Below, one piece after another: positions 1 to 64,000 of a DNA stretch of 64,000 nucleotides; position 1 is the first letter of the stretch, and each line of letters starts with the position of its first letter. A program made the translations under genes and the position numbers. Location: contig NZ_BCWB01000017.1 in NCBI RefSeq assembly GCF_001592045.1, positions 62,001 through 126,000 of the forward strand, given 5' to 3'. A model generated the notes under the pieces. The model did not search any database. It was not told where the DNA came from and saw nothing but the letters and a program-made list of their open reading frames with translations. This DNA is from Thermobifida fusca NBRC 14071 = JCM 3263 (lineage in GTDB: Bacteria; Actinomycetota; Actinomycetes; Streptosporangiales; Streptosporangiaceae).

Positions 1-1
1 G

Positions 2-124
2 CCCCGCGACTCGCTGTACGGGACGTTCGCGGGTGCTCCCGGCCAAGGCTCGGAGAAAGGCGCCCAGCGTGCCCCGGGGCCGCGGCAAGGCCTCACCGAC
101 AAAGTCAAAGACGCCTTCGACTAG
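2..124 (+). CDS. C-terminal end of an unidentified protein (5' truncated by window)
   Basis: An open frame enters from the left edge and ends at TAG 122-124. The visible 40 residues are Gly/Pro/Gln-rich and finish in a charged stretch, LTDKVKDAFD. A strong hairpin nine bases after the stop supports this as a real gene end. Too little is visible to assign a family. Confidence 0.5.
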   Translation, partial: PRDSLYGTFAGAPGQGSEKGAQRAPGPRQGLTDKVKDAFD

Positions 125-132
125 GCGCTGCC

Positions 133-162
133 CAGCGGCGGAACCTCAAGATTCCGCCGCTG
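133..162 (+). terminator. Rho-independent-type hairpin after the truncated gene
   Basis: Perfect 11-bp inverted repeat CAGCGGCGGAA / TTCCGCCGCTG around an 8-nt loop, just downstream of the stop at 124. There is no clear T-run, which is usual for GC-rich actinobacterial terminators. Confidence 0.7.
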
Positions 163-287
163 CACCGCCCGGACTCCTGAGGTCCGCCGCCGCACGTTCG
201 GCCGTCCGCACGGTTCGCGGCGCCGTTCCCGGTCACCTGTGGTGATGCGCGACGGCCGACCGGATCACCAGGAGAAGAGGAACCAGC

Positions 288-1463
288 ATGCGAGCGCTCA
301 CCTGGCAGGGGCCGCGCGACGTGCGCGTGGAAACCGTCCCCGACCCGACCATCGAGGAACCCACTGACGCGATCATCCGCATCACCAGCAGCGGGCTGTG
401 CGGATCCGACCTGCACTTGTACGAGGTGATGGCGCCGTTCATGCGGGAAGGCGACATCCTCGGCCATGAGCCGATGGGGGTGGTGGAAGCGGTGGGCGAC
501 GCGGTCACCACCCTCCGGCCCGGCGACCGGGTGGTGGTCCCGTTCAACATCGCCTGCGGCCACTGCTTCATGTGCGTCCAAGGCCTCCAAGCCCAGTGCG
601 AGACGACACAGGTCAGGGAGACCGGCATGGGCGGCCGCCTCTTCGGCTACAGCAGCCTCTACGGGTCGGTCCCCGGCGCGCAGGCGGAGTACCTCCGTGT
701 CCCGCACGCCGACTACGGCCCGATCAAAGTCCCAAAAGGCCCGCCGGACGACCGGTTCGTCTACCTTTCCGACGTGCTGGCCACCGCGTGGCAGGCGGTG
801 CGCTACGCCGCGGTCCCGCCAGGCGGCAGCCTCGCCGTGCTAGGGCTGGGACCCATCGGCGACATGTGCTGCCGGGTCGCCCAGCACCTCGGCGCCGGGC
901 AGGTCTTCGGCGTCGACGTGGTCCCCGAACGGCTGTCCCGGGCTGCGCGGCGCGGGGTCACCACCTTCCACTTCGACGAAGACACGGTCGACGCGATCCG
1001 GGACCTGACCGACGGGCGCGGCCCCGACGCCGTCATCGACGCCGTGGGCATGGAAGCGCACGGGTCACCGATCACGCGGACCGCGCAGCGCCTGACCGCG
1101 CTCCTGCCCAGCAAGGCGGGCGCCGCCCTCATCACCACCGCGGGAGTGGACCGGCTCACCGCGCTGCACACGGCCATCACCCTGGTCCGGCGGGGCGGCA
1201 CGATCTCCCTGTCCGGGGTCTACGGCGGGATCGCGGACCCGCTGCCCATGCTCACCCTGTTCGACAAGCAGGTCCAGATCCGGATGGGGCAGGCCAACGT
1301 CCGGCGGTGGGTCGACGAGATCCTGCCGCTGCTCACCGACGACGACCCGCTGGGTGTGGACTCGTTCGCCACCCACCGGCTCCCCCTCGCGGAAGCGCCG
1401 TACGCCTATGCGGCGTTCCAGCACAAGGACAACGGGATGGTGAAAACCCTGTTCCACCCGTGA
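288..1463 (+). CDS. Zinc-dependent alcohol dehydrogenase (MDR family, formaldehyde-dehydrogenase-like)
   Basis: This 391-residue protein is a medium-chain dehydrogenase/reductase expected to oxidise an alcohol or hydroxymethyl adduct with NAD(P). The N-terminal GroES-like domain has catalytic zinc ligands Cys38 (GLCGSD) and the His60-Glu61 pair (ILGHEP), and four structural-zinc cysteines at 90, 93, 96 and 104. A Rossmann fold begins near residue 180 (GLGPIGDM). Length and an insertion after the GLGPIG motif resemble glutathione-independent formaldehyde dehydrogenases and related zinc ADHs; the substrate cannot be read from sequence. An AGGAGAAGAGG ribosome site precedes the ATG. It is separated from the next gene by about 90 bp and is probably monocistronic. 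Confidence 0.85.
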   Translation: MRALTWQGPRDVRVETVPDPTIEEPTDAIIRITSSGLCGSDLHLYEVMAPFMREGDILGHEPMGVVEAVGDAVTTLRPGDRVVVPFNIACGHCFMCVQGLQAQCETTQVRETGMGGRLFGYSSLYGSVPGAQAEYLRVPHADYGPIKVPKGPPDDRFVYLSDVLATAWQAVRYAAVPPGGSLAVLGLGPIGDMCCRVAQHLGAGQVFGVDVVPERLSRAARRGVTTFHFDEDTVDAIRDLTDGRGPDAVIDAVGMEAHGSPITRTAQRLTALLPSKAGAALITTAGVDRLTALHTAITLVRRGGTISLSGVYGGIADPLPMLTLFDKQVQIRMGQANVRRWVDEILPLLTDDDPLGVDSFATHRLPLAEAPYAYAAFQHKDNGMVKTLFHP

Positions 1464-1550
1464 CTTGCGTCCCGGGGCCCGACTGCCGCGGACCGCCGGG
1501 CCCGCCCACGTTCCCCCCTGCTCCTGTGTCTCGTGAACCGAGGAGGGAAC

Positions 1551-3071
1551 GTGTCCTCTGCACTGCAATCCCCGCTTCCCAGCGCATCACCGGCCCCGGC
1601 GCGGGCCGGACGCGGCGGGGTGCTCCCCGCGCCCGGCTGGGTTGTGGGTGCGGTCTGCACGGTGTTCGCCGTCGCGGGCCTCACCCTGGTCCCGCCGTGG
1701 CTGGGCCTGGGATGGGACGAGGTCGTCTACGTCAGCCAGTACGATCCCCGCAATCCCGCCGCGTTCTTCAGCGCGCCCCGGTCGCGCGGGGTGTCGCTGC
1801 TGGCCGCGCCGGTGGTGCTCGTCACCGACTCGGTGGTGGCGCTTCGGGTGTGGCTGGCTGCGGCCGCGGCCGTGGCCATGGGCGCGGCGTTCTGGCCGTG
1901 GCTGCGGCTGTATCCGCGCAGCGGGGTGGTGCCGCTCGCAGCCTTCGGGTATGCGAGCCTGTGGGTCAGCTTGTTCTACGCGGCCGCGGCGATGCCCAAC
2001 CATTTCACGGCGATGGCCGCGGTGGGCGCGGTCGGCTGGTTCCTGGTCGCGGTCCGCGAACCCGCGTCCCGGTCTGCGCTGGCCGGGCTTGCAGCCATGC
2101 TGGCGGTGGCCGGGCTGATGCGGCCCAGTGACGCGTTCTGGTTGACCGCGCCTTTGGGGCTGGCCGGACTTGTCGTGCCGTCGTGGCGGCGGGTACCGCT
2201 GCTCGCGGCCGTGGCCGGCGGCGGCCTGGCCGGTGTGGCACCGTGGCTGGTGGAAGCGGAGCTCTCCTACGGGGGCGTGCTCTCCCGGCTGGCTCGGGCC
2301 TCCGAGATCCAGGGCGGGACCGGGTGGACCCTGGCTGTGGGGTACGTGGTCACCGCGTTGGACGGGCCGCTGCTGTGCCGCCCCTGCACCGAGGACCTGG
2401 TGCGCTGGCCTGCCCTGCTCTGGCCGATCGCTTTGGTCGTACTGGTGGTGGGCGGGATTGTCGGCGCTCACCGGGCGGGACGTCCCGCTCTGGGGTGGCT
2501 GCCTGTGGTGGTCGCCGGGTCGCTCGCGTTCACCTACCTGTTCCTCGTCTCCTACACGGCGCCGCGTTTCCTCCAGCCCACGTACGCGCTGCTCATGCTG
2601 CCCGCTGCGGCAGGACTGCACGATGCGTGGACGGCGACCCGGCCCCGGCTGCGTCCCGTGCTGGGTGCCGGGTTGGCCGTGGCGATCCTCGGACATCTCC
2701 TCATCCAGGGGGCGATCCTCACCCACTGGGTCACCGTCCACACGGCGGCCCGGGAGAACTATGCCCGGCTCGCCGAGGAGCTGCATGCGGCCGGGCTACG
2801 CCCGCCGTGCGTGCTCACCGGGGACGAGGCCATTCCCATCGCCTACTACGCGGGGTGCGCCTCGGCGGCGGCGTCCGGCAACAACACCACGCACACCCTG
2901 GAGGAGCTGCTCGCGGTGAGCCGGACCGTACCGTTCGGGCTGCTCGCCAAGGAGGACGGTCCGCCCGAGTGGGCCGCTGACTGGGACGCGCTGCCCGTGG
3001 GTCCCGCCGACGACCCGTGGTCGTGGGTGGTGTACCTCCCGCCGTGGAGCCCGCTGTCCATTCCGGAATGA
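1551..3071 (+). CDS. Multi-pass membrane protein, probable GT-C type glycosyltransferase
   Basis: A protein of about 506 residues, mostly hydrophobic, with roughly ten predicted transmembrane segments. Near residue 50 is a loop with acidic residues (GWDEVVYVSQYD) just after the first membrane helix, the position of the catalytic acidic residue in GT-C glycosyltransferases of the ArnT/PMT type; assignment to that superfamily is inference. The C-terminal ~100 residues look extracytoplasmic and contain Cys residues (RPPCVLTGDE, YYAGCAS). I start at GTG 1551 because GAGGAGGG lies immediately upstream; a GTG at 1533 in the same frame has no ribosome site. The acceptor and sugar are unknown and neighbours give no help. 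Confidence 0.65.
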   Translation: MSSALQSPLPSASPAPARAGRGGVLPAPGWVVGAVCTVFAVAGLTLVPPWLGLGWDEVVYVSQYDPRNPAAFFSAPRSRGVSLLAAPVVLVTDSVVALRVWLAAAAAVAMGAAFWPWLRLYPRSGVVPLAAFGYASLWVSLFYAAAAMPNHFTAMAAVGAVGWFLVAVREPASRSALAGLAAMLAVAGLMRPSDAFWLTAPLGLAGLVVPSWRRVPLLAAVAGGGLAGVAPWLVEAELSYGGVLSRLARASEIQGGTGWTLAVGYVVTALDGPLLCRPCTEDLVRWPALLWPIALVVLVVGGIVGAHRAGRPALGWLPVVVAGSLAFTYLFLVSYTAPRFLQPTYALLMLPAAAGLHDAWTATRPRLRPVLGAGLAVAILGHLLIQGAILTHWVTVHTAARENYARLAEELHAAGLRPPCVLTGDEAIPIAYYAGCASAAASGNNTTHTLEELLAVSRTVPFGLLAKEDGPPEWAADWDALPVGPADDPWSWVVYLPPWSPLSIPE

Positions 3072-3101
3072 GTCCGAGCGGGTATTCTCGCTACCTATTT
3101 C

Positions 3102-3130
3102 AGCCCCGGAGTCAGGATTCCGGGCTTTTT
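3102..3130 (+). terminator. Intrinsic terminator of the membrane-protein gene
   Basis: Stem AGCCCCGGA / TCCGGGCT (one bulged C) followed directly by TTTTTCTCT: a classical Rho-independent terminator 30 bp after the stop at 3071. Confidence 0.85.
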
Positions 3131-3574
3131 CTCTGTCCCACCCCACCCCCACATTTATGGACATTTCCTCGTAAAACACACTATTTGACCTGTGGTTTGG
3201 CGAGACACTGGTGATTTCACGGATGCCATCCGGCTCCCCCATGCCGAATAGTGACGTTGCGGTTAAGACACAGAACCGGTTACCGCCGGATCTCCTTACC
3301 GCAACGTTGTGAGCGGCCTACCGCAATGGCTGACCACGACGAGGCAGACCCTCGCCCACCAGTGCCTGCCGCATCGGCCCCCCGCTGCGACGGTCACGCC
3401 CGGCTTCGGACTCTCGGGGACGGCGCCCCGGTGGGCATGGACCGTTCAGTGTCCCCACGGTGAACGGCCCACCATCCCCCGCACATCCGGTCTGCCCCTG
3501 CCGTGGCCAGTGCCGCTCCTCCCTCCGTCCACGGGCGACCCTCCGCTTTCGCCCTTACACGAAGAGGATGTGCA
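3131..3574 (+). promoter_or_regulatory. Upstream region of the first cutinase, with blocks conserved in the second
   Basis: No gene is evident here. Three blocks recur with identical spacing upstream of the second cutinase: an ACACTGG...ACGGATGC block at 3205-3226 (20 of 22 bases shared with 4638-4659), ATAGTG at 3248 (4681) and CTCCTTACC at 3292 (4725). The internal offsets of 43 and 87 bp are the same in both copies, which suggests a shared promoter/operator. I cannot assign confident -35/-10 hexamers; ATAGTG is a possible -10. The 275 bp from 3300 to the start codon would be a long 5' leader and do not look coding. Confidence 0.5.
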
Positions 3575-4480
3575 ATGGCTGTGATGACCCCCCGCCGGGA
3601 GCGCTCTTCCCTGCTCTCCCGAGCTCTGCAAGTGACGGCTGCGGCTGCCACAGCGCTTGTGACCGCGGTCAGCCTGGCCGCCCCCGCTCATGCCGCCAAC
3701 CCCTACGAGCGCGGCCCCAACCCGACCGACGCCCTGCTCGAAGCCAGCAGCGGCCCCTTCTCCGTCAGCGAGGAGAACGTCTCCCGGTTGAGCGCCAGCG
3801 GCTTCGGCGGCGGCACCATCTACTACCCGCGGGAGAACAACACCTACGGTGCGGTGGCGATCTCCCCCGGCTACACCGGCACTGAGGCTTCCATCGCCTG
3901 GCTGGGCGAGCGCATCGCCTCCCACGGCTTCGTCGTCATCACCATCGACACCATCACCACCCTCGACCAGCCGGACAGCCGGGCAGAGCAGCTCAACGCC
4001 GCGCTGAACCACATGATCAACCGGGCGTCCTCCACGGTGCGCAGCCGGATCGACAGCAGCCGACTGGCGGTCATGGGCCACTCCATGGGCGGCGGCGGCA
4101 CCCTGCGTCTGGCCTCCCAGCGTCCCGACCTGAAGGCCGCCATCCCGCTCACCCCGTGGCACCTCAACAAGAACTGGAGCAGCGTCACCGTGCCGACGCT
4201 GATCATCGGGGCCGACCTCGACACGATCGCGCCGGTCGCCACGCACGCGAAACCGTTCTACAACAGCCTGCCGAGCTCCATCAGCAAGGCCTACCTGGAG
4301 CTGGACGGCGCAACCCACTTCGCCCCGAACATCCCCAACAAGATCATCGGCAAGTACAGTGTCGCCTGGCTCAAGCGGTTCGTCGACAACGACACCCGCT
4401 ACACCCAGTTCCTCTGCCCCGGACCGCGCGACGGACTCTTCGGCGAGGTCGAAGAGTACCGCTCCACCTGCCCGTTCTAG
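3575..4480 (+). CDS. cut2: Secreted cutinase / polyester hydrolase (PET-hydrolase family)
   Basis: The 301-residue precursor has a 40-residue signal peptide (twin Arg at 7-8, hydrophobic core, cleavage at [10 protein letters not shown]) and a 261-residue mature alpha/beta hydrolase. In mature numbering the triad is Ser130 (GHSMG), Asp176 (GADLD) and His208 (GATHFA), and Cys241-Cys259 form the C-terminal disulfide. The family hydrolyses cutin, short-chain esters and synthetic polyesters including PET. The mature sequence matches T. fusca TfCut2 as I recall it; cut1/cut2 names are used inconsistently in the literature. The start is the ATG after GAAGAGGATGTGCA, equivalent to the start of the second copy; an in-frame ATG/GTG extension upstream would destroy the signal peptide. 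The paralog follows 560 bp downstream. Confidence 0.97.
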
Positions 4481-4516
4481 GAAGAGAACACGACGAGTCT
4501 TTCCTCCCCATTCTTT

Positions 4517-4554
4517 CGGTGGCGGTCACTGCGGTGGCCGCCACCGGCCGTTTT
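4517..4554 (+). terminator. Terminator of the first cutinase
   Basis: Stem CGGTGGCGG / CCGCCACCG (4517-4525 / 4538-4546) with a 12-nt loop, followed by GCCGTTTTG. The same hairpin in a longer perfect form follows the second cutinase at 5985-6014, so the terminator was part of the duplicated unit. Confidence 0.85.
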
Positions 4555-5039
4555 GTCCCCCCTTTTCATTCGAAAAATGCGACAAACCACCCTTTTTGCC
4601 CCATCGCACCCCCGATACCGAACGAAGTTCGGGTACAACACTGGTGGTTTTACGGATGCATGATCACTGTGACTTGCCCCATAGTGGCAACGCAGTCGAG
4701 ATAAGGAGCGCATAAACCCCAAACCTCCTTACCTCCGCCTGCTGAGCGGCTCGTTGACCGCACGTGGCCGGGCACACCGGCTTCGCCTACCGGTCGCACG
4801 CGCCGTGCCTTCTCCACCCCCGCGGCGGAAAGGCGCGGCGCTCGCGGGCTGGACCGTTCGGACCCCACGCGAACGGCCCGGAACCCATGGCACCCCCGCG
4901 TCCGGGAGGCAAGCGCCGCGTGCCTACCGCCAACGGCGCCGCTCACCTCCAGTGGCGAGGCGGGAGTCCGGGTCCACGTCCATGCATGCCCCCGCATGCG
5001 GCGCGGCCCGGCCCTGCACAGAACCGAAGAGGACGTGCA
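4555..5039 (+). promoter_or_regulatory. Upstream region of the second cutinase
   Basis: No gene is evident in these 485 bp. At 4618-4632 is a perfect inverted repeat, CCGAAC-GAA-GTTCGG, just upstream of the block shared with the first cutinase (4638-4659, ATAGTG at 4681, CTCCTTACC at 4725). The inverted repeat is absent from the first cutinase region, so if it is an operator it is specific to this copy. From 4735 to the start the sequence is GC-rich and unlike the first copy's leader. Confidence 0.5.
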
Positions 5040-5945
5040 ATGGCTGTGATTACCCCCCGCCGGGAGCGCTCTTCCCTGCTCTCCCGGGCACTGCGCTTCA
5101 CCGCCGCGGCTGCCACAGCGCTTGTGACCGCGGTCAGCCTGGCCGCCCCCGCTCATGCCGCCAACCCCTACGAGCGCGGCCCCAACCCGACCGACGCCCT
5201 GCTCGAAGCCCGCAGCGGCCCCTTCTCCGTGAGTGAAGAACGGGCCTCCCGCTTCGGTGCTGACGGTTTCGGCGGCGGCACCATCTACTACCCGCGGGAG
5301 AACAACACCTACGGTGCCGTGGCGATCTCCCCCGGCTACACCGGCACCCAGGCCTCTGTCGCCTGGCTGGGCGAGCGCATCGCCTCCCACGGCTTCGTCG
5401 TCATCACCATCGACACCAACACCACCCTCGACCAGCCGGACAGCCGGGCCCGCCAGCTCAACGCCGCGCTGGACTACATGATCAACGACGCCTCGTCCGC
5501 GGTGCGCAGCCGGATCGACAGCAGCCGACTGGCGGTCATGGGCCACTCCATGGGCGGCGGCGGCAGCCTGCGTCTGGCCTCCCAGCGTCCCGACCTGAAG
5601 GCCGCCATCCCGCTCACCCCGTGGCACCTCAACAAGAACTGGAGCAGTGTGCGGGTTCCCACCCTCATCATCGGTGCTGACCTGGACACCATCGCTCCGG
5701 TCCTCACCCACGCCCGGCCCTTCTACAACAGCCTCCCGACCTCGATCAGCAAGGCCTACCTGGAGCTGGACGGCGCAACCCACTTCGCCCCGAACATCCC
5801 CAACAAGATCATCGGCAAGTACAGCGTCGCCTGGCTCAAGCGGTTCGTCGACAACGACACCCGCTACACCCAGTTCCTCTGCCCCGGACCGCGCGACGGA
5901 CTCTTCGGCGAGGTCGAAGAGTACCGCTCCACCTGCCCCTTCTAG
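5040..5945 (+). CDS. cut1: Secreted cutinase / polyester hydrolase, tandem paralog
   Basis: A 301-residue precursor with the same architecture as its neighbour: 40-residue signal peptide, then a 261-residue mature hydrolase with Ser130 (GHSMG), Asp176, His208 and Cys241/Cys259 all conserved. I count 19 differences from the first mature enzyme (about 93% identity), mostly surface changes such as [10 protein letters not shown] to [10 protein letters not shown] and [10 protein letters not shown] to [10 protein letters not shown]. The ATG follows GAAGAGGACGTGCA, parallel to the other copy. The gene has its own upstream region and terminator, so it is probably a separate transcription unit rather than an operon. 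Expected to act on cutin, suberin-type and synthetic polyesters outside the cell. Confidence 0.97.
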
Positions 5946-5984
5946 GCGGTAGGGTCCCGCAGCGAGTCAGCAAGATCTCCTTCC

Positions 5985-6018
5985 CGGTGGCGGCCACTGC
6001 AGTGGCCGCCACCGGCCG
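5985..6018 (+). terminator. Terminator of the second cutinase
   Basis: Perfect 14-bp stem (5985-5998 with 6001-6014) with only a GC dinucleotide at the symmetry centre, then GCCGTTTC. Its outer stem is homologous to the first cutinase terminator. Confidence 0.85.
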
Positions 6019-6086
6019 TTTCTGCGCCTCCCCTGGCGCGGAGAGGCGCCTGCATCCCCGGTTCCGCGAAAGCCGGCACCTACGAA

Positions 6087-6116
6087 GAAGGCGTTCCCAG
6101 AGCTGGGAACGCCTTC
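6087..6116. terminator. Bidirectional hairpin between cutinase and ctaD
   Basis: Perfect 13-bp inverted repeat GAAGGCGTTCCCA / TGGGAACGCCTTC with loop GAGC, between convergent genes. It most likely terminates ctaD (stop at 6198) on the minus strand and backs up the cutinase terminator on the plus strand. Confidence 0.75.
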
Positions 6117-6197
6117 GGTGCCGCCGACGATGTCCGCCAGACCACCGCCGGGCCATGGAGGCGCCGCCGCCCTCCCGTCAGCGCGCCTCCTGTCTAG

Positions 6198-7880
6198 TCA
6201 TTTCCGTGCCGCTGCGTCCGATGCGGTGTCCTGCTCCTCAACCGGGACAGCGGCATACGGGTGGTGCAGGTCGAAGGCGGGCCGCTCAGAACGGATCCGC
6301 GGCAGCGAGACGAAGTTGTGCCGCGGCGGCGGGCAGGAGGTCGCCCACTCCAGCGAGCAGCCGTAGCCCCACGGGTCGTCCACGGTCACCTTCGGCGCCT
6401 TCTTCGCGGTCACCCAGACGTTCCAGAAGAAGATCAGCGTGGAGATGCCCAAGACGAACGAGGACACCGACGAGATCTGGTTGAGCAGGGTGAACCCGTC
6501 CGACGGCAGGTAGTCGGCGTAGCGGCGCGGCATGCCTTCCGCACCCAGCCAGTGCTGGACGAGGAAGGTGCCGTGGAAGCTGAAGAACAGCGTCCAGAAG
6601 TGCCACTTGGCCAGCGTCTCGTTGAGCATCTTGCCGGTGAGCTTCGGCCACCAGAAGTAGAAGCCCGCGAACATCGCGAACACCACAGTGCCGAACAGCG
6701 TGTAGTGGAAGTGGGCGATCACGAAGTACGAGTCGGTCACGTGGAAGTCCATGGGCGGCGACGCGAGCATGATGCCGGTCAGCCCGCCGAAGAGGAAGGT
6801 GACCATGAAGCCGATGGAGAACAGCATCGGCGACTCGAAGGTGAGCTGGCCGCCCCACATGGTGCCGATCCAGTTGAAGAACTTCACGCCGGTCGGCACC
6901 GCGATGAGGAAGGTCATGAAGGAGAAGAACGGCAGCAGCACCGCGCCGGTGGGGAACATGTGGTGCGCCCACACGGTTCCCGACAGCCCGGCGATCGCGA
7001 TGGTGGCGCCGATCAGGCTCTTGTAGCCGAAGATCGGCTTGCGGCTGAACACCGGGAGGATCTCGGTGACGATGCCGAAGAACGGCAAGGCCAAGATGTA
7101 GACCTCCGGGTGGCCGAAGAACCACAGCAGGTGCTGGTAGAGGATCGGCCCGCCATGCTCGGGGTCGAACACGTGGGTGCCGACGATCCGGTCGGCGAGC
7201 AGGGCGATGAAGGCACCGGTGAGCACGGGGAAGGTGAGCAGGATCAGCACACCGGTCAGCGCCGCGTTCCACGTGAAGATCGGCATGCGGAACATGGTCA
7301 TGCCGGGGGCGCGCATGCACACGACCGTGGTGATGAAGTTGACCGCACCCAGGATCGAGGACAGGCCGGTCAGCGCCAGGCCGAGGATCCACAAGTCGCC
7401 GCCGATGCCGGGGGACCGCACCGCATCCGAGAGCGGCACGTAGGCGAACCAGCCGAAGCTCGCCGCACCGCCGGGCGTGATGAACCCGGCGATCGTGATC
7501 AGCCCGCCGAACAGGTACAGGTAGTACCCGAGCTGGTTGAGGCGGGGGAAAGCCACGTCAGGCGCGCCGATCTGCAGCGGCACGAGCGCGTTCGCAAAAC
7601 CCGCGAACAGCGGGGTCGCGAACAGGAACAGCATGATCGTGCCGTGCATGGTGAACAACTGGTTGTAGGTCTCGTTGTTCATCAGCTGCATGCCCGGGTA
7701 CATCAACTCGGCCCGGATCAGCAGCGCCATGACTCCGGCGAGCAGGAAGAACGCGAACGAGGTGATCAGGTACATGTTCCCGATCACCTTGTGGTCAGTC
7801 GTCGTGATCACGCTGATGATCTTTGAGCCGGGCCGGGCCCGGACCGACGGCTTCGGTGCCGTCGCAACCTGTGTGGCCAC
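6198..7880 (-). CDS. ctaD: Cytochrome c oxidase subunit I (aa3 type)
   Basis: A 560-residue, twelve-helix haem-copper oxidase subunit that reduces O2 at the haem a3-CuB centre and pumps protons. Visible signatures are the first haem His region ([14 protein letters not shown]), the CuB His-Tyr motif [11 protein letters not shown], the His pair in [10 protein letters not shown] and the distal haem ligands in [12 protein letters not shown]. Full length for the family. The start is GTG 7880, preceded by GGGGAGA with about 7-nt spacing. The other ctaC/ctaE genes are not adjacent. A 166-bp regulatory region separates it from a divergent ohrR; the 5' leader holds a perfect hairpin CCCGGCAG-GGCT-CTGCCGGG (7922-7941). 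Confidence 0.97.
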
Positions 7881-7977
7881 GATTCATCTCCCCTTCGGGT
7901 CGCCCGCCTCGTCCCGGGGTGCCCGGCAGGGCTCTGCCGGGACGCGCCACGCTCCAGACAGGCAATGACAGACAAAG

Positions 7978-8025
7978 AATTAACACACAAATAATTTGCG
8001 TCCTAATTACTTGTAGGATGCTACA
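7978..8025. promoter_or_regulatory. AT-rich ctaD/ohrR intergenic region with two inverted repeats (candidate OhrR operators)
   Basis: In a GC-rich genome this stretch is strikingly AT-rich. It has AATTA-9-TAATT at 7978-7996 and TGTAG-GATG-CTACA at 8012-8025. The second overlaps TAGGAT, a possible ohrR -10. The general form (AATT plus GTA/TAC) resembles OhrR boxes of the TACAATT/AATTGTA type, but the match is not exact. Autoregulation is the simplest reading; control of ctaD is possible because the region is shared. Confidence 0.5.
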
Positions 8026-8046
8026 CAGGGTCTGGGGAGGCCCTCA

Positions 8047-8535
8047 GTGGGGGTGAGGATTGTGAACAGCAGCGATTCCAGCCTCGGCGATCCGCTCGCC
8101 CTGGAGAACCAGGTCTGTTTTGCGCTGACCATCGCGGCGCGCAACGTGGTCGCGCTCTACCGTCCGGTGCTGGCCCCCCTGGGCCTGACCCATCCGCAGT
8201 ACCTGGTGATGCTCGCGCTGTGGCAGTACGCCCCCGTGTCGGTCAAGGAGCTGGCCACCCTGCTGGAACTGGACTCCGCAACCCTCTCCCCGCTGCTCAA
8301 ACGCCTGGAAGCAGCGGGGCTGGTGCGCCGGGAGCGCAACCCGGACGACGAACGGCGGCTCATGGTGACACTCACGCCCGCCGGCCGCGAGATGCAGGAG
8401 AAGGCCCGGGACATCCCGGAGCGGATGATGCGCCTGCTGGGCATGGACCCGGAAGAACTCCGCCACCTCAACGCCGTGCTCTCCCGCCTCAATGCGGCCG
8501 CCACGAGCGCCGATCTGACTGACGCCGAGTCTTAA
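8047..8535 (+). CDS. ohrR: MarR-family organic-hydroperoxide sensor (OhrR-type repressor)
   Basis: A 162-residue MarR-family dimeric winged-helix regulator. The N-terminal motif LENQVCFAL with Cys24 corresponds to the reactive Cys of OhrR proteins, and the following LTHPQYLVMLALW, LDSATLSPLLKRLE and RNPDDERRLMVTLT segments are OhrR-like (helix 1 sensor, recognition helix, wing). Oxidation of the Cys by organic peroxides would release DNA. GTG 8047 is chosen because GGGGAGG lies about 6 nt upstream; later in-frame GTGs at 8053 and 8062 remain possible. Unusually, no ohr peroxidase gene is adjacent; the divergent neighbour is ctaD. Confidence 0.8.
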   Translation: MGVRIVNSSDSSLGDPLALENQVCFALTIAARNVVALYRPVLAPLGLTHPQYLVMLALWQYAPVSVKELATLLELDSATLSPLLKRLEAAGLVRRERNPDDERRLMVTLTPAGREMQEKARDIPERMMRLLGMDPEELRHLNAVLSRLNAAATSADLTDAES

Positions 8536-8708
8536 GCCCGCCATCCCCTCTCCCCGGTCTCTTCCTTTCGGCCCACCCGGTGTCTGCGCTGTCCACCCCC
8601 GGGATAACATCCACGCTATCAATTAGTGCACTAACGATTTGGGCACTAAGTCCTTAGTTGGCTGGGTCCTTCGCCCTGCCGGGTAGGGGCCCAATGGGAG
8701 GCGAGAAC

Positions 8709-9086
8709 ATGGCACACCGACGTCCCAACACCGTCACCGCCCCCACACCGATCCCCAAAGGGGTGGTCTTCGGCATCTTCCTCGCGGTCCCCAGCCTCAT
8801 GTACGGCTGGGTGTACTTCGGCCACCTGTGGTGGGCCGTCGCCGCCGGCCTCGTCCTGGTCCTCGGCTTCGGCCTGACCCTGCTCCCCCGCCACCTGCCG
8901 CGGTTCAGCCGCGGCCAGCAGAAAGTAGAGCTGTACGGCGGGCCGCTCGACGGGGAGCACATCGACCTGTCCGCCCTCTCGGTGGAGCGGCTCAGCGAAG
9001 GGATCACCCTGCCGGTCCGCGGCGGCGGCCGCTGCCGGTACGCCCTGGACCGCTCCGGCGTCCTTCGCCACGTCGGCGACGGCTGA
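8709..9086 (+). CDS. Small two-helix membrane protein of unknown function
   Basis: A 125-residue protein with two hydrophobic helices (about residues 18-65, containing VVFGIFLAVPSLMYGWVYFG and WAVAAGLVLVLGFGLTLL). A soluble C-terminal domain follows, opening with VELYGGPLDGEHIDL. The GGPLDG phrase recurs, as I recall, in uncharacterised actinobacterial and phage proteins, but I know no function for it. ATG 8709 is supported by GGGAGG 8 nt upstream. It follows ohrR by about 170 bp on the same strand, with no evidence of cotranscription. Confidence 0.65.
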   Translation: MAHRRPNTVTAPTPIPKGVVFGIFLAVPSLMYGWVYFGHLWWAVAAGLVLVLGFGLTLLPRHLPRFSRGQQKVELYGGPLDGEHIDLSALSVERLSEGITLPVRGGGRCRYALDRSGVLRHVGDG

Positions 9087-9274
9087 CCGCATCCGAGGCC
9101 ACGGCAGGGACCGCGCCCCTGCCCCGCCTAAGCACCAGCGTCTGCTCCTCTGCTACCGTGCGCAGACAGGTACGCCCCAGCCGAAGACACAGAAAAGCAC
9201 CGGAAGCAGCGGTGACACGAATCGGTGGGTGCGAGAAAAGAACGTTTTGCGGGCATCCCGCCGGAAAAGACGGG

Positions 9275-9348
9275 TAGGCCGGGCGGGACTTGAACCCGCG
9301 ACCCAGGGATTATGAGTCCCCTGCTCTGACCAGCTGAGCTACCGGCCC
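9275..9348 (-). tRNA. tRNA with CAU anticodon (elongator Met, or Ile2)
   Basis: On the minus strand a full cloverleaf is readable: acceptor GGGCCGG pairing with CCGGCCT (G1-U72 wobble), D-arm GTAGCTCAGCTGGTCAGAGC, anticodon loop CTCATAA and T-arm around GGTTCAAGTCC. The paired acceptor end and anticodon stem exclude the initiator. CAU is shared by elongator tRNA-Met and the TilS-modified tRNA-Ile2, and I cannot separate them here. CCA is not encoded. Confidence 0.9.
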
Positions 9349-9770
9349 GCGCGAGACACCGGGCCCGGGGAAGGCGGGCTCCGCACATCCAACCGATGAC
9401 AGATCGGCCAGGATGTCCGCGATTCTATCAGGGGGTGCCTTGCGCTGCGGGCAGGAAAAAACCGACTTGCCGCCCCGGCCGCGTCCGACGCTCTGCTCAA
9501 GCACCGGTCCTCGACGGCCCGTCCCCTCCGGTCCGACGGGTCTCCCCACGGTCTCCCCTACGGGGGACAGCACCCGCCCTAGCGCCCCGCAGGACACACC
9601 CCGACAGCCCGGATTCACCTGGGACAACGCTGCTCCCCGCCTGTCCCTTCCCCTGGATGGCCCACCCCCTTGTCGCTCCAGCGAAGGCGCTCGGCGGTAT
9701 TCCCGCCTCTTTCCCGGACTCCCCCGCCGATACGGAACGATCAGGTGCGGAAAGCAGGCAGTATGGAAGT
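9349..9770. other. Intergenic region between tRNA and helicase gene
   Basis: No convincing gene. On the minus strand TAGAAT (9419-9424) about 70 bp before the tRNA 5' end could be its -10. A short hairpin, CCCC-TAC-GGGG, lies near 9560. The remainder is GC-rich without recognisable structure. Confidence 0.35.
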
Positions 9771-12287
9771 GTGAGCCTCATCGATCATCTCCCTGACGGC
9801 ACCGCTGATCCCGACACCCTGTTCGACGCCTTCGCGTCCTGGGCTGAGGAACGGGGGCTCACCCTCTATCCCCACCAGGAGGAAGCCCTCATCGAAGTGG
9901 TGTCGGGATCCAATGTGATCCTCAACACTCCCACCGGTTCCGGGAAGAGCCTGGTGGCCACCGGAGCGATCTTCGCTGCCCTGGCCCGCGACGAATGCAG
10001 CTTCTACACCGCCCCCATCAAAGCCCTGGTCTCGGAGAAGTTCTTCGACCTGTGCGAAATCTTCGGCACCGAGAACGTCGGCATGATGACCGGCGACGCC
10101 AGCGTCAACTCTGATGCGCCGATCGTGTGCTGCACCGCTGAAGTGCTCGCCAACATCGCCCTGCGCGACGGCGCCGACGCCGACATCGGCACGGTCATCA
10201 TGGACGAGTTCCACTTCTACGCCGACCCCGACCGGGGGTGGGCCTGGCAGGTGCCGCTGCTGGAACTGCCGCAGGCCCAGTTCCTGCTCATGTCGGCGAC
10301 CCTGGGGGACGTCAGCCGGTTCGAAGAAGACTTGACCCGCCGCACCGGACGCGACACGACCGTCGTCGCCTCCGCGGAACGGCCGGTGCCGCTGTACTAC
10401 TCGTACCGGACCACACCGCTGCACGAAACGCTGGAAGAACTGCTGGAATCCCAGCAGGCGCCCGTCTACATCGTGCACTTCACGCAGGCCGCGGCGGTGG
10501 AGCGCGCCCAGTCGCTGACGAGCATCAACATGTGCTCCAAAGCGGAGAAGGCCGCCATCGCCAAGGAGATCGGCAACTTCCGGTTCACCACCCGGTTCGG
10601 CCGCAACCTGTCCCGCTACGTCCGGCACGGAATCGGCGTGCACCACGCGGGCATGCTGCCCAAGTACCGCAGGCTGGTGGAGCGGCTCGCCCAGCGGGGC
10701 CTGCTCAAAGTCATCTGCGGCACCGACACGCTGGGCGTGGGCGTCAACGTGCCGATCCGTACCGTCCTGTTCACCGCACTGTCCAAGTACGACGGTTCCC
10801 GGGTCCGCCGGCTCACCGCCCGCGAATTCCACCAGATCGCGGGCCGCGCGGGCCGCGCCGGATTCGACACGGTCGGCAACGTGGTGGTGCAGGCCCCCGA
10901 ACACGTGGTGGAGAACGAGCGTGCCCTCGCTAAGGCGGGCAACGACCCGAAGAAGCGGCGCAAGGTGGTCCGCAAGAAGCCGCCGGAAGGGTTCGTCGGC
11001 TGGGACGAGGCCGTCTTCGAGAAGCTCATCAACGCCCAGCCCGAGCCGCTCGTCTCCCAGTTCAAGGTCTCGCACGCGATGCTGCTCAGCGTGATCGCGC
11101 GCCCCGGCGACTGCTTCGCGGCCATGCGCCGTCTGCTCACCGACAACCACGACGACCCCAAGAAGCAACGCCGCCACATCCGCGAAGCGATCGCGATCTA
11201 CCGGTCCCTGTTGGACGCGGGGATCGTAGAACGGCTGGAAGAGCCGGACGAGGAGGGCCGCACCGCGCGGCTCACCGTCGACCTGCAGCCCGACTTCGCG
11301 CTCAACCAGCCGCTGTCCCCGTTCGCGCTGGCCGCGTTCGAACTGCTGGACCGGGATTCGCCCCACTACGCGCTGGACGTGGTGAGCGTAGTCGAGTCCA
11401 CCCTCGACGACCCCCGGCAGATCCTCGCCGCCCAGCTCAACAAGGCGCGCAGCGAGGAGCTGCAGCGGCTGAAGGCCGAAGGGCTCGACTACGAGGAGCG
11501 GATGGCGCGGCTGGAGGAGGTCACCTACCCCAAGCCGCTCGAGGACCTGCTGGAGCACGCCTACGAGACCTATCGGCGCGGCCACCCGTGGGTGGGCGAC
11601 CATCCGCTGCAGGTCAAGTCGGTGGTGCGCGACATGTACGAGCGCGCGATGACCTTCACCGACTACATCGGCTACTACGAGCTGGCCCGTTCGGAAGGCC
11701 TGGTCCTGCGCTACCTCGCCAGCGCGTACAAGGCGCTGACGCAGACCGTCCCCGAGGACATCAAGACAGAAGAGCTGCGGGACCTGATCGAATGGCTGGG
11801 CGAAATGGTGCGCCAGGTCGACTCCAGCCTGCTGGACGAGTGGGAGCAGCTCACCAATCCGAGCCAGGAGCAGGACACGGACGCCCCCGTGGAGACCAAG
11901 CCCAAGCCGGTCACCGCCAACCAGCGCGCCTTCCGCGTGCTGGTGCGCAACGAGATGTTCCGCCGGGTGGAGCTGGCAGCGCTCCGCCGCTACGCGGAGC
12001 TGGGCGAACTGGACGGCGAAGACGGCTGGGACGCCGAGGCGTGGGAAGAGGCGATGGAGGCCTACTACGCCGAGCACGAGACGTTGGGGACCGGTCCGGA
12101 CGCGCGCGGCCCGCACCTGCTGCTCATCACCGAGCACGAGGACCACTGGGAGGTCCGGCAGATCTTCGACGACCCGGAAGGCCACCACGACTGGGGGATC
12201 ACCGCGCACGTGGACTTGACCGCGTCCGACGAGGAAGGACGCGCAGTGGTGCACGTGGTCGCAGTGGACCGCAAGGACTCCTTCTAA
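9771..12287 (+). CDS. Ski2-like DEAD/DEAH-box RNA helicase with DUF3516-type C-terminus
   Basis: An 838-residue superfamily 2 helicase. Motif I is TPTGSGKS (residues 53-60), motif II is DEFH (145-148), SATLG is motif III, and the second RecA domain contains HAGMLPKYR, GTDTLGVGVN and motif VI QIAGRAGRAG. The long C-terminal part, about 400 residues, is the actinobacterial DUF3516-type extension ending in acidic and Trp-rich segments. It probably remodels structured RNA; the substrate is unknown. GTG 9771 opens a typical N-terminus; the frame stays open upstream to 9396 but that part is Pro/Arg-rich and resembles non-coding GC-rich DNA. Convergent with the deaminase gene; monocistronic. Confidence 0.9.
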   Translation: MSLIDHLPDGTADPDTLFDAFASWAEERGLTLYPHQEEALIEVVSGSNVILNTPTGSGKSLVATGAIFAALARDECSFYTAPIKALVSEKFFDLCEIFGTENVGMMTGDASVNSDAPIVCCTAEVLANIALRDGADADIGTVIMDEFHFYADPDRGWAWQVPLLELPQAQFLLMSATLGDVSRFEEDLTRRTGRDTTVVASAERPVPLYYSYRTTPLHETLEELLESQQAPVYIVHFTQAAAVERAQSLTSINMCSKAEKAAIAKEIGNFRFTTRFGRNLSRYVRHGIGVHHAGMLPKYRRLVERLAQRGLLKVICGTDTLGVGVNVPIRTVLFTALSKYDGSRVRRLTAREFHQIAGRAGRAGFDTVGNVVVQAPEHVVENERALAKAGNDPKKRRKVVRKKPPEGFVGWDEAVFEKLINAQPEPLVSQFKVSHAMLLSVIARPGDCFAAMRRLLTDNHDDPKKQRRHIREAIAIYRSLLDAGIVERLEEPDEEGRTARLTVDLQPDFALNQPLSPFALAAFELLDRDSPHYALDVVSVVESTLDDPRQILAAQLNKARSEELQRLKAEGLDYEERMARLEEVTYPKPLEDLLEHAYETYRRGHPWVGDHPLQVKSVVRDMYERAMTFTDYIGYYELARSEGLVLRYLASAYKALTQTVPEDIKTEELRDLIEWLGEMVRQVDSSLLDEWEQLTNPSQEQDTDAPVETKPKPVTANQRAFRVLVRNEMFRRVELAALRRYAELGELDGEDGWDAEAWEEAMEAYYAEHETLGTGPDARGPHLLLITEHEDHWEVRQIFDDPEGHHDWGITAHVDLTASDEEGRAVVHVVAVDRKDSF

Positions 12288-12303
12288 GACCGCGGCAGCG
12301 CCC

Positions 12304-12325
12304 ACCGGGCACGGCCGTGCCCGGT
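12304..12325. terminator. Bidirectional palindrome between convergent genes
   Basis: A perfect 22-bp palindrome with half-site ACCGGGCACGG, lying between the helicase stop (12287) and the last base of the deaminase stop (12325). It can form a hairpin in either transcript. Confidence 0.7.
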
Positions 12326-12786
12326 CATGCGCGGCGGAGCAGGTGGGCGTTGACCTGCCGCACCAGCGGCGCGAGTTCGGGGACTTCGACGACTTCCCGG
12401 CCCGCGGCGCGCAACAGTTCGGCGCCGCGGCAGTCCACGAACAGTTCGGGCTCCCGCCAGGCGAACACGATGCGGGGGATCGGCGTGTCCAGGATGAGGC
12501 TGGTGCACGACCGGGGCCGGGAGGCCCGGGTGCTGCACGGTTCCAGCGAACTGTAGAGGGTGGCTGCGGCGAGGCGCGGATCCTCGGCGGCGACCGCGCG
12601 CAGCGCCACTTCTTCGGCGTGGTCGTGGGGGTCGTCCCGGCGGGAGTAGCCGTCGGCGAGGACGGTGCCGTCGGCGGCGACGATCAGCGCGCCGACGGAG
12701 AACGCGGTGGACGACGGCGGGCAGGAGCGGGACAGGTCGACAGCGGTGCGCAGCAGGCGCAGATCACGTTCGGTGGGTGTGGTCAC
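12325..12786 (-). CDS. RibD-like zinc deaminase
   Basis: A 153-residue cytidine/deoxycytidylate-deaminase superfamily protein most like the deaminase half of RibD. The zinc site is complete: His56-Ala-Glu58 (HAEEVAL) and Cys84...Cys94 (EPCSTRASRPRSC), one residue wider than the usual RibD spacing. GTG 12786 overlaps the stop of the upstream reductase gene by four bases (GTGA), so the two are translationally coupled and presumably act on the same pyrimidine-type substrate. This could be a split RibD in riboflavin synthesis or a specialised pterin/deazapurine-like pathway; no other rib genes are nearby. Confidence 0.8.
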   Translation of the reverse strand: MTTPTERDLRLLRTAVDLSRSCPPSSTAFSVGALIVAADGTVLADGYSRRDDPHDHAEEVALRAVAAEDPRLAAATLYSSLEPCSTRASRPRSCTSLILDTPIPRIVFAWREPELFVDCRGAELLRAAGREVVEVPELAPLVRQVNAHLLRRA

Positions 12787-13472
12787 TGCTCCTCCCGCAG
12801 GACGTAGTGGAGGACCGCCATTCCGGCCACGTTCCGGGCAGAAACCAGCCGCATGGGCTGGCCGGGGCGGTGCGGGAATACGGCGGGGTGGACGAACCGG
12901 GGTGCGCGGGCGTCGCCGACGAAGAAGGGGGCGATGGCCAGCCGCAGTTCGTCGGCGAGGTTGCGGGTGAGGAAGGCGGTGTGGACGGCTCCGCCGCCTT
13001 CCACGAGGAGTCGGCGCACGCCGCGGCGGGCCAGGTCGGCAAGGACGCGGTCGAGGTCGGGGGCTCCGGCGGCCACGACCTCCACGCCCGCGGTTCCGGC
13101 GAACCGGTGGCGGGCGGCTTCTGCTGCGTGGTCGGCAACGTAGAGCAGGCAGCCGGCGTCGCCGGTGGTGAAGACCCGCGCCGCGGGGTCCAGGTCCCCG
13201 CTGGTGCTCAGCACGACTTTGCGCAGGTGGGCGGGGTGTCCTGCGGCGAGGCGGCGCTGCTGCCGTTCAGGGGAGCGCACGAGCAGCCGCGGATTGTCGG
13301 CGCGGATCGTGCCGGCGCCGACGAGAATCGCGTCGCAGGAGGCGCGGAGTTCATCGACTTCATCGAAGTCGGCTTCGGTGGAGAGCCGCAGCCGCTCAGG
13401 GGAGGCGTCGTCGATATAGCCGTCCACCGACATGGCGCAACTGAGGATGACCCGGGGGCGTTCGCCTGACAT
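12783..13472 (-). CDS. RibD C-terminal-domain reductase (DHFR-like)
   Basis: A 229-residue protein with the DHFR-like fold of the RibD reductase half: VILSCAMSVDGYI at the N-terminus, CDAILVGAGTIRADNPRLLVR for substrate and cofactor binding, and RLLVEGGGAVHTAFL near the end. It should reduce a ribosyl group to ribityl, or act similarly, with NADPH. ATG 13472 starts right before the conserved first strand; an upstream TTG at 13502 adds ten atypical residues. Its stop overlaps the downstream deaminase start. In most bacteria the order within RibD is deaminase then reductase; here the separate genes are in the reverse order. Confidence 0.85.
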   Translation of the reverse strand: MSGERPRVILSCAMSVDGYIDDASPERLRLSTEADFDEVDELRASCDAILVGAGTIRADNPRLLVRSPERQQRRLAAGHPAHLRKVVLSTSGDLDPAARVFTTGDAGCLLYVADHAAEAARHRFAGTAGVEVVAAGAPDLDRVLADLARRGVRRLLVEGGGAVHTAFLTRNLADELRLAIAPFFVGDARAPRFVHPAVFPHRPGQPMRLVSARNVAGMAVLHYVLREEQ

Positions 13473-13550
13473 GCCGCCCAGGCTAGCGGGGACGGTGCGC
13501 AATGCGGCACAGGCCGCGGGGGTGCCCCCGTCTGCTGCGGGCCGCGGGGT

Positions 13551-13590
13551 CCCGTGCCGTCACCGTGGACTGGGCGGATAACGGCACGGG
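13551..13590. repeat. Inverted repeat between reductase and thiolase
   Basis: Perfect 10-bp arms CCCGTGCCGT / ACGGCACGGG with a 20-nt loop. A second hairpin, GGGGTGA / TCACCCC, lies at 13615-13636. Both lie between divergent genes, so they are not obvious terminators. Confidence 0.45.
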
Positions 13591-13645
13591 ACCGGCAGCC
13601 TGGATCACCTGTCCGGGGTGAGGAGCCACTCACCCCACGCCACAA

Positions 13646-13663
13646 ACTGACCGGACGGTATGT
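13646..13663. promoter_or_regulatory. Candidate TetR-type operator upstream of the thiolase
   Basis: ACTGACCG-GA-CGGTATGT is an imperfect palindrome (6 of 8 bases per arm symmetric). It resembles the ACCG/CGGT operators of TetR regulators of phenylacetate and fatty-acid catabolism in actinobacteria. It lies 40 bp before the thiolase start. No TetR gene is present in the window. Confidence 0.45.
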
Positions 13664-13702
13664 TACTGGTGGTTTTTCGTTGCCGGTACATCAGGAGTGC
13701 CC

Positions 13703-14878
13703 ATGACCGACGTGTACATCCTCGACGCGGTACGTACCCCCTTCGGACGGTACGGTGGCGCACTGTCCGGGATCCGCCCCGACGACCTGGCCGCGCACGT
13801 CCTGCGCGCGCTCGCGGAACGCTCCCCCGGGCTGGACCCCGCCGCGGTCGACGACGTCTTCTTCGGCGACGCGAACGGGGCTGGGGAGGACAACCGCAAC
13901 GTGGCCCGCATGGCCGCGCTGCTCGCGGGCTGGCCCACCTCGGTGCCGGGCGTGACCTTGAACCGGTTGTGCGGTTCCGGCATGGAATCCGTGATCGCCG
14001 CCAACCGCGCGATCGCCGTGGGCGACGCCTCCCTGGCGGTGGCCGGGGGTGTGGAGTCGATGAGCCGGGCACCCTGGGTGCTCCCCAAACCCGCTCAGGG
14101 CTTCCCCACCGGCCACGAAACCCTGTACTCCACCACGCTGGGGTGGCGGATGGTCAACCCGGCCATGCCGGAGCAGTGGACCGTCTCCCTGGGAGAGAGC
14201 ACCGAGCAGGTCGCCGCCACGTACGGCATCAGCCGCGCCGAACAGGACGCTTTCGCGCTCCGCAGTCACGAGCGCGCAGCCCGCGCCTGGGCGGAAGGAG
14301 TGTTCGACGCGGAGATCACCCAAATCCCCGGCGCGGAACTGGAACGGGACGAGAGCATCCGGGAGACGTCCGCGGAGAAACTGGCCGCGCTCAAACCCGC
14401 GTTCCGCCCCGACGGCACGATCACCGCGGGCAACGCCTCCCCGCTCAACGACGGGGCGGCCGCGCTCCTCATCGGGGACGCGGCAGCAGCTGAACGGGTC
14501 GGCCGCGAGCCGCTGGCCCGGATTGTCAGCCGCGGGGTCGCCGCAGTCGACCCCGACGTCTTCGGAATCGGCCCGGTCCAGGCAGCCGAGATCGCGCTGC
14601 GCCGCGCCGGGATCGGCTGGGACGACCTGTCGGTGGTGGAACTCAACGAAGCGTTCGCCGCCCAGTCCCTGGCCTGCCTGAAACTCTGGCCGGACCTGGA
14701 CCCGGAGATCGTCAACCCCAACGGCGGCGCCATCGCCATCGGCCACCCCCTGGGCGCGTCCGGTGCCCGGATCGTCGGCACGCTCGCCCACGAACTGCAC
14801 CGCCGCGGCGGCGGGTGGGGGCTGGCCGCGATCTGCATCGGCGTGGGCCAGGGCCTCGCCGTAGTGCTGCACCGCTAA
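13703..14878 (+). CDS. Acetyl-CoA acyltransferase, 3-oxoadipyl-CoA thiolase-like
   Basis: A 391-residue thiolase. Nucleophile Cys90 lies in TLNRLCGSGMES, the CoA-binding GGVESMSRAPW segment follows, and the C-terminal GGAIAIGHPLGASGAR and CIGVGQG motifs carry the catalytic His and Cys. The segment around LGWRMVNPAMPEQWT plus SLGESTEQVA is like PcaF/PaaJ enzymes, which split 3-oxoadipyl-CoA to succinyl-CoA and acetyl-CoA. An enol-lactonase-like gene 740 bp downstream agrees with a beta-ketoadipate role, but a generic beta-oxidation thiolase cannot be excluded. ATG 13703 follows AGGAG at 5-nt spacing. Confidence 0.85.
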   Translation: MTDVYILDAVRTPFGRYGGALSGIRPDDLAAHVLRALAERSPGLDPAAVDDVFFGDANGAGEDNRNVARMAALLAGWPTSVPGVTLNRLCGSGMESVIAANRAIAVGDASLAVAGGVESMSRAPWVLPKPAQGFPTGHETLYSTTLGWRMVNPAMPEQWTVSLGESTEQVAATYGISRAEQDAFALRSHERAARAWAEGVFDAEITQIPGAELERDESIRETSAEKLAALKPAFRPDGTITAGNASPLNDGAAALLIGDAAAAERVGREPLARIVSRGVAAVDPDVFGIGPVQAAEIALRRAGIGWDDLSVVELNEAFAAQSLACLKLWPDLDPEIVNPNGGAIAIGHPLGASGARIVGTLAHELHRRGGGWGLAAICIGVGQGLAVVLHR

Positions 14879-15618
14879 GCGCCACCGGGCACGTTCGGCA
14901 CGGGCGCGCCGCACTCTCCGGAATGCTGCCCCGGGCATGTCCCCTCCGCGCTCCTCGTGGGTAGCGGCGGAGCGAGCAGGGCGGCGCCGTGCCAGCGCAC
15001 GGGCCGAGACCGCCCGCGCCCCGGGGCCTCCCGGGGATGTGTGCCGTAGGCGGAGCAGTCTCCGCACTGTTTCCGCCCCAGCCAGGAGGAGAGCGCCCAT
15101 GAGAGTGTGCGTGAGCGGAGCGGCACCAGCCAACCACCCCGGGCCTGCACTGTGACCGGCATCACGGGCATGACCGCTCCGTGGGGGTAGTCGTCGTGGT
15201 GGCGCGGCTTGCGCCCGGTGCCCCGCGGCCCGCCGTTCGTCGTCCACGGCGGACCCGACCCGCGCCCGCGGGGCACCGCAGGCCGATCATGTCCCACTTC
15301 CCGGTCTTCGTGGCGCGCGGCGGCCCGCATGCCCGTCGACCGGGACGGGCCCGGCCGCTCCGCACAGCAGCGGGCCTCCCCGCAGCCTGGTCTCCCCGCC
15401 CGCCTGCCGGATCCGAGACAGCAGTCCGCTTTCCCACTGTCGGGGTTGTGCACGGTGGCCTGCCCGGGTATCCCCCAAGGGTTGGAAGAGCGGGGAAGGC
15501 CACAGGTTTCCCATGCCCGGCCAGTCCCTTCCCGCTGCGGCAACCGCCATATTCGACCCTGCGGGACCTTCCGGCTCGCTCACCAGGAACACCCGTTCCG
15601 CACAGAAAGGTCAAGGCT
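14879..15618. other. 740-bp gap between thiolase and hydrolase genes
   Basis: Several long open frames exist on both strands, as expected for GC-rich DNA, but none gives a recognisable protein or has a good ribosome site, except an 18-codon frame at 15099. I looked for cobalamin, SAM, TPP and ydaO riboswitch cores on both strands and found none. The region could be a decayed gene or a long 5' leader of the hydrolase. Confidence 0.4.
15099..15155 (+). CDS. Possible 18-residue small ORF or leader peptide
   Basis: ATG 15099 is preceded by AGGAGGA (15084-15090) at about 9-nt spacing, the best ribosome site in this gap. The peptide MRVCVSGAAPANHPGPAL contains one Cys and four Pro. It may be a leader for the hydrolase or chance; there is no hairpin directly after it. 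Confidence 0.25.
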   Translation: MRVCVSGAAPANHPGPAL

Positions 15619-16401
15619 ATGAGTGTTGATGTGCACTACACCGTGGACGGTCCCGAAGACGGGCCCGTCGTCGTGCTCAGCGGTTCGCTGGGCAGCCGCC
15701 TCGACATGTGGGATCCGCAGATGGCGGGACTCACCGGACAGTTCCGCGTCGTCCGCTACGACCTCCGCGGCCACGGCTCCTCCCCGGTTCCCCCCGCGCC
15801 CTACACCATGGCGGACCTCGGCTCTGACGTGCTGCGGCTCCTCGACCGGCTGAAAGTGGAGCGCGCCCACTTCGCGGGCCTGTCCATCGGCGGGATGACC
15901 GGCATGTGGCTGGCCGCGAACGCCCCGGAACGGATCGACCGCCTGGCCCTGCTGTGCACGTCGGCGACACCCCCCGGCACGCCGGAAGCGTGGGAGGAGC
16001 GCATCCGGACAGTGCGCACTCAAGGCACGGCCGCGATCGCGCCGACCGTGGTATCCCGCTGGTTCACCCCCGCCTATGCGGAACGCGACCCTGAGACGGT
16101 GTCCCTGTTCATCGACATGATCGCGAACACCCCCGACGAGGGGTACGTGGGCTGCTGCAACGCCATCCAGACCATGGACCTGCTTCCGGGGCTGCCTTCG
16201 ATCACCGCGCCCACCCTGGTCGTGGCGGGCAAACTGGATCCCACCTCCCCGCCGGAGCACGCCGAGCTCATCGCGTCGCGCATCCCCAACGCCCGCATGG
16301 AGGTCATCCCGGACGCCGCCCACCTGGCGTCGTGGGAGCAGGCGACCTTCGTCAACGAACTGCTCCTCGACCACTTCGGCCGGTCGTCCGCTGCTGCCTG
16401 A
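15619..16401 (+). CDS. Alpha/beta hydrolase, 3-oxoadipate enol-lactonase-like
   Basis: A 260-residue cytosolic alpha/beta hydrolase. The oxyanion/nucleophile motif is GLSIGGMTG (Ser in GxSxGG), the acid lies in VVAGKLDPTSPPEHAE, and the catalytic His in DAAHLASWE near the C-terminus. The profile DLRGHGSSPVP plus GLSIGGM and the overall length are those of PcaD, which opens 3-oxoadipate enol-lactone in the beta-ketoadipate pathway. The 3-oxoadipyl-CoA thiolase-like gene upstream supports this; other pca genes are not in the window. ATG 15619 follows GAAAGG. Confidence 0.75.
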   Translation: MSVDVHYTVDGPEDGPVVVLSGSLGSRLDMWDPQMAGLTGQFRVVRYDLRGHGSSPVPPAPYTMADLGSDVLRLLDRLKVERAHFAGLSIGGMTGMWLAANAPERIDRLALLCTSATPPGTPEAWEERIRTVRTQGTAAIAPTVVSRWFTPAYAERDPETVSLFIDMIANTPDEGYVGCCNAIQTMDLLPGLPSITAPTLVVAGKLDPTSPPEHAELIASRIPNARMEVIPDAAHLASWEQATFVNELLLDHFGRSSAAA

Positions 16402-16418
16402 AGCACGGGGTGCACACC

Positions 16419-16455
16419 GCGGGGCCCGAAGCGGCGCGTGCCGCTCGGGCCCCGC
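16419..16455. terminator. Bidirectional terminator between pcaD-like gene and sulP
   Basis: A long stem GCGGGGCCCGA.AGCGGC / GCCGCT.CGGGCCCCGC with loop GCGT and one bulged A, 18 bp after the hydrolase stop and 24 bp from the sulP stop. Confidence 0.8.
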
Positions 16456-16478
16456 TTGAACGCCTGGGTCTCCGGCGG

Positions 16479-18272
16479 TCAGGCCTTCCCCGGGGCGGGG
16501 GCCTGGTGTCCCGGCGAGGACAGCACCGCGGCGCCCTGCGGTGCGGCCTCCGCGGACCGCAGTGAGGAGGGGATCACCCCGGCGTGGTGGAGCATGGTCA
16601 GGGCGGCTTGGATCGCTTCGGGGGTGGTCTCGAAGACGCAGCCTGCCTCCCGCAGCCGGGGGAGGGTGCCCAGGGACTCCAGCGGACGCAACTGTCCCGG
16701 GCGCAGACCGGACATCATGACGGTGATGCCGCGGGCTTGGAGCCGGTCCACGGCATCCCCGAGAACCTGGGCCCCGGTGGCGTCGATCGTGCTGACCCGG
16801 GCCATGCGGAGGATGACGACCCGCACGTCGGCCACCTCGCTGAGTTCCAGCAGGAACCGGTGGGCGGCGGCGAAGAACAGCGGACCGTCGATCCGGTAGG
16901 CGACGATGTGCTTGGCCAGGAGGGCCCGCTCCTCTTCCGTGTGGTCGCCCGGGGGCAGGTGCCGGGCCAGCTCCTCCTGGTCGAGGCTGGCGTTGCGGGC
17001 CAGCGACGCCAGGGCGAGCGCACCGGCGACGAGCATGCCGACCAGCACCGCGACCACGAGGTCGACGGTGAGGGTGACGACCGCGGTGAGCACCAGCACG
17101 ACCCCGTCGGAGCGGGTGGCGCGGACCATGGCGCGCACCGAGCCCACTTCGACCATGCGCACCGCTGTGGCCAGCAGCACTCCAGCCAGGGCCGCCAGCG
17201 GGATCCGCTCCACGAGGGGCGCGGCCAGGTAGACGATTCCGGCGAGGACGAGGGCGTGGGTGATCGCTGCCAGCCGCGAGCTCGCCCCGGAGCGCACGTT
17301 CACTGCGGTGCGGGCGATTGCCGCGGTGGCGGGGACCCCGCCGAAGAGGGGGGCGGCGATGTTCGCCACGCCCTGGCCGAACAGTTCCCGGTCGGGGTCG
17401 TGGCGCTGGTTGACGCTCATCCCGTCGGCGACGGTGGCCGACAGCAGCGACTCCAACGCGGCCAGGGCCGCCACCGCCGCGGCCGGGGCCACGAGTGTGC
17501 CCACCTGGGAGAGGTCGAGAAAACCAAGGGAGGGGGCGGGCAGGCCCGCGGGCAGGTCCCCGATCCGTTCCGCGTGCAGCGGGGTGACTTCCACGAGGAC
17601 CGTGGCGAGCACGACAGCCATCAGGGAGAACGGCACTGTGGGCCGCCAGCGGGCACCGACGAGCATCACCACGACCACGCCGAGGGCGATCGCGACCGCG
17701 GTCCACTCCGGGTGGGCCGCGAAGTCGAGGACCGCCTGCCACGCCACGACGAGCACCCTGTCGCCTTCCGGAACGGGCACGCCCAGGGCAGCGGGCACCT
17801 GCTGCAGGGCGATCACCGCGGCGATGCCGATGGTGAAGCCTTCCACCACGGAGGCGGGAATGTAGCGGACGTAGCGGCCGGCGCGGAGCAGGGCCAGCAG
17901 GACAAGCATGAGGCCCGCCATCAGCCCGACGGTGAGGACTCCGGAGGGTCCGTGCTGGGCGACGATGGGCACCAGCACCACCGTCATCGCCCCGGTGGGG
18001 CCGGAGACTTGCAGGTTGGAGCCGCCGAAGAACGCGGCGAGGGCACCCGCGACGATCGCGGTGACCAGCCCGGCCTGAGCTCCGAGCCCGGAGGAGATCC
18101 CGAAGCCCAGGGCGAGCGGCAGGGCAACCACGGCGACGGTCACCCCGGCCAGCAGGTTGCGTCCCGGTGCGTGCCGCATCCGGGCGAGGTCGGCGCGGGC
18201 CGGAATCATCACGCGGAAACGGTCGAGGACAGGGCGCAGGGCGCTGTCCCGGGAGAGGACGGGAAGGTTCAC
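16479..18272 (-). CDS. SulP-family anion (sulfate) permease with STAS domain
   Basis: A 597-residue transporter: about 12-14 membrane helices between residues 40 and 440 (LLAGVTVAVVALPLALGFG, SGPTGAMTVVLVP, LFGQGVANIAAPLFGGVP), then a cytoplasmic STAS domain (VVILRMARVSTIDATGAQVL). SulP proteins carry sulfate, bicarbonate or other anions with H+ or Na+; the substrate cannot be fixed here. No rhodanese or carbonic-anhydrase domain is fused. GTG 18272 overlaps the stop of the upstream ArsR regulator (GTGA), a translationally coupled two-gene operon. Confidence 0.9.
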   Translation of the reverse strand: MNLPVLSRDSALRPVLDRFRVMIPARADLARMRHAPGRNLLAGVTVAVVALPLALGFGISSGLGAQAGLVTAIVAGALAAFFGGSNLQVSGPTGAMTVVLVPIVAQHGPSGVLTVGLMAGLMLVLLALLRAGRYVRYIPASVVEGFTIGIAAVIALQQVPAALGVPVPEGDRVLVVAWQAVLDFAAHPEWTAVAIALGVVVVMLVGARWRPTVPFSLMAVVLATVLVEVTPLHAERIGDLPAGLPAPSLGFLDLSQVGTLVAPAAAVAALAALESLLSATVADGMSVNQRHDPDRELFGQGVANIAAPLFGGVPATAAIARTAVNVRSGASSRLAAITHALVLAGIVYLAAPLVERIPLAALAGVLLATAVRMVEVGSVRAMVRATRSDGVVLVLTAVVTLTVDLVVAVLVGMLVAGALALASLARNASLDQEELARHLPPGDHTEEERALLAKHIVAYRIDGPLFFAAAHRFLLELSEVADVRVVILRMARVSTIDATGAQVLGDAVDRLQARGITVMMSGLRPGQLRPLESLGTLPRLREAGCVFETTPEAIQAALTMLHHAGVIPSSLRSAEAAPQGAAVLSSPGHQAPAPGKA

Positions 18273-18613
18273 CGCTGCCCCTCCCGTTCTGCTTCGCGGA
18301 GCTCGGCCAGCAGTTCCCCCTGGTCGACCAGCATGCTGGTGAGGATGGTGCGCGCGGCGCGCAGCAGGTCGCCGACCTGTGGGGCGCTCAGCTCGTAGCG
18401 CACGACGTTGCCTTCGCGGTGGGAGACCACCAGACCGGTGCGGCGCAGCACCGCCAACTGCTGGGAAAGGTTGGACGCTTCAACACCGATGTCGGCAAGG
18501 AGTTCGTGGACCGGGCGGGGCCCCTCCTGCAGCAGCTCCAGCACCCGGATCCGAACCGGATGGCCAAGCGTGCGGAAGAACTCCGCCTTGGCCTGGTAGA
18601 GCGGTACCGGCAC
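18269..18613 (-). CDS. ArsR-family transcriptional regulator of the sulP operon
   Basis: A 114-residue winged-helix repressor. FFRTLGHPVRIRVLELLQEG begins the fold and VEASNLSQQLAVLRRTGLVVSHREGNVVRYEL holds the recognition helix and wing. No metal-binding CxC pair of the ArsR/SmtB type is visible, and it has no Cys at all, so it probably senses something other than metal. ArsR-SulP gene pairs are a recurring actinobacterial arrangement. GTG 18613 is my choice; an in-frame GTG at 18634 would add seven residues. Probably autoregulated through the AT-rich repeats upstream. Confidence 0.85.
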   Translation of the reverse strand: MPVPLYQAKAEFFRTLGHPVRIRVLELLQEGPRPVHELLADIGVEASNLSQQLAVLRRTGLVVSHREGNVVRYELSAPQVGDLLRAARTILTSMLVDQGELLAELREAEREGQR

Positions 18614-18660
18614 GTTTGATTCTCTTTTCACTTTTGAGGGGATGTGGGGAGGTATGTCGG

Positions 18661-18705
18661 GATCAAGAATGTATGAACATGAAAAATTCTTCAAATCAAG
18701 AAGAA
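18661..18705. promoter_or_regulatory. AT-rich region with inverted repeats upstream of arsR-sulP
   Basis: This island of low GC contains ATGT-ATGA-ACAT (18669-18680), GAAAAATTCTTC and two CAAGAA repeats. On the minus strand, TTGATT near 18699 is a possible -35. A regulator-binding site overlapping the arsR promoter is the likely function. Confidence 0.4.
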
Positions 18706-19221
18706 CGAAAGTGACTCCTGCCACTTGCGTTGAGGGGATCGCCCGTGGTAGCAGAAGCCGCTCGCAGCAGGGACACGGCAGCGCACTCCGTCGGTCCCTG
18801 TCCCACCGGTTCTGCAGCGAGAAAAGGCCAGCGGTCGTGCACCAGTGCCGCGCCGCCTCCTGCCCCGCGCTGGCCCCACCCGGAGACACAAGCCCCGGGC
18901 TCGACTCGCGGAGTCCCGCGGGCCTCTCGGACTCGGCACGCCGCCCTTCCCCGGGAAAGCGCCGGCTCCGGACCTGGGAACAGCCCGCAGAAGAAAGCGC
19001 TCGACTCCCCGAGAGAATGCGAAAGACAGAGCGGTCACCCAGCTACAGCGCTCCCCGGTGCCTGGGCTGCGTCCTCAAGGCCACGGGCCCCTGCCACCGG
19101 GAATCACTGCTGGAGACCCACTGCCGGAGATAAAGCGGCAACCGATGCCCGGATTCCCGCGGCGGCACGCCAGTGTGCCCGCCCACGCGAAGGCCGAATC
19201 GGGAACCAGCAGTCACGATAA
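18706..19221. other. Intergenic region without recognisable gene
   Basis: About 500 bp of GC-rich sequence upstream of arsR. Frames on both strands are Arg/Pro/Gly-rich and have no ribosome sites. I see no RNA motif or repeat. Confidence 0.35.
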
Positions 19222-19247
19222 AGGCTCTCGCCTCAGGGCAAGAGCCT
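19222..19247 (-). terminator. Terminator of tRNA-Asn
   Basis: Inverted repeat AGGCTCT / AGAGCCT with a 12-nt loop, about 70 bp downstream of the tRNA on its own strand and followed there by TTTATC. Confidence 0.65.
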
Positions 19248-19316
19248 CGACGTGCGGAACTTGCAGGAGATGACGCTATCCACCGCTGACGCGGGACCGC
19301 GTCCTCACTGTCGTTG

Positions 19317-19389
19317 CTCCCGCGATTGGACTCGAACCAATAACCTGCCGGTTAACAGCCGGCTGCTCTGCCAATTGAGCTACGCGGGA
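19317..19389 (-). tRNA. tRNA-Asn (GTT)
   Basis: Complete cloverleaf on the minus strand: acceptor TCCCGCG / CGCGGGA with discriminator G, D-arm GTAGCTCAATTGGCAGAGC, anticodon stem CCGGC / GCCGG with loop CTGTTAA (anticodon GTT), and T-loop GGTTCGAGTCC. CCA is not encoded. Confidence 0.96.
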
Positions 19390-19572
19390 TTGCGTTGCTG
19401 TGGGGTTCGTGTTCCCCGCAGTGACACCACTAGCGTAGCGCACTCTGGAGAGTGCTCGTGACAGATTTTCCTCCCCCGCAGTTCCCCCGCCCCGAATGTC
19501 GCCTCCTGTCCTGCGGCAACCACTGCGGGTAGCGTGGATCACGGCACGAATTCATCGTCTCGGGAGGACCGC

Positions 19573-19878
19573 ATGCGCTATCGGATCGTCTTTATCGCCG
19601 GGTTCGCTATCGGCTACATCCTCGGCGCCAAAGCCGGACGGGAACGGTACGAGCAGATCGCCCGCGCGGCCCGCAGCCTCGTCGAGAACCCCACGGTGCG
19701 AGAGACAGCCGACCGGGTGCGGTCCCAGGTGACCGACGCCAGCAAGACCGTCTACGACAAACTCTCCGAGAAACTCCCGGTCACCTCCGTGCGCGACTTC
19801 CTGGCCAGCCCTACCCCGGAAGAGGAGGCCGAGCTCGACCGGATCGAAGCCGCCTCCGGCACCGCGGCACGCGACTAG
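19573..19878 (+). CDS. YtxH-like small membrane protein
   Basis: A 101-residue protein with one N-terminal membrane helix carrying glycine motifs (IVFIAGFAIGYILGAKAGRE) and an amphipathic helical tail (YEQIARAARSLVENPTVRE), the layout of YtxH-domain proteins. Function unknown in the family; stress and envelope roles have been suggested. ATG 19573 follows CGGGAGGACC, a good ribosome site. Confidence 0.75.
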   Translation: MRYRIVFIAGFAIGYILGAKAGRERYEQIARAARSLVENPTVRETADRVRSQVTDASKTVYDKLSEKLPVTSVRDFLASPTPEEEAELDRIEAASGTAARD

Positions 19879-19922
19879 GCGCCTCCGTGTGCTGACCGTC
19901 GGGCACGGACTACGGTAGGACC

Positions 19923-20420
19923 ATGCTGCGCTGGCTCCGCCGACACGCTCTGCCCTCCGAGATCCGTGCCCGACTCGACCTCGCTCCCGGGGAGCGGATC
20001 ATCGCCCACGCGTGGACCGAGAACGGGACAGCGGTCGTCGCCACCACGGCCGCCCTGCACCTGCCGGAGGGGCGGCGCATCCCGTGGGAGCGCATCGACC
20101 AGGCCCGCTGGGACGACACCGGCCTGGTGCTCACCACCGAAGACGAACCCGAAGAGGTCATCCCCCTGCCCCGGCCGGGCCGCCTCGCCCAAGCCGTCTA
20201 CGAACGAGTCACCGCCACCATCGTGGTCTCCCGCCACGTGCCGTTGCTGTCTGACGTCGAAGGCGCTCCCGGGGTCCGGTTCATTGCGCGACGCGCCCCC
20301 GGGAGCACCGACATCACCTGGCAGCTCCGCTACGACGAGGGCGTGGACCCGGAATCCCCCGAGATCCGCCAGCGCACCCAGCGCGCCCTGGCCCGGCTCC
20401 GCGAGCAGACCGGCGTGTAA
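19923..20420 (+). CDS. Conserved actinobacterial hypothetical protein
   Basis: A 165-residue soluble protein, no signal or membrane segment. It opens with LRRHALPSEIRARLDLAPGERIIAHA, then beta-rich segments with Trp residues (IPWERIDQARWDDTGLVLTT, DITWQLRYDEG), reminiscent of PH-like folds of short actinobacterial proteins; this fold guess is weak. It precedes the PPOX gene by 22 bp and probably shares its transcript. Confidence 0.7.
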   Translation: MLRWLRRHALPSEIRARLDLAPGERIIAHAWTENGTAVVATTAALHLPEGRRIPWERIDQARWDDTGLVLTTEDEPEEVIPLPRPGRLAQAVYERVTATIVVSRHVPLLSDVEGAPGVRFIARRAPGSTDITWQLRYDEGVDPESPEIRQRTQRALARLREQTGV

Positions 20421-20442
20421 CCCCGCTCCCGAAGGGAGATCC

Positions 20443-20907
20443 ATGGCCACTTGGGAATCCTTCGCCGCAGAAGCCCCGCGCCTCGCCGCCGCGGTGCGCG
20501 CCCGCTTCACCGCCCACCGGCACCACGTCCTCGCCACCCTCCGCAAAGACGGGTCTCCCCGGGTGAGCGGTACCGAAGTGGTGTTCCACGGCCCCGACCT
20601 CATGCTGGGCTCCATGCCCGGCGCGGTCAAAGCCCGCGACCTGCAACGGGACGGCCGGTTCGCCCTGCACGCCAACCCCGGCGACGGCTCCATGGCCGCG
20701 GGCGACGCCAAACTGTCCGGGCGCGCCATCGAGGTGACCGACCCGGAAGAGATCGCCGCGTTCCGCCAGCACGGGGTACCGCCCGGGCCGTTCCACCTGT
20801 TCCGGCTGGACCTCCACGACGCCGTGCTGACCTCGGTGGACGGCGACGAACTCGTCATCGAACTGTGGCGGGCCGGATCGGGGGTGCAGCGGTTCGTGCG
20901 CCGCTAG
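20443..20907 (+). CDS. Pyridoxamine 5'-phosphate oxidase-family flavin/F420-binding protein
   Basis: A 154-residue split-barrel protein. HHVLATLRKDGSPRVSGTEVVF, LMLGSMPGAVKARDLQRDGRFALHA and DAKLSGRAIEV follow the PPOX fold. In actinobacteria such proteins often use F420 or FMN to reduce small molecules; the cofactor is not identifiable by eye. ATG 20443 follows GAAGGGAGA. The stop lies 13 bp from the convergent chitinase stop. Confidence 0.8.
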   Translation: MATWESFAAEAPRLAAAVRARFTAHRHHVLATLRKDGSPRVSGTEVVFHGPDLMLGSMPGAVKARDLQRDGRFALHANPGDGSMAAGDAKLSGRAIEVTDPEEIAAFRQHGVPPGPFHLFRLDLHDAVLTSVDGDELVIELWRAGSGVQRFVRR

Positions 20908-20919
20908 CTCCAAGCGGGT

Positions 20920-22275
20920 TCAGCGCAGCGACTCCGCCATCGCGGCGACCAGCTCCCCTTCCGGATCCATGTCCAGGTTCCACAGCACCAGGCCGCGCAG
21001 GCCGTGGCGGACGGCGTAGGCGCCTTTGCGGCGCACCACTTCCGGGGTGTCGTAGGACCACCACTCGTCGCCGTCGTAGATCCACGCGGCCCCGGTCTCG
21101 CGGTCGAAGAAACGCTCCCCGGGATGCTGCTCCAGTGTTTCGTAGGCGTGTGTCGCCTCCCCGTAGCCGCCTTCCGCCGGCTGTTCCGCTTCGACCAGCC
21201 ACCCGTCGCCGTTGGGCCCCGGCGGCACCCCGCGCCAGCCGCGACCGTAGCCGGGGATGCCGAGCACGAGCTTCTCGGCGGGCAGCCCGTAGTCGAGGTA
21301 CTGGCGGACTGCCCGGTCGACGCTGGGCTGGTCGGGATCCTGGTCAGGCGCGTACAACTGCGCGTGGTGGCCGGTGATGTCCCGCCACGACCCGGTGAAG
21401 TCGTAGCCCTGGACGGTAGCGAAGTCCAGGTAGTCGAAGACCTCAGGCTCGTAGCTGTCCCGCATGATCTTCGGGTCGTGGCTCAGGGACGCCGACAGGG
21501 TGTACTCCCGCCCGGTCTCGCGTTCCAAGGCGTCCAACTGGGCGCGGAACTCCTGCACGACGAGGGTGAAATTCCGCTTGTCGTCGGGGTGCTCGACGTT
21601 GTCGGGATGGCCGTTGCCGCCCGGCCACTCCCAGTCGAGGTCGATACCGTCGAAAATCCCTGCGGCGACCCCTTCGCCTCCCTGCGGCTCCCCCTCGAGG
21701 CGGGGCAGGTTGCCGCGCAGCCACAGGTCGATGCAGGAGGCGACGAAACGCTCCCGGGACTCCTGAGTCCGCACCGCCTCGGAAAAGTACGTGGACCAGT
21801 TCCATCCCCCCAGCGAGATGCTGGCGCGCAAGTCCGGGTACTTCTGCTGGAGTTTGCGCAACTGGTTGAGGCTCCCGGCGAGCGGCTGCTCGTAGGTGTC
21901 GGCTTGGCCGTCCACGCTTTCCGCGGCCTCGTAGCGGCGCTGGAAGATCTGCCACGGCTGGTCCGCCTCAGCGGGGATGTGGCACAGCCCGTCTTCGCTC
22001 ACATCCCCGAACGCCCAGATCAGCCGGTCCAGGAGTGCGGCAGCCCCGCTCTCGTCCACGTCTTTGATCGTGTAGCCGCGGTTGGCGGTATTCCAGTCAG
22101 CGAAGTAGGCGATCCGCTCCGCCGTGGGCCTGGTCCACCAGTTCCCCAGGCGCGGGCCGAGGAGCACGACGACCCCGCCGCACAGGGCCACCACGCCGGC
22201 CGCGACCAGCAGCACGACCCAGGTGGGTGCAAAGGTACGGCGCCGTGCTGGAAGAATCCGGTGTCGACCCGCCAT
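20920..22275 (-). CDS. GH18 chitinase, single catalytic domain with N-terminal signal/anchor
   Basis: About 451 residues. A hydrophobic N-terminal segment after RRR (VVLLVAAGVVALCGGVVVLL) exports or anchors it. The rest is one glycoside hydrolase 18 barrel: SISLGGWNWS (strand 3), the catalytic DGIDLDWEW with the proton-donor Glu, VQGYDFTGSW, and GIPGYGRGW. It should cleave chitin or chito-oligosaccharides. No chitin-binding module is attached. From memory of gene order this is T. fusca Chi18A (Tfu_0868). ATG 22275 is preferred since a promoter-like TAATAGT lies near 22310; ATG 22317 in frame would add 14 residues. Confidence 0.9.
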   Translation of the reverse strand: MAGRHRILPARRRTFAPTWVVLLVAAGVVALCGGVVVLLGPRLGNWWTRPTAERIAYFADWNTANRGYTIKDVDESGAAALLDRLIWAFGDVSEDGLCHIPAEADQPWQIFQRRYEAAESVDGQADTYEQPLAGSLNQLRKLQQKYPDLRASISLGGWNWSTYFSEAVRTQESRERFVASCIDLWLRGNLPRLEGEPQGGEGVAAGIFDGIDLDWEWPGGNGHPDNVEHPDDKRNFTLVVQEFRAQLDALERETGREYTLSASLSHDPKIMRDSYEPEVFDYLDFATVQGYDFTGSWRDITGHHAQLYAPDQDPDQPSVDRAVRQYLDYGLPAEKLVLGIPGYGRGWRGVPPGPNGDGWLVEAEQPAEGGYGEATHAYETLEQHPGERFFDRETGAAWIYDGDEWWSYDTPEVVRRKGAYAVRHGLRGLVLWNLDMDPEGELVAAMAESLR

Positions 22276-22359
22276 GGTTTCAACGTATCCCGCCCCGTGA
22301 CGGAATGTCCGCGACATACCACTATTAGTCGCGGCGCATTACCTGTTTCTTCCCACCGC

Positions 22360-23439
22360 TTATCCCAGGTAGTCGCGGAGGATGCGCGCTCGGGAGGGCT
22401 GCCGGAGTTTCGCGAGCGTCTTGGACTCGATCTGCCGGATGCGTTCCCGGGTCACGCCGAACTTCCGTCCCACCTCTTCAAGAGTGTGCGGTTTTCCGTC
22501 CTCCAACCCGAAACGGAGCGTGATCACCCGCTGCTCCCGTTCTGAAAGCCCGCCCAGGACCTGAGCCAACTGGTCCTGGAGCATGACGAACGCCGCGGCC
22601 TCCACCGGCGGGACTGCGTCCGTGTCCTCGATGAAGTCGCCGAACGCGGAGTCTTCCTCGCCGATCGGCGTGTGCAGGGAAATGGGCTCCTGGGAGACGC
22701 GGTGGATTTCCACGACCCGGTCGTGGTCGACGTTGAGTTCGCGGGAGAGCTCGTGCAAGGTCGGTTCTCGGCCGAGCTCCTGGTGCAGGCGGCGGCGGGT
22801 GCGGGCCAGCCGGTTGATGCTCTCCACCATGTGCACGGGGACCCGGATGGTGCGGGCCTGGTCCGCGATGGCGCGGGTGATCGCCTGCCGGATCCACCAG
22901 GTGGCGTAGGTGGAGAACTTGTATCCGCGGGTGTAGTCGAACTTCTCCACCGCGCGGATGAGCCCCAGGTTGCCCTCCTGGATCAGGTCGAGCAGGGCCA
23001 GACCGCGGCCCAGGTAGCGCTTGGCGACCGACACCACCAGGCGCAGGTTAGATTCGATCAGGCGGCGTTTGGCGAGTTTTCCTTCGCGGACGAGCTCGTT
23101 GAGGTCCTCAAACCATTCAGGGGAGTACTGTGCGGGGACCGGACCGGTGCGTGCGGCGCGCAGTTTCTGCTCGGCGTAGAGGCCGATTTCGATGGCTTTG
23201 GCGAGTTCGACTTCTTCTTCAGCCGTGAGCAGGGGGACTCGGCCGATTTCTCGCAGATAGGCGTGGACGATGTCGCCCGAGGAGGTGCGGGTTTCGGGGT
23301 GCTCCGCGAAATCGTCGCGGTCCACGTACTCCGGTTCTCCCCCGACCGCCTCGACAGGAGGACCGCCACTGCGTTCCACCGCGGCCGCGGGGCCAGCGGG
23401 CGTTCTCCTTTCCACGATCTCAGCCGCCGTATCTCGCAT
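22360..23439 (-). CDS. RNA polymerase sigma-70 family factor (primary/group 2 type)
   Basis: A 359-residue sigma factor with region 1.2 ([21 protein letters not shown]), region 2 ([36 protein letters not shown]), region 3 and region 4 ([20 protein letters not shown]). Regions 2.4 and 4.2 look identical in type to housekeeping sigma, so it should read -35/-10 promoters. It lacks the long acidic N-terminal extension of actinobacterial SigA/HrdB, so a group 2 (HrdD/SigB-like) factor is plausible. It sits directly after dnaG, as rpoD does in many bacteria. ATG 23439 is near AGAGGG; GTG 23463 is an alternative. TATAAG upstream (near 23478) suggests its own promoter. Confidence 0.9.
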
Positions 23440-23533
23440 CGACGACGCCCTCTTAGGTGACACCGGAAAAACCACTCTTATAGTGTGCCTGCGTTTTCCC
23501 GGAGTAGAGGGATTGAATTTTGTCACCTTTATG

Positions 23534-25396
23534 TCACATAGCTCCCCCAAAACGCTCTCGCATCATACGTTTCTGCTGTTCAGCGGTCATGAGTTCGGTG
23601 AAAATCCGCTGGTATTCCTCGGCGTCCGCGACCGGGTCGAGCCGGGACAGGCGAGATTTGAGGTTTGTGATCTGTCGGTTGATGGAATGAATTCTGATTG
23701 TGCTGATGATCTCTTGGGCGCGGTACTCGTCGAGTTCCCCGTAAATCTCGATCGGCTCCACCGCCAATTGGGTGAGGAAAGTCCGCTGCGCTTCGTTACG
23801 GGCCGTCTCCCGCAACTGTCCGGCCCAGAGCGCCGGGTCCTGGACGGACTGGGTGCCGCCCGCTTTCTGGATGAGGTGAAACACGTCGCGGTGCTGCTCC
23901 ACGGTGAACATGTCAGCGTCCAGGTGGTCGAAACCGGAGCAGAGCAGGGGGTGTTGCACCGCGAGTTTGAGGGCGAGACGCTCCCGCTGCACCACGGGGT
24001 CGCGCAGGTCGTAGCGGGGCGCGGGTGCGGCAGTGGCCGGTTTGGGCGGGACCCGGCGGCCGCGGGCCCGGCGCATGTGCTCCTGGATCCGCCGGTGGAC
24101 GAATTCTTCGTCCATGATGCCCAGCCAGCGGTCCAGGCTGACCCCGTAGAGGCGGCGCACCCCGGCGTTGCGGATGCTCGCCACGATCGGCGCGGCCGCG
24201 TCCAAGGCAGCCAGCCGCCCCTCCGGGGTGTCCAGGTTGTAGCCCTCGAACTTGCTGCGGATCATGAACTCGTACAAGGGCTGCTTCGCGGCGATCAGGT
24301 CGCGGACCGCCGCATCGCCCCGTTGGACCCGCAGGTCGCAGGGGTCGAGCCCGTCGGGTTGCACGGCGACGAACGTCTCTGAGGCGAATCCGTGCTCTTC
24401 AGCGAAGGCGCGCAGGGCCGCGTTGCGCCCTGCCTGGTCGCCGTCGAAGGTGAAGATGACTTCGCCGCCGAACTCGGAGCGGCCCAGCAGGAGGCGCCGC
24501 AGGATCTTGAGGTGCTCTTCTCCGAACGAGGTGCCGCAGGTGGCGACCGCCGTGGTGACGCCAGCCAGGTGGCAGGCCATCACGTCGGTGTAGCCTTCCA
24601 CGATCACGGCCTGGCGCTGGCGCGCGATCTCTTTCTTGGCCAAGTCCAGCCCGTAGAGGAGGCTGGACTTCTTAAACAGCGGGGTTTCCGGGGTGTTGAG
24701 GTATTTGGGCCCGGTGTCCTCGGGGTCGAGTTTGCGCGCCCCGAAGCCGACGACGTCCCCGCTGAGGTCCCGCACCGGCCAGACGAGGCGGCCGCGGAAC
24801 CGGTCGTAGGGGCCGCGCCGCCCCTGGCTGGCCAGTCCGGCGAGCACGATCTCCTGGTCGGTGAAACCTTTGGCACGCAGATGGGACAGGAGCGCATTCC
24901 AGGAGGCGGGAGCGTATCCCACGCCGAAGTGCTCCGCATCGGCCCGGGTGAAGCCGCGTTCGACGAGGAAGCGGCGGCCCGCCTGCGCTTCCGGGCTCAG
25001 CAGCTGCTCGGCGTAGAACTCGGCGGCGACCCGGTGGGCGTCGACCAGCCGCTGGCGCTGCCCCTGCTCGTTGCGGGGGACGTAGCCGCCCTGCTCGTAG
25101 CGGAGCTGGATGCCCGCTGCCCGCGCCAGGTGCTCGACGGCTTCGACGAAGCTCAGGTGTTCGATCTTCTGGATGAAGGAGATGACGTCGCCGCCTTCCC
25201 CGCAGCCGAAGCAGTACCAGAGGTTGCGTGCGGGGGTGACGTTGAACGAGGGGGTCTTCTCGTCGTGGAAAGGGCACAGGCCTTTGAGGGAGCCGCCGCC
25301 GGCGTTGCGCAGCTGGAGGTATTCGCCGACCACGTCGGCGATAGGGGAACGCTCCCGTACCAGTGCGACGTCTTCATCTTTGATTCGACCGGCCAC
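23534..25396 (-). CDS. dnaG: DNA primase
   Basis: A 620-residue primase that lays RNA primers for DNA replication. It has a CHC2 zinc finger ([11 protein letters not shown]...YCFGC), the RNA-polymerase basic region, a TOPRIM domain ([16 protein letters not shown]) and a C-terminal helical domain that should contact DnaB. GTG 25396 gives [15 protein letters not shown], the conserved N-terminus; the frame is open for 36 more codons upstream but these do not look like protein. Stop 23534 is 94 bp before the sigma-factor start. Full length. Confidence 0.96.
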
Positions 25397-25558
25397 GGAA
25401 GCCAGGGTATTCGTTGCGGCCGGGCTCGGGTGGGATGGGGGTGGAAGCCCTGCTGTGGGCGCGGGCCATGCAGGGCTCCCGCCCACAGTCGCTGCTTCGG
25501 GCAAGGTTGCAATGACAGATTTCTGGGGCGGGGCTTAGCGGCCGCAGCGCAGCCGCGG

Positions 25559-26791
25559 TCAGCAGAGGCGAGCGTGCCAGGAGAGGGCAGAAAGGTCGGT
25601 GAGCGACGCCACCTGGTCGATCACCACGCGCAGCGCGGCGGCATCGTCCTGGGCTGCCGCGTAGTCTGCCTGAAATTGCGGCTCCAACGTGGCGGGCGCG
25701 CCCGCGGCAACCGCCTCGACGAGCTCCGTGACCACCTGCCGCTCCCGCGCATAGCGGTCCTCTTCGTCTACCAGGAACACGTAGTGCGCGGTCACTGCTT
25801 TGAGCAGGGCGCACTCCATGCGCTGCTCACGGGGCACCACCAGTTCCGCGGCGTAGCGGGTCAGCGGTGCCGAACCGTACTTCTCCAGCGTGGCCCGCTC
25901 CGCGGCCCGGCAGAACCGTCCGATCAGCTCGCTGGTGAGGTTCTTCAACGCCGCCAGCGACGGCAGGTCGCCGCTGAGCGACCGCGGCCAGCACTCCTGC
26001 GCCATCAGGCGGGCGAACACCTCCTCCAGTTCCGCTGGCTCAGCGTCGGAGTAGTGCGCGGCTGCGGTCCGGCACACCTCGCTCCGCTCGGCGGGGCTGT
26101 GGAGCGCGGCCAAGGAGAGCTGCCCCGTGTACAGTCCGTCCTCCAAGTCGTGGACCGAGTAGGCCACGTCGTCAGCCCAGTCCATGACCTGCGCTTCGAG
26201 ACAGGTGCGCCGCCCCACCGCCCCCTGGCGGATCCACGCGAACACGTCGCTGTCCTCGGCATAGACGTTGAACTTGGCGGTCTCGCCGGCTTCCCCGCGC
26301 CGCCAGGGGTATTTGAGGGTGGCGTCCAGCGTCGCCCGGGTCAGGTTGAGTCCGGCACTCCGCCCCTCGGGGGTGAAGACCTTCCCTTCCAGGCGGGTGA
26401 GCAGCCGGAGGCTCTGCGCGTTGCTCTCAAATCCGCCGCACGGGCGCGCGGCCCGGTCCAGCGCGGCTTCCCCGTTGTGCCCGAACGGCGGATGCCCCAG
26501 GTCGTGGGCGAGGCAGGCGGCTTCCACCAGGTCCGGGTCGCAGCCGAGCGTGCCGCTGAGCTCCCGCCCGATCTGGGCGCACTCCAGCGAATGGGTGAGC
26601 CGGGTCCGGGGGAAGTCGCTGACCCCTGGCTGGGCCACCTGGGTTTTCGCGGCGAGTCGGCGCAGCGCGAAACTGTGCAGCACGCGGGCCCGGTCGCGGG
26701 CGAAGTCGCTGCGGGACCGGCGTTTCGGCGGCTCCGCAGCCCACCGCTGCCGGTCGTGGTCGCGGTAGCCGTCCCCCGGGTTACCAGCCAT
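25559..26791 (-). CDS. dgt: Deoxyguanosinetriphosphate triphosphohydrolase-like HD-domain protein
   Basis: A 410-residue HD-domain phosphohydrolase. The metal site is visible as [15 protein letters not shown] and [18 protein letters not shown], with a later Asp in [15 protein letters not shown]. These enzymes hydrolyse dNTPs to nucleoside and triphosphate and are typically found directly upstream of dnaG in actinobacteria, as here. ATG 26791 is the likelier start; a GTG two codons earlier is possible. Confidence 0.92.
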
Positions 26792-26887
26792 GGGCACCCC
26801 ACAACACTGCGCTGGTGTTCTCCGCCCTACTTTAGGAGCGTTAGCGCAGGAAGTCCGGGATTCCCGCGGTATGCCGGGGTGTCGGGG

Positions 26888-27835
26888 TCACAGGGCGTCG
26901 ACGCGGACCGCGGCGCTCTCCCCGAAAATCCAGTAGTGCCACAGCGACGCGGTCTCGCGGGTGATGTACCACAGTTGGGTTTCCCGTTCGAGGACAGCCG
27001 GTCCGGAGCGGGCCGGGGACGTGGCGGCTTCGATCCCGAAATCTTCGGCGATCTCCCGGGAGCGCAGGGAATGCCACGGGTCGCTGACGATGACCGCGGT
27101 GCGCCAGCCTCGCTCTTCGAAGACCTGGGCCACGAGCTCCAGGCTCTCCAACGTGTCGCTGCCCTTGCCGATCGGGATGACGCTGTCTGCAGGCACGCCC
27201 TGTTCGACCAGCCAGCGGGCACCGCTGCCGCCCTCGGTGAAGTTGTCGCCCGGCTGGTTGCCGCCCACGGTGACCACGGTGGGCGCCACCCCTTCCTCGT
27301 ACAGGTGGGCGGCGTGGCGGAGGCGGGCCTCGAAGACCGGAGAAGGGCGGCCATTGTACTGGCTGGCGCCCAGCACGACGATCGCATCGGAGGGCGGGCG
27401 TTCGTCCTGCCGCGCGGTGTACCACACCCAAGCCCAGGTCGCGCACGGCAGCAGGATCACGGTGAGCACCAGCAGCGCCACAGTGCGCCGCACTATCCGC
27501 CCGATGCTGCGCGGGCGGCGGGTGCGGGCGGGGCGCCGCAGGGTCCGGGGGTCCTCGAGGCGGTCAGGCTCGTCAGGGGGCCCGTCGCGGCCTGGTAAGG
27601 AAAGGGTGTCCCGCGTAAACGTGCGCGTAGGCGCGGGCTCGGGCGGCGCGGCCGCTTCGGCTCCCCCACTGATCCGGCGGAACGTCCGCGCGTGGTCGTC
27701 GCCGGGGTGGTCCGCGTCGTCCCGGAGGTCGCGGGCGTCCGGCTCGAAGGTGGAGAGCCGTGTGAAGACCCGGGTGGCCTCCTCGTCGGCCCCGTGGTGG
27801 CCCGCCTTCTCAGGCCCGTCACCGGTCGTGCGCAC
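26888..27835 (-). CDS. DUF218 (YdcF/SanA-like) membrane-anchored protein
   Basis: About 315 residues: a long charged, Pro/Arg-rich cytoplasmic N-terminus (~130 residues), one membrane helix (TVALLVLTVILLPCATWAWVW), and an extracytoplasmic DUF218 domain opening with DAIVVLGASQYNGRPSPVFEARLRHA and containing VTVGGNQPGD and TAVIVSDPWHSLRSREIA. DUF218 proteins such as SanA/ElyC affect cell-envelope integrity; biochemical activity is unproven. Start GTG 27835 has AGGGGG at 7 nt; GTG 27841 is too close to it. The following gene on the strand is dgt, 96 bp away. Confidence 0.8.
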   Translation of the reverse strand: MRTTGDGPEKAGHHGADEEATRVFTRLSTFEPDARDLRDDADHPGDDHARTFRRISGGAEAAAPPEPAPTRTFTRDTLSLPGRDGPPDEPDRLEDPRTLRRPARTRRPRSIGRIVRRTVALLVLTVILLPCATWAWVWYTARQDERPPSDAIVVLGASQYNGRPSPVFEARLRHAAHLYEEGVAPTVVTVGGNQPGDNFTEGGSGARWLVEQGVPADSVIPIGKGSDTLESLELVAQVFEERGWRTAVIVSDPWHSLRSREIAEDFGIEAATSPARSGPAVLERETQLWYITRETASLWHYWIFGESAAVRVDAL

Positions 27836-28083
27836 CTTCACACCCCCTAGCCGATCGAGCACGGTTGTGCGGTACCGCACCCCGGGCCGTGCCAACGGTG
27901 CTGTGCAGGCCTGCGGACGGTGGGCCGGAGTACCCCTGGCGCGTCCGCGTGTGCGGTCTGACGGCACCCTGGTCGGGAGAGCGCGGCACCGGATTCCTGT
28001 CCGGTACGGCCGCTTCCCGGGGACAATGCTACGAGAAGGTCACAGCCGAAACACCCAAATGTCTTGTATTCGTCATATATGAA

Positions 28084-28118
28084 GTCCCCGCCTCGGAGCA
28101 GGGTCGCAAGGCGGGGAC
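28084..28118 (-). terminator. Terminator of ppdK
   Basis: Perfect 10-bp stem GTCCCCGCCT / AGGCGGGGAC with a 15-nt loop, 28 bp beyond the ppdK stop on the minus strand. An AT-rich stretch with the palindrome TCATATATGA (28073-28082) adjoins it and may be part of the promoter for the DUF218 gene. Confidence 0.8.
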
Positions 28119-28145
28119 CACCGTGCTTATCGGTGTTGGCGCAGG

Positions 28146-30821
28146 TTAGCGGAGCGCGGCCCGTCCCGCTTCGAGGCGGGCGACGGGGACGCGGAACGGC
28201 GAGCAGGAGACGTAGTCCAGGCCCACCTCGTGGAAGAAGTGCACCGAGGCTGGGTCGCCGCCGTGCTCACCGCAGACCCCGAGCTTGAGGCCGGGGCGAG
28301 TGGCGCGGCCTTCCTCCGCGGCGATGCGGACCAGCCGTCCCACCCCGTCGACGTCCAGCGACTCGAACGGGGAGACGCCGAACACTCCCTTCTCCAGGTA
28401 GGTGGAGAAGAAGGAGGCTTCCACGTCGTCGCGGGAGAAGCCCCAGGTGGTCTGGGTGAGGTCGTTGGTGCCGAAGGAGAAGAACTCGGCGCTCTCCGCG
28501 ATCTGCCCGGCAGTGAGCGCGGCGCGGGGCAGCTCGATCATGGTGCCGATCGGGATGTCGAGCTCCACCCCGTGCTCGGCGGCGACCTCGCGGATGACCT
28601 GCACCGACTCCTCGCGGATGATCTCCAGCTCCTGGACGGTGCCGACCAGCGGGATCATGATCTCGGGGCGCGGACGGCCGCCCTGCTTGATCCGTGCGGC
28701 CGCAGCCTCGGCGATCGCCCGTACCTGCATGGTGAACAGTCCCGGTACGACGAGGCCGAGGCGGACCCCGCGCAGGCCCAGCATCGGGTTCTGCTCGTGC
28801 AGCCGGTGGACGGCCTGGAGCAGCCGCAGGTCCCCTTCGTTCTTCTCACCGCGTGCCTCCGCTACGGCCACACGCACCGACAGTTCAGTGATGTCGGGCA
28901 GGAACTCGTGCAGCGGCGGGTCGAGCAGCCGCACGGTGACGGGCAGGTCGTCCATCGCCTCGAAGATGCCGGTGAAGTCCTCGCGCTGCAGCGGCAGGAG
29001 GGCGGCGAGAGCCTCGTCCCGCTCCTGGTCGGTGTCGGCGAGGATCAGCCGTTCCACCAGGGCGCGGCGGTCACCGAGGAACATGTGCTCGGTGCGGCAC
29101 AGGCCGATCCCCTGGGCGCCCATGCGCCGGGCGCGGGCCGCGTCCTCGGGGGTGTCGGCGTTGGCACGCACAGCCATGCGGCGCTTGGCGTCGGCGTACC
29201 GCATGATCCGGTCGACGGCGCGGACCAGGTCGTCGGCTTCCGCCGAGGAGGGGTCGAGCTCGCCTTCGAAGTAGCGCACGATCGGGGAGGCCACGACGGG
29301 GACTTCGCCGAGGAACACTTCACCGGTGGTGCCGTCGATGGAGATGACGTCGCCTTCCTTGATGACCCGGCCGTCCGGCGCGGTCAACTGGCGGTTCTTG
29401 GTGTCGATGTCGAGCTCTTCGGCACCGCAGACGCAGGTCTTGCCCATGCCGCGGGCCACGACGGCGGCGTGCGAGGTCTTGCCGCCGCGGCTGGTGAGGA
29501 TGCCCTGGGCAGCGAGCATGCCTTCCAGGTCGTCGGGGTTGGTCTCCCGGCGGCACAGGATGACCTTCTCCCCGTTGCGCGACCACGCGACGGCGGTGGC
29601 GGAGTCGAAGACCGCGCGCCCCACGGCCGCGCCCGGGGAGGCGTTCATGCCCCGGCCCAGCAGGTCGCGTTCGGCCTTCTCGTCGAAGCGGGGGAACATG
29701 AGCTGGGCGAGCTGCTCGCCGCTGACCCGGTTCACCGCTTCTTCCAGGGTGATGAGCCCCTGGTCGACGAGCTGGTTGGCGATACGGAAGGCTGCGGCAG
29801 CGGTGCGCTTGCCCACGCGGGTCTGCAGCATCCACAGTTTGCCGCGCTCGATGGTGAACTCGATGTCGCACAGGTCGCGGTAGTGCCGCTCGAGTTTCTC
29901 CATGATCTCGAGCAGTTCGGCGTAGCTCTTGGGGTCGATCCGCTCCAGTTCGGTGAGGGGGATGGTGTTGCGGATCCCCGCGACGACGTCCTCACCTTGC
30001 GCGTTCTGCAGGTAGTCGCCGTAGACGCCCTGCTGGCCGGTGGCGGGGTCGCGGGTGAAGGCCACTCCGGTGCCGGAGTCCATGCCGAGGTTGCCGAAGA
30101 CCATGGAGCAGATGTTGACCGCGGTGCCCAGGTCGCTGGGGATGCGCTCCTGGCGCCGGTAGAGGACGGCGCGGGGGGCGTTCCAGGACTTGAAGACGGC
30201 TTCGATGGCCAGGCGCATCTGTTCGCGCGGGTCGGTGGGGAACTCCGCGTCGGTGGCTTCCCGGACGATGGTCTTGAACGTGTCGACGAGCCCGGCGAGG
30301 TCGGCGGCGTCTAGGTCGAGGTCGCTGGTGACGCCTTTGCGGGCCTTGAGGTCGTCGATGGCGTCCTCGAACAGGTCGCCGTCGATGCCCAGTACGGTCT
30401 TGCCGAACATCTGGATGAGGCGGCGGTAGGAGTCCCAGGCGAACCGCTCGTTGCCGGACTGGGCGGCAAGTCCTTTGACCGACTCGTCGTTGAGACCGAT
30501 GTTGAGGACGGTCTCCATCATGCCGGGCATGGAGAACTTGGCGCCCGAGCGTACGCTCACCAGCAGCGGGTTGTCGGGCTGGCCGAGGCGCTTGCCCATG
30601 GTCGCTTCAAGGGCGGCCAGCTTCTCTTCGATCTGGGCGTCTAACCCCGGGGGCATGGTCCCGTGCTCGAGGTAGTGTCGGCACGCCTCAGTGGTGATGG
30701 TGAACCCGGGCGGCACGGGAAGGCCAAGGTTGGTCATCTCCGCGAGGTTGGCACCCTTGCCTCCGAGGAGATCCTTGAGGTCCTTGTTCCCCTCGGTGAA
30801 GTCGTACACGTACTTGGGCAC
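28146..30821 (-). CDS. ppdK: Pyruvate, phosphate dikinase
   Basis: An 891-residue full-length enzyme interconverting pyruvate + ATP + Pi and phosphoenolpyruvate + AMP + PPi. The N-terminal ATP-grasp domain begins KYVYDFTEGNKDLKDLLGGKGANLAEM. The swinging phospho-histidine domain has GGKTSHAAVVARGMGK, with the phosphorylated His in TSHAA. The C-terminal TIM barrel holds GLCRTEHMFL and the CGEHGGDPAS catalytic Cys. GTG 30821 is preceded by AAGGAG at about 8 nt. Monocistronic. Confidence 0.97.
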   Translation of the reverse strand: MPKYVYDFTEGNKDLKDLLGGKGANLAEMTNLGLPVPPGFTITTEACRHYLEHGTMPPGLDAQIEEKLAALEATMGKRLGQPDNPLLVSVRSGAKFSMPGMMETVLNIGLNDESVKGLAAQSGNERFAWDSYRRLIQMFGKTVLGIDGDLFEDAIDDLKARKGVTSDLDLDAADLAGLVDTFKTIVREATDAEFPTDPREQMRLAIEAVFKSWNAPRAVLYRRQERIPSDLGTAVNICSMVFGNLGMDSGTGVAFTRDPATGQQGVYGDYLQNAQGEDVVAGIRNTIPLTELERIDPKSYAELLEIMEKLERHYRDLCDIEFTIERGKLWMLQTRVGKRTAAAAFRIANQLVDQGLITLEEAVNRVSGEQLAQLMFPRFDEKAERDLLGRGMNASPGAAVGRAVFDSATAVAWSRNGEKVILCRRETNPDDLEGMLAAQGILTSRGGKTSHAAVVARGMGKTCVCGAEELDIDTKNRQLTAPDGRVIKEGDVISIDGTTGEVFLGEVPVVASPIVRYFEGELDPSSAEADDLVRAVDRIMRYADAKRRMAVRANADTPEDAARARRMGAQGIGLCRTEHMFLGDRRALVERLILADTDQERDEALAALLPLQREDFTGIFEAMDDLPVTVRLLDPPLHEFLPDITELSVRVAVAEARGEKNEGDLRLLQAVHRLHEQNPMLGLRGVRLGLVVPGLFTMQVRAIAEAAAARIKQGGRPRPEIMIPLVGTVQELEIIREESVQVIREVAAEHGVELDIPIGTMIELPRAALTAGQIAESAEFFSFGTNDLTQTTWGFSRDDVEASFFSTYLEKGVFGVSPFESLDVDGVGRLVRIAAEEGRATRPGLKLGVCGEHGGDPASVHFFHEVGLDYVSCSPFRVPVARLEAGRAALR

Positions 30822-31170
30822 GGGAACTCCTTGCTACGGTTGGGCGGCCTAAAAGATGGCGCGACTCTACCCGACCCTGTCGAGCAACTTTGTTCAGCAC
30901 ACCCCTTATTTGAGTGTTTTCGCAGGTCATAGGCATTCGAATGGTATAAACCAATGGTCCATCCGTTTTGTCCCAGTTCAGGGCACTATTTCCGCGAGGA
31001 GCACCAGGGAACGACCTGCAAAACACGAGATCAAAAGAGATTTAGACCACTCACCCGACCGAGGGGGAGAAAATTGGTCCACTCCGCCCGACATCAGCCC
31101 GGAAATGTGCCCAGCACCACATCGCTACCGCCAAGTAACCTACGAATGCGTAAGTTACGCTCCAGAAGCA
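30822..31170. promoter_or_regulatory. Divergent regulatory region between ppdK and hemolysin III-like gene
   Basis: No gene. A perfect-looking operator candidate, GTAACCTACG-AATG-CGTAAGTTAC (one mismatch between 10-bp arms), lies at 31135-31158, directly ahead of the plus-strand gene. The central part (30900-31060) is AT-richer than average and must hold the two divergent promoters, which I cannot assign with confidence. Confidence 0.5.
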
Positions 31171-31956
31171 ATGCCGCTCGGCGCCCACGAAGGAGAGGTG
31201 GCACAGAAGAACGTGGCTGCACAGCCGGAAAACCGCCCCCCAGCAGAACGCCCGCACCCCTCCCCGACCCCGCTCACCCGGGTCGAGGCGGCCGCCGCCC
31301 ACCTCCTGCACTCGGCCAAGCCTCGCCTACGCGGCTGGCTGCATTTAGGCACCGCCCCCCTGGCCCTCATCGCAGGCATCATCCTCATCGGGTTTGCGCC
31401 CACCACTGCGGCCCGGCTCGCCAGCGCAATCTACGGCCTCAGCGCGGTCTTGCTGTTCAGCACCTCAGCGGCCTACCACATCGGCCGCTGGTCCCCCCGG
31501 ACCGCGGCTGCACTCCGCCGCCTCGACCACGCCAACATCTACCTGATCATCGCCGGCACCTACACGCCGTTCGTCCTGCTCGTCCTCGACGGGACCCAGC
31601 GCACCGCGATGCTAGCCCTGATCTGGGGATGCGCCGCGGCCGGAGTCCTGTTCACCCTGGTGTGGCTCCACGCCCCGCGCTGGCTGTCCACCACGCTGTA
31701 CGTGGCCCTGGGGTGGATCGCCGTCCTGTTCCTGCCCGACCTGATCCGCGGCGTGGCAGCCGTCCCCCTGCTGCTCGTCCTCACCGGAGGAATCCTTTAC
31801 AGCCTCGGCGCTCTGGTGTACGCGCTGAAACGCCCCGACCCGTTCCCGCGCTGGTTCGGCTTCCACGAAATCTTCCACGTGCTGACCATTGCGGCCTTCG
31901 CCTGCCAGTACATCGCGGTGTTCGCCGTCGTCACCGCCGCCGCACCGGCGCAGTAA
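31171..31956 (+). CDS. Hemolysin III / PAQR-like membrane protein (TrhA family)
   Basis: About 261 residues with seven membrane helices, the layout of the HlyIII/PAQR family. Conserved metal-site residues are visible: YHIGRW with a preceding Ser/Ala-rich helix, LRRLDHANIYLIIAGTYTPF and the C-terminal FGFHEIFHVLTI. In bacteria, members affect membrane fluidity or energetics; the hemolysin name is historical. Start is uncertain: ATG 31171 lacks a clear ribosome site, and AAGGAGA at 31190 sits too close to GTG 31198. A 10-bp inverted repeat lies 13 bp before the ATG. Confidence 0.8.
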   Translation: MPLGAHEGEVAQKNVAAQPENRPPAERPHPSPTPLTRVEAAAAHLLHSAKPRLRGWLHLGTAPLALIAGIILIGFAPTTAARLASAIYGLSAVLLFSTSAAYHIGRWSPRTAAALRRLDHANIYLIIAGTYTPFVLLVLDGTQRTAMLALIWGCAAAGVLFTLVWLHAPRWLSTTLYVALGWIAVLFLPDLIRGVAAVPLLLVLTGGILYSLGALVYALKRPDPFPRWFGFHEIFHVLTIAAFACQYIAVFAVVTAAAPAQ

Positions 31957-31961
31957 CCACT

Positions 31962-31992
31962 GCGGCCCCAGACCAAAACGGTCCAGGGCCGC
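31962..31992. terminator. Bidirectional terminator between hlyIII-like gene and glyS
   Basis: Stem GCGGCCC-CA-GACC / GGTC-CA-GGGCCGC with loop AAAAC, between convergent stops at 31956 and 32017. Confidence 0.8.
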
Positions 31993-32016
31993 AACGTCAA
32001 CGGGCCGCCGTACGGG

Positions 32017-33405
32017 TCAGCACCCGGCGAGCCGCTCCGCGAGGTACTGCTCGACCTGGTCGATCGAGATGCGTTCCTGAGTCATCGAGTCGCGCTCGCG
32101 GACCGTCACCGCGTTGTCTTCCAGCGTGTCGAAGTCGATCGTCACGCAGAACGGGGTGCCGATCTCGTCCTGGCGGCGGTAGCGGCGGCCGATCGCCCCG
32201 GCGTCGTCGAACTCCACGTTCCACCGCTTGCGCAGCTTCGCGGCCAAGTCCCGGGCCTTCGGCGACAGGTCCGCGTTGCGCGACAGCGGCAGCACCGCCG
32301 CCTTGACCGGGGCCAGCCGCGGGTCCAGCCGCATGACGACGCGCTTCTCCATCTTGCCCTTGGCGTTCGGCGCCTCGTCCTCGGTGTAGGCGTCGAGCAG
32401 GAAGGTGAGCATCGTCCGGTCGACACCCGCCGACGGCTCGATCACGTAAGGGATGAACCGTGTGTTGGTCTCCTGGTCGAAGTAGGACAAGTCCGTGCCC
32501 GACCTCTTGGAGTGCGTGGACAGGTCGTAGTCAGTGCGGTTGGCGATGCCCTCCAGCTCGCCCCACTCGCTCCCGGCGAAGTTGAACCGGTACTCGATAT
32601 CCACGGTCCGCTTGGAGTAGTGGGACAGCTTCTCCTTCGGGTGCTCGTACAGCCGCAGGTTGTCCTTGTTGATCCCCAGGTCGATGTACCACTGCAGCCG
32701 CGTGTCGATCCAGTACTGGTGCCATTCCTCGTCCGTTCCCGGCCGGACGAAGAACTCCACCTCCATCTGCTCGAACTCGCGGGTGCGGAAGATGAAGTTG
32801 CCCGGGGTGATCTCGTTACGGAACGACTTGCCGATCTGGGCGATTCCGAACGGGATCTTCCGGCGCGACGACTGCTCGACGTTCTTGTAGTTGATGAAAA
32901 TGCCCTGCGCGGTCTCCGGGCGCAAGAACGCCAGGCCGCTCTCGTCCTGCACCGGTCCCACGTAGGTGCGCAGCAGACCGCTGAACATCCGCGGCTCGGT
33001 GAACGCACCCTTAGCGCCGCAGTGAGGGCAGTTGAGGTCCGCCAGTCCGTTCGCCGGAGGCTTGCCGTGCTTGGCCTCGTAGGCCTCGGTGAGGTGGTCG
33101 GCACGGAAGCGCTTGTGGCAGGACTGGCACTCGGTGAGCGGGTCGACGAAGGCGTCGACGTGGCCGGACGCCTCCCAGACCTCACGGGCCAGGATGACGC
33201 AGGAGTCGAGGCCGACGATGTCCTCACGCTCCTGGACCATGGCGCGCCACCACTGGCGCTTGACGTTGTTCTTCAGCTCCACGCCCAGAGGGCCGTAGTC
33301 CCACGAGGCGCGCAGACCCCCGTAGATCTCGCTCGAGGGGTAGACCAATCCCCGGCGCTTGGCAAGACTGACCAGGGTGTCCATTGCCTCTGACTTAGCG
33401 GCCAT
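32017..33405 (-). CDS. glyS: Glycyl-tRNA synthetase (alpha2 type)
   Basis: A 462-residue class II synthetase of the eukaryote/actinobacterial dimeric type. Motif 1 region is [17 protein letters not shown], a zinc-type Cys4 insertion (CQSCH...CPHCG) follows, then [15 protein letters not shown], motif 2 [25 protein letters not shown], motif 3 [14 protein letters not shown] and a C-terminal anticodon-binding domain. ATG 33405 is chosen because GGAG lies nine bases upstream; ATG 33420 is also in frame. I checked the upstream 150 bp for a T-box and saw none. Confidence 0.97.
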
Positions 33406-33567
33406 AGTGATTGACTCCATCCATCCGGCTGGCGGTCGGCGGATCGCGGAAAGGCGCGACGCTCGAAATAGGTACGGTCCTCAAGCCTATTGGACTCACC
33501 ACCGACTTTATGCCGCTCAGCGACTTGTCTGTTTTGCCGAGTGTCTGCGGTCCCGCAGTGCCGTGCG

Positions 33568-33873
33568 TCAGTCCTCCGCCGCGGGCGCCTGGCGGGCCAG
33601 GGTCTCGAACGCACTGGGCTCGTCGTGGGCGGTGGACAGCAGCGGTACCGCGGTGACCTTGACGTCGTAGTGGGAGAGCGCCCGGCGGTAGTAGCCCGGC
33701 CCGTCCCATTCGGTGACCACCGTCCACAGCGTGGGGTCGTCGACCGCGCGTGCCAGGGACCCCCGGCGGTAGCCGGGCCTCTGCGACAGCACGTCCAGCG
33801 CCGCTTTGGCGTGGGCGACGAACTCCTCAGAGTCTTCGGTGGCGACGGTGTGTCTGGTGATGACGATCACCAC
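33568..33873 (-). CDS. Antibiotic biosynthesis monooxygenase (ABM)-domain protein
   Basis: A 101-residue ferredoxin-like alpha/beta-barrel protein. Core features are VIVITRHTV, EEFVAHAKAALDVLSQRPGYRRGSLARAVDDPTLWTVVTEWDG and YYRRALSHYDVKV. ABM domains include cofactor-free monooxygenases and many with no known activity. GTG 33873 is the only suitable start. Located between glyS and a small membrane-protein gene in the opposite direction. Confidence 0.75.
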   Translation of the reverse strand: MVIVITRHTVATEDSEEFVAHAKAALDVLSQRPGYRRGSLARAVDDPTLWTVVTEWDGPGYYRRALSHYDVKVTAVPLLSTAHDEPSAFETLARQAPAAED

Positions 33874-33956
33874 GCCATGGTGCCATAGCGGGTGATGCGG
33901 CGCAGATCCAGCCGCAGCGGACGTCGCCCGGCCCGCAGCGGGCAGAGGGTGCGGTG

Positions 33957-33992
33957 CCGTGCGGGCGCTCCTCGACTAGAAGCGCCGCACGG
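33957..33992. terminator. Strong hairpin in the ABM / membrane-protein intergenic region
   Basis: CCGTGCGGGCGCT / AGCGCCGCACGG with one extra G in the left arm and an 11-nt loop. The flanking genes diverge, so it may be a leader hairpin of the plus-strand gene rather than a terminator. Confidence 0.45.
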
Positions 33993-34101
33993 TCCTCGCG
34001 GTACTCCGGGCACCGCCCGTCCCGCTGCTGCAACCCCTCGGCGGTGAGGCCGTCACTCAGTACGCTTAGACCGTCGCCCCAATGCTGTGGAGGAAAGCCG
34101 G

Positions 34102-34461
34102 GTGTCCCCCAAAGAGCACCACACTGAGCCCGCTGGTCGCCGTCTCCCGGACGAGGAGCCCTCTGCCGCTGCTGAAGTGTCCCGACTACGCCGCGCCGTG
34201 GAGGAGCGGAGCGCGCTCCCCCTGCTCGTCCTGCACCACGCCCCCGGGTGGGTCCTGCCTGTCGCCGTGGTCGGGGTGTTCTTCTCCGGCCTGCTGCTGA
34301 CCGGGATCGTGGGCACGCTGCTCCTCGTCCTGCTGGCCCTGTTCTTCGCCTGGCTGGGCTACCTGGCCTGGCCGCGGCTGTCGTCGGCTGAGCGAGCGAT
34401 GCGGTGCGTCGTGGTGGCGGTGCTCCTCGGGCTCGGAGTACTCCAATCCGGGATATTTTGA
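34102..34461 (+). CDS. Small two-helix membrane protein, DUF6703-like
   Basis: A 119-residue protein: charged N-terminus, then hydrophobic helices (WVLPVAVVGVFFSGLLLTGIVG, LLLVLLALFFAWLGYLAW) and a short third one (CVVVAVLLGLGVLQSG). GTG 34102 has GGAGGAA at 6 nt. It resembles short actinobacterial membrane proteins seen near zur, of unknown role. Its stop codon overlaps the putative Zur box that precedes znuC. Confidence 0.65.
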   Translation: MSPKEHHTEPAGRRLPDEEPSAAAEVSRLRRAVEERSALPLLVLHHAPGWVLPVAVVGVFFSGLLLTGIVGTLLLVLLALFFAWLGYLAWPRLSSAERAMRCVVVAVLLGLGVLQSGIF

Positions 34462-34473
34462 CAATCATTTTCG
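34459..34473. promoter_or_regulatory. Candidate Zur box controlling znuC-znuB-zur
   Basis: TGACAATCATTTTCG matches the actinobacterial Zur consensus TGAAAATCATTTTCA at 13 of 15 positions and lies 20 bp before the znuC start. Zinc-loaded Zur from the last gene of the operon would repress here. Immediately downstream, CGACAC-TGAAAAA-GTGTCG (34480-34498) places the znuC GTG start inside a hairpin. Confidence 0.7.
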
Positions 34474-34492
34474 TTTTCGCGACACTGAAAAA

Positions 34493-35287
34493 GTGTCGTC
34501 ATCGAGCCTGCCCACCGCGCCTGCCTTCACCGCACGCGACGTCGCCGTAGCGTACGACGGCAAGCCCGTGCTGCGCGACGTCTCCTTCGAGATCGCCCGA
34601 GGAGAGACCGTCGCCGTCATGGGACCGAACGGGTCAGGCAAGTCCACCCTGGTCCGCGCCCTGCTCGGCGTGGTGCCGCTCTCCGGTGGACAGGTGTGGA
34701 TCGGCGGGACCCCGCTCCGCCGCTTCCGTGACTGGGCGCAGATCGGCTACGTGCCGCAACGCCTCTCCGTCGGCGGCGGTGTCCCGGCGACCGTGCGCGA
34801 AATCGTCGCTTCCGGGCGGATCAACCGGCGCCGCCGATTCCGCCCCCTCACCGCGCACGACCGGGACGCGGTCACCGAGGCGCTGACCGCGGTAGGACTG
34901 CTCGACCGCGCCGACGACTCCGTCTACCACCTGTCCGGCGGCCAGCAGCAGCGCGTCCTCATCGCCCGTGCCCTTGCCGGGGAGCCCGACATCTTCGTCA
35001 TGGACGAGCCCATGGCCGGGGTGGACGCGGCCAACCAGCAGGCCCTGGCCCGCACGATCGAAAGCCTCGCCGCGCGGGGCGCCACCATCCTGCTGGTCCT
35101 CCACGAACTCGGACCGCTCGAACCTTTGATCGGCCGGGCCCTCACCCTGGAGAACGGCACACTGGTCAGTGACGGTGCGCCGCAGCACTCGGACCACGGC
35201 TGCTGCTCGGGCCGCGACCACTCCCGCACCGACACCGGACGTCCTCCGCCCACCCTTCCGTACATCGAGGTCTCACGCCGTGCCTGA
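34493..35287 (+). CDS. znuC: Zinc/manganese ABC transporter ATP-binding protein
   Basis: A 264-residue ABC ATPase: Walker A GPNGSGKST (44-52), signature LSGGQQQRVLIARAL, Walker B IFVMDEP and the switch His in LHELG. The C-terminal tail is Cys/His-rich (HSDHGCCSGRDHSRTD), as is common in zinc-transport ATPases. GTG 34493 has no ribosome site upstream and falls in the right arm of a hairpin, so translation may be weak, leaderless or regulated. It overlaps znuB by 8 bp. Zur box upstream indicates zinc uptake. Confidence 0.92.
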   Translation: MSSSSLPTAPAFTARDVAVAYDGKPVLRDVSFEIARGETVAVMGPNGSGKSTLVRALLGVVPLSGGQVWIGGTPLRRFRDWAQIGYVPQRLSVGGGVPATVREIVASGRINRRRRFRPLTAHDRDAVTEALTAVGLLDRADDSVYHLSGGQQQRVLIARALAGEPDIFVMDEPMAGVDAANQQALARTIESLAARGATILLVLHELGPLEPLIGRALTLENGTLVSDGAPQHSDHGCCSGRDHSRTDTGRPPPTLPYIEVSRRA

Positions 35288-36173
35288 GATACTCCAGCTC
35301 GACTTCATGGTCCGCGCCTTCATCACATCCGCCCTGGTCGGCATGACCGCCCCCGTCATCGGGGTGTTCCTCGTCCAGCGCCGGCTCGCCCTGCTCGGCG
35401 ACGGGATCGGACACGTGGCGCTGACCGGGGTAGGGCTGGGGTTCCTCACCCACACCTCCCCCGTGCTGACCGCGCTCGTCGTCTCCGCGGTCGGCGCAGT
35501 GCTCATCGAACTCGTCCGCACCCACACCCGGACCAGCGGGGACCTCGCCCTGGCGCTGCTGTTCTACGGCGGGATCGCCGGGGGCGTCTTCCTCACCGGG
35601 CTGGCCCCCGGAGCGACCAGCGCCGACCTTACGTCCTTCCTGTTCGGCTCGGTCAGCACGGTGAGCCCGCAGGACGTGGTCCTGGTCGCCCTGCTCGCCG
35701 TCGCCGTCCTCGCGGTCCTGGGCTACTTCGGACGGGAGCTCTTCGTCCTCTGCCAAGACGAGGAGCTGGCCCGGGTGCACGGCATCCCGGTCCGCTTCCT
35801 CAGCACAGTGCTCGCGGTCGTCGCCGCGGTCACCGTGGTCTTGGCGATGCGGGTCGTGGGGGTGCTGCTCGTCAGCGCGCTGATGGTTGTTCCGGTGGCT
35901 GCGGCCCAGCAGCTCACCCGTAGTTTTCGGGCCACGGTACGACTGGCGGTGCTCCTCGGCGTGCTCGCTGCACTCACCGGTCTCTCCACCGCGTACTACA
36001 CCGACACCGCGCCGGGCGCCGCCATCGTGCTGGTCGCGATCGCACTGTTCGTTACCGCCGCAGGAGGCGGAATCCTGCTGCGCCGCAGGCGATTCCGAAC
36101 CGTCCCTGAGGCGGAGTCTCCTCCGGCGGTGGGTACGATTTCCGGGACTGATCCGGGGAGTGTTTCGCCATGA
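35280..36173 (+). CDS. znuB: Zinc ABC transporter permease
   Basis: A 297-residue ABC-3-family permease with eight or nine membrane helices; GDGIGHVALTGVGLGFL and the Glu-Leu-containing ELARVHGIPV coupling region are typical. GTG 35280 lies within the znuC 3' end (8-bp overlap) and the stop overlaps the zur ATG by 4 bp, so all three genes are translationally linked. The partner zinc-binding lipoprotein ZnuA is not encoded nearby. Confidence 0.93.
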   Translation: MPEILQLDFMVRAFITSALVGMTAPVIGVFLVQRRLALLGDGIGHVALTGVGLGFLTHTSPVLTALVVSAVGAVLIELVRTHTRTSGDLALALLFYGGIAGGVFLTGLAPGATSADLTSFLFGSVSTVSPQDVVLVALLAVAVLAVLGYFGRELFVLCQDEELARVHGIPVRFLSTVLAVVAAVTVVLAMRVVGVLLVSALMVVPVAAAQQLTRSFRATVRLAVLLGVLAALTGLSTAYYTDTAPGAAIVLVAIALFVTAAGGGILLRRRRFRTVPEAESPPAVGTISGTDPGSVSP

Positions 36174-36559
36174 GCTCACGTCGTGAGGCTGTCCGCCAGG
36201 CCCTGCACAAGAGCAACGGCTTTCGCAGCGCTCAAGACCTCTACGCGTCTTTGCGGGCTGACGGCGCCAAGATCGGCCTGACCACTGTCTACCGCGCCCT
36301 GCAGGCACTCACCGATGCGGGTGAAGTGGATGTCCTGATGACGGACGAAGGTGAAGCCGTCTACCGGGCCTGCAGTACCCCCACGCACCACCACCACTTG
36401 GTCTGCCGGGACTGCGGCAAAGCCGTGGAGATTGAAGGCCCGGCAGTGGAAAGCTGGGCGGACGAACTCGCCGCCCAGCACGGCTTCGTCGACCTCACCC
36501 ACACATTGGAACTCTTCGGTACCTGCTCCGACTGTGCCGCGGCCAAGCCCCGCACCTGA
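36170..36559 (+). CDS. zur: Zinc uptake regulator Zur (Fur family)
   Basis: A 129-residue Fur-family repressor. The N-terminal winged helix contains LTTVYRALQALTDAGEVD; the dimerisation domain carries HHHH at 73-76 (THHHHLVCRDCG), and structural zinc cysteines at 79, 82, 119 and 122 are all present. Location as the last gene of a zinc-ABC operon with an upstream Zur-type box supports Zur over Fur or Nur. ATG overlaps the znuB stop (ATGA). Zn-bound Zur should shut off its own operon. Confidence 0.92.
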   Translation: MSSRREAVRQALHKSNGFRSAQDLYASLRADGAKIGLTTVYRALQALTDAGEVDVLMTDEGEAVYRACSTPTHHHHLVCRDCGKAVEIEGPAVESWADELAAQHGFVDLTHTLELFGTCSDCAAAKPRT

Positions 36560-36571
36560 TTCCGCGGGACG

Positions 36572-37375
36572 TCACCGCCGGACCAGCGGTTCCAGGTTCG
36601 GGCGTTTGGGCCGCACTCCGTCGCCGGAGGAGCGGCCCGTCAACCGCCGGTGGATCCACGGCACCAGGTGCTGGCGGGCCCAGCGCAGGTCCTCCTGCCG
36701 GGCCTGGTGCCAGGGCGCCGGCGGTTCTTGCGGCCACGGGGCGTTCCAGTCCTCGTCGACCGGCACCCCCATCACTTCGCACACCCGCAGCGCCAAGCGG
36801 CGGTGCCCCTCCGCCGACAGGTGCAGCCGGTCGTCGCTCCAGGCGCGGCGGTCCTGGAAGATCTTCATGCTCCACAGGTCCACGACACGGCAGTGGTAGC
36901 GGTCGGCGATGCCGCGCAGGTGCATGTTGTAGGTGGCGATCTTGCCCCGCAGGTGCCGCATGACCGGTTGGAACCCGGTGTCGAACCCCGTGAAGATCAC
37001 GACGTCCGCTCCGGTGTCGCGCAGTTGGCGCACCGCGCCCTCGAACGCGTCGGCCAGCGTGTCCGGGTCGGAGCCGGGGCGGAGGATGTCGTTGCCGCCC
37101 GCGCAGAGCGTGACGAGGTCGGGGCGGAGTTCCACGGCTCGGGGGAGCTGTTCGGTAAGGATCTGGCGCAGGAGTTTGCCACGCACCGCGAGGTTGGCGT
37201 AGCGCACCTCGCGCACGTGCCGGGCCAGGTGTTCGGCGAAGCGGTCCGCCCACCCGCGGTACCGGCCCTGGGGGAAGCGCGCGCTGTCCGGGTAGGGATC
37301 GTCGAGTCCTTCAGTGAAGCTGTCACCGACAGCCACGTAGGAGAGGATGTCCTTCCCGAGAGTAAAACCGCTCAT
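36572..37375 (-). CDS. SGNH/GDSL hydrolase, tandem copy 2
   Basis: A 267-residue esterase-fold protein without a signal peptide. Block I is VAVGDSFTEG (nucleophile Ser), block III is GGND, and the Asp-x-x-His pair is DRLHLSAEGH. The C-terminal extension, with PWIHRRLTGRSSGD, is shared with the next gene on this strand, about half the residues being identical by eye, so the two are paralogs. The substrate is unknown; related proteins deacylate lipids or polysaccharides. Convergent with zur (12-bp gap). Confidence 0.85.
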   Translation of the reverse strand: MSGFTLGKDILSYVAVGDSFTEGLDDPYPDSARFPQGRYRGWADRFAEHLARHVREVRYANLAVRGKLLRQILTEQLPRAVELRPDLVTLCAGGNDILRPGSDPDTLADAFEGAVRQLRDTGADVVIFTGFDTGFQPVMRHLRGKIATYNMHLRGIADRYHCRVVDLWSMKIFQDRRAWSDDRLHLSAEGHRRLALRVCEVMGVPVDEDWNAPWPQEPPAPWHQARQEDLRWARQHLVPWIHRRLTGRSSGDGVRPKRPNLEPLVRR

Positions 37376-37392
37376 ATTAGAGGATCATGCAC

Positions 37393-37433
37393 GGTAAATC
37401 CACGGTTACGCGACAGTAGGTTTGTGGATTACC
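37393..37433. promoter_or_regulatory. Inverted repeat upstream of the second SGNH gene
   Basis: GGTAAATCCAC / GTGGATTACC with a 20-nt spacer and one unpaired A, ending 18 bp before the gene's ATG. The AT-richer spacer suggests an operator or promoter region separate from the uppS operon. Confidence 0.45.
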
Positions 37434-37464
37434 GGATTTTGTCGCGGCCCTCACACCCACGCTC

Positions 37465-37485
37465 CCCCTGCCGATCAGGGGTTTT
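37465..37485. terminator. Hairpin after the recO-uppS-SGNH operon
   Basis: CCCCTG-CCGAT-CAGGGG followed by TTTT on the plus strand. It lies about 40 bp beyond the SGNH stop at 37523 on the minus strand. A second stem, CCCGC / GCGGG, follows at about 37489-37507. Confidence 0.55.
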
Positions 37486-37522
37486 GCCCCCGCTGCGCGT
37501 AGTGCGGGCAGGGGCGCCGCCC

Positions 37523-38305
37523 CTAGTCCTGCGGCGGGTACTTCTCCAACACCGGACGCTTTGCGGTCACCGTGTCCCCGGACGAACGGCCGGTCAGCCG
37601 CCGGTGGATCCACGGCACCAGATACTGGCGGACCCAGCGCGCATCCTCCCGCCACGCCTGCGCGCGCGACACTGGAGCGGCCGGCGGCCACGGGGCGTTC
37701 CAGTCCTCGTCGACCGGCACCCCCACGACTTCGCACACCCGCAGCGCCAACCGGCGGTGCCCCTCCGCCGACAGGTGCAGCCGGTCGGTGTCCCAGGCCC
37801 GCGGGTCCCGGAACACGGGCATAGACCACTGGTCGACGAGGAAGCAGCCGTAGCGGTCCGCGATCGCGCGGATGTTGAGGTAGTAGCGGGCGAACCGGCC
37901 GATCAGCCCGCGCATGTACCCGGTGGCGATGTTGACCCCGGTGAACAGCACCACCTCGGCGCCGGACGCGCGGAGCTGACGCACCCCGATCTCCAGGGCC
38001 CGCGCCAGCCGGTCCGGGTCGCCGCTCGGGCGGAGCAGGTCGTTTCCGCCCGCGCTGAACGTCACCAGGGTGGGGGCCAACTCCAAAGCGCGGGGCAGCT
38101 GCTCCTCCATGACCTGGCGCAGCAGCCTGCCGCGCACCGCGAGATTGGCGTAACGCAACTGTCCGCTGTACTCCGCCAGGCGGTCGGCGAACCGGTCCGC
38201 CCAGCCCCGCGGGGTGCCGTCGGGGTACCAGTCCCCCACGCCTTCGGTGAAACTGTCGCCGATGGCCACGTAGTCCACCGGCATCCCAGGGGCGAGCGCT
38301 CCCAT
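37523..38305 (-). CDS. SGNH/GDSL hydrolase, tandem copy 1 (coupled to uppS)
   Basis: A 260-residue SGNH hydrolase: VAIGDSFTEGVGDWYPDG (block I), RYANLAVRG, SAGGND (block III) and DTDRLHLSAEGH (block V catalytic Asp/His). Its ATG shares one base with the uppS stop (TGATG), so translation is coupled to undecaprenyl diphosphate synthase. That link suggests an envelope or lipid-linked substrate, but this is inference. No export signal is visible. Its C-terminus PWIHRRLTGRSSGDTVTAKRP matches the neighbouring copy. Confidence 0.85.
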   Translation of the reverse strand: MGALAPGMPVDYVAIGDSFTEGVGDWYPDGTPRGWADRFADRLAEYSGQLRYANLAVRGRLLRQVMEEQLPRALELAPTLVTFSAGGNDLLRPSGDPDRLARALEIGVRQLRASGAEVVLFTGVNIATGYMRGLIGRFARYYLNIRAIADRYGCFLVDQWSMPVFRDPRAWDTDRLHLSAEGHRRLALRVCEVVGVPVDEDWNAPWPPAAPVSRAQAWREDARWVRQYLVPWIHRRLTGRSSGDTVTAKRPVLEKYPPQD

Positions 38306-39153
38306 CAGTCCTGCCCCTGCGCTCCGGCAGCGGACTGCGGCGGCCCCACCGGGTTGGGTTCGGCTCCCCCGTAGCGGCGGTCCCGGCGGGCGTAGATCTC
38401 GCAGGCCTGCCAGAAGTGCCGCCGGTCGAAGTCGGGCCAGAGCGTGTCGAGGAACACGAATTCCGCGTACGACGACTGCCAGAGCAGGAAATTGGAGAGG
38501 CGCTGCTCCCCGGAGGAACGGATGAACAGGTCCACGTCGGGGATGTCCGGGTGGTACAGGTAGCGAGCGAGCGTGGCCTCGGTGACCCGGTTGGGGGAGA
38601 GACGGCCGGCAGCCACATCCCGGGCCAGGGCCGCGGCCGCGTCCGCGATCTCGGCGCGGCCCCCGTAGTTCACGCAGAACTGCAGCGTGAGCTTGGTGTT
38701 GTGCTTGGTCAGCTCTTCGGCTTCGGTGAGCTCTTTGATGACGCTCTTCCACAGCCGTCCCGGCCGTCCCGCCCAGCGCACCCGCACCCCGCGTGCGTGC
38801 AGCTCGTCACGGCGGCGTCGGATCACGTCGCGGTTGAACCCCATGAGGAAGCGCACCTCGTCCGGGGAGCGCTTCCAGTTCTCCGTGGAGAACGCGTAGG
38901 CGGACAGGTAGGGCACGCCGAGCTCCAGCGCTCCCTCGATCACGTCGAACAGGGAGGACTCGCCCGCCTTGTGCCCTTCAGTACGGGGCAGGCCGCGCTG
39001 CTTGGCCCAGCGGCCGTTGCCGTCCATGACGATTGCCACGTGCCGGGGAATGAGTTCTCGGGGTAACTGGGGTGGCCGAGCCCCGCTGGGGTGCGGTTGC
39101 GGGGGTATCGGCTCCCGGTGGGTGTCGGTCGAGAAGACGGTCTTGGGACTCAC
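38305..39153 (-). CDS. uppS: Isoprenyl transferase / undecaprenyl diphosphate synthase
   Basis: A 282-residue cis-prenyltransferase that makes the C50-C55 polyprenyl carrier for cell-wall synthesis. Signatures are [17 protein letters not shown] with the catalytic Asp, FSTENWKRS, and the C-terminal [26 protein letters not shown] 39153 overlaps the recO stop by 4 bp (GTGA); the 26 upstream residues in frame look non-coding. recO-uppS is a standard actinobacterial pair. Confidence 0.96.
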
Positions 39154-39881
39154 GCACGCTCCACAAGGCGCAAAGATCGGACTCCGTTCTCCAGGTGCCA
39201 CTGGAGATAGGCGGCGACCAGGCCGCTGCATTCGGTGCGGTCCCGCTCAGCGCTCGCATCGGCGCTCTCCCAGTCGCCGCGCAGCAGCGCCACCATCAGC
39301 GCCACTGCTGCGGGGGACGGCTTGACCGAGCCCGCGGGACGGCACAGCGAGCACACCATACCCCCGGCGTGCACCGCGAACTCCCGGTGCGGTCCCGGCA
39401 CACCGCAATGGGCACATTCTTCCAGAGCGGGGGCATAGCCGGCGACGGCGAGGGAGCGCAGCAGGTAGGCGTCGAGGACCAGGCGGGGGTCGTGCGCGCC
39501 CTCGGCGAGGGTCCGCAGTCCGCCCCACAGCAGCAGGAACTGCCGCAGCGCCGGGTCTTTCTCCACGCTCACGACCTTTTCTGCGGTCTCCAGCATCGCG
39601 ACCCCCGCGGTGTAGCGTGGATAGTCGGTGACCAGGACACTCCCGTACGCGTGCAGGGTGTCGACCTGCGTGACCACGTCAAGGCTCTTGCCGGCGTGGA
39701 GTTGCACGTCGATGTGGGTGAACGGTTCGAGGCGCGCCCCGAAGCGGGACCGGGTGCGGCGCACCCCCTTGCCGACCGCGCGGACCAACCCGGTGCGCCG
39801 GGTCAGCAGAGTCACGATCCGGTCGGCCTCTCCTAGGTCCTGAGTACGAAGGACGATGCCTTCATCTCGGTAGAGGCTCAC
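39150..39881 (-). CDS. recO: DNA repair protein RecO
   Basis: A 243-residue RecO with an OB-fold N-terminus ([25 protein letters not shown]), a helical centre and a Cys4 zinc site (CAHCG...CSLC). It loads RecA on SSB-coated DNA in the RecFOR pathway. GTG 39881 is preceded by GGGAGA. First gene of the recO-uppS-SGNH operon. Confidence 0.95.
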
Positions 39882-40066
39882 TCTCCCATTGTCACCGATG
39901 CGACGGACCGCAACGGCCTGTCCTCATTCCCACTTTTCGCCCGCCGCAATCCTGTGACATATTTCGGACGGATAACACTTTGGGGTTTTTCGTCGTCTAC
40001 CATCATCCCCCAACGGAAAATCCCGCATCCCCCGTCCGAGGTCCCCTCACGAACGGAGGCAGGCGA

Positions 40067-40930
40067 ATGTCCGAGGACGAGCAATCCCCGCTCGGCTCCC
40101 GGTCGCATCGGCGCCGCCCACCGCCCTCCCGGCGCCGCCGCAGGCGTCCTCCCCTACGACGGCGCCGGATAAGCGGCACACTGCTCACCGCGCTCCTCGC
40201 CCTCCCCGTAGGGTTGGTGCTGGCCGCGGTGCTGGTGTTCGGGTCGATGCGCATGCCCAGCAGTGATCCGTCCTCTTATGCACCCGGGTCACTGCTTCCC
40301 AACGACGCCGCGGTGCCCACCCCCTTCTTCCCCAGCGCGGAAGCGGAAGCGGCACCGCCCATCCCCTCCCCCAGTCCTCCCCCCAACGTGCAGGCCGAGC
40401 AACGGCGTGACGGGGTGAAAACCCAGGCTGAGGAGCAGAACAGCGCCGAAGAGGAGGCCTCCTCTGGCAGCAGTACGGGATCGGGTGGGCAAAGCGGTTC
40501 CGGAGGCGGAGGTTCGGGATCCTCGTCCGCCCCTTCGTCCCGGAGCGGGTCCACCGGAAGCATGAACGCGTTGAGCGCCCAAGTTTTCGCGCTGGTCAAC
40601 GAAGAGCGCGCCGCAGCGGGCTGTCCCCCCGTCCGGGCCGACGACCGGCTGACCGCCGCCGCACAGGCGCACAGCGAGGACATGGACCGCAACAACTACA
40701 TGTCGCACACCAGTCTGGACGGCCGCACCCCCGACGACCGCGCCCGGGAACACGGCTACCACGCGTGGTCCGGGGAGAACATCGCTAAAGGGCAGCGCAC
40801 CGCCGCACAGGTCATGCGCGACTGGATGAACAGTCCGGGCCACCGCAGAAACATCCTCAACTGCAGCAACCGCGCGCTGGGGGTGGGCGAGTCCAACGGT
40901 GCCTGGACCCAGATGTTCGGCCGCGAATAG
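40067..40930 (+). CDS. Membrane-anchored CAP/SCP-domain protein
   Basis: A 287-residue protein: very basic N-terminus (about 30 residues dominated by Arg/Pro), one membrane helix (LLTALLALPVGLVLAAVLVFG), a Pro/Ser/Gly-rich linker of about 100 residues, then a CAP domain from residue ~165. That domain begins NALSAQVFALVNEERAAAGC and carries AAQAHSEDMDRNNYMSH, the WSGENIAKG region and MNSPGHRRNIL. Bacterial CAP proteins are extracytoplasmic and of largely unknown function. ATG 40067 follows GGAGG. Confidence 0.85.
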   Translation: MSEDEQSPLGSRSHRRRPPPSRRRRRRPPLRRRRISGTLLTALLALPVGLVLAAVLVFGSMRMPSSDPSSYAPGSLLPNDAAVPTPFFPSAEAEAAPPIPSPSPPPNVQAEQRRDGVKTQAEEQNSAEEEASSGSSTGSGGQSGSGGGGSGSSSAPSSRSGSTGSMNALSAQVFALVNEERAAAGCPPVRADDRLTAAAQAHSEDMDRNNYMSHTSLDGRTPDDRAREHGYHAWSGENIAKGQRTAAQVMRDWMNSPGHRRNILNCSNRALGVGESNGAWTQMFGRE

Positions 40931-40943
40931 TCGAGCACGCCAA

Positions 40944-40972
40944 CAGGCCCCGCCCGTATCGGGCGGGGCCTG
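40944..40972. terminator. Bidirectional terminator between CAP gene and leuA
   Basis: Perfect 13-bp stem CAGGCCCCGCCCG / CGGGCGGGGCCTG with a TAT loop, 13 bp after the CAP stop and 66 bp from the leuA stop. Confidence 0.9.
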
Positions 40973-41038
40973 TGCCTGTTCTCGAACAGTCGGGCGGACG
41001 CGCCGCGGCGGCACCGCGACCGATCCGCCGCGCTCAGG

Positions 41039-43454
<2,416 letters not shown>

Positions 43455-44285
43455 ATGACCACGTCACAGACAGCGACCGGTGACGCCGGACTCGACGGCA
43501 TGAACGGGACCACCGTCACCGCGGGCAAACGGGAACGCTCAGGTGGCGTGCAGTCCCTTGACCGCGCGTTCTGTCTGCTCGAAATCATGGCCGAGGCGGG
43601 CGGGGAGACCTCGCTCAGCGAACTCGCGCAGTCGTCCGGGCTGCCCCTGCCCACCATCCACCGCATCGTGCGGTCCCTGGTCAGCAACGGCTACGTGCGG
43701 CAACTGCCGTCCCGCCGCTACGCTCTCGGCCCCCGTCTCATCGGCCTCGGAGAGAGCGCGTCCCGCCTGCTCGGCGCCTGGGCCCGCCCGCACCTCGCTC
43801 GCCTCGTCGACGAGCTCGGCGAGACCGCCAACCTGGCCATGCTCGACGGCGACCAGGTCGTCTACGTCGCCCAAGTGCCCTCCGCGCACGCCATGCGCAT
43901 GTTCACCGAAGTGGGACGCAGAGTGCTGCCGCACTCGGCGGGCGTCGGCAAAGCGCTCCTCGCCCAGCTCCCCGACGACGAAGCCCTGGCCATCGTCCGC
44001 CGCACCGGGATGCCCGCGGCCACCGACCGCACCATCACCACCCCGGACGAGTTCGCGGCCGAACTGGCCCGTATCCGCAGCCGCGGCTACGCCATCGACG
44101 ACGGCGAACAGGAAGTCGGCGTGCGCTGCCTTGCCGTGCCGGTCGTCGGCGGCCCGGCGATGATGGCCATCTCCATCTCCGGCCCCGAGTCCAGGATGAC
44201 CTGGGATTTCGTGGCCAAAGCCGCTCCCGTGGTCCGGGAGGTCGCCCGCGAACTCGCCGACGACCTCAACAACCAGGCGCGGTGA
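43455..44285 (+). CDS. IclR-family transcriptional regulator
   Basis: A 276-residue regulator with an N-terminal ~30-residue tail, winged helix-turn-helix (SLDRAFCLLEIMAEAGGETS, LPLPTIHRIVRSLVSNGYV) and C-terminal IclR effector domain (RRVLPHSAGVGKALLAQLP, VGVRCLAVPVVGG, ISISGPESRMT). The divergent leuA suggests a possible role in leucine or branched-chain metabolism, but the protein is longer and differs from NdgR/LtbR as I recall them; AllR-like regulators are closer in type. ATG 43455 with GGGAGC upstream. Confidence 0.85.
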   Translation: MTTSQTATGDAGLDGMNGTTVTAGKRERSGGVQSLDRAFCLLEIMAEAGGETSLSELAQSSGLPLPTIHRIVRSLVSNGYVRQLPSRRYALGPRLIGLGESASRLLGAWARPHLARLVDELGETANLAMLDGDQVVYVAQVPSAHAMRMFTEVGRRVLPHSAGVGKALLAQLPDDEALAIVRRTGMPAATDRTITTPDEFAAELARIRSRGYAIDDGEQEVGVRCLAVPVVGGPAMMAISISGPESRMTWDFVAKAAPVVREVARELADDLNNQAR

Positions 44286-44304
44286 CCTGCGGCCCAGGCC
44301 CGCG

Positions 44305-45252
44305 TCACACCTGCTGGTCGAAACCGAGCCGGCGCAACTGCTTGGGGTCGCTCTGCCAGTCTTTGGCGACCCGCACCCGCAAGTCCAAGTACACGCGGCT
44401 GCCCAGCAGCGCCTCGATCTGCCGGCGTGCCCGGGTGCCGACCTCACGTAGCCGGGAGCCTTTCGTACCGATGACGATCGCCTTCTGGCTGGGCCGCTCC
44501 ACGTAGAGCGAAGCGTAGATCTCGATGAGGTCCCGGTCTTCGCGCGGCACCATCTCGTCGACCACGACCGCGATCGAATGCGGCAGCTCTTCCCGCACCC
44601 CTGCCAGTGCGGCCTCCCGGACCAGCTCCGCCACGAGGATCTCCTCGGGCTCGTCGGTGAGGTCGCCGTCCGGGTACAGCGGCGGCCCTTCCGGCAGGTG
44701 GCTGCAGAGCACGTCGACCAGCTCGTCGAGCTGGAAGCCGCTCGCCGCGGAAACTGGGACGATGTCGGCCCAGTCCCCGAGTTCGGAGACCGCCACCAGT
44801 TGCTGGGCGATCTGGGCCCGCCGGGCCTTGTCGGTCTTGGTGACGATCGCCACCACCGGGGTCTCCTTCTGCTGGGCGAGCTCCCTGGCGATATAGGTGT
44901 CGCCGCGGCCGATCGGCTCGTCCGCGGGGATGCAGAAGCCGATCACGTCGACCTCGACCAGGGTGGAGCGCACCAGGCTGTCCAGCCGCTCCCCGAGCAG
45001 GGTGCGCGGCTTGTGGAGGCCCGGCGTGTCCACGATGATCAACTGCGCGTTCTCGCGGTGCACGATGCCGCGGATCGTGCGCCGCGTGGTCTGCGGCCGG
45101 TCGCTGGTGATCGCTACTTTCCGGCCGACCAGAGCGTTCATCAGCGTCGACTTGCCGACGTTGGGCCGCCCGATGAAGCAGACGAAACCGCTGCGGAAAC
45201 CCTCCTGTTGCGTCGGTGCGGAAAGCGGTGTCGTGGTGTCGAGATCGTCCAT
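44305..45252 (-). CDS. era: GTPase Era (ribosome assembly)
   Basis: A 315-residue GTPase needed for 16S rRNA 3'-end processing and 30S assembly. G1 is GRPNVGKST (28-36), G2 region TTRRTIRG, G3 DTPG, G4 TKTD and G5 SAASG, followed by a KH domain with the family motif AIVIGTKGSRLREVGTRARRQIE. ATG 45252 lies 10 bp after the upstream deaminase-like gene stop, so it is co-transcribed with that gene and corC. Confidence 0.97.
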   Translation of the reverse strand: MDDLDTTTPLSAPTQQEGFRSGFVCFIGRPNVGKSTLMNALVGRKVAITSDRPQTTRRTIRGIVHRENAQLIIVDTPGLHKPRTLLGERLDSLVRSTLVEVDVIGFCIPADEPIGRGDTYIARELAQQKETPVVAIVTKTDKARRAQIAQQLVAVSELGDWADIVPVSAASGFQLDELVDVLCSHLPEGPPLYPDGDLTDEPEEILVAELVREAALAGVREELPHSIAVVVDEMVPREDRDLIEIYASLYVERPSQKAIVIGTKGSRLREVGTRARRQIEALLGSRVYLDLRVRVAKDWQSDPKQLRRLGFDQQV

Positions 45253-45262
45253 GGTTCCAGTC

Positions 45263-45634
45263 TCACCGGTTCCCGCGGCCTGCTGCGCCCTGCTCCACAC
45301 GGACCGGGGTACCGTCGGGCGCGGCCACCACCAGGGTCTCGGTGTTGAGGTCGGCTGCCACTGCACGGTCCGCCTCGGTCCACTCCGCGGCTTCGGTGAC
45401 GACCACGGCCGCTTCGAGACGCTGGGCCCCGCTGGACACCGCGGCAGCCACGGCAGCCTGCACCGCGCTCAACTGGAGCGACGGCAGGGACACGGTGGTG
45501 GCCACATAGGTGCGGCCGGTCTCGTCCCGCACGGCCGCGCCCTCGGCAGCGCTGTTGCGGGCCCGGGACGAGCGGGCCAGGGTGATGAGCTTGGTGTCCT
45601 CGGGGTTGGAAAGCTCGTGGGCAGTGTTACTCAC
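45263..45634 (-). CDS. Degenerate cytidine-deaminase-like protein (no zinc site)
   Basis: A 123-residue protein located where actinobacteria usually carry a deaminase-like gene between corC and era. The fold outline is recognisable (ARSSRARNSAAEGAAVRDETGRTYVATTV, then a helix), but the CAE motif position reads LSAVQAAVAAA and the PCxxC motif is missing; there is no Cys in the whole protein. It cannot be an active zinc deaminase and may be structural or regulatory. Its stop precedes the era ATG by 10 bp. Confidence 0.7.
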   Translation of the reverse strand: MSNTAHELSNPEDTKLITLARSSRARNSAAEGAAVRDETGRTYVATTVSLPSLQLSAVQAAVAAAVSSGAQRLEAAVVVTEAAEWTEADRAVAADLNTETLVVAAPDGTPVRVEQGAAGRGNR

Positions 45635-45653
45635 GGAAATAGCCTTTCTGCGG

Positions 45654-46973
45654 TCAAGACTGGTCCGGATCAGTGGATTCCACGGCGGCGGGCAGCCGTT
45701 CCACTAAGACCGTGGCGGTCTTGCGACGGCGGCGCGCCGGATCCTCCGCGACCAGCCGCAGTCCTGCATACTCTGCCTGGGATCCGGGCACAGGCACCCG
45801 GCCGAGTGCGTAGGCGAGCAGCCCGCCGACCGTATCCACATCCGGCGCGTCGATCTCCACGCCGAACAGTTCCGCGAGCTCACCCAGCGGCAGCCGCGCA
45901 GTCACCCGGGCACGGTTGTCGTCCAGCCATTCGATCGGGGGGACTTCGTCGTCGTACTCGTCGGTGATCTCCCCGACGATCTCCTCCACAATGTCCTCGA
46001 TCGTGACGATTCCCGCGGTGCCACCGTACTCGTCGATCACCACTGCCAAGTGGATGCGCTGCTGCTGCATCTCCCGCAGCAGTTCGTCGACGGGCTTGGA
46101 ATCCGGCACGTAGGTGGGTTCGCGCATGACGTCGCGGATCGTCCGCCCCGGGGCGGGAGCGCCGCCGTTCGCGCGCCACGCATCGTACAGGCGCGCCACC
46201 AGGTCCTTGAGGTAGACGATGCCGATGACGTCGTCAAGGCTCTCCCCAATCACCGGGATGCGCGAATATCCGCTGCTCAACGCCTTTTCCAGGGCTTCCT
46301 CAATGGAGACGTCGCCTTCGAGGAAGACAATGTCGGGGCGCGGGATCATCACCTCGCGCACCGTGGTGTCGTCGAGCTGGAACACCGAGTGGATCATCTG
46401 GCGCTCCTCGGGGTCGATGACGTGCCCCCGTTCGGCCAGGTCCACCAAGTGGCGGAGCTCCTCCTCGGTCGCAAACGGCCCCTCCCGGTCGGTGCCGCCG
46501 CGCGGCAGGAGCAGCTGGCCGGCCCGCACCAGGAGCCGGGCTACCGGGCCCAGCACCACTGTTGCCGGGCCGACGACGGCGGCGGCGACCTCCGCGGTAG
46601 GCCCGGGGAACCTCCGCGCCAGAATCCGGGGAATCACCCCAACCAGCACGTAGTCGACCAGCACCGTCACCACCGCGGTGAGGGCGACCGCCCCCCAGGT
46701 CAACCCCAGCCAGGTGAGGAAGCCCACCGCCAACGCCAGGGTGGCCCCCACCTCGCAGCAGACCCGGAGCAGCAGCGCCGTGTTGAGATGGTAGGCCGGG
46801 TCCGCCGCGACCCGACGCAGGCGGCGGGTCGCGGAATGGTCGCGGCTCGGCGCCTTGCCCCCCAACCGCACCGTGCGGCTGAACGCGGTCTCCGCCGCGA
46901 CGAAGAAAGCCGCGCCGCAGATCAGCAAGACCGCCAGTCCGAAGACACTCCCCGTGCCGGCGGCCCCGTTCAC
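45654..46973 (-). CDS. CorC/HlyC-type CNNM-CBS membrane protein
   Basis: A 439-residue protein: N-terminal CNNM/DUF21 domain with about four helices ([36 protein letters not shown]), a CBS pair ([16 protein letters not shown] to [29 protein letters not shown]) and a C-terminal CorC_HlyC domain. Members are linked to Mg2+/Co2+ efflux. GTG 46973 overlaps the ybeY stop (GTGA). The order ybeY-corC-deaminase-like-era is conserved in actinomycetes. Confidence 0.92.
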
Positions 46974-47437
46974 CGTTCCTCTTCTTCCAAACTTCGTCGC
47001 CAGCCCGCCAGCAGCTCGTTCTGCAGGCTGAACATCTCCCGGTGCTCATCCGGCTCGGCGTGGTCGTAGCCGAGCAAGTGCAGGATCCCGTGCGTGCACA
47101 GCAGGTCGATCTCGTCCTGCATGCTGTGCCCGGCCCGCTCCGCCTGCCGGGCGGCAACCTGCGGGCAGATGACCACATCCCCCAGGATCCCCGGTTCGGA
47201 CGTCCGCCCCGGAGCGCCCGGGCGGAGCTCGTCCATGGGGAAGGAGAGCACGTCGGTCGGTCCCGGTTCATTCATCCACCGGACGTGCAGATCCGCCATC
47301 GGCTCCTCGTCAACGAGGAGCACGGACAGTTCCGCGAGAGGGTGCACCCGCAGGGCGTCCAAGATGTAGCGCGCCAGTCGGGCCAGCCGTTCCTCGTCGG
47401 CGGGGACGCCGGACTCGTTCGCGACGTCGATACTCAT
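46970..47437 (-). CDS. ybeY: Endoribonuclease YbeY
   Basis: A 155-residue single-strand-specific metal-dependent RNase for 16S rRNA maturation and ribosome quality control. The zinc motif is [17 protein letters not shown] (HxxxHxxxxxH), preceded by [13 protein letters not shown] 47437; the stop overlaps the corC start. The next gene upstream on this strand is phoH, as expected. Confidence 0.96.
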
Positions 47438-47500
47438 TGCTGTTACCGGCCTTGTTCCATTGGTGTCGGGGACACTGCGGCATGCGGTCTGCGCCGCGGC

Positions 47501-48547
47501 TCACCTGCTACTGGAATCGGTCCCATGGGGACGGTGCGTCTCCCGTCCCACAGCACCGTTGCCTTGCTTGCGACGCTGTGCAGCTTCGTGCCGACCATAG
47601 GCGTCCACGATCTTGCCGACGAGCTTGTGTCGGACGACGTCGTTGCTGGTCAGACGGCAGAAGCTGATGTCCTCGATGCCGTCGAGGATGGTCTCCACCG
47701 TCCTCAGCCCGCTCTCCTGGCCCTCCGGAAGGTCCACCTGGGTGATGTCACCGGTAACCACGATCTTGGAGCCGAAACCCAGGCGGGTGAGGAACATCTT
47801 CATCTGCTCGGGCGAGGTGTTCTGCGCCTCGTCGAGGATGATGAAAGCGTCGTTGAGGGTACGGCCCCGCATGTAGGCCAGCGGCGCGACCTCGATCGTC
47901 CCCGCCGCCATCAGCTTGGGGATGGAGTCGGGGTCGAGCATGTCGTGCAGCGCGTCGTAGAGGGGACGCAGGTAGGGGTCAATCTTCTCGTACAGGGTGC
48001 CCGGCAGGAAGCCCAGCCGCTCTCCCGCTTCGACCGCGGGACGCGTCAGGATGATCCGGTTGACCTCCTTGGCCTGCAAGGCCTTGACCGCCTTGGCCAT
48101 CGCCAGATAGGTCTTTCCGGTCCCAGCGGGGCCGATCGCGAAGACGATGGTGTGCTTGTCGATCGCGTCGACGTAACGCTTCTGGTTCAGCGTCTTGGGT
48201 CGGATCGTGCGCCCCCGCGCCGACAGGATGTTCATCGTCAGCACGTCGGCGGGACGCTCAGGTCCGGGGGAGCGGAGCATGGCCAGGACCCGTTCGATCG
48301 TGTCCGGGGTGATCTGGGTCCCGTTCTCCACGAACCGCAGCAATTCCTCGATGAGCCGGACCACGAGAGCGTTGTCCTCGGGGCGCCCACTGATGGTGAT
48401 CTCGTTACCCCGAACGTGGATGTCGCTGTCGAAAGAGTCTTCGACCACGCGGAGCAGTTCGTCTTCGGTGCCCAGCAGATGGAGCATCATCTGCTCTTCG
48501 GGGACGACGACCTTAACCTGGGTGTGCGCGTACGTTGACTCGACCAT
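47501..48547 (-). CDS. phoH: PhoH-like ATPase
   Basis: A 348-residue PhoH family protein: an N-terminal ~100-residue domain ([21 protein letters not shown]), Walker [26 protein letters not shown], Walker [13 protein letters not shown] and [12 protein letters not shown]. It is a putative RNA helicase-type ATPase linked to YbeY. ATG 48547 has AAGG upstream; the in-frame extension to 48646 is not protein-like. Confidence 0.93.
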
Positions 48548-48674
48548 GATGTGGCCTTGCGGCCGTCTCGCCCCTACCTTTCGCGTGTCCGGAGGCCGTG
48601 TCTCACCTGCCCCTGCGGCCTCATTTCTTTTCGGCAATTCTACCAACGGGTGCTTAATCCCCCGAGAGGTTTTC

Positions 48675-48720
48675 CCGTCCCGGCCAGGGCTGTCCGCCGG
48701 ACCGCTCCCGACCGGGACGG
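48675..48720 (-). terminator. Terminator between HIT gene and phoH
   Basis: Outer stem CCGTCCCGG / CCGGGACGG with an inner GTCC-GCC-GGAC stem, 10 bp after the HIT gene stop. It separates HIT from phoH at least partly. Confidence 0.6.
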
Positions 48721-48730
48721 GGACGATCGA

Positions 48731-49087
48731 TCACCCCGGGGGCCACTCCAGTCCGCGGCCGCCGAGCAGATGGCCGTGCACGTGGAAAATGGTCTGCCCG
48801 GCTCCGGGACCGGTGTTGAAGACCATCCGGTACCCGCTGTCCGCAATGCCCTCGGCCCGGGCGATCTCCCCGGCTTCCCGGGCGATCTCGTCGAGGAGGC
48901 CGATCCCGGCAGCGCCCGCGCTGGCCATGTCGGGATAGTGGTCCCGCGGAATGATCAGCACGTGCGTGGGCGCCTGCGGGTTGATGTCGCGGAAGGCGAT
49001 CGTGCGCTCGCCCTCCCGCACGATATCGGCGGGCACTTCCCCGGCGACGATCTTGCAGAACAGGCAGTCGGACCGACGATCGGTCAC
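48731..49087 (-). CDS. HIT-family nucleotide hydrolase
   Basis: A 118-residue histidine-triad protein. CLFCKIVAGEVPADIV carries the CxxC zinc pair, and HVHGHLL is the HxHxH active site that hydrolyses phosphoramidates or dinucleotides. GTG 49087 follows GGGAGAAG. Located upstream of the phoH-ybeY-era cluster, as in many bacteria. Confidence 0.93.
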   Translation of the reverse strand: MTDRRSDCLFCKIVAGEVPADIVREGERTIAFRDINPQAPTHVLIIPRDHYPDMASAGAAGIGLLDEIAREAGEIARAEGIADSGYRMVFNTGPGAGQTIFHVHGHLLGGRGLEWPPG

Positions 49088-49205
49088 CGCTTCTCCCTCC
49101 GTTGCCGAATGCGGGGGTGCTGCCCCAGGGTCCCATCATGCCGGAAACCGCGACTAGGCAGCGTCCGGGGATCCCGTGTCCTCGCATAACCGCACCTGAG
49201 GCACT

Positions 49206-49355
49206 ATGACCGCCACTATCCTGGTTCTCGGCGCGCCGGCCGCGCTCCTGTCCGGCCCCGACTCCCCCGCTCCCAACGCCGAAGGAAGTCATCGACGCTT
49301 TTCCCGTCAGCAGCAGTCTCCGACCAAGCGAGAAGAACGGCATGGCCTTTCGTAA
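49206..49355 (+). CDS. Possible 49-residue small ORF overlapping the ECF sigma start
   Basis: ATG 49206, preceded by GAGG at about 5 nt, opens a frame whose TAA (49353-49355) lies just inside the ECF sigma gene in another frame. The N-terminus TILVLGAPAALLSG is hydrophobic, the rest Ser/Arg/Gln-rich. It could be a translational-coupling leader or chance. Confidence 0.25.
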   Translation: MTATILVLGAPAALLSGPDSPAPNAEGSHRRFSRQQQSPTKREERHGLS

Positions 49356-49929
49356 ACCCGGCGAGAAGGGGCCGCGTCCTCATCACGTGAGCGAAACCAT
49401 GGTGGTGGAAGCGCCCGCGGCTACGGTGTCGGCCCGGTGGGATGCCGACCAAGCGGTGACACAGCTCTACTCGGACCACTACCGCCCTTTGGTGCGACTC
49501 GCTGCCCTCCTCGTTCGCGATGTCGCCACTGCCGAAGAAGTCGTACAGGACGCGTTCGTCGCCATGCACGGGGCGTGGCGGCGGCTCCGCGACCCCAACA
49601 AAGCGCTTTCCTATCTGCGGCAAGCGGTGGTCAACAAAGCCCGGTCGGTCCTGCGGCACCGAGCCGTTGTCGAGAAGCACGCACCCAAGGCGCTTCCCGA
49701 CGCCCCCAGTGCTGAGCACGGTGCACTTAACGAACTGGAGCGCGCCGAGGTGGTCAACGCGCTGCGCGCGTTACCGACGCGGCAGCGGGAGGCCATCGTC
49801 CTGCGGTACTACGGAGACCTCTCCGAAGCTCAGATCGCCGACGCCATGGGCATCAGCCGTGGCGCGGTGAAGAGCCACACGGCACGCGGTATCTCCACGC
49901 TCCGCAAGCTCCTGGAGCAGACGAAATGA
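49342..49929 (+). CDS. ECF sigma factor (SigE/SigM-like, SigE family of actinomycetes)
   Basis: A 195-residue ECF factor. Region 2 is LYSDHYRPLVRLAALLVRDVATAEEVVQDAFVAMH and region 4 is LPTRQREAIVLRYYGDLSEAQIADAMGISRGAVKSHTARGISTLRKLL. There is no long C-terminal extension. ATG 49342 follows GAGAAGAACGGC. The stop overlaps the start of the next gene by 4 bp (ATGA), the usual arrangement with a membrane anti-sigma partner. Confidence 0.9.
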   Translation: MAFRKPGEKGPRPHHVSETMVVEAPAATVSARWDADQAVTQLYSDHYRPLVRLAALLVRDVATAEEVVQDAFVAMHGAWRRLRDPNKALSYLRQAVVNKARSVLRHRAVVEKHAPKALPDAPSAEHGALNELERAEVVNALRALPTRQREAIVLRYYGDLSEAQIADAMGISRGAVKSHTARGISTLRKLLEQTK

Positions 49930-50594
49930 CCGAAGAATTCGACGACTTCGAAAAGCGGCTCAGGGCTGCCTTGCACGCCGCGGCCGACGACATTCCCATC
50001 TCCCACGACGCGCTGGAACGGATCCGGGCCCGCACCGAGCGCCGGAGCCTGTTCCCCTGGACAGGACTGGCATGGTTCCGTCCGGTCGTCGCCGTGGGCG
50101 CCGCGGTGCTGATCGCCGGATCAGTGCTGCTCGGGACCCCGCAGCTCCGCAACCAGGTGCTGCCAGGGTCGTTCGTCTCCGCTTCAGACACCCAGCGGGC
50201 CGAAGAGACACCGTCGCAGTCACCGCAGGCGCCGGCCGATCCCGAAGGCGTCGTGCCGCCTCCGGTGCACGGGGCTCCCTCCACACTGCCGTCGGCCGCC
50301 CCGGAAGCGTCGCCGTCCGCTCCGGAAGCTGAAGCACCGCCCACCGTCTTCGGAAGCTCTGCGTGCGCGTCCCCCAGTCCGGGGGAGCGGGCAGACAGCG
50401 GTGCCGCAGCAGACCCCCGCGCCACGGAACGCCCGTGCCCGTCGGAGTCGCCGGCTGTCCCGGACGAGCCTGAGCCGTCGCCGTCCCCCTCCGAGGACGA
50501 CGGCTCGAACGGCTCCTCATCCCCTGGCTCCCCGGGAGCGGAGAAGACGCCGACCGCCTCCCCGCCCCCGCCGTCCGGCGGCGACCCGCAGTAA
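49926..50594 (+). CDS. Membrane protein with Pro/Ser-rich exterior, probable sigma-factor partner
   Basis: A 222-residue protein: ~55-residue cytoplasmic N-terminus (FDDFEKRLRAALHAAADDIP, DALERIRARTERR), one membrane helix (VVAVGAAVLIAGSVLLG), then about 130 residues very rich in Pro, Ser, Ala and Glu outside the cell. No zinc-type anti-sigma motif is seen. Translational coupling to the ECF sigma suggests it binds or tunes it; this is inference. The exterior is low complexity and may span the cell wall. Confidence 0.75.
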   Translation: MTEEFDDFEKRLRAALHAAADDIPISHDALERIRARTERRSLFPWTGLAWFRPVVAVGAAVLIAGSVLLGTPQLRNQVLPGSFVSASDTQRAEETPSQSPQAPADPEGVVPPPVHGAPSTLPSAAPEASPSAPEAEAPPTVFGSSACASPSPGERADSGAAADPRATERPCPSESPAVPDEPEPSPSPSEDDGSNGSSSPGSPGAEKTPTASPPPPSGGDPQ

Positions 50595-50634
50595 ACCGCT
50601 TCCCGGTGCCGGCCGCGCGCCAAGAGTCGCCCGG

Positions 50635-51381
50635 CTACCAGCGGCCGCACCGGGCCTGGAGGACCGCGAGAGCAGCCACGCCGGCCGTGGACGTGCGGAG
50701 CACGGTCGGCCCCAGCAGCGCCCGCAGCGCCCCGGCGTCCTCGAAAGCTGCGAGCTCCGCGTCGCTGAACCCGCCTTCCGGCCCCACGACGAGGACGGCG
50801 TGCCCGGCAGGGCCGAACAGTTCTTCCGGCAGCGGCAGCTGTGAAAGCCGGACCGCGCCTTCTTCATGCAGCACGATGCCCAGCGTTGCGCTTTCCAGCA
50901 GCGCGACGACACCCGCCTTCCCCACCGGTTCGGCGACCTCGGGGATGCGGCTGCGCCGGGACTGCTTAGCGGCAGCCCGGGCCGCGGAACGCCATTTCGT
51001 GAGCGACCTGGCGACACGGTCCCCCCGCCAGCGGGTGATGCAGCGCTCTGCCTGCCAGGGCACCACGGCGTCGACGCCCGCTTCCGTCATGACTTCCACG
51101 GCGAGCTCACCGCGGTCCCCTTTCGGCAAGGCTTGGACGACCGTGATCCGCGGCCGCGGTTCAGCCTCGAACACCCGCTCTTGGACGGCGCAGGTGATCG
51201 TGTCGCGGCCGACCGCGGTCACCACGCAGCGGGCCCGGTGGCCCGCGCCGTCGACCAGGTCCACGGGTTCACCCACGGCGATGCGGCGCACCGTGGCGGC
51301 GTGCCGCCCCTCAGCGCCGTCCACCACGACGGGGTCAGAGTCGAGGGCCGCGGGCTCGACCAGGAAAACCGGGGCGGTCAC
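50635..51381 (-). CDS. rsmE: 16S rRNA m3U1498 methyltransferase RsmE
   Basis: A 248-residue SPOUT-class methyltransferase. The N-terminal PUA-like domain ([21 protein letters not shown]) is followed by the knotted SAM domain with [23 protein letters not shown] and [12 protein letters not shown]. It methylates U1498 in the ribosomal decoding centre. GTG 51381 overlaps the dnaJ stop by 4 bp. The order hrcA-dnaJ-rsmE is conserved in Gram-positive bacteria. Confidence 0.96.
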
Positions 51382-52517
51382 CGCGCGCCGAACGCGTCAC
51401 GGATGCGGGAGAAGAAATTGCCCTGCCCCGGGCTGAACTTGCCCGGCGGCCGGTCCTCGCCGCGGAGTTCCGCGAGCTTGCGCAGCAGCGCTTCCTGCTC
51501 TTCGTCCAGTCGGGTGGGGGTCTCCACCGTGACGTGGATGTGCAGGTCGCCGCGGCCCGGCGCGTTGAGGTGGTGGCAGCCCTTCGACTGCAGGGTGATG
51601 ACCTGCCCGGAATTGGTGCCGGGGCGCAGGTCGATCTCCTCCGGGCCGTCGAGGGTGTCGATGGTCAGCGTCGCCCCCAGCGCGGCCGCGGTCATCGGAA
51701 CGGTGACCGTGCAGTGCAGGTCGTCGCCGCGCCGTTCGAAGATCGGGTGCGGGCGTTCCACGATCTCCAGGAAGATGTCGCCGCGCGGTCCGCCGTTCGG
51801 GCCGACCTCGCCTTCGCCCGCCAGCTGGATCTGGGTCCCGTCCTCGACACCCGCGGGGATCTGCACTTTGCGGGTGACGCGCTCCCGGACCCGGCCTTCC
51901 CCGGCGCAGTCCGGGCAGGGGTTGCGGATGATCGTGCCCTGGCCCGCGCACTGCGGGCACGGCCGAGTCGTCATGACTTGGCCGAGGAACGAGCGAGTGA
52001 CCTGGGAGACTTCACCGCGGCCACCGCACATGTCGCAGGTCTCGGGGTGGGTTCCCTGCGCCGTGCCCTCACCCTGGCAGGTGTTGCACACGACCGCGGT
52101 GGGGAACGTGATGTCCTTGGTGACGCCGAACGCGGTCTCTTCGAGGTCGAGCTCGACCCGCACCTTGATGCTCCGGCCCCGGCGCATCCGCTCGCGTGCC
52201 GCGCGGGTTCCCGTGCTCCCCCCGAAGAACGCGTTCATCAAGTCGTCGAACGGGAAGCCCGCTCCGAAGCCGGTGGCTCCGCCGCCCGCTGCCCCGCCGC
52301 GCGCGAACGGGTCGACGCCCATGTCGTACATGCGGCGCTTCTCCGGGTTGGAGAGCACCTCGTAGGCTTGGGCGACTTCCTTGAACCGCTCCTGGGTCTC
52401 TGGGTCGGGGTTGACGTCGGGATGCAGTTCACGTGCGAGCCGGCGGTATGCCTTTTTGATCTCGTCCTGGGTCGCGTCGCGGCGAACACCAAGGATCTCG
52501 TAATAGTCTCTGGCCAC
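51378..52517 (-). CDS. dnaJ: Chaperone DnaJ
   Basis: A 379-residue type I Hsp40. The J domain has HPD at 32-34, followed by a Gly/Phe linker, four CxxCxGxG zinc repeats ([32 protein letters not shown]) and the C-terminal substrate-binding domains. It stimulates DnaK ATPase. GTG 52517 directly abuts the hrcA stop. As a gene of the hrcA operon it is probably under CIRCE control. Confidence 0.97.
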
Positions 52518-53549
52518 TTACTGTCCCGCCAAGATCTGACCGACGTACCTTGCCACTGCGCGCACCGCTCCCATCGTTCCTGGGTAGTCCATCCGGGTTG
52601 GACCGACGACCCCGAGCTTGGCCAACGTTTGATCGCCGATCCCGTACCCTGCGGCGACAATCGAGGTGGACTGCAGGCCCTCGTGGTTGTTCTCCGCACC
52701 GATACGCACGGTCAGCATCGATGCGTCGCCCATCTCACCCAGCAAACGGATGAGGACGACGTTTTCTTCCAGCGCTTCAAGGACGTCTCGAAGCCCGGCA
52801 GAGAACCCCATCGCCGCGAGGTTCGCGGTCCCCCCGAAGACGACCTTCCCCTCGTGCTTCTCGACGAGGCTCTCCGTCAAGACCGACATCACCGACTCGG
52901 CGATCGGCCGCTCCTCCAGCGGAAGCTGGGCGAGGACCGTCGGGAACTCCTTCGGTGCCTCGGTCAGCCACTTGCCCACGAGAGCCCGGTTCAGCGCCCC
53001 GCGCAGGTTCTCGACCACGTCGTCGGAGACCTCTGCAAGACCGTCGATGACGCGCTGCTCGACACGACCGGTGTTGGTGATCAGCACCAGCATAAGACGC
53101 TGCGGTCCCAGCGGCACGAGCTCCAGGTGCTGCACGCTCGACCGGGTGAGGGACGGGTACTGCATGATCGCCACTTGCCGGGTCAGGTGCGCCAACAGCC
53201 GCACCGTGCGGGAGACGATCTCGTCGAGGTCGAGCGCCCCGCTCAGAAACGTCTCGATAGCCCGACGCTCAGCCTTGGACAGAGGCTTGACCTTGGAGAG
53301 CCGGTCCACGAACAGACGGTAGCCCTTGTCCGTCGGCACCCGGCCCGCGCTGGTGTGCGGCTGGGCGATGTACCCCAGCTCCTCCAGCGCAACCATGTCG
53401 TTGCGGATAGTCGCCGGAGAAACCCCCAGCTTGTGCCGCTCGGCCAGTGCTTTCGACCCCACGGGCTCATTCGTGGACACGTAGTCTTCGACGATGGCAC
53501 GCAGCACCGCGAGTTTACGGTCGTCGAGCACGTTACGGTCGTCGAGCAC
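52518..53549 (-). CDS. hrcA: Heat-inducible transcription repressor HrcA
   Basis: A 343-residue HrcA repressor. The N-terminal winged helix is [18 protein letters not shown]...[23 protein letters not shown]-like and HrcA inserts follow. It binds CIRCE elements and is refolded by GroEL. GTG 53549 is set by a perfect AGGAGGTGA at 7-nt spacing. The first two stretches of six codons are a near-perfect 18-bp tandem duplication (53549-53514), repeating VLDDRN/K. A CIRCE-like element overlaps the ribosome-site region. Confidence 0.96.
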
Positions 53550-53560
53550 GCGCTCACCTC

Positions 53561-53587
53561 CTGGCACTCCGTGGTCTTAAGTGCTAA
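53561..53587. promoter_or_regulatory. CIRCE-like HrcA operator
   Basis: On the minus strand: TTAGCACTT, a 9-nt spacer, then GAGTGCCAG. The consensus is TTAGCACTC-N9-GAGTGCTAA; the left arm matches 8 of 9 and the right arm 6 of 9. A TAGAAT -10-like hexamer overlaps just upstream. It should mediate HrcA autorepression of hrcA-dnaJ. Confidence 0.8.
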
Positions 53588-54088
53588 TTCTATGCGGCGG
53601 CGCCGAGCGGCGTTATGTCTGTCCAAGCACGGTATCAACCGAATTTTGCCCCGCTTCGGACCTGTATTCACTCCCCATCACCAGATTTCCCACGCCGCAG
53701 GCCCTGCCGTTTCGGGGCCGGTCGCCCTGTTCCCGCCAGCCTCGTCCGCAGCACCATTCCCACCGCCGCTGCCCGTGGGAACAGGAGCGGGGCATGAGGC
53801 TATCCGCGTCGGCTGCAGGCCGGGCGTCCCGGCACACCCGTGGCGCGTCGCGGCACAGGTGTGCAGATGAGGCGTTCTCCGCCCAAGGGCGGAAAGCCGC
53901 CGCGGGGCCGCGCCTGGCACAGGGCCAACCAGACTCGAAATCTTCAGTCGCGGCCTGCTGCGGCTCGGCTGGAATCGGTCGACGACTGAAAGCTCCTTGT
54001 AATCGCTCCGCAGCCCGTCCTGATTAAGCTGCCTGTGTGGATCCGCGATGCGTATCCACGGCAGTGCCCCAGCCAGCCAAGGGAAGAT
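53588..54088. other. Intergenic region between hrcA and the first DUF4870 gene
   Basis: About 500 bp without a recognisable gene. It must contain the divergent promoters; TTAAGC near 54023 is a possible -10 for the plus-strand gene. No RNA motif, repeat or good ribosome site was seen. Confidence 0.35.
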
Positions 54089-54715
54089 ATGCACGAGACA
54101 CCGTCTTCTCCCTCCCCCGACCACGACCCGGCTGTCCCTTCTCCGGGGGCGCAGCCGGGGTCCGGACCTTCTGGGGCCGCTCCCCAGTCCGGCCCGCACC
54201 CGCCGCACCATCCTCCGCAGTTCGCCCCGCCGACTCCCCCCGCACCCGGGGCAGGACCTTATCCCGCGTATCCCGCACCGCAGCCCCACCAGGAAGGCAG
54301 CTATCCTCCCCCCGGCCCGTACGGGACCGCTCCGGGGGTTCCCCCCGCCGCCTGGCCGCCCGCACCGGACGGCAGTACGTGGGCGATGATCGCGCACCTG
54401 GTAGGTATCGTGTTCGCCTGTGTCGGGTGGCTGCCCGCGCTCCTCGTCTACCTGGCAGTGAAAAACCGTTCTCCGTGGACCCGGCATCACGCCGCTGAAG
54501 CGTTGAACTTCCAGTTGACCCTGTTCATTCCCTACGTGGTGGGAGCCGGGCTTTTTGTGGGATTCGGGTTCTTCACCCCGGATTTGGCGTGGATCGGCGC
54601 GGTAGTCATCGTCGTCGTGTGGCTGGACTGCCTCGTGTTCGGGACTATGGCCGCGATGGCCGCGGCCCGGGATGCCTGGTACCGCTACCCGATCGCCATC
54701 CATCTGGTCAAGTAG
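54089..54715 (+). CDS. DUF4870 membrane protein with Pro-rich N-terminus, copy 1
   Basis: A 208-residue protein: about 90 residues of Pro/Ser/Gly/His-rich sequence, then a DUF4870 domain with three or four helices (STWAMIAHLVGIVFACVGWLP, SPWTRHHAAEALNFQLTLFIPYVV, VVIVVVWLDCLVFG) ending WYRYPIAIHLVK. The HHAAEALNFQ motif defines the family; function unknown. ATG 54089 follows GGGAAG. A paralog lies 180 bp downstream. Confidence 0.8.
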   Translation: MHETPSSPSPDHDPAVPSPGAQPGSGPSGAAPQSGPHPPHHPPQFAPPTPPAPGAGPYPAYPAPQPHQEGSYPPPGPYGTAPGVPPAAWPPAPDGSTWAMIAHLVGIVFACVGWLPALLVYLAVKNRSPWTRHHAAEALNFQLTLFIPYVVGAGLFVGFGFFTPDLAWIGAVVIVVVWLDCLVFGTMAAMAAARDAWYRYPIAIHLVK

Positions 54716-54896
54716 CGGAACCTCCTCTACGGTGAAGCCATCTAAAGATTGGTGGACGGCCGCTGCCGCCGAGGACGCCCCGGCTGTTCACGACCGCACG
54801 GCTAGGGCTGCAGCGAACCGTTGCGGTGCCACTGCATCGCTACTGCGGAGCATCCATCTCCCCCATCCTCGATTGACGAACTACTGAGGACGACGC

Positions 54897-55415
54897 ATGA
54901 ATAACCCCTATCCGCCCCCCGGTCCTGAGGAGTACGGCACCGGCGGTTACAGCCCCGATCCTTCCGCTATGGGAGGCCAGCCCGGCTACGGGACTCCGCC
55001 CGGCTACGGCGCGCCCACACCTCCCCCCGGCTACGGCGCCCCCGTCCCGCACCCCGGCTACGGGCAGTACGGCTACGGGCAGCCGGGACCGAGCAACTCT
55101 GACGAGAAGACGTTCAGCGTGCTTACCCACGTGCTCGGTCTGCTCACCGGGTTCGTGGGGCCGCTCATCCTGTTCTTGATCCAGAAGGACACGGCCTCCC
55201 CTTACCTGCGGCACCACTTGACGGAAGCGCTGAACTTCCAGCTCACGCTCCTCATCGCCTACGTGGTGTCCTGGTTCCTGACCTTCATCGTCATCGGCGC
55301 GCTCACCTGGATAGCCGCCCTGGTCTGCGGGATCATCTTCGCCATCCTCGCCGCGGTCGCCGCGAACCGGGGCGAGTGGTACCGCTACCCGATCAGCATC
55401 CGCATGGTCAAGTAG
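54897..55415 (+). CDS. DUF4870 membrane protein with Gly/Tyr-rich N-terminus, copy 2
   Basis: A 172-residue paralog of the upstream gene. The N-terminus repeats PGYG/GYG units (about residues 25-60, six or so copies), then DUF4870: TFSVLTHVLGLLTGFVGPLI, SPYLRHHLTEALNFQLTLLI and WYRYPISIRMVK. The low-complexity Tyr/Gly/Pro tail could mediate self-association at the membrane. ATG 54897 with GAGGACGACGC upstream. Confidence 0.8.
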   Translation: MNNPYPPPGPEEYGTGGYSPDPSAMGGQPGYGTPPGYGAPTPPPGYGAPVPHPGYGQYGYGQPGPSNSDEKTFSVLTHVLGLLTGFVGPLILFLIQKDTASPYLRHHLTEALNFQLTLLIAYVVSWFLTFIVIGALTWIAALVCGIIFAILAAVAANRGEWYRYPISIRMVK

Positions 55416-55431
55416 TCTCGGCCTGCGGCAC

Positions 55432-55454
55432 GGGGGATCCCACCGGGATCCCCC
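55432..55454. terminator. Bidirectional terminator between DUF4870 gene and hemW
   Basis: Perfect 10-bp stem GGGGGATCCC / GGGATCCCCC with loop ACC, between convergent stops at 55415 and 55476. Confidence 0.85.
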
Positions 55455-55475
55455 TGAACTTTGTCGGGCTCCTGC

Positions 55476-56708
55476 TCAGGCAAGGTCGAGCACCAGCGCA
55501 TCGGCGAGCAGCCGGCCGCGCAGGGTGAGGACGGCGCGTCCCCGCGCGTGGGCGGCGGCGTCCAGCAGCCCGTCGGCGACGGCGCGGGCAGCCGCGGCAC
55601 GCCCCGCGTCGTCGAGCAGGTCGAGGGGGCAGCCTTGGGCGATCCGCAGCTCCAAGAGGATCCGTTCGAAACGGCGGTCCGCTGCGGAGAGGATCTCCCG
55701 GGCGTGCGCCGGGGTGCGGCCCGCGGCCAGGCGGGCCGCGTAGGCAGCGGGGTGTTTGACGTTCCACCACCGCACCCCGCCGATGTGGCTGTGCGCACCG
55801 GGGCCGACCCCCCACCAGTGGCCGCCGGTCCAGTACAGCAGGTTGTGCGCGCTGCGCGCGGTAGGGTCGGCTGCCCAGTTCGACACCTCGTACCACTGCA
55901 GTCCCGCGGCGGAGAGCAGTTCGTCGGCCATGATGTAGCGGTCGGCCAGCACGTCGTCGTCGAACGGGGTCAGCTCGCCGCGGCGCACCCGGGCGGCGAG
56001 CCGGGTGCCTTCTTCCACGATGAGCGAGTAGGCGGAGATGTGGTCCGGGCCGGCCGCGATCGCGGCGGTGAGGGACTCTTTCCAGTCGGCGTCGCTCTCC
56101 CCGGGGGTCCCGTAGATGAGGTCCAGGTTGACGTGCGCGAACCCGGCCTGGCGGGCCCAGGCCACGCACTGTTCGGGCCGTCCCGGGGTGTGGGTGCGTT
56201 CCAAGACCGCGAGCACGTGCGCTTTGGCGCTCTGCATCCCGAAGGAGATCCGGGTGAACCCTGCTTCGCGCAACCGGGCGAGGATGCCCGCGTCCACGGT
56301 TTCCGGGTTGGCTTCGGTGGTGATCTCGGCGTCGGGGGCGAGCCCGAACTGCGCGTCGATCGCGTCGAGGATGCGGCCGAGTTCCTCCGGGGAGAGCAGG
56401 GTGGGGGTGCCGCCGCCCATGAAGACGGTACGCACCGGGAGTTCGCGGTCGCCGAGCACCCGCCGGGCGAGCGCTATTTCAGCGATCGCCTGGTCCGCGT
56501 AGGTGCGCGGGGAGGCGACTGCTGTTCCGTCCCGCGAGCGCAGCTCCGCGGCGGTGTAGGTGTTGAAGTCGCAGTAGCCGCAGCGGGTCGCGCAGAACGG
56601 CACGTGCACGTAGAACCCGAACGGCCGGGTGCCGAGCTCGGCGAGCGCATCGGCAGGCAGGGAGCCGTCCGGGGGAACAGGCGTACCGTCGAGTGGAGCT
56701 GAAGGCAT
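55476..56708 (-). CDS. hemW: HemW-like radical SAM protein
   Basis: A 410-residue radical SAM protein of the HemN/HemW family. The [4Fe-4S] motif CATRCGYC (Cys39, 43, 46) is CxxxCxxC; TVFMGGGTPTLL, EANPETVD, RISFGMQS and the VGPGAHSHI haem-related motif follow, and the HemW C-terminal domain is complete. HemW binds haem and delivers it to respiratory enzymes; it lacks the features of true coproporphyrinogen dehydrogenase. ATG 56708 has only a weak ribosome site. In many genomes hemW lies close to lepA and the dnaJ/hrcA genes, as here. Confidence 0.92.
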   Translation of the reverse strand: MPSAPLDGTPVPPDGSLPADALAELGTRPFGFYVHVPFCATRCGYCDFNTYTAAELRSRDGTAVASPRTYADQAIAEIALARRVLGDRELPVRTVFMGGGTPTLLSPEELGRILDAIDAQFGLAPDAEITTEANPETVDAGILARLREAGFTRISFGMQSAKAHVLAVLERTHTPGRPEQCVAWARQAGFAHVNLDLIYGTPGESDADWKESLTAAIAAGPDHISAYSLIVEEGTRLAARVRRGELTPFDDDVLADRYIMADELLSAAGLQWYEVSNWAADPTARSAHNLLYWTGGHWWGVGPGAHSHIGGVRWWNVKHPAAYAARLAAGRTPAHAREILSAADRRFERILLELRIAQGCPLDLLDDAGRAAAARAVADGLLDAAAHARGRAVLTLRGRLLADALVLDLA

Positions 56709-56850
56709 GTCTTCAGTGTCGGCGATGCGAGGCAGTCCTCGCTCCGGCCGCCGCGGGCCAGCATGGCTGCCGTGCCGCGGCCCTGCCCACTCGGTGGGGG
56801 CGAGTGGGCTGGCCTGGTGGGACCGTGCGGTCCGCGGAGCACAACGTCGG

Positions 56851-57894
56851 CTAGTTCCCGGCCGGAGCGACCTGTTCTCCCAGGGAGGCCCGGTGCACGC
56901 CGGTGGAGCCGCGCACGACGAGCTCCGGTTCGAACATGTACTCGGTGCGTGCCGGGGCATGCCCGGAGATCTCGTCGCAGAGCGCGCGGACCGCGGCGAG
57001 TGCCATGGCCTGTATCGGCTGGCGGACCGTGGTCAGTGGCGGGTCGGTGAACGCGATGAGCGGGGAGTCGTCGTAGCCGACCACTGACAGGTCACCGGGG
57101 ACGGTGAGGTTCCGCTGGCGGGCCGCGCGGATCGCCCCCAACGCCATGAGGTCGGAGCCGCAGACGATGGCGGTGACCCCGCGGTCCAGCAGTCTGCTGG
57201 CCGCCGCGTGGCCGCCTTCCACCCCGAACAGGGAGAGTTCGACCAGGTCGTCGTGGAAGTCGAGGCCGTTCTCCAGCATCGCGGCCTTGAAGCCGTCCAG
57301 CTTGCGCTGGACGGGCACGTAGCGGTGGGGGCCGCTGGCGAACCCGATCCGGGTGTGGCCGAGAGCCGCGAGGTGGTTGACCGCGAGTCGGGCCGCTGCC
57401 CGGTCGTCCGGGGAGATAAAGGTCGCGGGCAGTCCTTCGACGTAGCCGTTGACCAGGACGATAGGCAGGCGGCGCTGGAGGAGCGCCCGGTAGCGGTCGT
57501 GGTTGGCGGTGGTGTCGGCGTGCAGGCCGGAAACGAAGATGATGCCGGAGACGTTACGTTCCAGCAGCATCTCCACGTACTCGTCCTCCACGATCCCGCC
57601 AGGGGTCTGGGTGCACAGCACCGGGGTGTAGCCGTGCTGGGCGAGCACCCGCTCTGCGGCCTGGGCGAACATCGGGAATATCGGATTCTCTAGCTCCGGG
57701 ACGACCATGCCGACCAGCCCGGCGGAGCGCTGCCGCAGCCGGGCTGGACGCTCGTATCCGAGCACGTCCAAGGCGGTCAGTACAGCTTCGCGCGTGGCTG
57801 GGCCGACCCCTGGCTTGTCGTTGAGTACCCGGGAAACTGTCGCCTCGCTTACGCCCGCGTGGCGGGCGATGTCGGCCAATCGTGGTGGACCCAT
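56851..57894 (-). CDS. LacI-family repressor of the maltodextrin genes (MalR-like)
   Basis: A 347-residue LacI regulator: HTH LADIARHAGVSEATVSRVLND, hinge LGYERPARLRQRS, then a periplasmic-binding-like effector domain (VGMVVPELENPIFP, IFVSGLHADT, VVGYDDSPLIAFTDPPLTTVRQP). Its divergent position next to an alpha-glucosidase and malEFG argues for a maltodextrin repressor like Streptomyces MalR. It does not look like CelR, which binds TGGGAGCGCTCCCA, since the sites here are different. ATG 57894. Confidence 0.88.
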   Translation of the reverse strand: MGPPRLADIARHAGVSEATVSRVLNDKPGVGPATREAVLTALDVLGYERPARLRQRSAGLVGMVVPELENPIFPMFAQAAERVLAQHGYTPVLCTQTPGGIVEDEYVEMLLERNVSGIIFVSGLHADTTANHDRYRALLQRRLPIVLVNGYVEGLPATFISPDDRAAARLAVNHLAALGHTRIGFASGPHRYVPVQRKLDGFKAAMLENGLDFHDDLVELSLFGVEGGHAAASRLLDRGVTAIVCGSDLMALGAIRAARQRNLTVPGDLSVVGYDDSPLIAFTDPPLTTVRQPIQAMALAAVRALCDEISGHAPARTEYMFEPELVVRGSTGVHRASLGEQVAPAGN

Positions 57895-57919
57895 GGCAGA
57901 ACTCTATCGAAAACCCCTC

Positions 57920-57955
57920 TTCCATGTACGCAAGAAGTAGGTAATCTTGCGCAAG
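57920..57955. promoter_or_regulatory. Divergent promoter/operator between lacI-type gene and alpha-glucosidase
   Basis: A perfect 10-bp palindrome CTTGCGCAAG lies at 57946-57955; the half-site CGCAAG also occurs at 57929. For the plus-strand gene, TTCCAT (57920) and TAATCT (57942) with 16-bp spacing form a plausible -35/-10, and the palindrome overlaps the -10. LacI-type operators with a central CG are of this shape. Confidence 0.6.
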
Positions 57956-57998
57956 TAATTGCAATCGTGGGTTCCACTCGTGCGATGGAGACGCATCC

Positions 57999-59633
57999 AT
58001 GCAGCAAGTTCCCGACAGCGTTCACTTGACCGCGCCCACCGCCCATACCCACTGGTGGCGCCACGCGGTCATCTACCAGATCTACGTCCGCAGCTTCGCG
58101 GACTCCAACGGCGACGGCGAAGGCGACCTCAACGGCATCCGGGAGCGCCTGCCCGCCCTGGTCTCGCTCGGCGTGGACGCGATCTGGCTGACCCCCTTCT
58201 ACGTCTCCCCCCTCGCCGACGGCGGCTACGACGTCGCCGACTACCGTGACGTCGACCCGCGGTTCGGAACGCTGGCCGACTTCGACGCCCTCCTGGCCAC
58301 CGCCCACGACCTGGGCCTCCGGGTCATCATCGACATCGTTCCCAACCACACCTCCTCCGCCCACCGCTGGTTCCGCGACGCGCTGGCCGCCGGACCGGGC
58401 AGCCCGGAGCGCGACCGGTACGTCTTCCGCCCGGGGCGCGGGGAGAACGGGGAGCTGCCGCCGAACAACTGGCAGTCGATCTTCGGCGGGCCCGCCTGGA
58501 CCCGGGTGACGGAGCCGGACGGGACGCCCGGCGAGTGGTACCTGCACCTGTTCGACGTAGAGCAGCCCGACCTGAACTGGGAGAACCCGGAGGTCCGGGC
58601 CGAATTCGCCGACATTCTGCGGTTCTGGCTGGACCGCGGGGTGGACGGCTTCCGCATCGACGTGGCCCACGGCATGATCAAGGACCCCGCGCTGCCCGAC
58701 ATCGCCGAAGGCCAGAAGGCGGACATGCTCGACGGCCACACGCGGCTGCCCTACTTCGACCAGGACGGGGTCCACGAGATCTACCGGGAGTGGCGCGCCA
58801 TCGTCGACAGCTACCCCGGGGAGCGCGCGCTGGTGGCCGAGGCGTGGGTGGAGAACGCGGAACGCGTGGCCCGCTACCTCCGCCCCGACGAGCTGCACCA
58901 GGCGTTCAACTTCGAGTACCTCACCGCAGACTGGGACGCTGCAACGCTGCGCGCCGTGGTGGACCGCTCCCTGGCCGCGAACAACGCGGTGGGGGCGCCG
59001 ACCACATGGGTGCTCTCCAACCACGACGTCACCCGGCACGTCACCCGGTTCGGCGGGGGCGCGCAAGGGCTGGCGCGGGCACGCGCCGCGCTCCTGCTGA
59101 TGCTGGCCCTGCCGGGATCGGTCTACCTCTACCAGGGTGAGGAGCTGGGACTTCCCGAGGTCACCGATCTGCCGGAGGAGGCCCTGCAGGACCCCACGTG
59201 GAAGCGCTCCGGATACACCGAGCGGGGCCGCGACGGATGCCGGGTGCCGCTGCCTTGGGAAGGCGACGAGCCCCCGTTCGGCTTCGGCTGCTCGGCGGAG
59301 CGCAGTTGGCTGCCGGTGCCCGCGGAGTGGCGGTCGCTGACCCGGGAGGTCCAGGAGCGCGACCCGGACTCGACCCTGTCGCTGTACAAGAAGGCGCTGC
59401 GGCTCCGCCGCGAACTGCTGCTCCCCGCAGAGGACGCGCTGCACTGGGCGGACGCCCCGCAGAACGTGCTGGCTTTCCGCCGGGAACCGGGTTTCACCTG
59501 CGCGGTGAACTTCGGCGCTGACCCGGTCACGCTGCCGTTCGAGGGCGAAGTGGTGCTGTCCAGCGGTCCGGTGGAGCAGGACGGCACGCACCTCGTGCTG
59601 CCTGGGGACACCGCGGTGTGGCTGCGGCAGTAG
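57999..59633 (+). CDS. GH13 alpha-glucosidase / oligo-1,6-glucosidase-like
   Basis: A 544-residue cytosolic GH13 enzyme (no signal peptide). Conserved regions: DIVPNH (I), GFRIDVAHG with nucleophile Asp221 (II), EAWV with acid Glu281 (III), and SNHDVTR with Asp343 (IV). It should release glucose from maltose/malto-oligosaccharides taken up by MalEFG. T. fusca AglA (Tfu_0833) fits from memory. ATG 57999 follows GGAGAC. Repressed presumably by the divergent LacI protein. Confidence 0.93.
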   Translation: MQQVPDSVHLTAPTAHTHWWRHAVIYQIYVRSFADSNGDGEGDLNGIRERLPALVSLGVDAIWLTPFYVSPLADGGYDVADYRDVDPRFGTLADFDALLATAHDLGLRVIIDIVPNHTSSAHRWFRDALAAGPGSPERDRYVFRPGRGENGELPPNNWQSIFGGPAWTRVTEPDGTPGEWYLHLFDVEQPDLNWENPEVRAEFADILRFWLDRGVDGFRIDVAHGMIKDPALPDIAEGQKADMLDGHTRLPYFDQDGVHEIYREWRAIVDSYPGERALVAEAWVENAERVARYLRPDELHQAFNFEYLTADWDAATLRAVVDRSLAANNAVGAPTTWVLSNHDVTRHVTRFGGGAQGLARARAALLLMLALPGSVYLYQGEELGLPEVTDLPEEALQDPTWKRSGYTERGRDGCRVPLPWEGDEPPFGFGCSAERSWLPVPAEWRSLTREVQERDPDSTLSLYKKALRLRRELLLPAEDALHWADAPQNVLAFRREPGFTCAVNFGADPVTLPFEGEVVLSSGPVEQDGTHLVLPGDTAVWLRQ

Positions 59634-59668
59634 CGGGGTGAGTCGGCGCGTGGCGCGCTGACACCGAC

Positions 59669-59707
59669 AGAGGGGTCCGGACTTTTCGGGGGCGTTCGGA
59701 CCCCTCT
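59669..59707 (+). terminator. Terminator of the alpha-glucosidase gene
   Basis: Perfect 11-bp stem AGAGGGGTCCG / CGGACCCCTCT (59669-59679 / 59697-59707). Thus malEFG is transcribed from its own promoter. Confidence 0.85.
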
Positions 59708-59764
59708 ATGTCAACCGGAGATTTCACTTGGATTACTCATTTCGTTGCAAGAAAGAGAAAACTC

Positions 59765-59793
59765 TTCCAACTTTTGCAAAAAGTTGCTAACGT
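59765..59793 (+). promoter_or_regulatory. malE promoter with an operator in the spacer
   Basis: TTCCAA (59765-59770), a 17-bp spacer and TAACGT (59788-59793) form a -35/-10 pair. A perfect inverted repeat CAACTTTT-GCA-AAAAGTTG (59768-59786) fills the spacer, and TTGCAAG lies 20 bp upstream. A repressor bound here would exclude RNA polymerase; the local LacI-type regulator is the obvious candidate. Confidence 0.7.
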
Positions 59794-59862
59794 CCACGCC
59801 ACCGCACCCGGAAGCCGCGCCGTGCAGGGGGACGCTGCCGCGGCCTACTCGAAGGAGAATCC

Positions 59863-61113
59863 ATGAAGTTCCGTAGCTTCAGCGTGTTGTCGGGCATAGC
59901 AGTCCTGACACTGCTTGCCACCGCGTGTGGCGGCGGAGGCGACGACAGCGCGTCCTCCGAGCAGTCCACCGACGGTGCCATGGTCATCTGGGCTGACCCC
60001 AACCGCACCGATGTGCTGATCCCCTACGCGGAACGATTCGGTGAGGCCCACGGCATCACCGTGAAAGTCGAATCCATCCCGAACGAAGACCTCCAAGACA
60101 ACTTCGTCACCGCACACCAGGCAGGATCCCCGCCCGACCTGGTCGTGGGCGCCCACGACTGGACCGGCAACCTCGTCCGCAACGGCGCCATCGACCCCGT
60201 CCAGCTCCCCCAGGAGGTTGCCGACGGATTCGAACAAGTCGCCCTCGACGCGGTGACGTTCGAAGGCCAGCTCTACGGCGTGCCCTACGCCATGGAGAAC
60301 CTGGTGCTCTTCCGCAACACCGACCTTGTCCCCGAAGCCCCCGACACCATTGAAGAGCTCATCAAGGAAGGCAAGAAGCTCAAAGAGAGCGGCAAGGTCG
60401 AAGAGATCATGAGCCTCCAGGTGGGCTCGGAAGGCGACGCCTACCACATCTACCCGCTGTACACCTCCGCGGGCGGCTACCTGTTCGGCAAGGACGACGA
60501 AGGCAACCTCGACCCCTCCGACATGGGTGTGGGCTCGGAATCCTCCATCAAGGCGTTCGAGAAGATCGCGGAACTCGGCGAGAAGGGCGAAGGCGCGCTC
60601 AAGCGCTCCATCGACAGCCAGAACGCCGGCCCCCTGTTCAACGAAGCGAAGACCGCCTTCCTCATCTCCGGCCCGTGGGCGATCGCAGACATGAAGGAAG
60701 CGGGCATCCCCTACGAGATCAGCCCGGTTCCCGGCTTCGCGAACGGAGACGAAGCGCGCCCGTTCATCGGCGTCCAAGCGTTCTTCGTGGCTTCCGGCGG
60801 CGCCAACAAGGTCTTCGCCCAGGAGTTCGCCACCAACTTCGTGACCGAGACCGAACTGGCCGTCGCCCTGTACGAGGCCGACCCCCGTCCCCCGGCGCTG
60901 ACCGCCGCCCTGGAAAAGGTCTCCGCCGACGACCCCGACCTGCTCAAGATCGTCGAGGCCGGCGCCAACGGCGACCCGCTGCCCGCCATCCCCGAAATGG
61001 CCGCGATCTGGGGCCCGTTCGGGCAGGCCGAGGCCGCGGTGATCGCCGGTGAGGACGTCGCCGAGGCCGTCAAGGCCGCGGGTGAGGCCATCTCCGAGCA
61101 GATCGGCGGTTGA
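59863..61113 (+). CDS. malE: Maltose/maltodextrin-binding lipoprotein
   Basis: A 416-residue ABC solute-binding lipoprotein. Signal peptide with lipobox LLATAC (Cys22), then MVIWADPNRTDVLIPYAERF and a MalE-type fold (PPDLVVGAHDW, GVPYAMENLVLFRNTDL, AFLISGPWAIADMKEAG). Family resemblance and the downstream malFG permeases with a GH13 enzyme indicate maltodextrins. ATG 59863 follows GAAGGAGA. Six bases separate it from malF. Confidence 0.93.
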   Translation: MKFRSFSVLSGIAVLTLLATACGGGGDDSASSEQSTDGAMVIWADPNRTDVLIPYAERFGEAHGITVKVESIPNEDLQDNFVTAHQAGSPPDLVVGAHDWTGNLVRNGAIDPVQLPQEVADGFEQVALDAVTFEGQLYGVPYAMENLVLFRNTDLVPEAPDTIEELIKEGKKLKESGKVEEIMSLQVGSEGDAYHIYPLYTSAGGYLFGKDDEGNLDPSDMGVGSESSIKAFEKIAELGEKGEGALKRSIDSQNAGPLFNEAKTAFLISGPWAIADMKEAGIPYEISPVPGFANGDEARPFIGVQAFFVASGGANKVFAQEFATNFVTETELAVALYEADPRPPALTAALEKVSADDPDLLKIVEAGANGDPLPAIPEMAAIWGPFGQAEAAVIAGEDVAEAVKAAGEAISEQIGG

Positions 61114-61119
61114 TCCACG

Positions 61120-62730
61120 GTGGCTCGCAACACCGTCACGGGCGCCCGCTCGGGGGCGCCCGCCCCCACATCCCACGTCCGCGGTGAGCCCACGACCTCA
61201 CTGCTCGGACTGGTCGTCAAAATCGGTGCGCTGGGGCTGGCCGCTGCCCTAGCAGTCTGGGCCGCGTTCCCGCTCATCGAAGCGGCCAACTGGGTCGGGG
61301 TCGGCATCGTCGCCGCAGTCACCGCCCTGATCTTCTACGTCTACCTGTCCCCCCGCCACGTCCCGCTGAAATACCTGCTGCCCGGGACGCTGCTGCTCAT
61401 CGCCTTCCAGATCCTGCCGGTGCTGTACACCGTCAGCACCTCGGTCACCAACTTCGGCGACGGGCACCGCGGGGACAAGGAGCAGGCCATCGCCGCGATC
61501 GAGGCCTACTCCGTGGTGCGCACCCCCGACTCCCCCCAGTACACCCTCACCGTCGCCGCCGACGGCGCCCCGGACACCGGCGACCTCGTCTTCCTGCTCA
61601 CCGCGGCCGACGGCACCGTCTACGCCGGCGACGCCGACGGCCTCACCCCCCTCGACCCCGACGACCTCACCCGAGAGGCTTCCGGGAAGATCGTCGACGC
61701 CGAGGGGTACACCGTGCTCACCACCGCCCAGATCAACGAGCGCAGCGACGAGATCGCCGACTTCGCGGTGCCCACCGGCGACGGGACCGGGATCCGCTCC
61801 AGCGGCCTGTCCATGGCCTACGAAGGCCAAGCCACCCGGACCTACCAGGAGGACTGCGACTGCATCGTGGACTCCGTCACCGGGGTGACGTACACCGCCG
61901 ACAACGTCAACGGCTCCTTCGTCTCCGACGACGGGCAGCGGCTCCTCCAAGGCTGGCGGGTCAACGTCGGCTTCGACAACTTCCTCCGGTTCGTGACCGA
62001 CCCGGCCACCGGCGCGTCCTTCCTGTCCATCCTCGCCTGGAACATCGGATTCGCTGCCGGCACCACCCTGCTGGTCTTCGTGGTCGGCCTGGGCCTGGCG
62101 CTGCTCATGCACACCCGCACCCCGCTGCGCGGCCGCACCCTGTACCGGATCCTCTTGGTCCTACCGTACGCCATGCCGTCCTTCGCGATGCTGCTGCTGT
62201 GGCGGGACATGTTCAACACCGACTTCGGGCTGATCAACCGGGTGCTGGGACTGGACGTGAACTGGTTGGGCAACGCGTGGACCGCGCGCGGCTCGATCCT
62301 GCTGGTCAACACCTGGCTCGGCTTCCCCTACATGTTCCTCGTCGCCACGGGAGCCCTCCAGTCCATCCCCCGGGAACTGGAACAAGCAGCCCGAATCGAC
62401 GGCGCGGGCGCCTGGCAGGCGTTCCGCCACGTCACCCTGCCGCTGCTGATGATCGCGATGACCCCCATCCTGGTCTCGACCTTCGCGTTCAACTTCAACA
62501 ACTTCAACGCGATCTGGCTGACCACGGCAGGCGGCCCGTTCAGCCCGGACAACCCGCTGGCCGGAGCCACCGACCTGCTGATCACCTACACCTTCCGGTT
62601 GGCGTTCGGCGGCCAAGGCGCCCAGTACGGGTTCGCCTCAGCGGTCTCCGTGCTGATCTTCCTGATCGTGGCCCTGCTGTCGCTGATCAGCCTCAGACAG
62701 AGCCGTTCCCTGGAGGAGGTGAACCGGTGA
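61120..62730 (+). CDS. malF: Maltodextrin ABC permease MalF
   Basis: A 536-residue permease. It has three N-terminal helices, a soluble extracytoplasmic segment of about 170 residues (roughly 110-280; DCDCIVD contains two Cys) as in MalF, then the permease core with EAA loop LEQAARIDGAGAWQAFRHVTLP. GTG 61120 starts 6 bp after malE. The stop overlaps malG by 4 bp. No MalK-type ATPase follows, so an unlinked (MsiK-like) ATPase probably serves it. Confidence 0.93.
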   Translation: MARNTVTGARSGAPAPTSHVRGEPTTSLLGLVVKIGALGLAAALAVWAAFPLIEAANWVGVGIVAAVTALIFYVYLSPRHVPLKYLLPGTLLLIAFQILPVLYTVSTSVTNFGDGHRGDKEQAIAAIEAYSVVRTPDSPQYTLTVAADGAPDTGDLVFLLTAADGTVYAGDADGLTPLDPDDLTREASGKIVDAEGYTVLTTAQINERSDEIADFAVPTGDGTGIRSSGLSMAYEGQATRTYQEDCDCIVDSVTGVTYTADNVNGSFVSDDGQRLLQGWRVNVGFDNFLRFVTDPATGASFLSILAWNIGFAAGTTLLVFVVGLGLALLMHTRTPLRGRTLYRILLVLPYAMPSFAMLLLWRDMFNTDFGLINRVLGLDVNWLGNAWTARGSILLVNTWLGFPYMFLVATGALQSIPRELEQAARIDGAGAWQAFRHVTLPLLMIAMTPILVSTFAFNFNNFNAIWLTTAGGPFSPDNPLAGATDLLITYTFRLAFGGQGAQYGFASAVSVLIFLIVALLSLISLRQSRSLEEVNR

Positions 62731-63602
62731 CCGCCCCCGTCTACCGCGACCGCCCCTTCCTCCGCTGGCTGCGCGACAACTCCTGGCGGCACCTGCTGCT
62801 GTGGTGTGCGGTGGCCTTCGCCCTGTTCCCGATCCTGTTCGTCATCTCGGCCGCGCTCAACCCGCTGGGCACGCTCAGCTCCAGCCACCTGGTGCCGACC
62901 GGGGCCAGCCTGGACAACGCCCGGGAACTGTTCGCCACCACCCCGTTCGGTGCGTGGTACGTCAACTCGATCGTGCTGGCGGTGTGCAACGCCGCAGTGA
63001 CCGTGTTCCTGTCCGCGCTAGCCGCCTACGCTTTCAGCCGGTTCCGGTTCACTGGGCGCCGCATCGGCCTGCTCGGCATCCTGCTGATCCAGATGTTCCC
63101 GCAGTTCCTGGCGATCGTGGCGATCTACCTGATGTTCGCCACGGTCACCGACTACTGGCCCCCGATCGGCTTCGACACCCGCTGGGGCCTGCTGTTGGTC
63201 TACCTGGGCGGGGCGCTGAGCGTGAACACCTGGCTGATGAAAGGGTTCTTCGACACCATCCCCATGGAGCTCGACGAATCCGCCAAAGTCGACGGCGCCA
63301 CCCACGCCCAGGCGTTCTTCCGCATCATGCTGCCTCTGGTCACCCCGGTGCTGGCGATCGTCGGCCTGCTGGTGTTCATCAACACCATCAACGAGTTCCT
63401 GCTCGCCACCGTGTTCCTGCGCGACCCGGAGGCTAAGACGGTGGCGCTCGGCCTGTACTCGCTGGTCGCCGACGAACGCAACGCGAACTTCGGCCTGTTC
63501 GCGGTGGGCACGCTGCTGATCGCCCTGCCGACCATGGCGGTCTTCTGGTTCCTGCAGCGCTACATCGTCGAAGGGCTGACCTCGGGGGCGGTCAAAGGCT
63601 GA
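62727..63602 (+). CDS. malG: Maltodextrin ABC permease MalG
   Basis: A 291-residue permease with six helices and the EAA loop MELDESAKVDGATHAQAFFRIMLP, C-terminal FWFLQRYIVEGLTSGAVKG. GTG 62727 overlaps the malF stop (GTGA) and has a strong GGAGGAGG ribosome site. Last gene of the malEFG operon; a terminator follows 9 bp after the stop. Confidence 0.95.
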   Translation: MTAPVYRDRPFLRWLRDNSWRHLLLWCAVAFALFPILFVISAALNPLGTLSSSHLVPTGASLDNARELFATTPFGAWYVNSIVLAVCNAAVTVFLSALAAYAFSRFRFTGRRIGLLGILLIQMFPQFLAIVAIYLMFATVTDYWPPIGFDTRWGLLLVYLGGALSVNTWLMKGFFDTIPMELDESAKVDGATHAQAFFRIMLPLVTPVLAIVGLLVFINTINEFLLATVFLRDPEAKTVALGLYSLVADERNANFGLFAVGTLLIALPTMAVFWFLQRYIVEGLTSGAVKG

Positions 63603-63610
63603 AAGCCATC

Positions 63611-63649
63611 GGGCCGGTGCGGCGGCCCCTCCCCAGACCGCACCGGCCC
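63611..63649 (+). terminator. Terminator of malEFG
   Basis: Perfect 12-bp stem GGGCCGGTGCGG / CCGCACCGGCCC with a 15-nt loop, 9 bp after the malG stop. Confidence 0.85.
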
Positions 63650-63657
63650 CTTCCCAC

Positions 63658-63687
63658 GCGCTTCCCGGCGTGCGGGCCGGGAAGCGC
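63658..63687 (-). terminator. Terminator of lepA
   Basis: Perfect 12-bp stem GCGCTTCCCGGC / GCCGGGAAGCGC with a 6-nt loop, immediately after the lepA stop (63689) on the minus strand. Confidence 0.8.
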
Positions 63688-63688
63688 T

Positions 63689-64000
<312 letters not shown>

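Follow-up and report, generated by a model that had tools for sequence, protein, structure and literature searches.

A regulator gene divergent from ctaD in a 64,000-nucleotide stretch of the Thermobifida fusca genome (the window) encodes, as judged from its sequence, a member of a separate actinobacterial clade of MarR proteins and not OhrR proper. Sequence comparison shows that the clade is accompanied by a conserved, predicted tandem operator, which in T. fusca occupies two places, the ctaD/marR gap and the region ahead of the next gene, and that this ctaD is an extra copy of the gene for subunit I of the aa3 oxidase. With moderate confidence, we propose that an OhrR-related 1-Cys repressor occupies both operators and that its release by a thiol switch allows the spare subunit I and a membrane protein to be made.

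The window corresponds to positions 62001 to 126000 of contig C17 in a genome of 3.64 Mb (82 contigs; completeness of 100% according to the genome table). An earlier note on this DNA had described a MarR gene with a reactive cysteine (QVCFAL) divergent from ctaD and an AT-rich, palindromic region shared by the two genes, and both descriptions were borne out (Table 1). The G+C content of positions 7970 to 8030 is 36%, compared with a mean of 68.6% for the 61-bp stretches of the window, only 0.1% of which are equally low, and the palindrome is a tandem one. Overlooked at the time was a second, stronger predicted operator ahead of the next gene. Based on comparison with relatives, the regulator probably starts at GTG 8062 and not at 8047. 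For orf 8694, an ATG at 8709, preceded by GGGAGG, is the likelier start. A simple scan of positions 7800 to 8760 found no sigma-70-like promoter. The ctaD leader, which is well conserved in Thermobifida, also contains a strong hairpin.

Table 1. Features of the ctaD/marR locus (positions within the window)
Feature	Positions	Strand	Remarks
ctaD, spare stand-alone aa3 oxidase subunit I, 560 aa	6198..7880	-	NF050116, TIGR02891
8-bp perfect hairpin in the ctaD leader	7922..7941	-	One compensated pair among 4 Thermobifida genomes
Operator 1 (predicted), ctaD/marR gap; two 12-bp palindromes, 15-bp period	7980..8006		16/24 matches
OhrR-like MarR regulator	8062..8535	+	ORF as listed 8047-8535; lone Cys in QVCFAL; THPQY motif
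Operator 2 (predicted), TTAGTGCACTAACGATTTGGGCACTAA, strong tandem palindrome	8623..8649		Ahead of orf 8694
orf 8694, small membrane protein (by eye), no known family	8694..9086	+	Relatives at the equivalent place in 5 other genomes

Across Thermobifida and two Nocardiopsis-type genomes, ctaD, marR and the next gene stay linked, while the cutinase and helicase neighbors vary. Relatives of orf 8694 are weak in the two Nocardiopsis-type genomes (one at 36%, the other recognized by a common motif and by clustering), and both orf 8694 and the one-TM protein found in other genera scored below the cut-off of every family. Near ctaD, the window carries two tandem cutinase/polyester-hydrolase genes (3503 to 4480 and 4764 to 5945) that reached 453.8 and 449 bits against NF051441, below its cut-off of 520; the T. 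cellulosilytica locus (L060) likewise has two cutinase matches.

The regulator chain contains a single cysteine and matches the MarR domain family PF01047 with 63.9 bits, and its best solved relatives are the OhrR proteins of Xanthomonas (2pfb; E 4e-32) and then Bacillus (E 3.6e-30). Against the OhrR equivalog model NF052638 it scored 141.7 bits, below the cut-off of 200, but since the model is named for Vibrio, this is a weak test. The N-terminal cysteine of OhrR is Cys15 in B. subtilis, and work on the Bacillus and Xanthomonas proteins has assigned active-site roles around this cysteine to Tyr19, Tyr29, and Tyr40. To compare these positions, we used 110 clade loci, consisting of the window, 29 loci from a seed-free search and 80 from a peptide-seed search; five of them are the same place in two collections, which leaves 105 distinct loci, and at least four further genomes with close relatives (57 to 60% identity) lie outside the set. 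The comparison set consisted of the 15 of 20 ohr loci that had a usable OhrR-like gene. All 110 clade rows have the Q[VIL]C motif and Tyr29. Position 40 (Bacillus numbering) is His in all 110 and Tyr in all 15 ohr-linked paralogues. Because the peptide seeds include LGLTHPQY and ALENQVCF, which contain the residues in question, His40 and the cysteine occur in the 80 seeded loci partly by choice; in the seed-free set (the window plus L011 to L039), His40 is present in 30 of 30 loci. Position 19 has lost its tyrosine in all 110 clade rows, where it is replaced by A, S, T, or V, and 11 ohr-linked rows have Tyr and 4 have His there, a tally that combines 109 parsed clade rows with L131, read apart, one row per set having failed to parse. 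In the trimmed chains, 100 of the 110 clade rows have one cysteine and 10 have two, and two are found in 9 of the 15 ohr-linked rows.

A tree was built from 123 rows, of which 105 belonged to the clade, 15 to the ohr-linked set and 3 to structure chains; in it, the branch that separates the clade from the other rows has a length of 1.78 and 100/100 support. The ohr-linked rows form two groups in this tree, not one, and the long branches flagged include clade rows L131, L116, L122, and L130. The label “OhrR-type” given to the regulator in the earlier note finds no support if taken strictly: the protein is a redox-type 1-Cys MarR homologue of OhrR, but it belongs to a clade of its own, lacks Tyr19 and Tyr40, and goes with another operator.

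In agreement with the earlier note, no ohr gene adjoins the regulator, and the genome search that had been suggested as a check found none that could be a distant target. A PF02566 profile search of the genome gave one match, an OsmC and not an Ohr (TIGR03562, 172.9 bits, cut-off 85.8; Ohr model TIGR03561, 45.7 bits, cut-off 88.85), and the Ohr model run on the same genome returned this osmC gene alone, under its cut-off. A canonical OhrR with its ohr gene elsewhere was rejected on the strength of this search. Beside the clade regulator, an Ohr query at E ≤ 1e-3 had matches at 0 of the 109 loci searched, the flanks searched measuring about 1.5 kb for 29 of them and at most 5 kb for the other 80; the same query matches 20 of 20 ohr loci. 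In one genome (G071), ohr lies about 5 kb away from the clade gene. The Ohr model scored over its cut-off in 30 of 40 genomes tested: in 20 of the 30 in which the window protein has a close relative, the 10 without it including all four Thermobifida, and in all 10 genomes where the best match was to a more distant paralogue. At 6 of 11 ohr loci from clade-carrying genomes, it is the other paralogue that adjoins ohr, and the fetched flanks of the remaining 5 lack such a MarR gene.

The predicted clade operator consists of two TTAGTGCACTAA-type 12-bp palindromes 15 bp apart. Operator 1 reads TTAACACACAAA TAA TTTGCGTCCTAA and lies in register in all six genomes with this arrangement. Its match in the window's genome is the weakest of the six, with 19 to 22 of 24 in the five relatives, and is outscored by operator 2. 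The motif was derived from the ctaD/marR gap and the gap behind marR in six genomes (six ctaD-linked loci), so that 99 of the 105 distinct loci form a test set not used in motif discovery. At the 15-bp spacing, at least 17 of 24 letters matched in 66 of the 99 test loci, compared with 0 of 1980 dinucleotide shuffles. Lowering the threshold to 16 captured 82 test loci (17 remain below it) and 0.25% of the shuffles, and a threshold of 15 captured 89 and 0.9%, respectively. With other spacings, from 12 to 21, only 1 to 10 test loci reached 17, and 30 permuted palindromes used as a control gave 0 to 8 loci. When discovery and test loci are counted together, 96 of 110 exceed the 99.9th percentile of plain shuffles, and 15 bp is the best spacing in 95 of 110.

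On the ohr-linked set, the clade motif scored 11 to 15 of 24. Several of these paralogues have a box-like ATTGTGCACAANTNAATTGT instead, with 15 to 21 of its 24 fixed letters in all 15. The clade operator does not read as the OhrR box (ACAATTNAATTGT or GCAACTNAATTGC); it has other letters, and it is by these letters, not by OhrR-box scoring of the clade loci, that the two are set apart.

We then considered the distribution of the operator across genomes. When one mismatch at most was allowed, a scan of four Thermobifida and two Nocardiopsis-type genomes identified 18 sites. Twelve of them fall in the ctaD/marR gap or ahead of the next gene, two places conserved in six of six genomes. Reading the pattern backwards in these genomes yielded 1 site. 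The 6 further sites each have one mismatch, none has the TTAG...CTAA letters, and two of them are one site common to G040 and G111, inside a long open frame. A large regulon was rejected at the sensitivity used, given the few sites beyond the two conserved places in the six genomes. A perfect-match scan of 34 more genomes found a GTGCAC-like site in 12 of the 24 that carry the clade, each time at the regulator's own locus, and in 0 of the 10 without it; nine sites of different make-up were found at other places, and six of these share one other type of palindrome. A TTCGTTGACGAA-type tandem palindrome, also with a 15-bp period, was seen in six genomes (L179, L182, L191, L192, and two more sites) and may be bound by some other regulator.

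The window ctaD reached 997.8 bits against NF050116 (cut-off 880) and 695.7 bits against TIGR02891, and in the alignment its metal-ligand and channel motifs GHPEVY, WAHHMF, and HFHYT appear intact by eye. The genome contains three ctaD copies. The copy on contig C15 has genes for subunits II and IV next to it (COX2_TM, 25.8 bits, cut-off 22.8; Cyt_c_ox_IV, 152.5 bits), whereas none adjoin the window ctaD, whose neighbors are marR and the cutinase genes. The ctaC-ctaD-ctaF operon sits elsewhere and has its own ctaD, with which the extra, stand-alone window gene shares 87% identity. The earlier reading of the gene as cytochrome oxidase subunit I is correct as to family, but it concerns a spare. 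In the ctaD tree, the Thermobifida spares group with Thermobifida copies and the Nocardiopsis-type spares with their own operon copies, so they look like two independent duplications beside one regulator, or like one duplication followed by gene conversion. A TusA-like sulfur-carrier gene adjoins the ctaC-ctaD operon, before ctaC, at L009, L166, and L167 (by eye), and the match to the third ctaD of one Thermobifida genome (L176) runs across one in-frame TGA.

Among 26 ctaD copies from 11 genomes, the operator lies within 400 bases upstream of all 6 marR-linked copies (16 to 22 of 24) and of none of the 20 others (10 to 14 of 24). For a ctaD that follows ctaC, these 400 bases are not the promoter of that operon, and at L177, a partial match, they are mostly coding; the whole-genome scans cover 10 of the 11 genomes (G008 lies outside), four of them at zero mismatch only. 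Because the conserved operator is found here and not at the other ctaD copies examined, it is very probable that this redox-type MarR protein acts on the ctaD/marR region. The control of an oxidase gene by this regulator, proposed in the earlier note, is upheld to this extent, but the target would be the spare copy. As operator 1 is weak in the window's genome, some caution is called for: a match of 16 of 24, reached by 0.25% of shuffles, means that ctaD may be held only loosely there, and the site could serve marR autoregulation only.

Judged by its anatomy, thiol-switch control of the spare subunit is well supported. The regulator would bind as a 1-Cys OhrR-related repressor at the paired palindromes, operator 1 covering the divergent ctaD/marR promoter region and operator 2 the region ahead of orf 8694. 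Oxidation or another modification of the N-terminal cysteine would then release the DNA. Because the regulator is without a second cysteine, we propose that this modification probably ends as a mixed disulfide with mycothiol; in B. subtilis, 1-Cys OhrR ends up as a mixed disulfide (PMC11211675). Release from the DNA would lead to more regulator, more spare aa3 subunit I, and more of the small membrane protein, and the spare subunit I would pair with the housekeeping subunits.

In other genera, the partners of the regulator are mostly different. ctaD is its neighbor in 6 of the 105 distinct loci, and oxidase control as a clade-wide theme was rejected, since the neighbors are mostly other genes. 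The one-TM protein was matched in the fetched stretch of 24 of 24 other loci from the seed-free search. A DUF5313-like gene lies near the regulator in 23 of the 110 loci (one member tested: PF17240, E 1.8e-39), and a rhodanese-like gene in 8 of 110 (one Pfam-checked, E 9.5e-29), with the genus Planotetraspora accounting for four of the eight. At L062, L063, L070, L094, and L115, small charged proteins with a GP motif were seen by eye next to the regulator and may be far relatives of each other. As the partners differ elsewhere, control of ctaD seems special to the Thermobifida/Nocardiopsis-type branch.

Several other explanations of the locus have to be weighed. Organic hydroperoxide is the classic OhrR signal, the cysteine and Tyr29 are retained, and the OsmC encoded in the genome could perform Ohr's chemistry; the regulator might thus be a canonical OhrR sensing organic hydroperoxide, with ohr lost and ctaD and orf 8694 substituted under an unchanged sensor. 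We regard this as quite unlikely. The clade stands apart from the ohr-linked OhrR proteins with full support, Tyr40 and Tyr19 have been replaced throughout it while the ohr-linked paralogues keep Tyr40, its operator is unlike the OhrR box, and a true Ohr also occurs in two-thirds (20/30) of the clade-carrying genomes, where at 6 of 11 loci the other paralogue adjoins ohr. It is also rather improbable that ctaD is a bystander, with operator 1 autoregulating marR alone and orf 8694 as the true target through operator 2. The greater strength of operator 2 in the window's genome and the different neighbor in most of the clade speak for this explanation, but the adjacency of ctaD and marR persists with the operator in six of six genomes from two genera whose compared outer flanks differ, and the spares of these genera adjoin the operator even though they look independently derived or gene converted.

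Sulfane sulfur, a small ligand, or something else that is not an oxidant could also be the signal. His40 and the small residue at position 19 alter the expected surroundings of the cysteine, a rhodanese-like gene lies near the regulator in 8 loci, and PMC9495516 and PMC11211675 describe responses of P. aeruginosa OhrR and other MarR proteins to polysulfide. On the other hand, the rhodanese-like gene is present in just 8 of 110 loci, half of them from Planotetraspora, and is not among the genes adjoining the Thermobifida regulator, and we consider a non-oxidant signal unlikely. A still more doubtful, broader idea is that a widespread actinobacterial thiol-switch family keeps the regulator and the 27-bp tandem operator while exchanging the target (spare ctaD, the one-TM protein, DUF5313, rhodanese, and others) and responds to sulfane sulfur or a thiol-reactive species akin to it; when the main oxidase is poisoned, Thermobifida and some Nocardiopsis would bring in the spare subunit I. 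In the literature searched, which includes few subscription papers, we found no description of such a family, nothing joining MarR, ctaD, cytochrome c oxidase, actinobacteria, and repressor, and no match for the 12 operator letters with MarR and actinobacteria.

Our preferred model, in which an OhrR-related 1-Cys repressor controls the spare subunit I, would, if true, provide a direct handle on when the bacterium swaps in a spare subunit of its main oxidase. The OhrR sensor family is split in two by sequence, operator, and neighbors, and many actinobacterial genes taken for OhrR therefore become separable and testable; the short, exact operator lends itself to a simple binding test.

The clade resembles the OhrR proteins of Streptomyces, Xanthomonas, and Bacillus in its homology over most of the chain, the N-terminal cysteine in QxCF, Tyr29, the two boxes per DNA stretch, and the expected autoregulation. 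It differs from them in having His40, A/S/T/V at position 19, a clade of its own, and no adjacent ohr, and its operator is a TTRGTRYACYAA pair in place of the OhrR box. MgrA, SarZ, and AbfR of Staphylococcus are OhrR-related thiol sensors whose main targets are other than ohr. OspR of Pseudomonas is an OhrR-related thiol sensor that likewise has a target other than ohr, namely, gpx, where it uses two cysteines. All four belong to other bacteria and have other operators and targets, and MgrA retains both tyrosines in the alignment. PMC6034001 describes two 13-nt boxes within one 28-nt promoter footprint for OhrR of Streptomyces avermitilis; these boxes resemble the clade operator in layout but have another sequence. 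According to the same source, S. avermitilis OhrR binds and represses at tkt2/ctaB, where ctaB is an oxidase heme gene. This provides a parallel for OhrR-family control of a gene for aa3 oxidase biogenesis, but as described there, S. avermitilis OhrR governs ohr genes and uses the OhrR box, and its target is a heme-pathway gene, not a spare subunit I.
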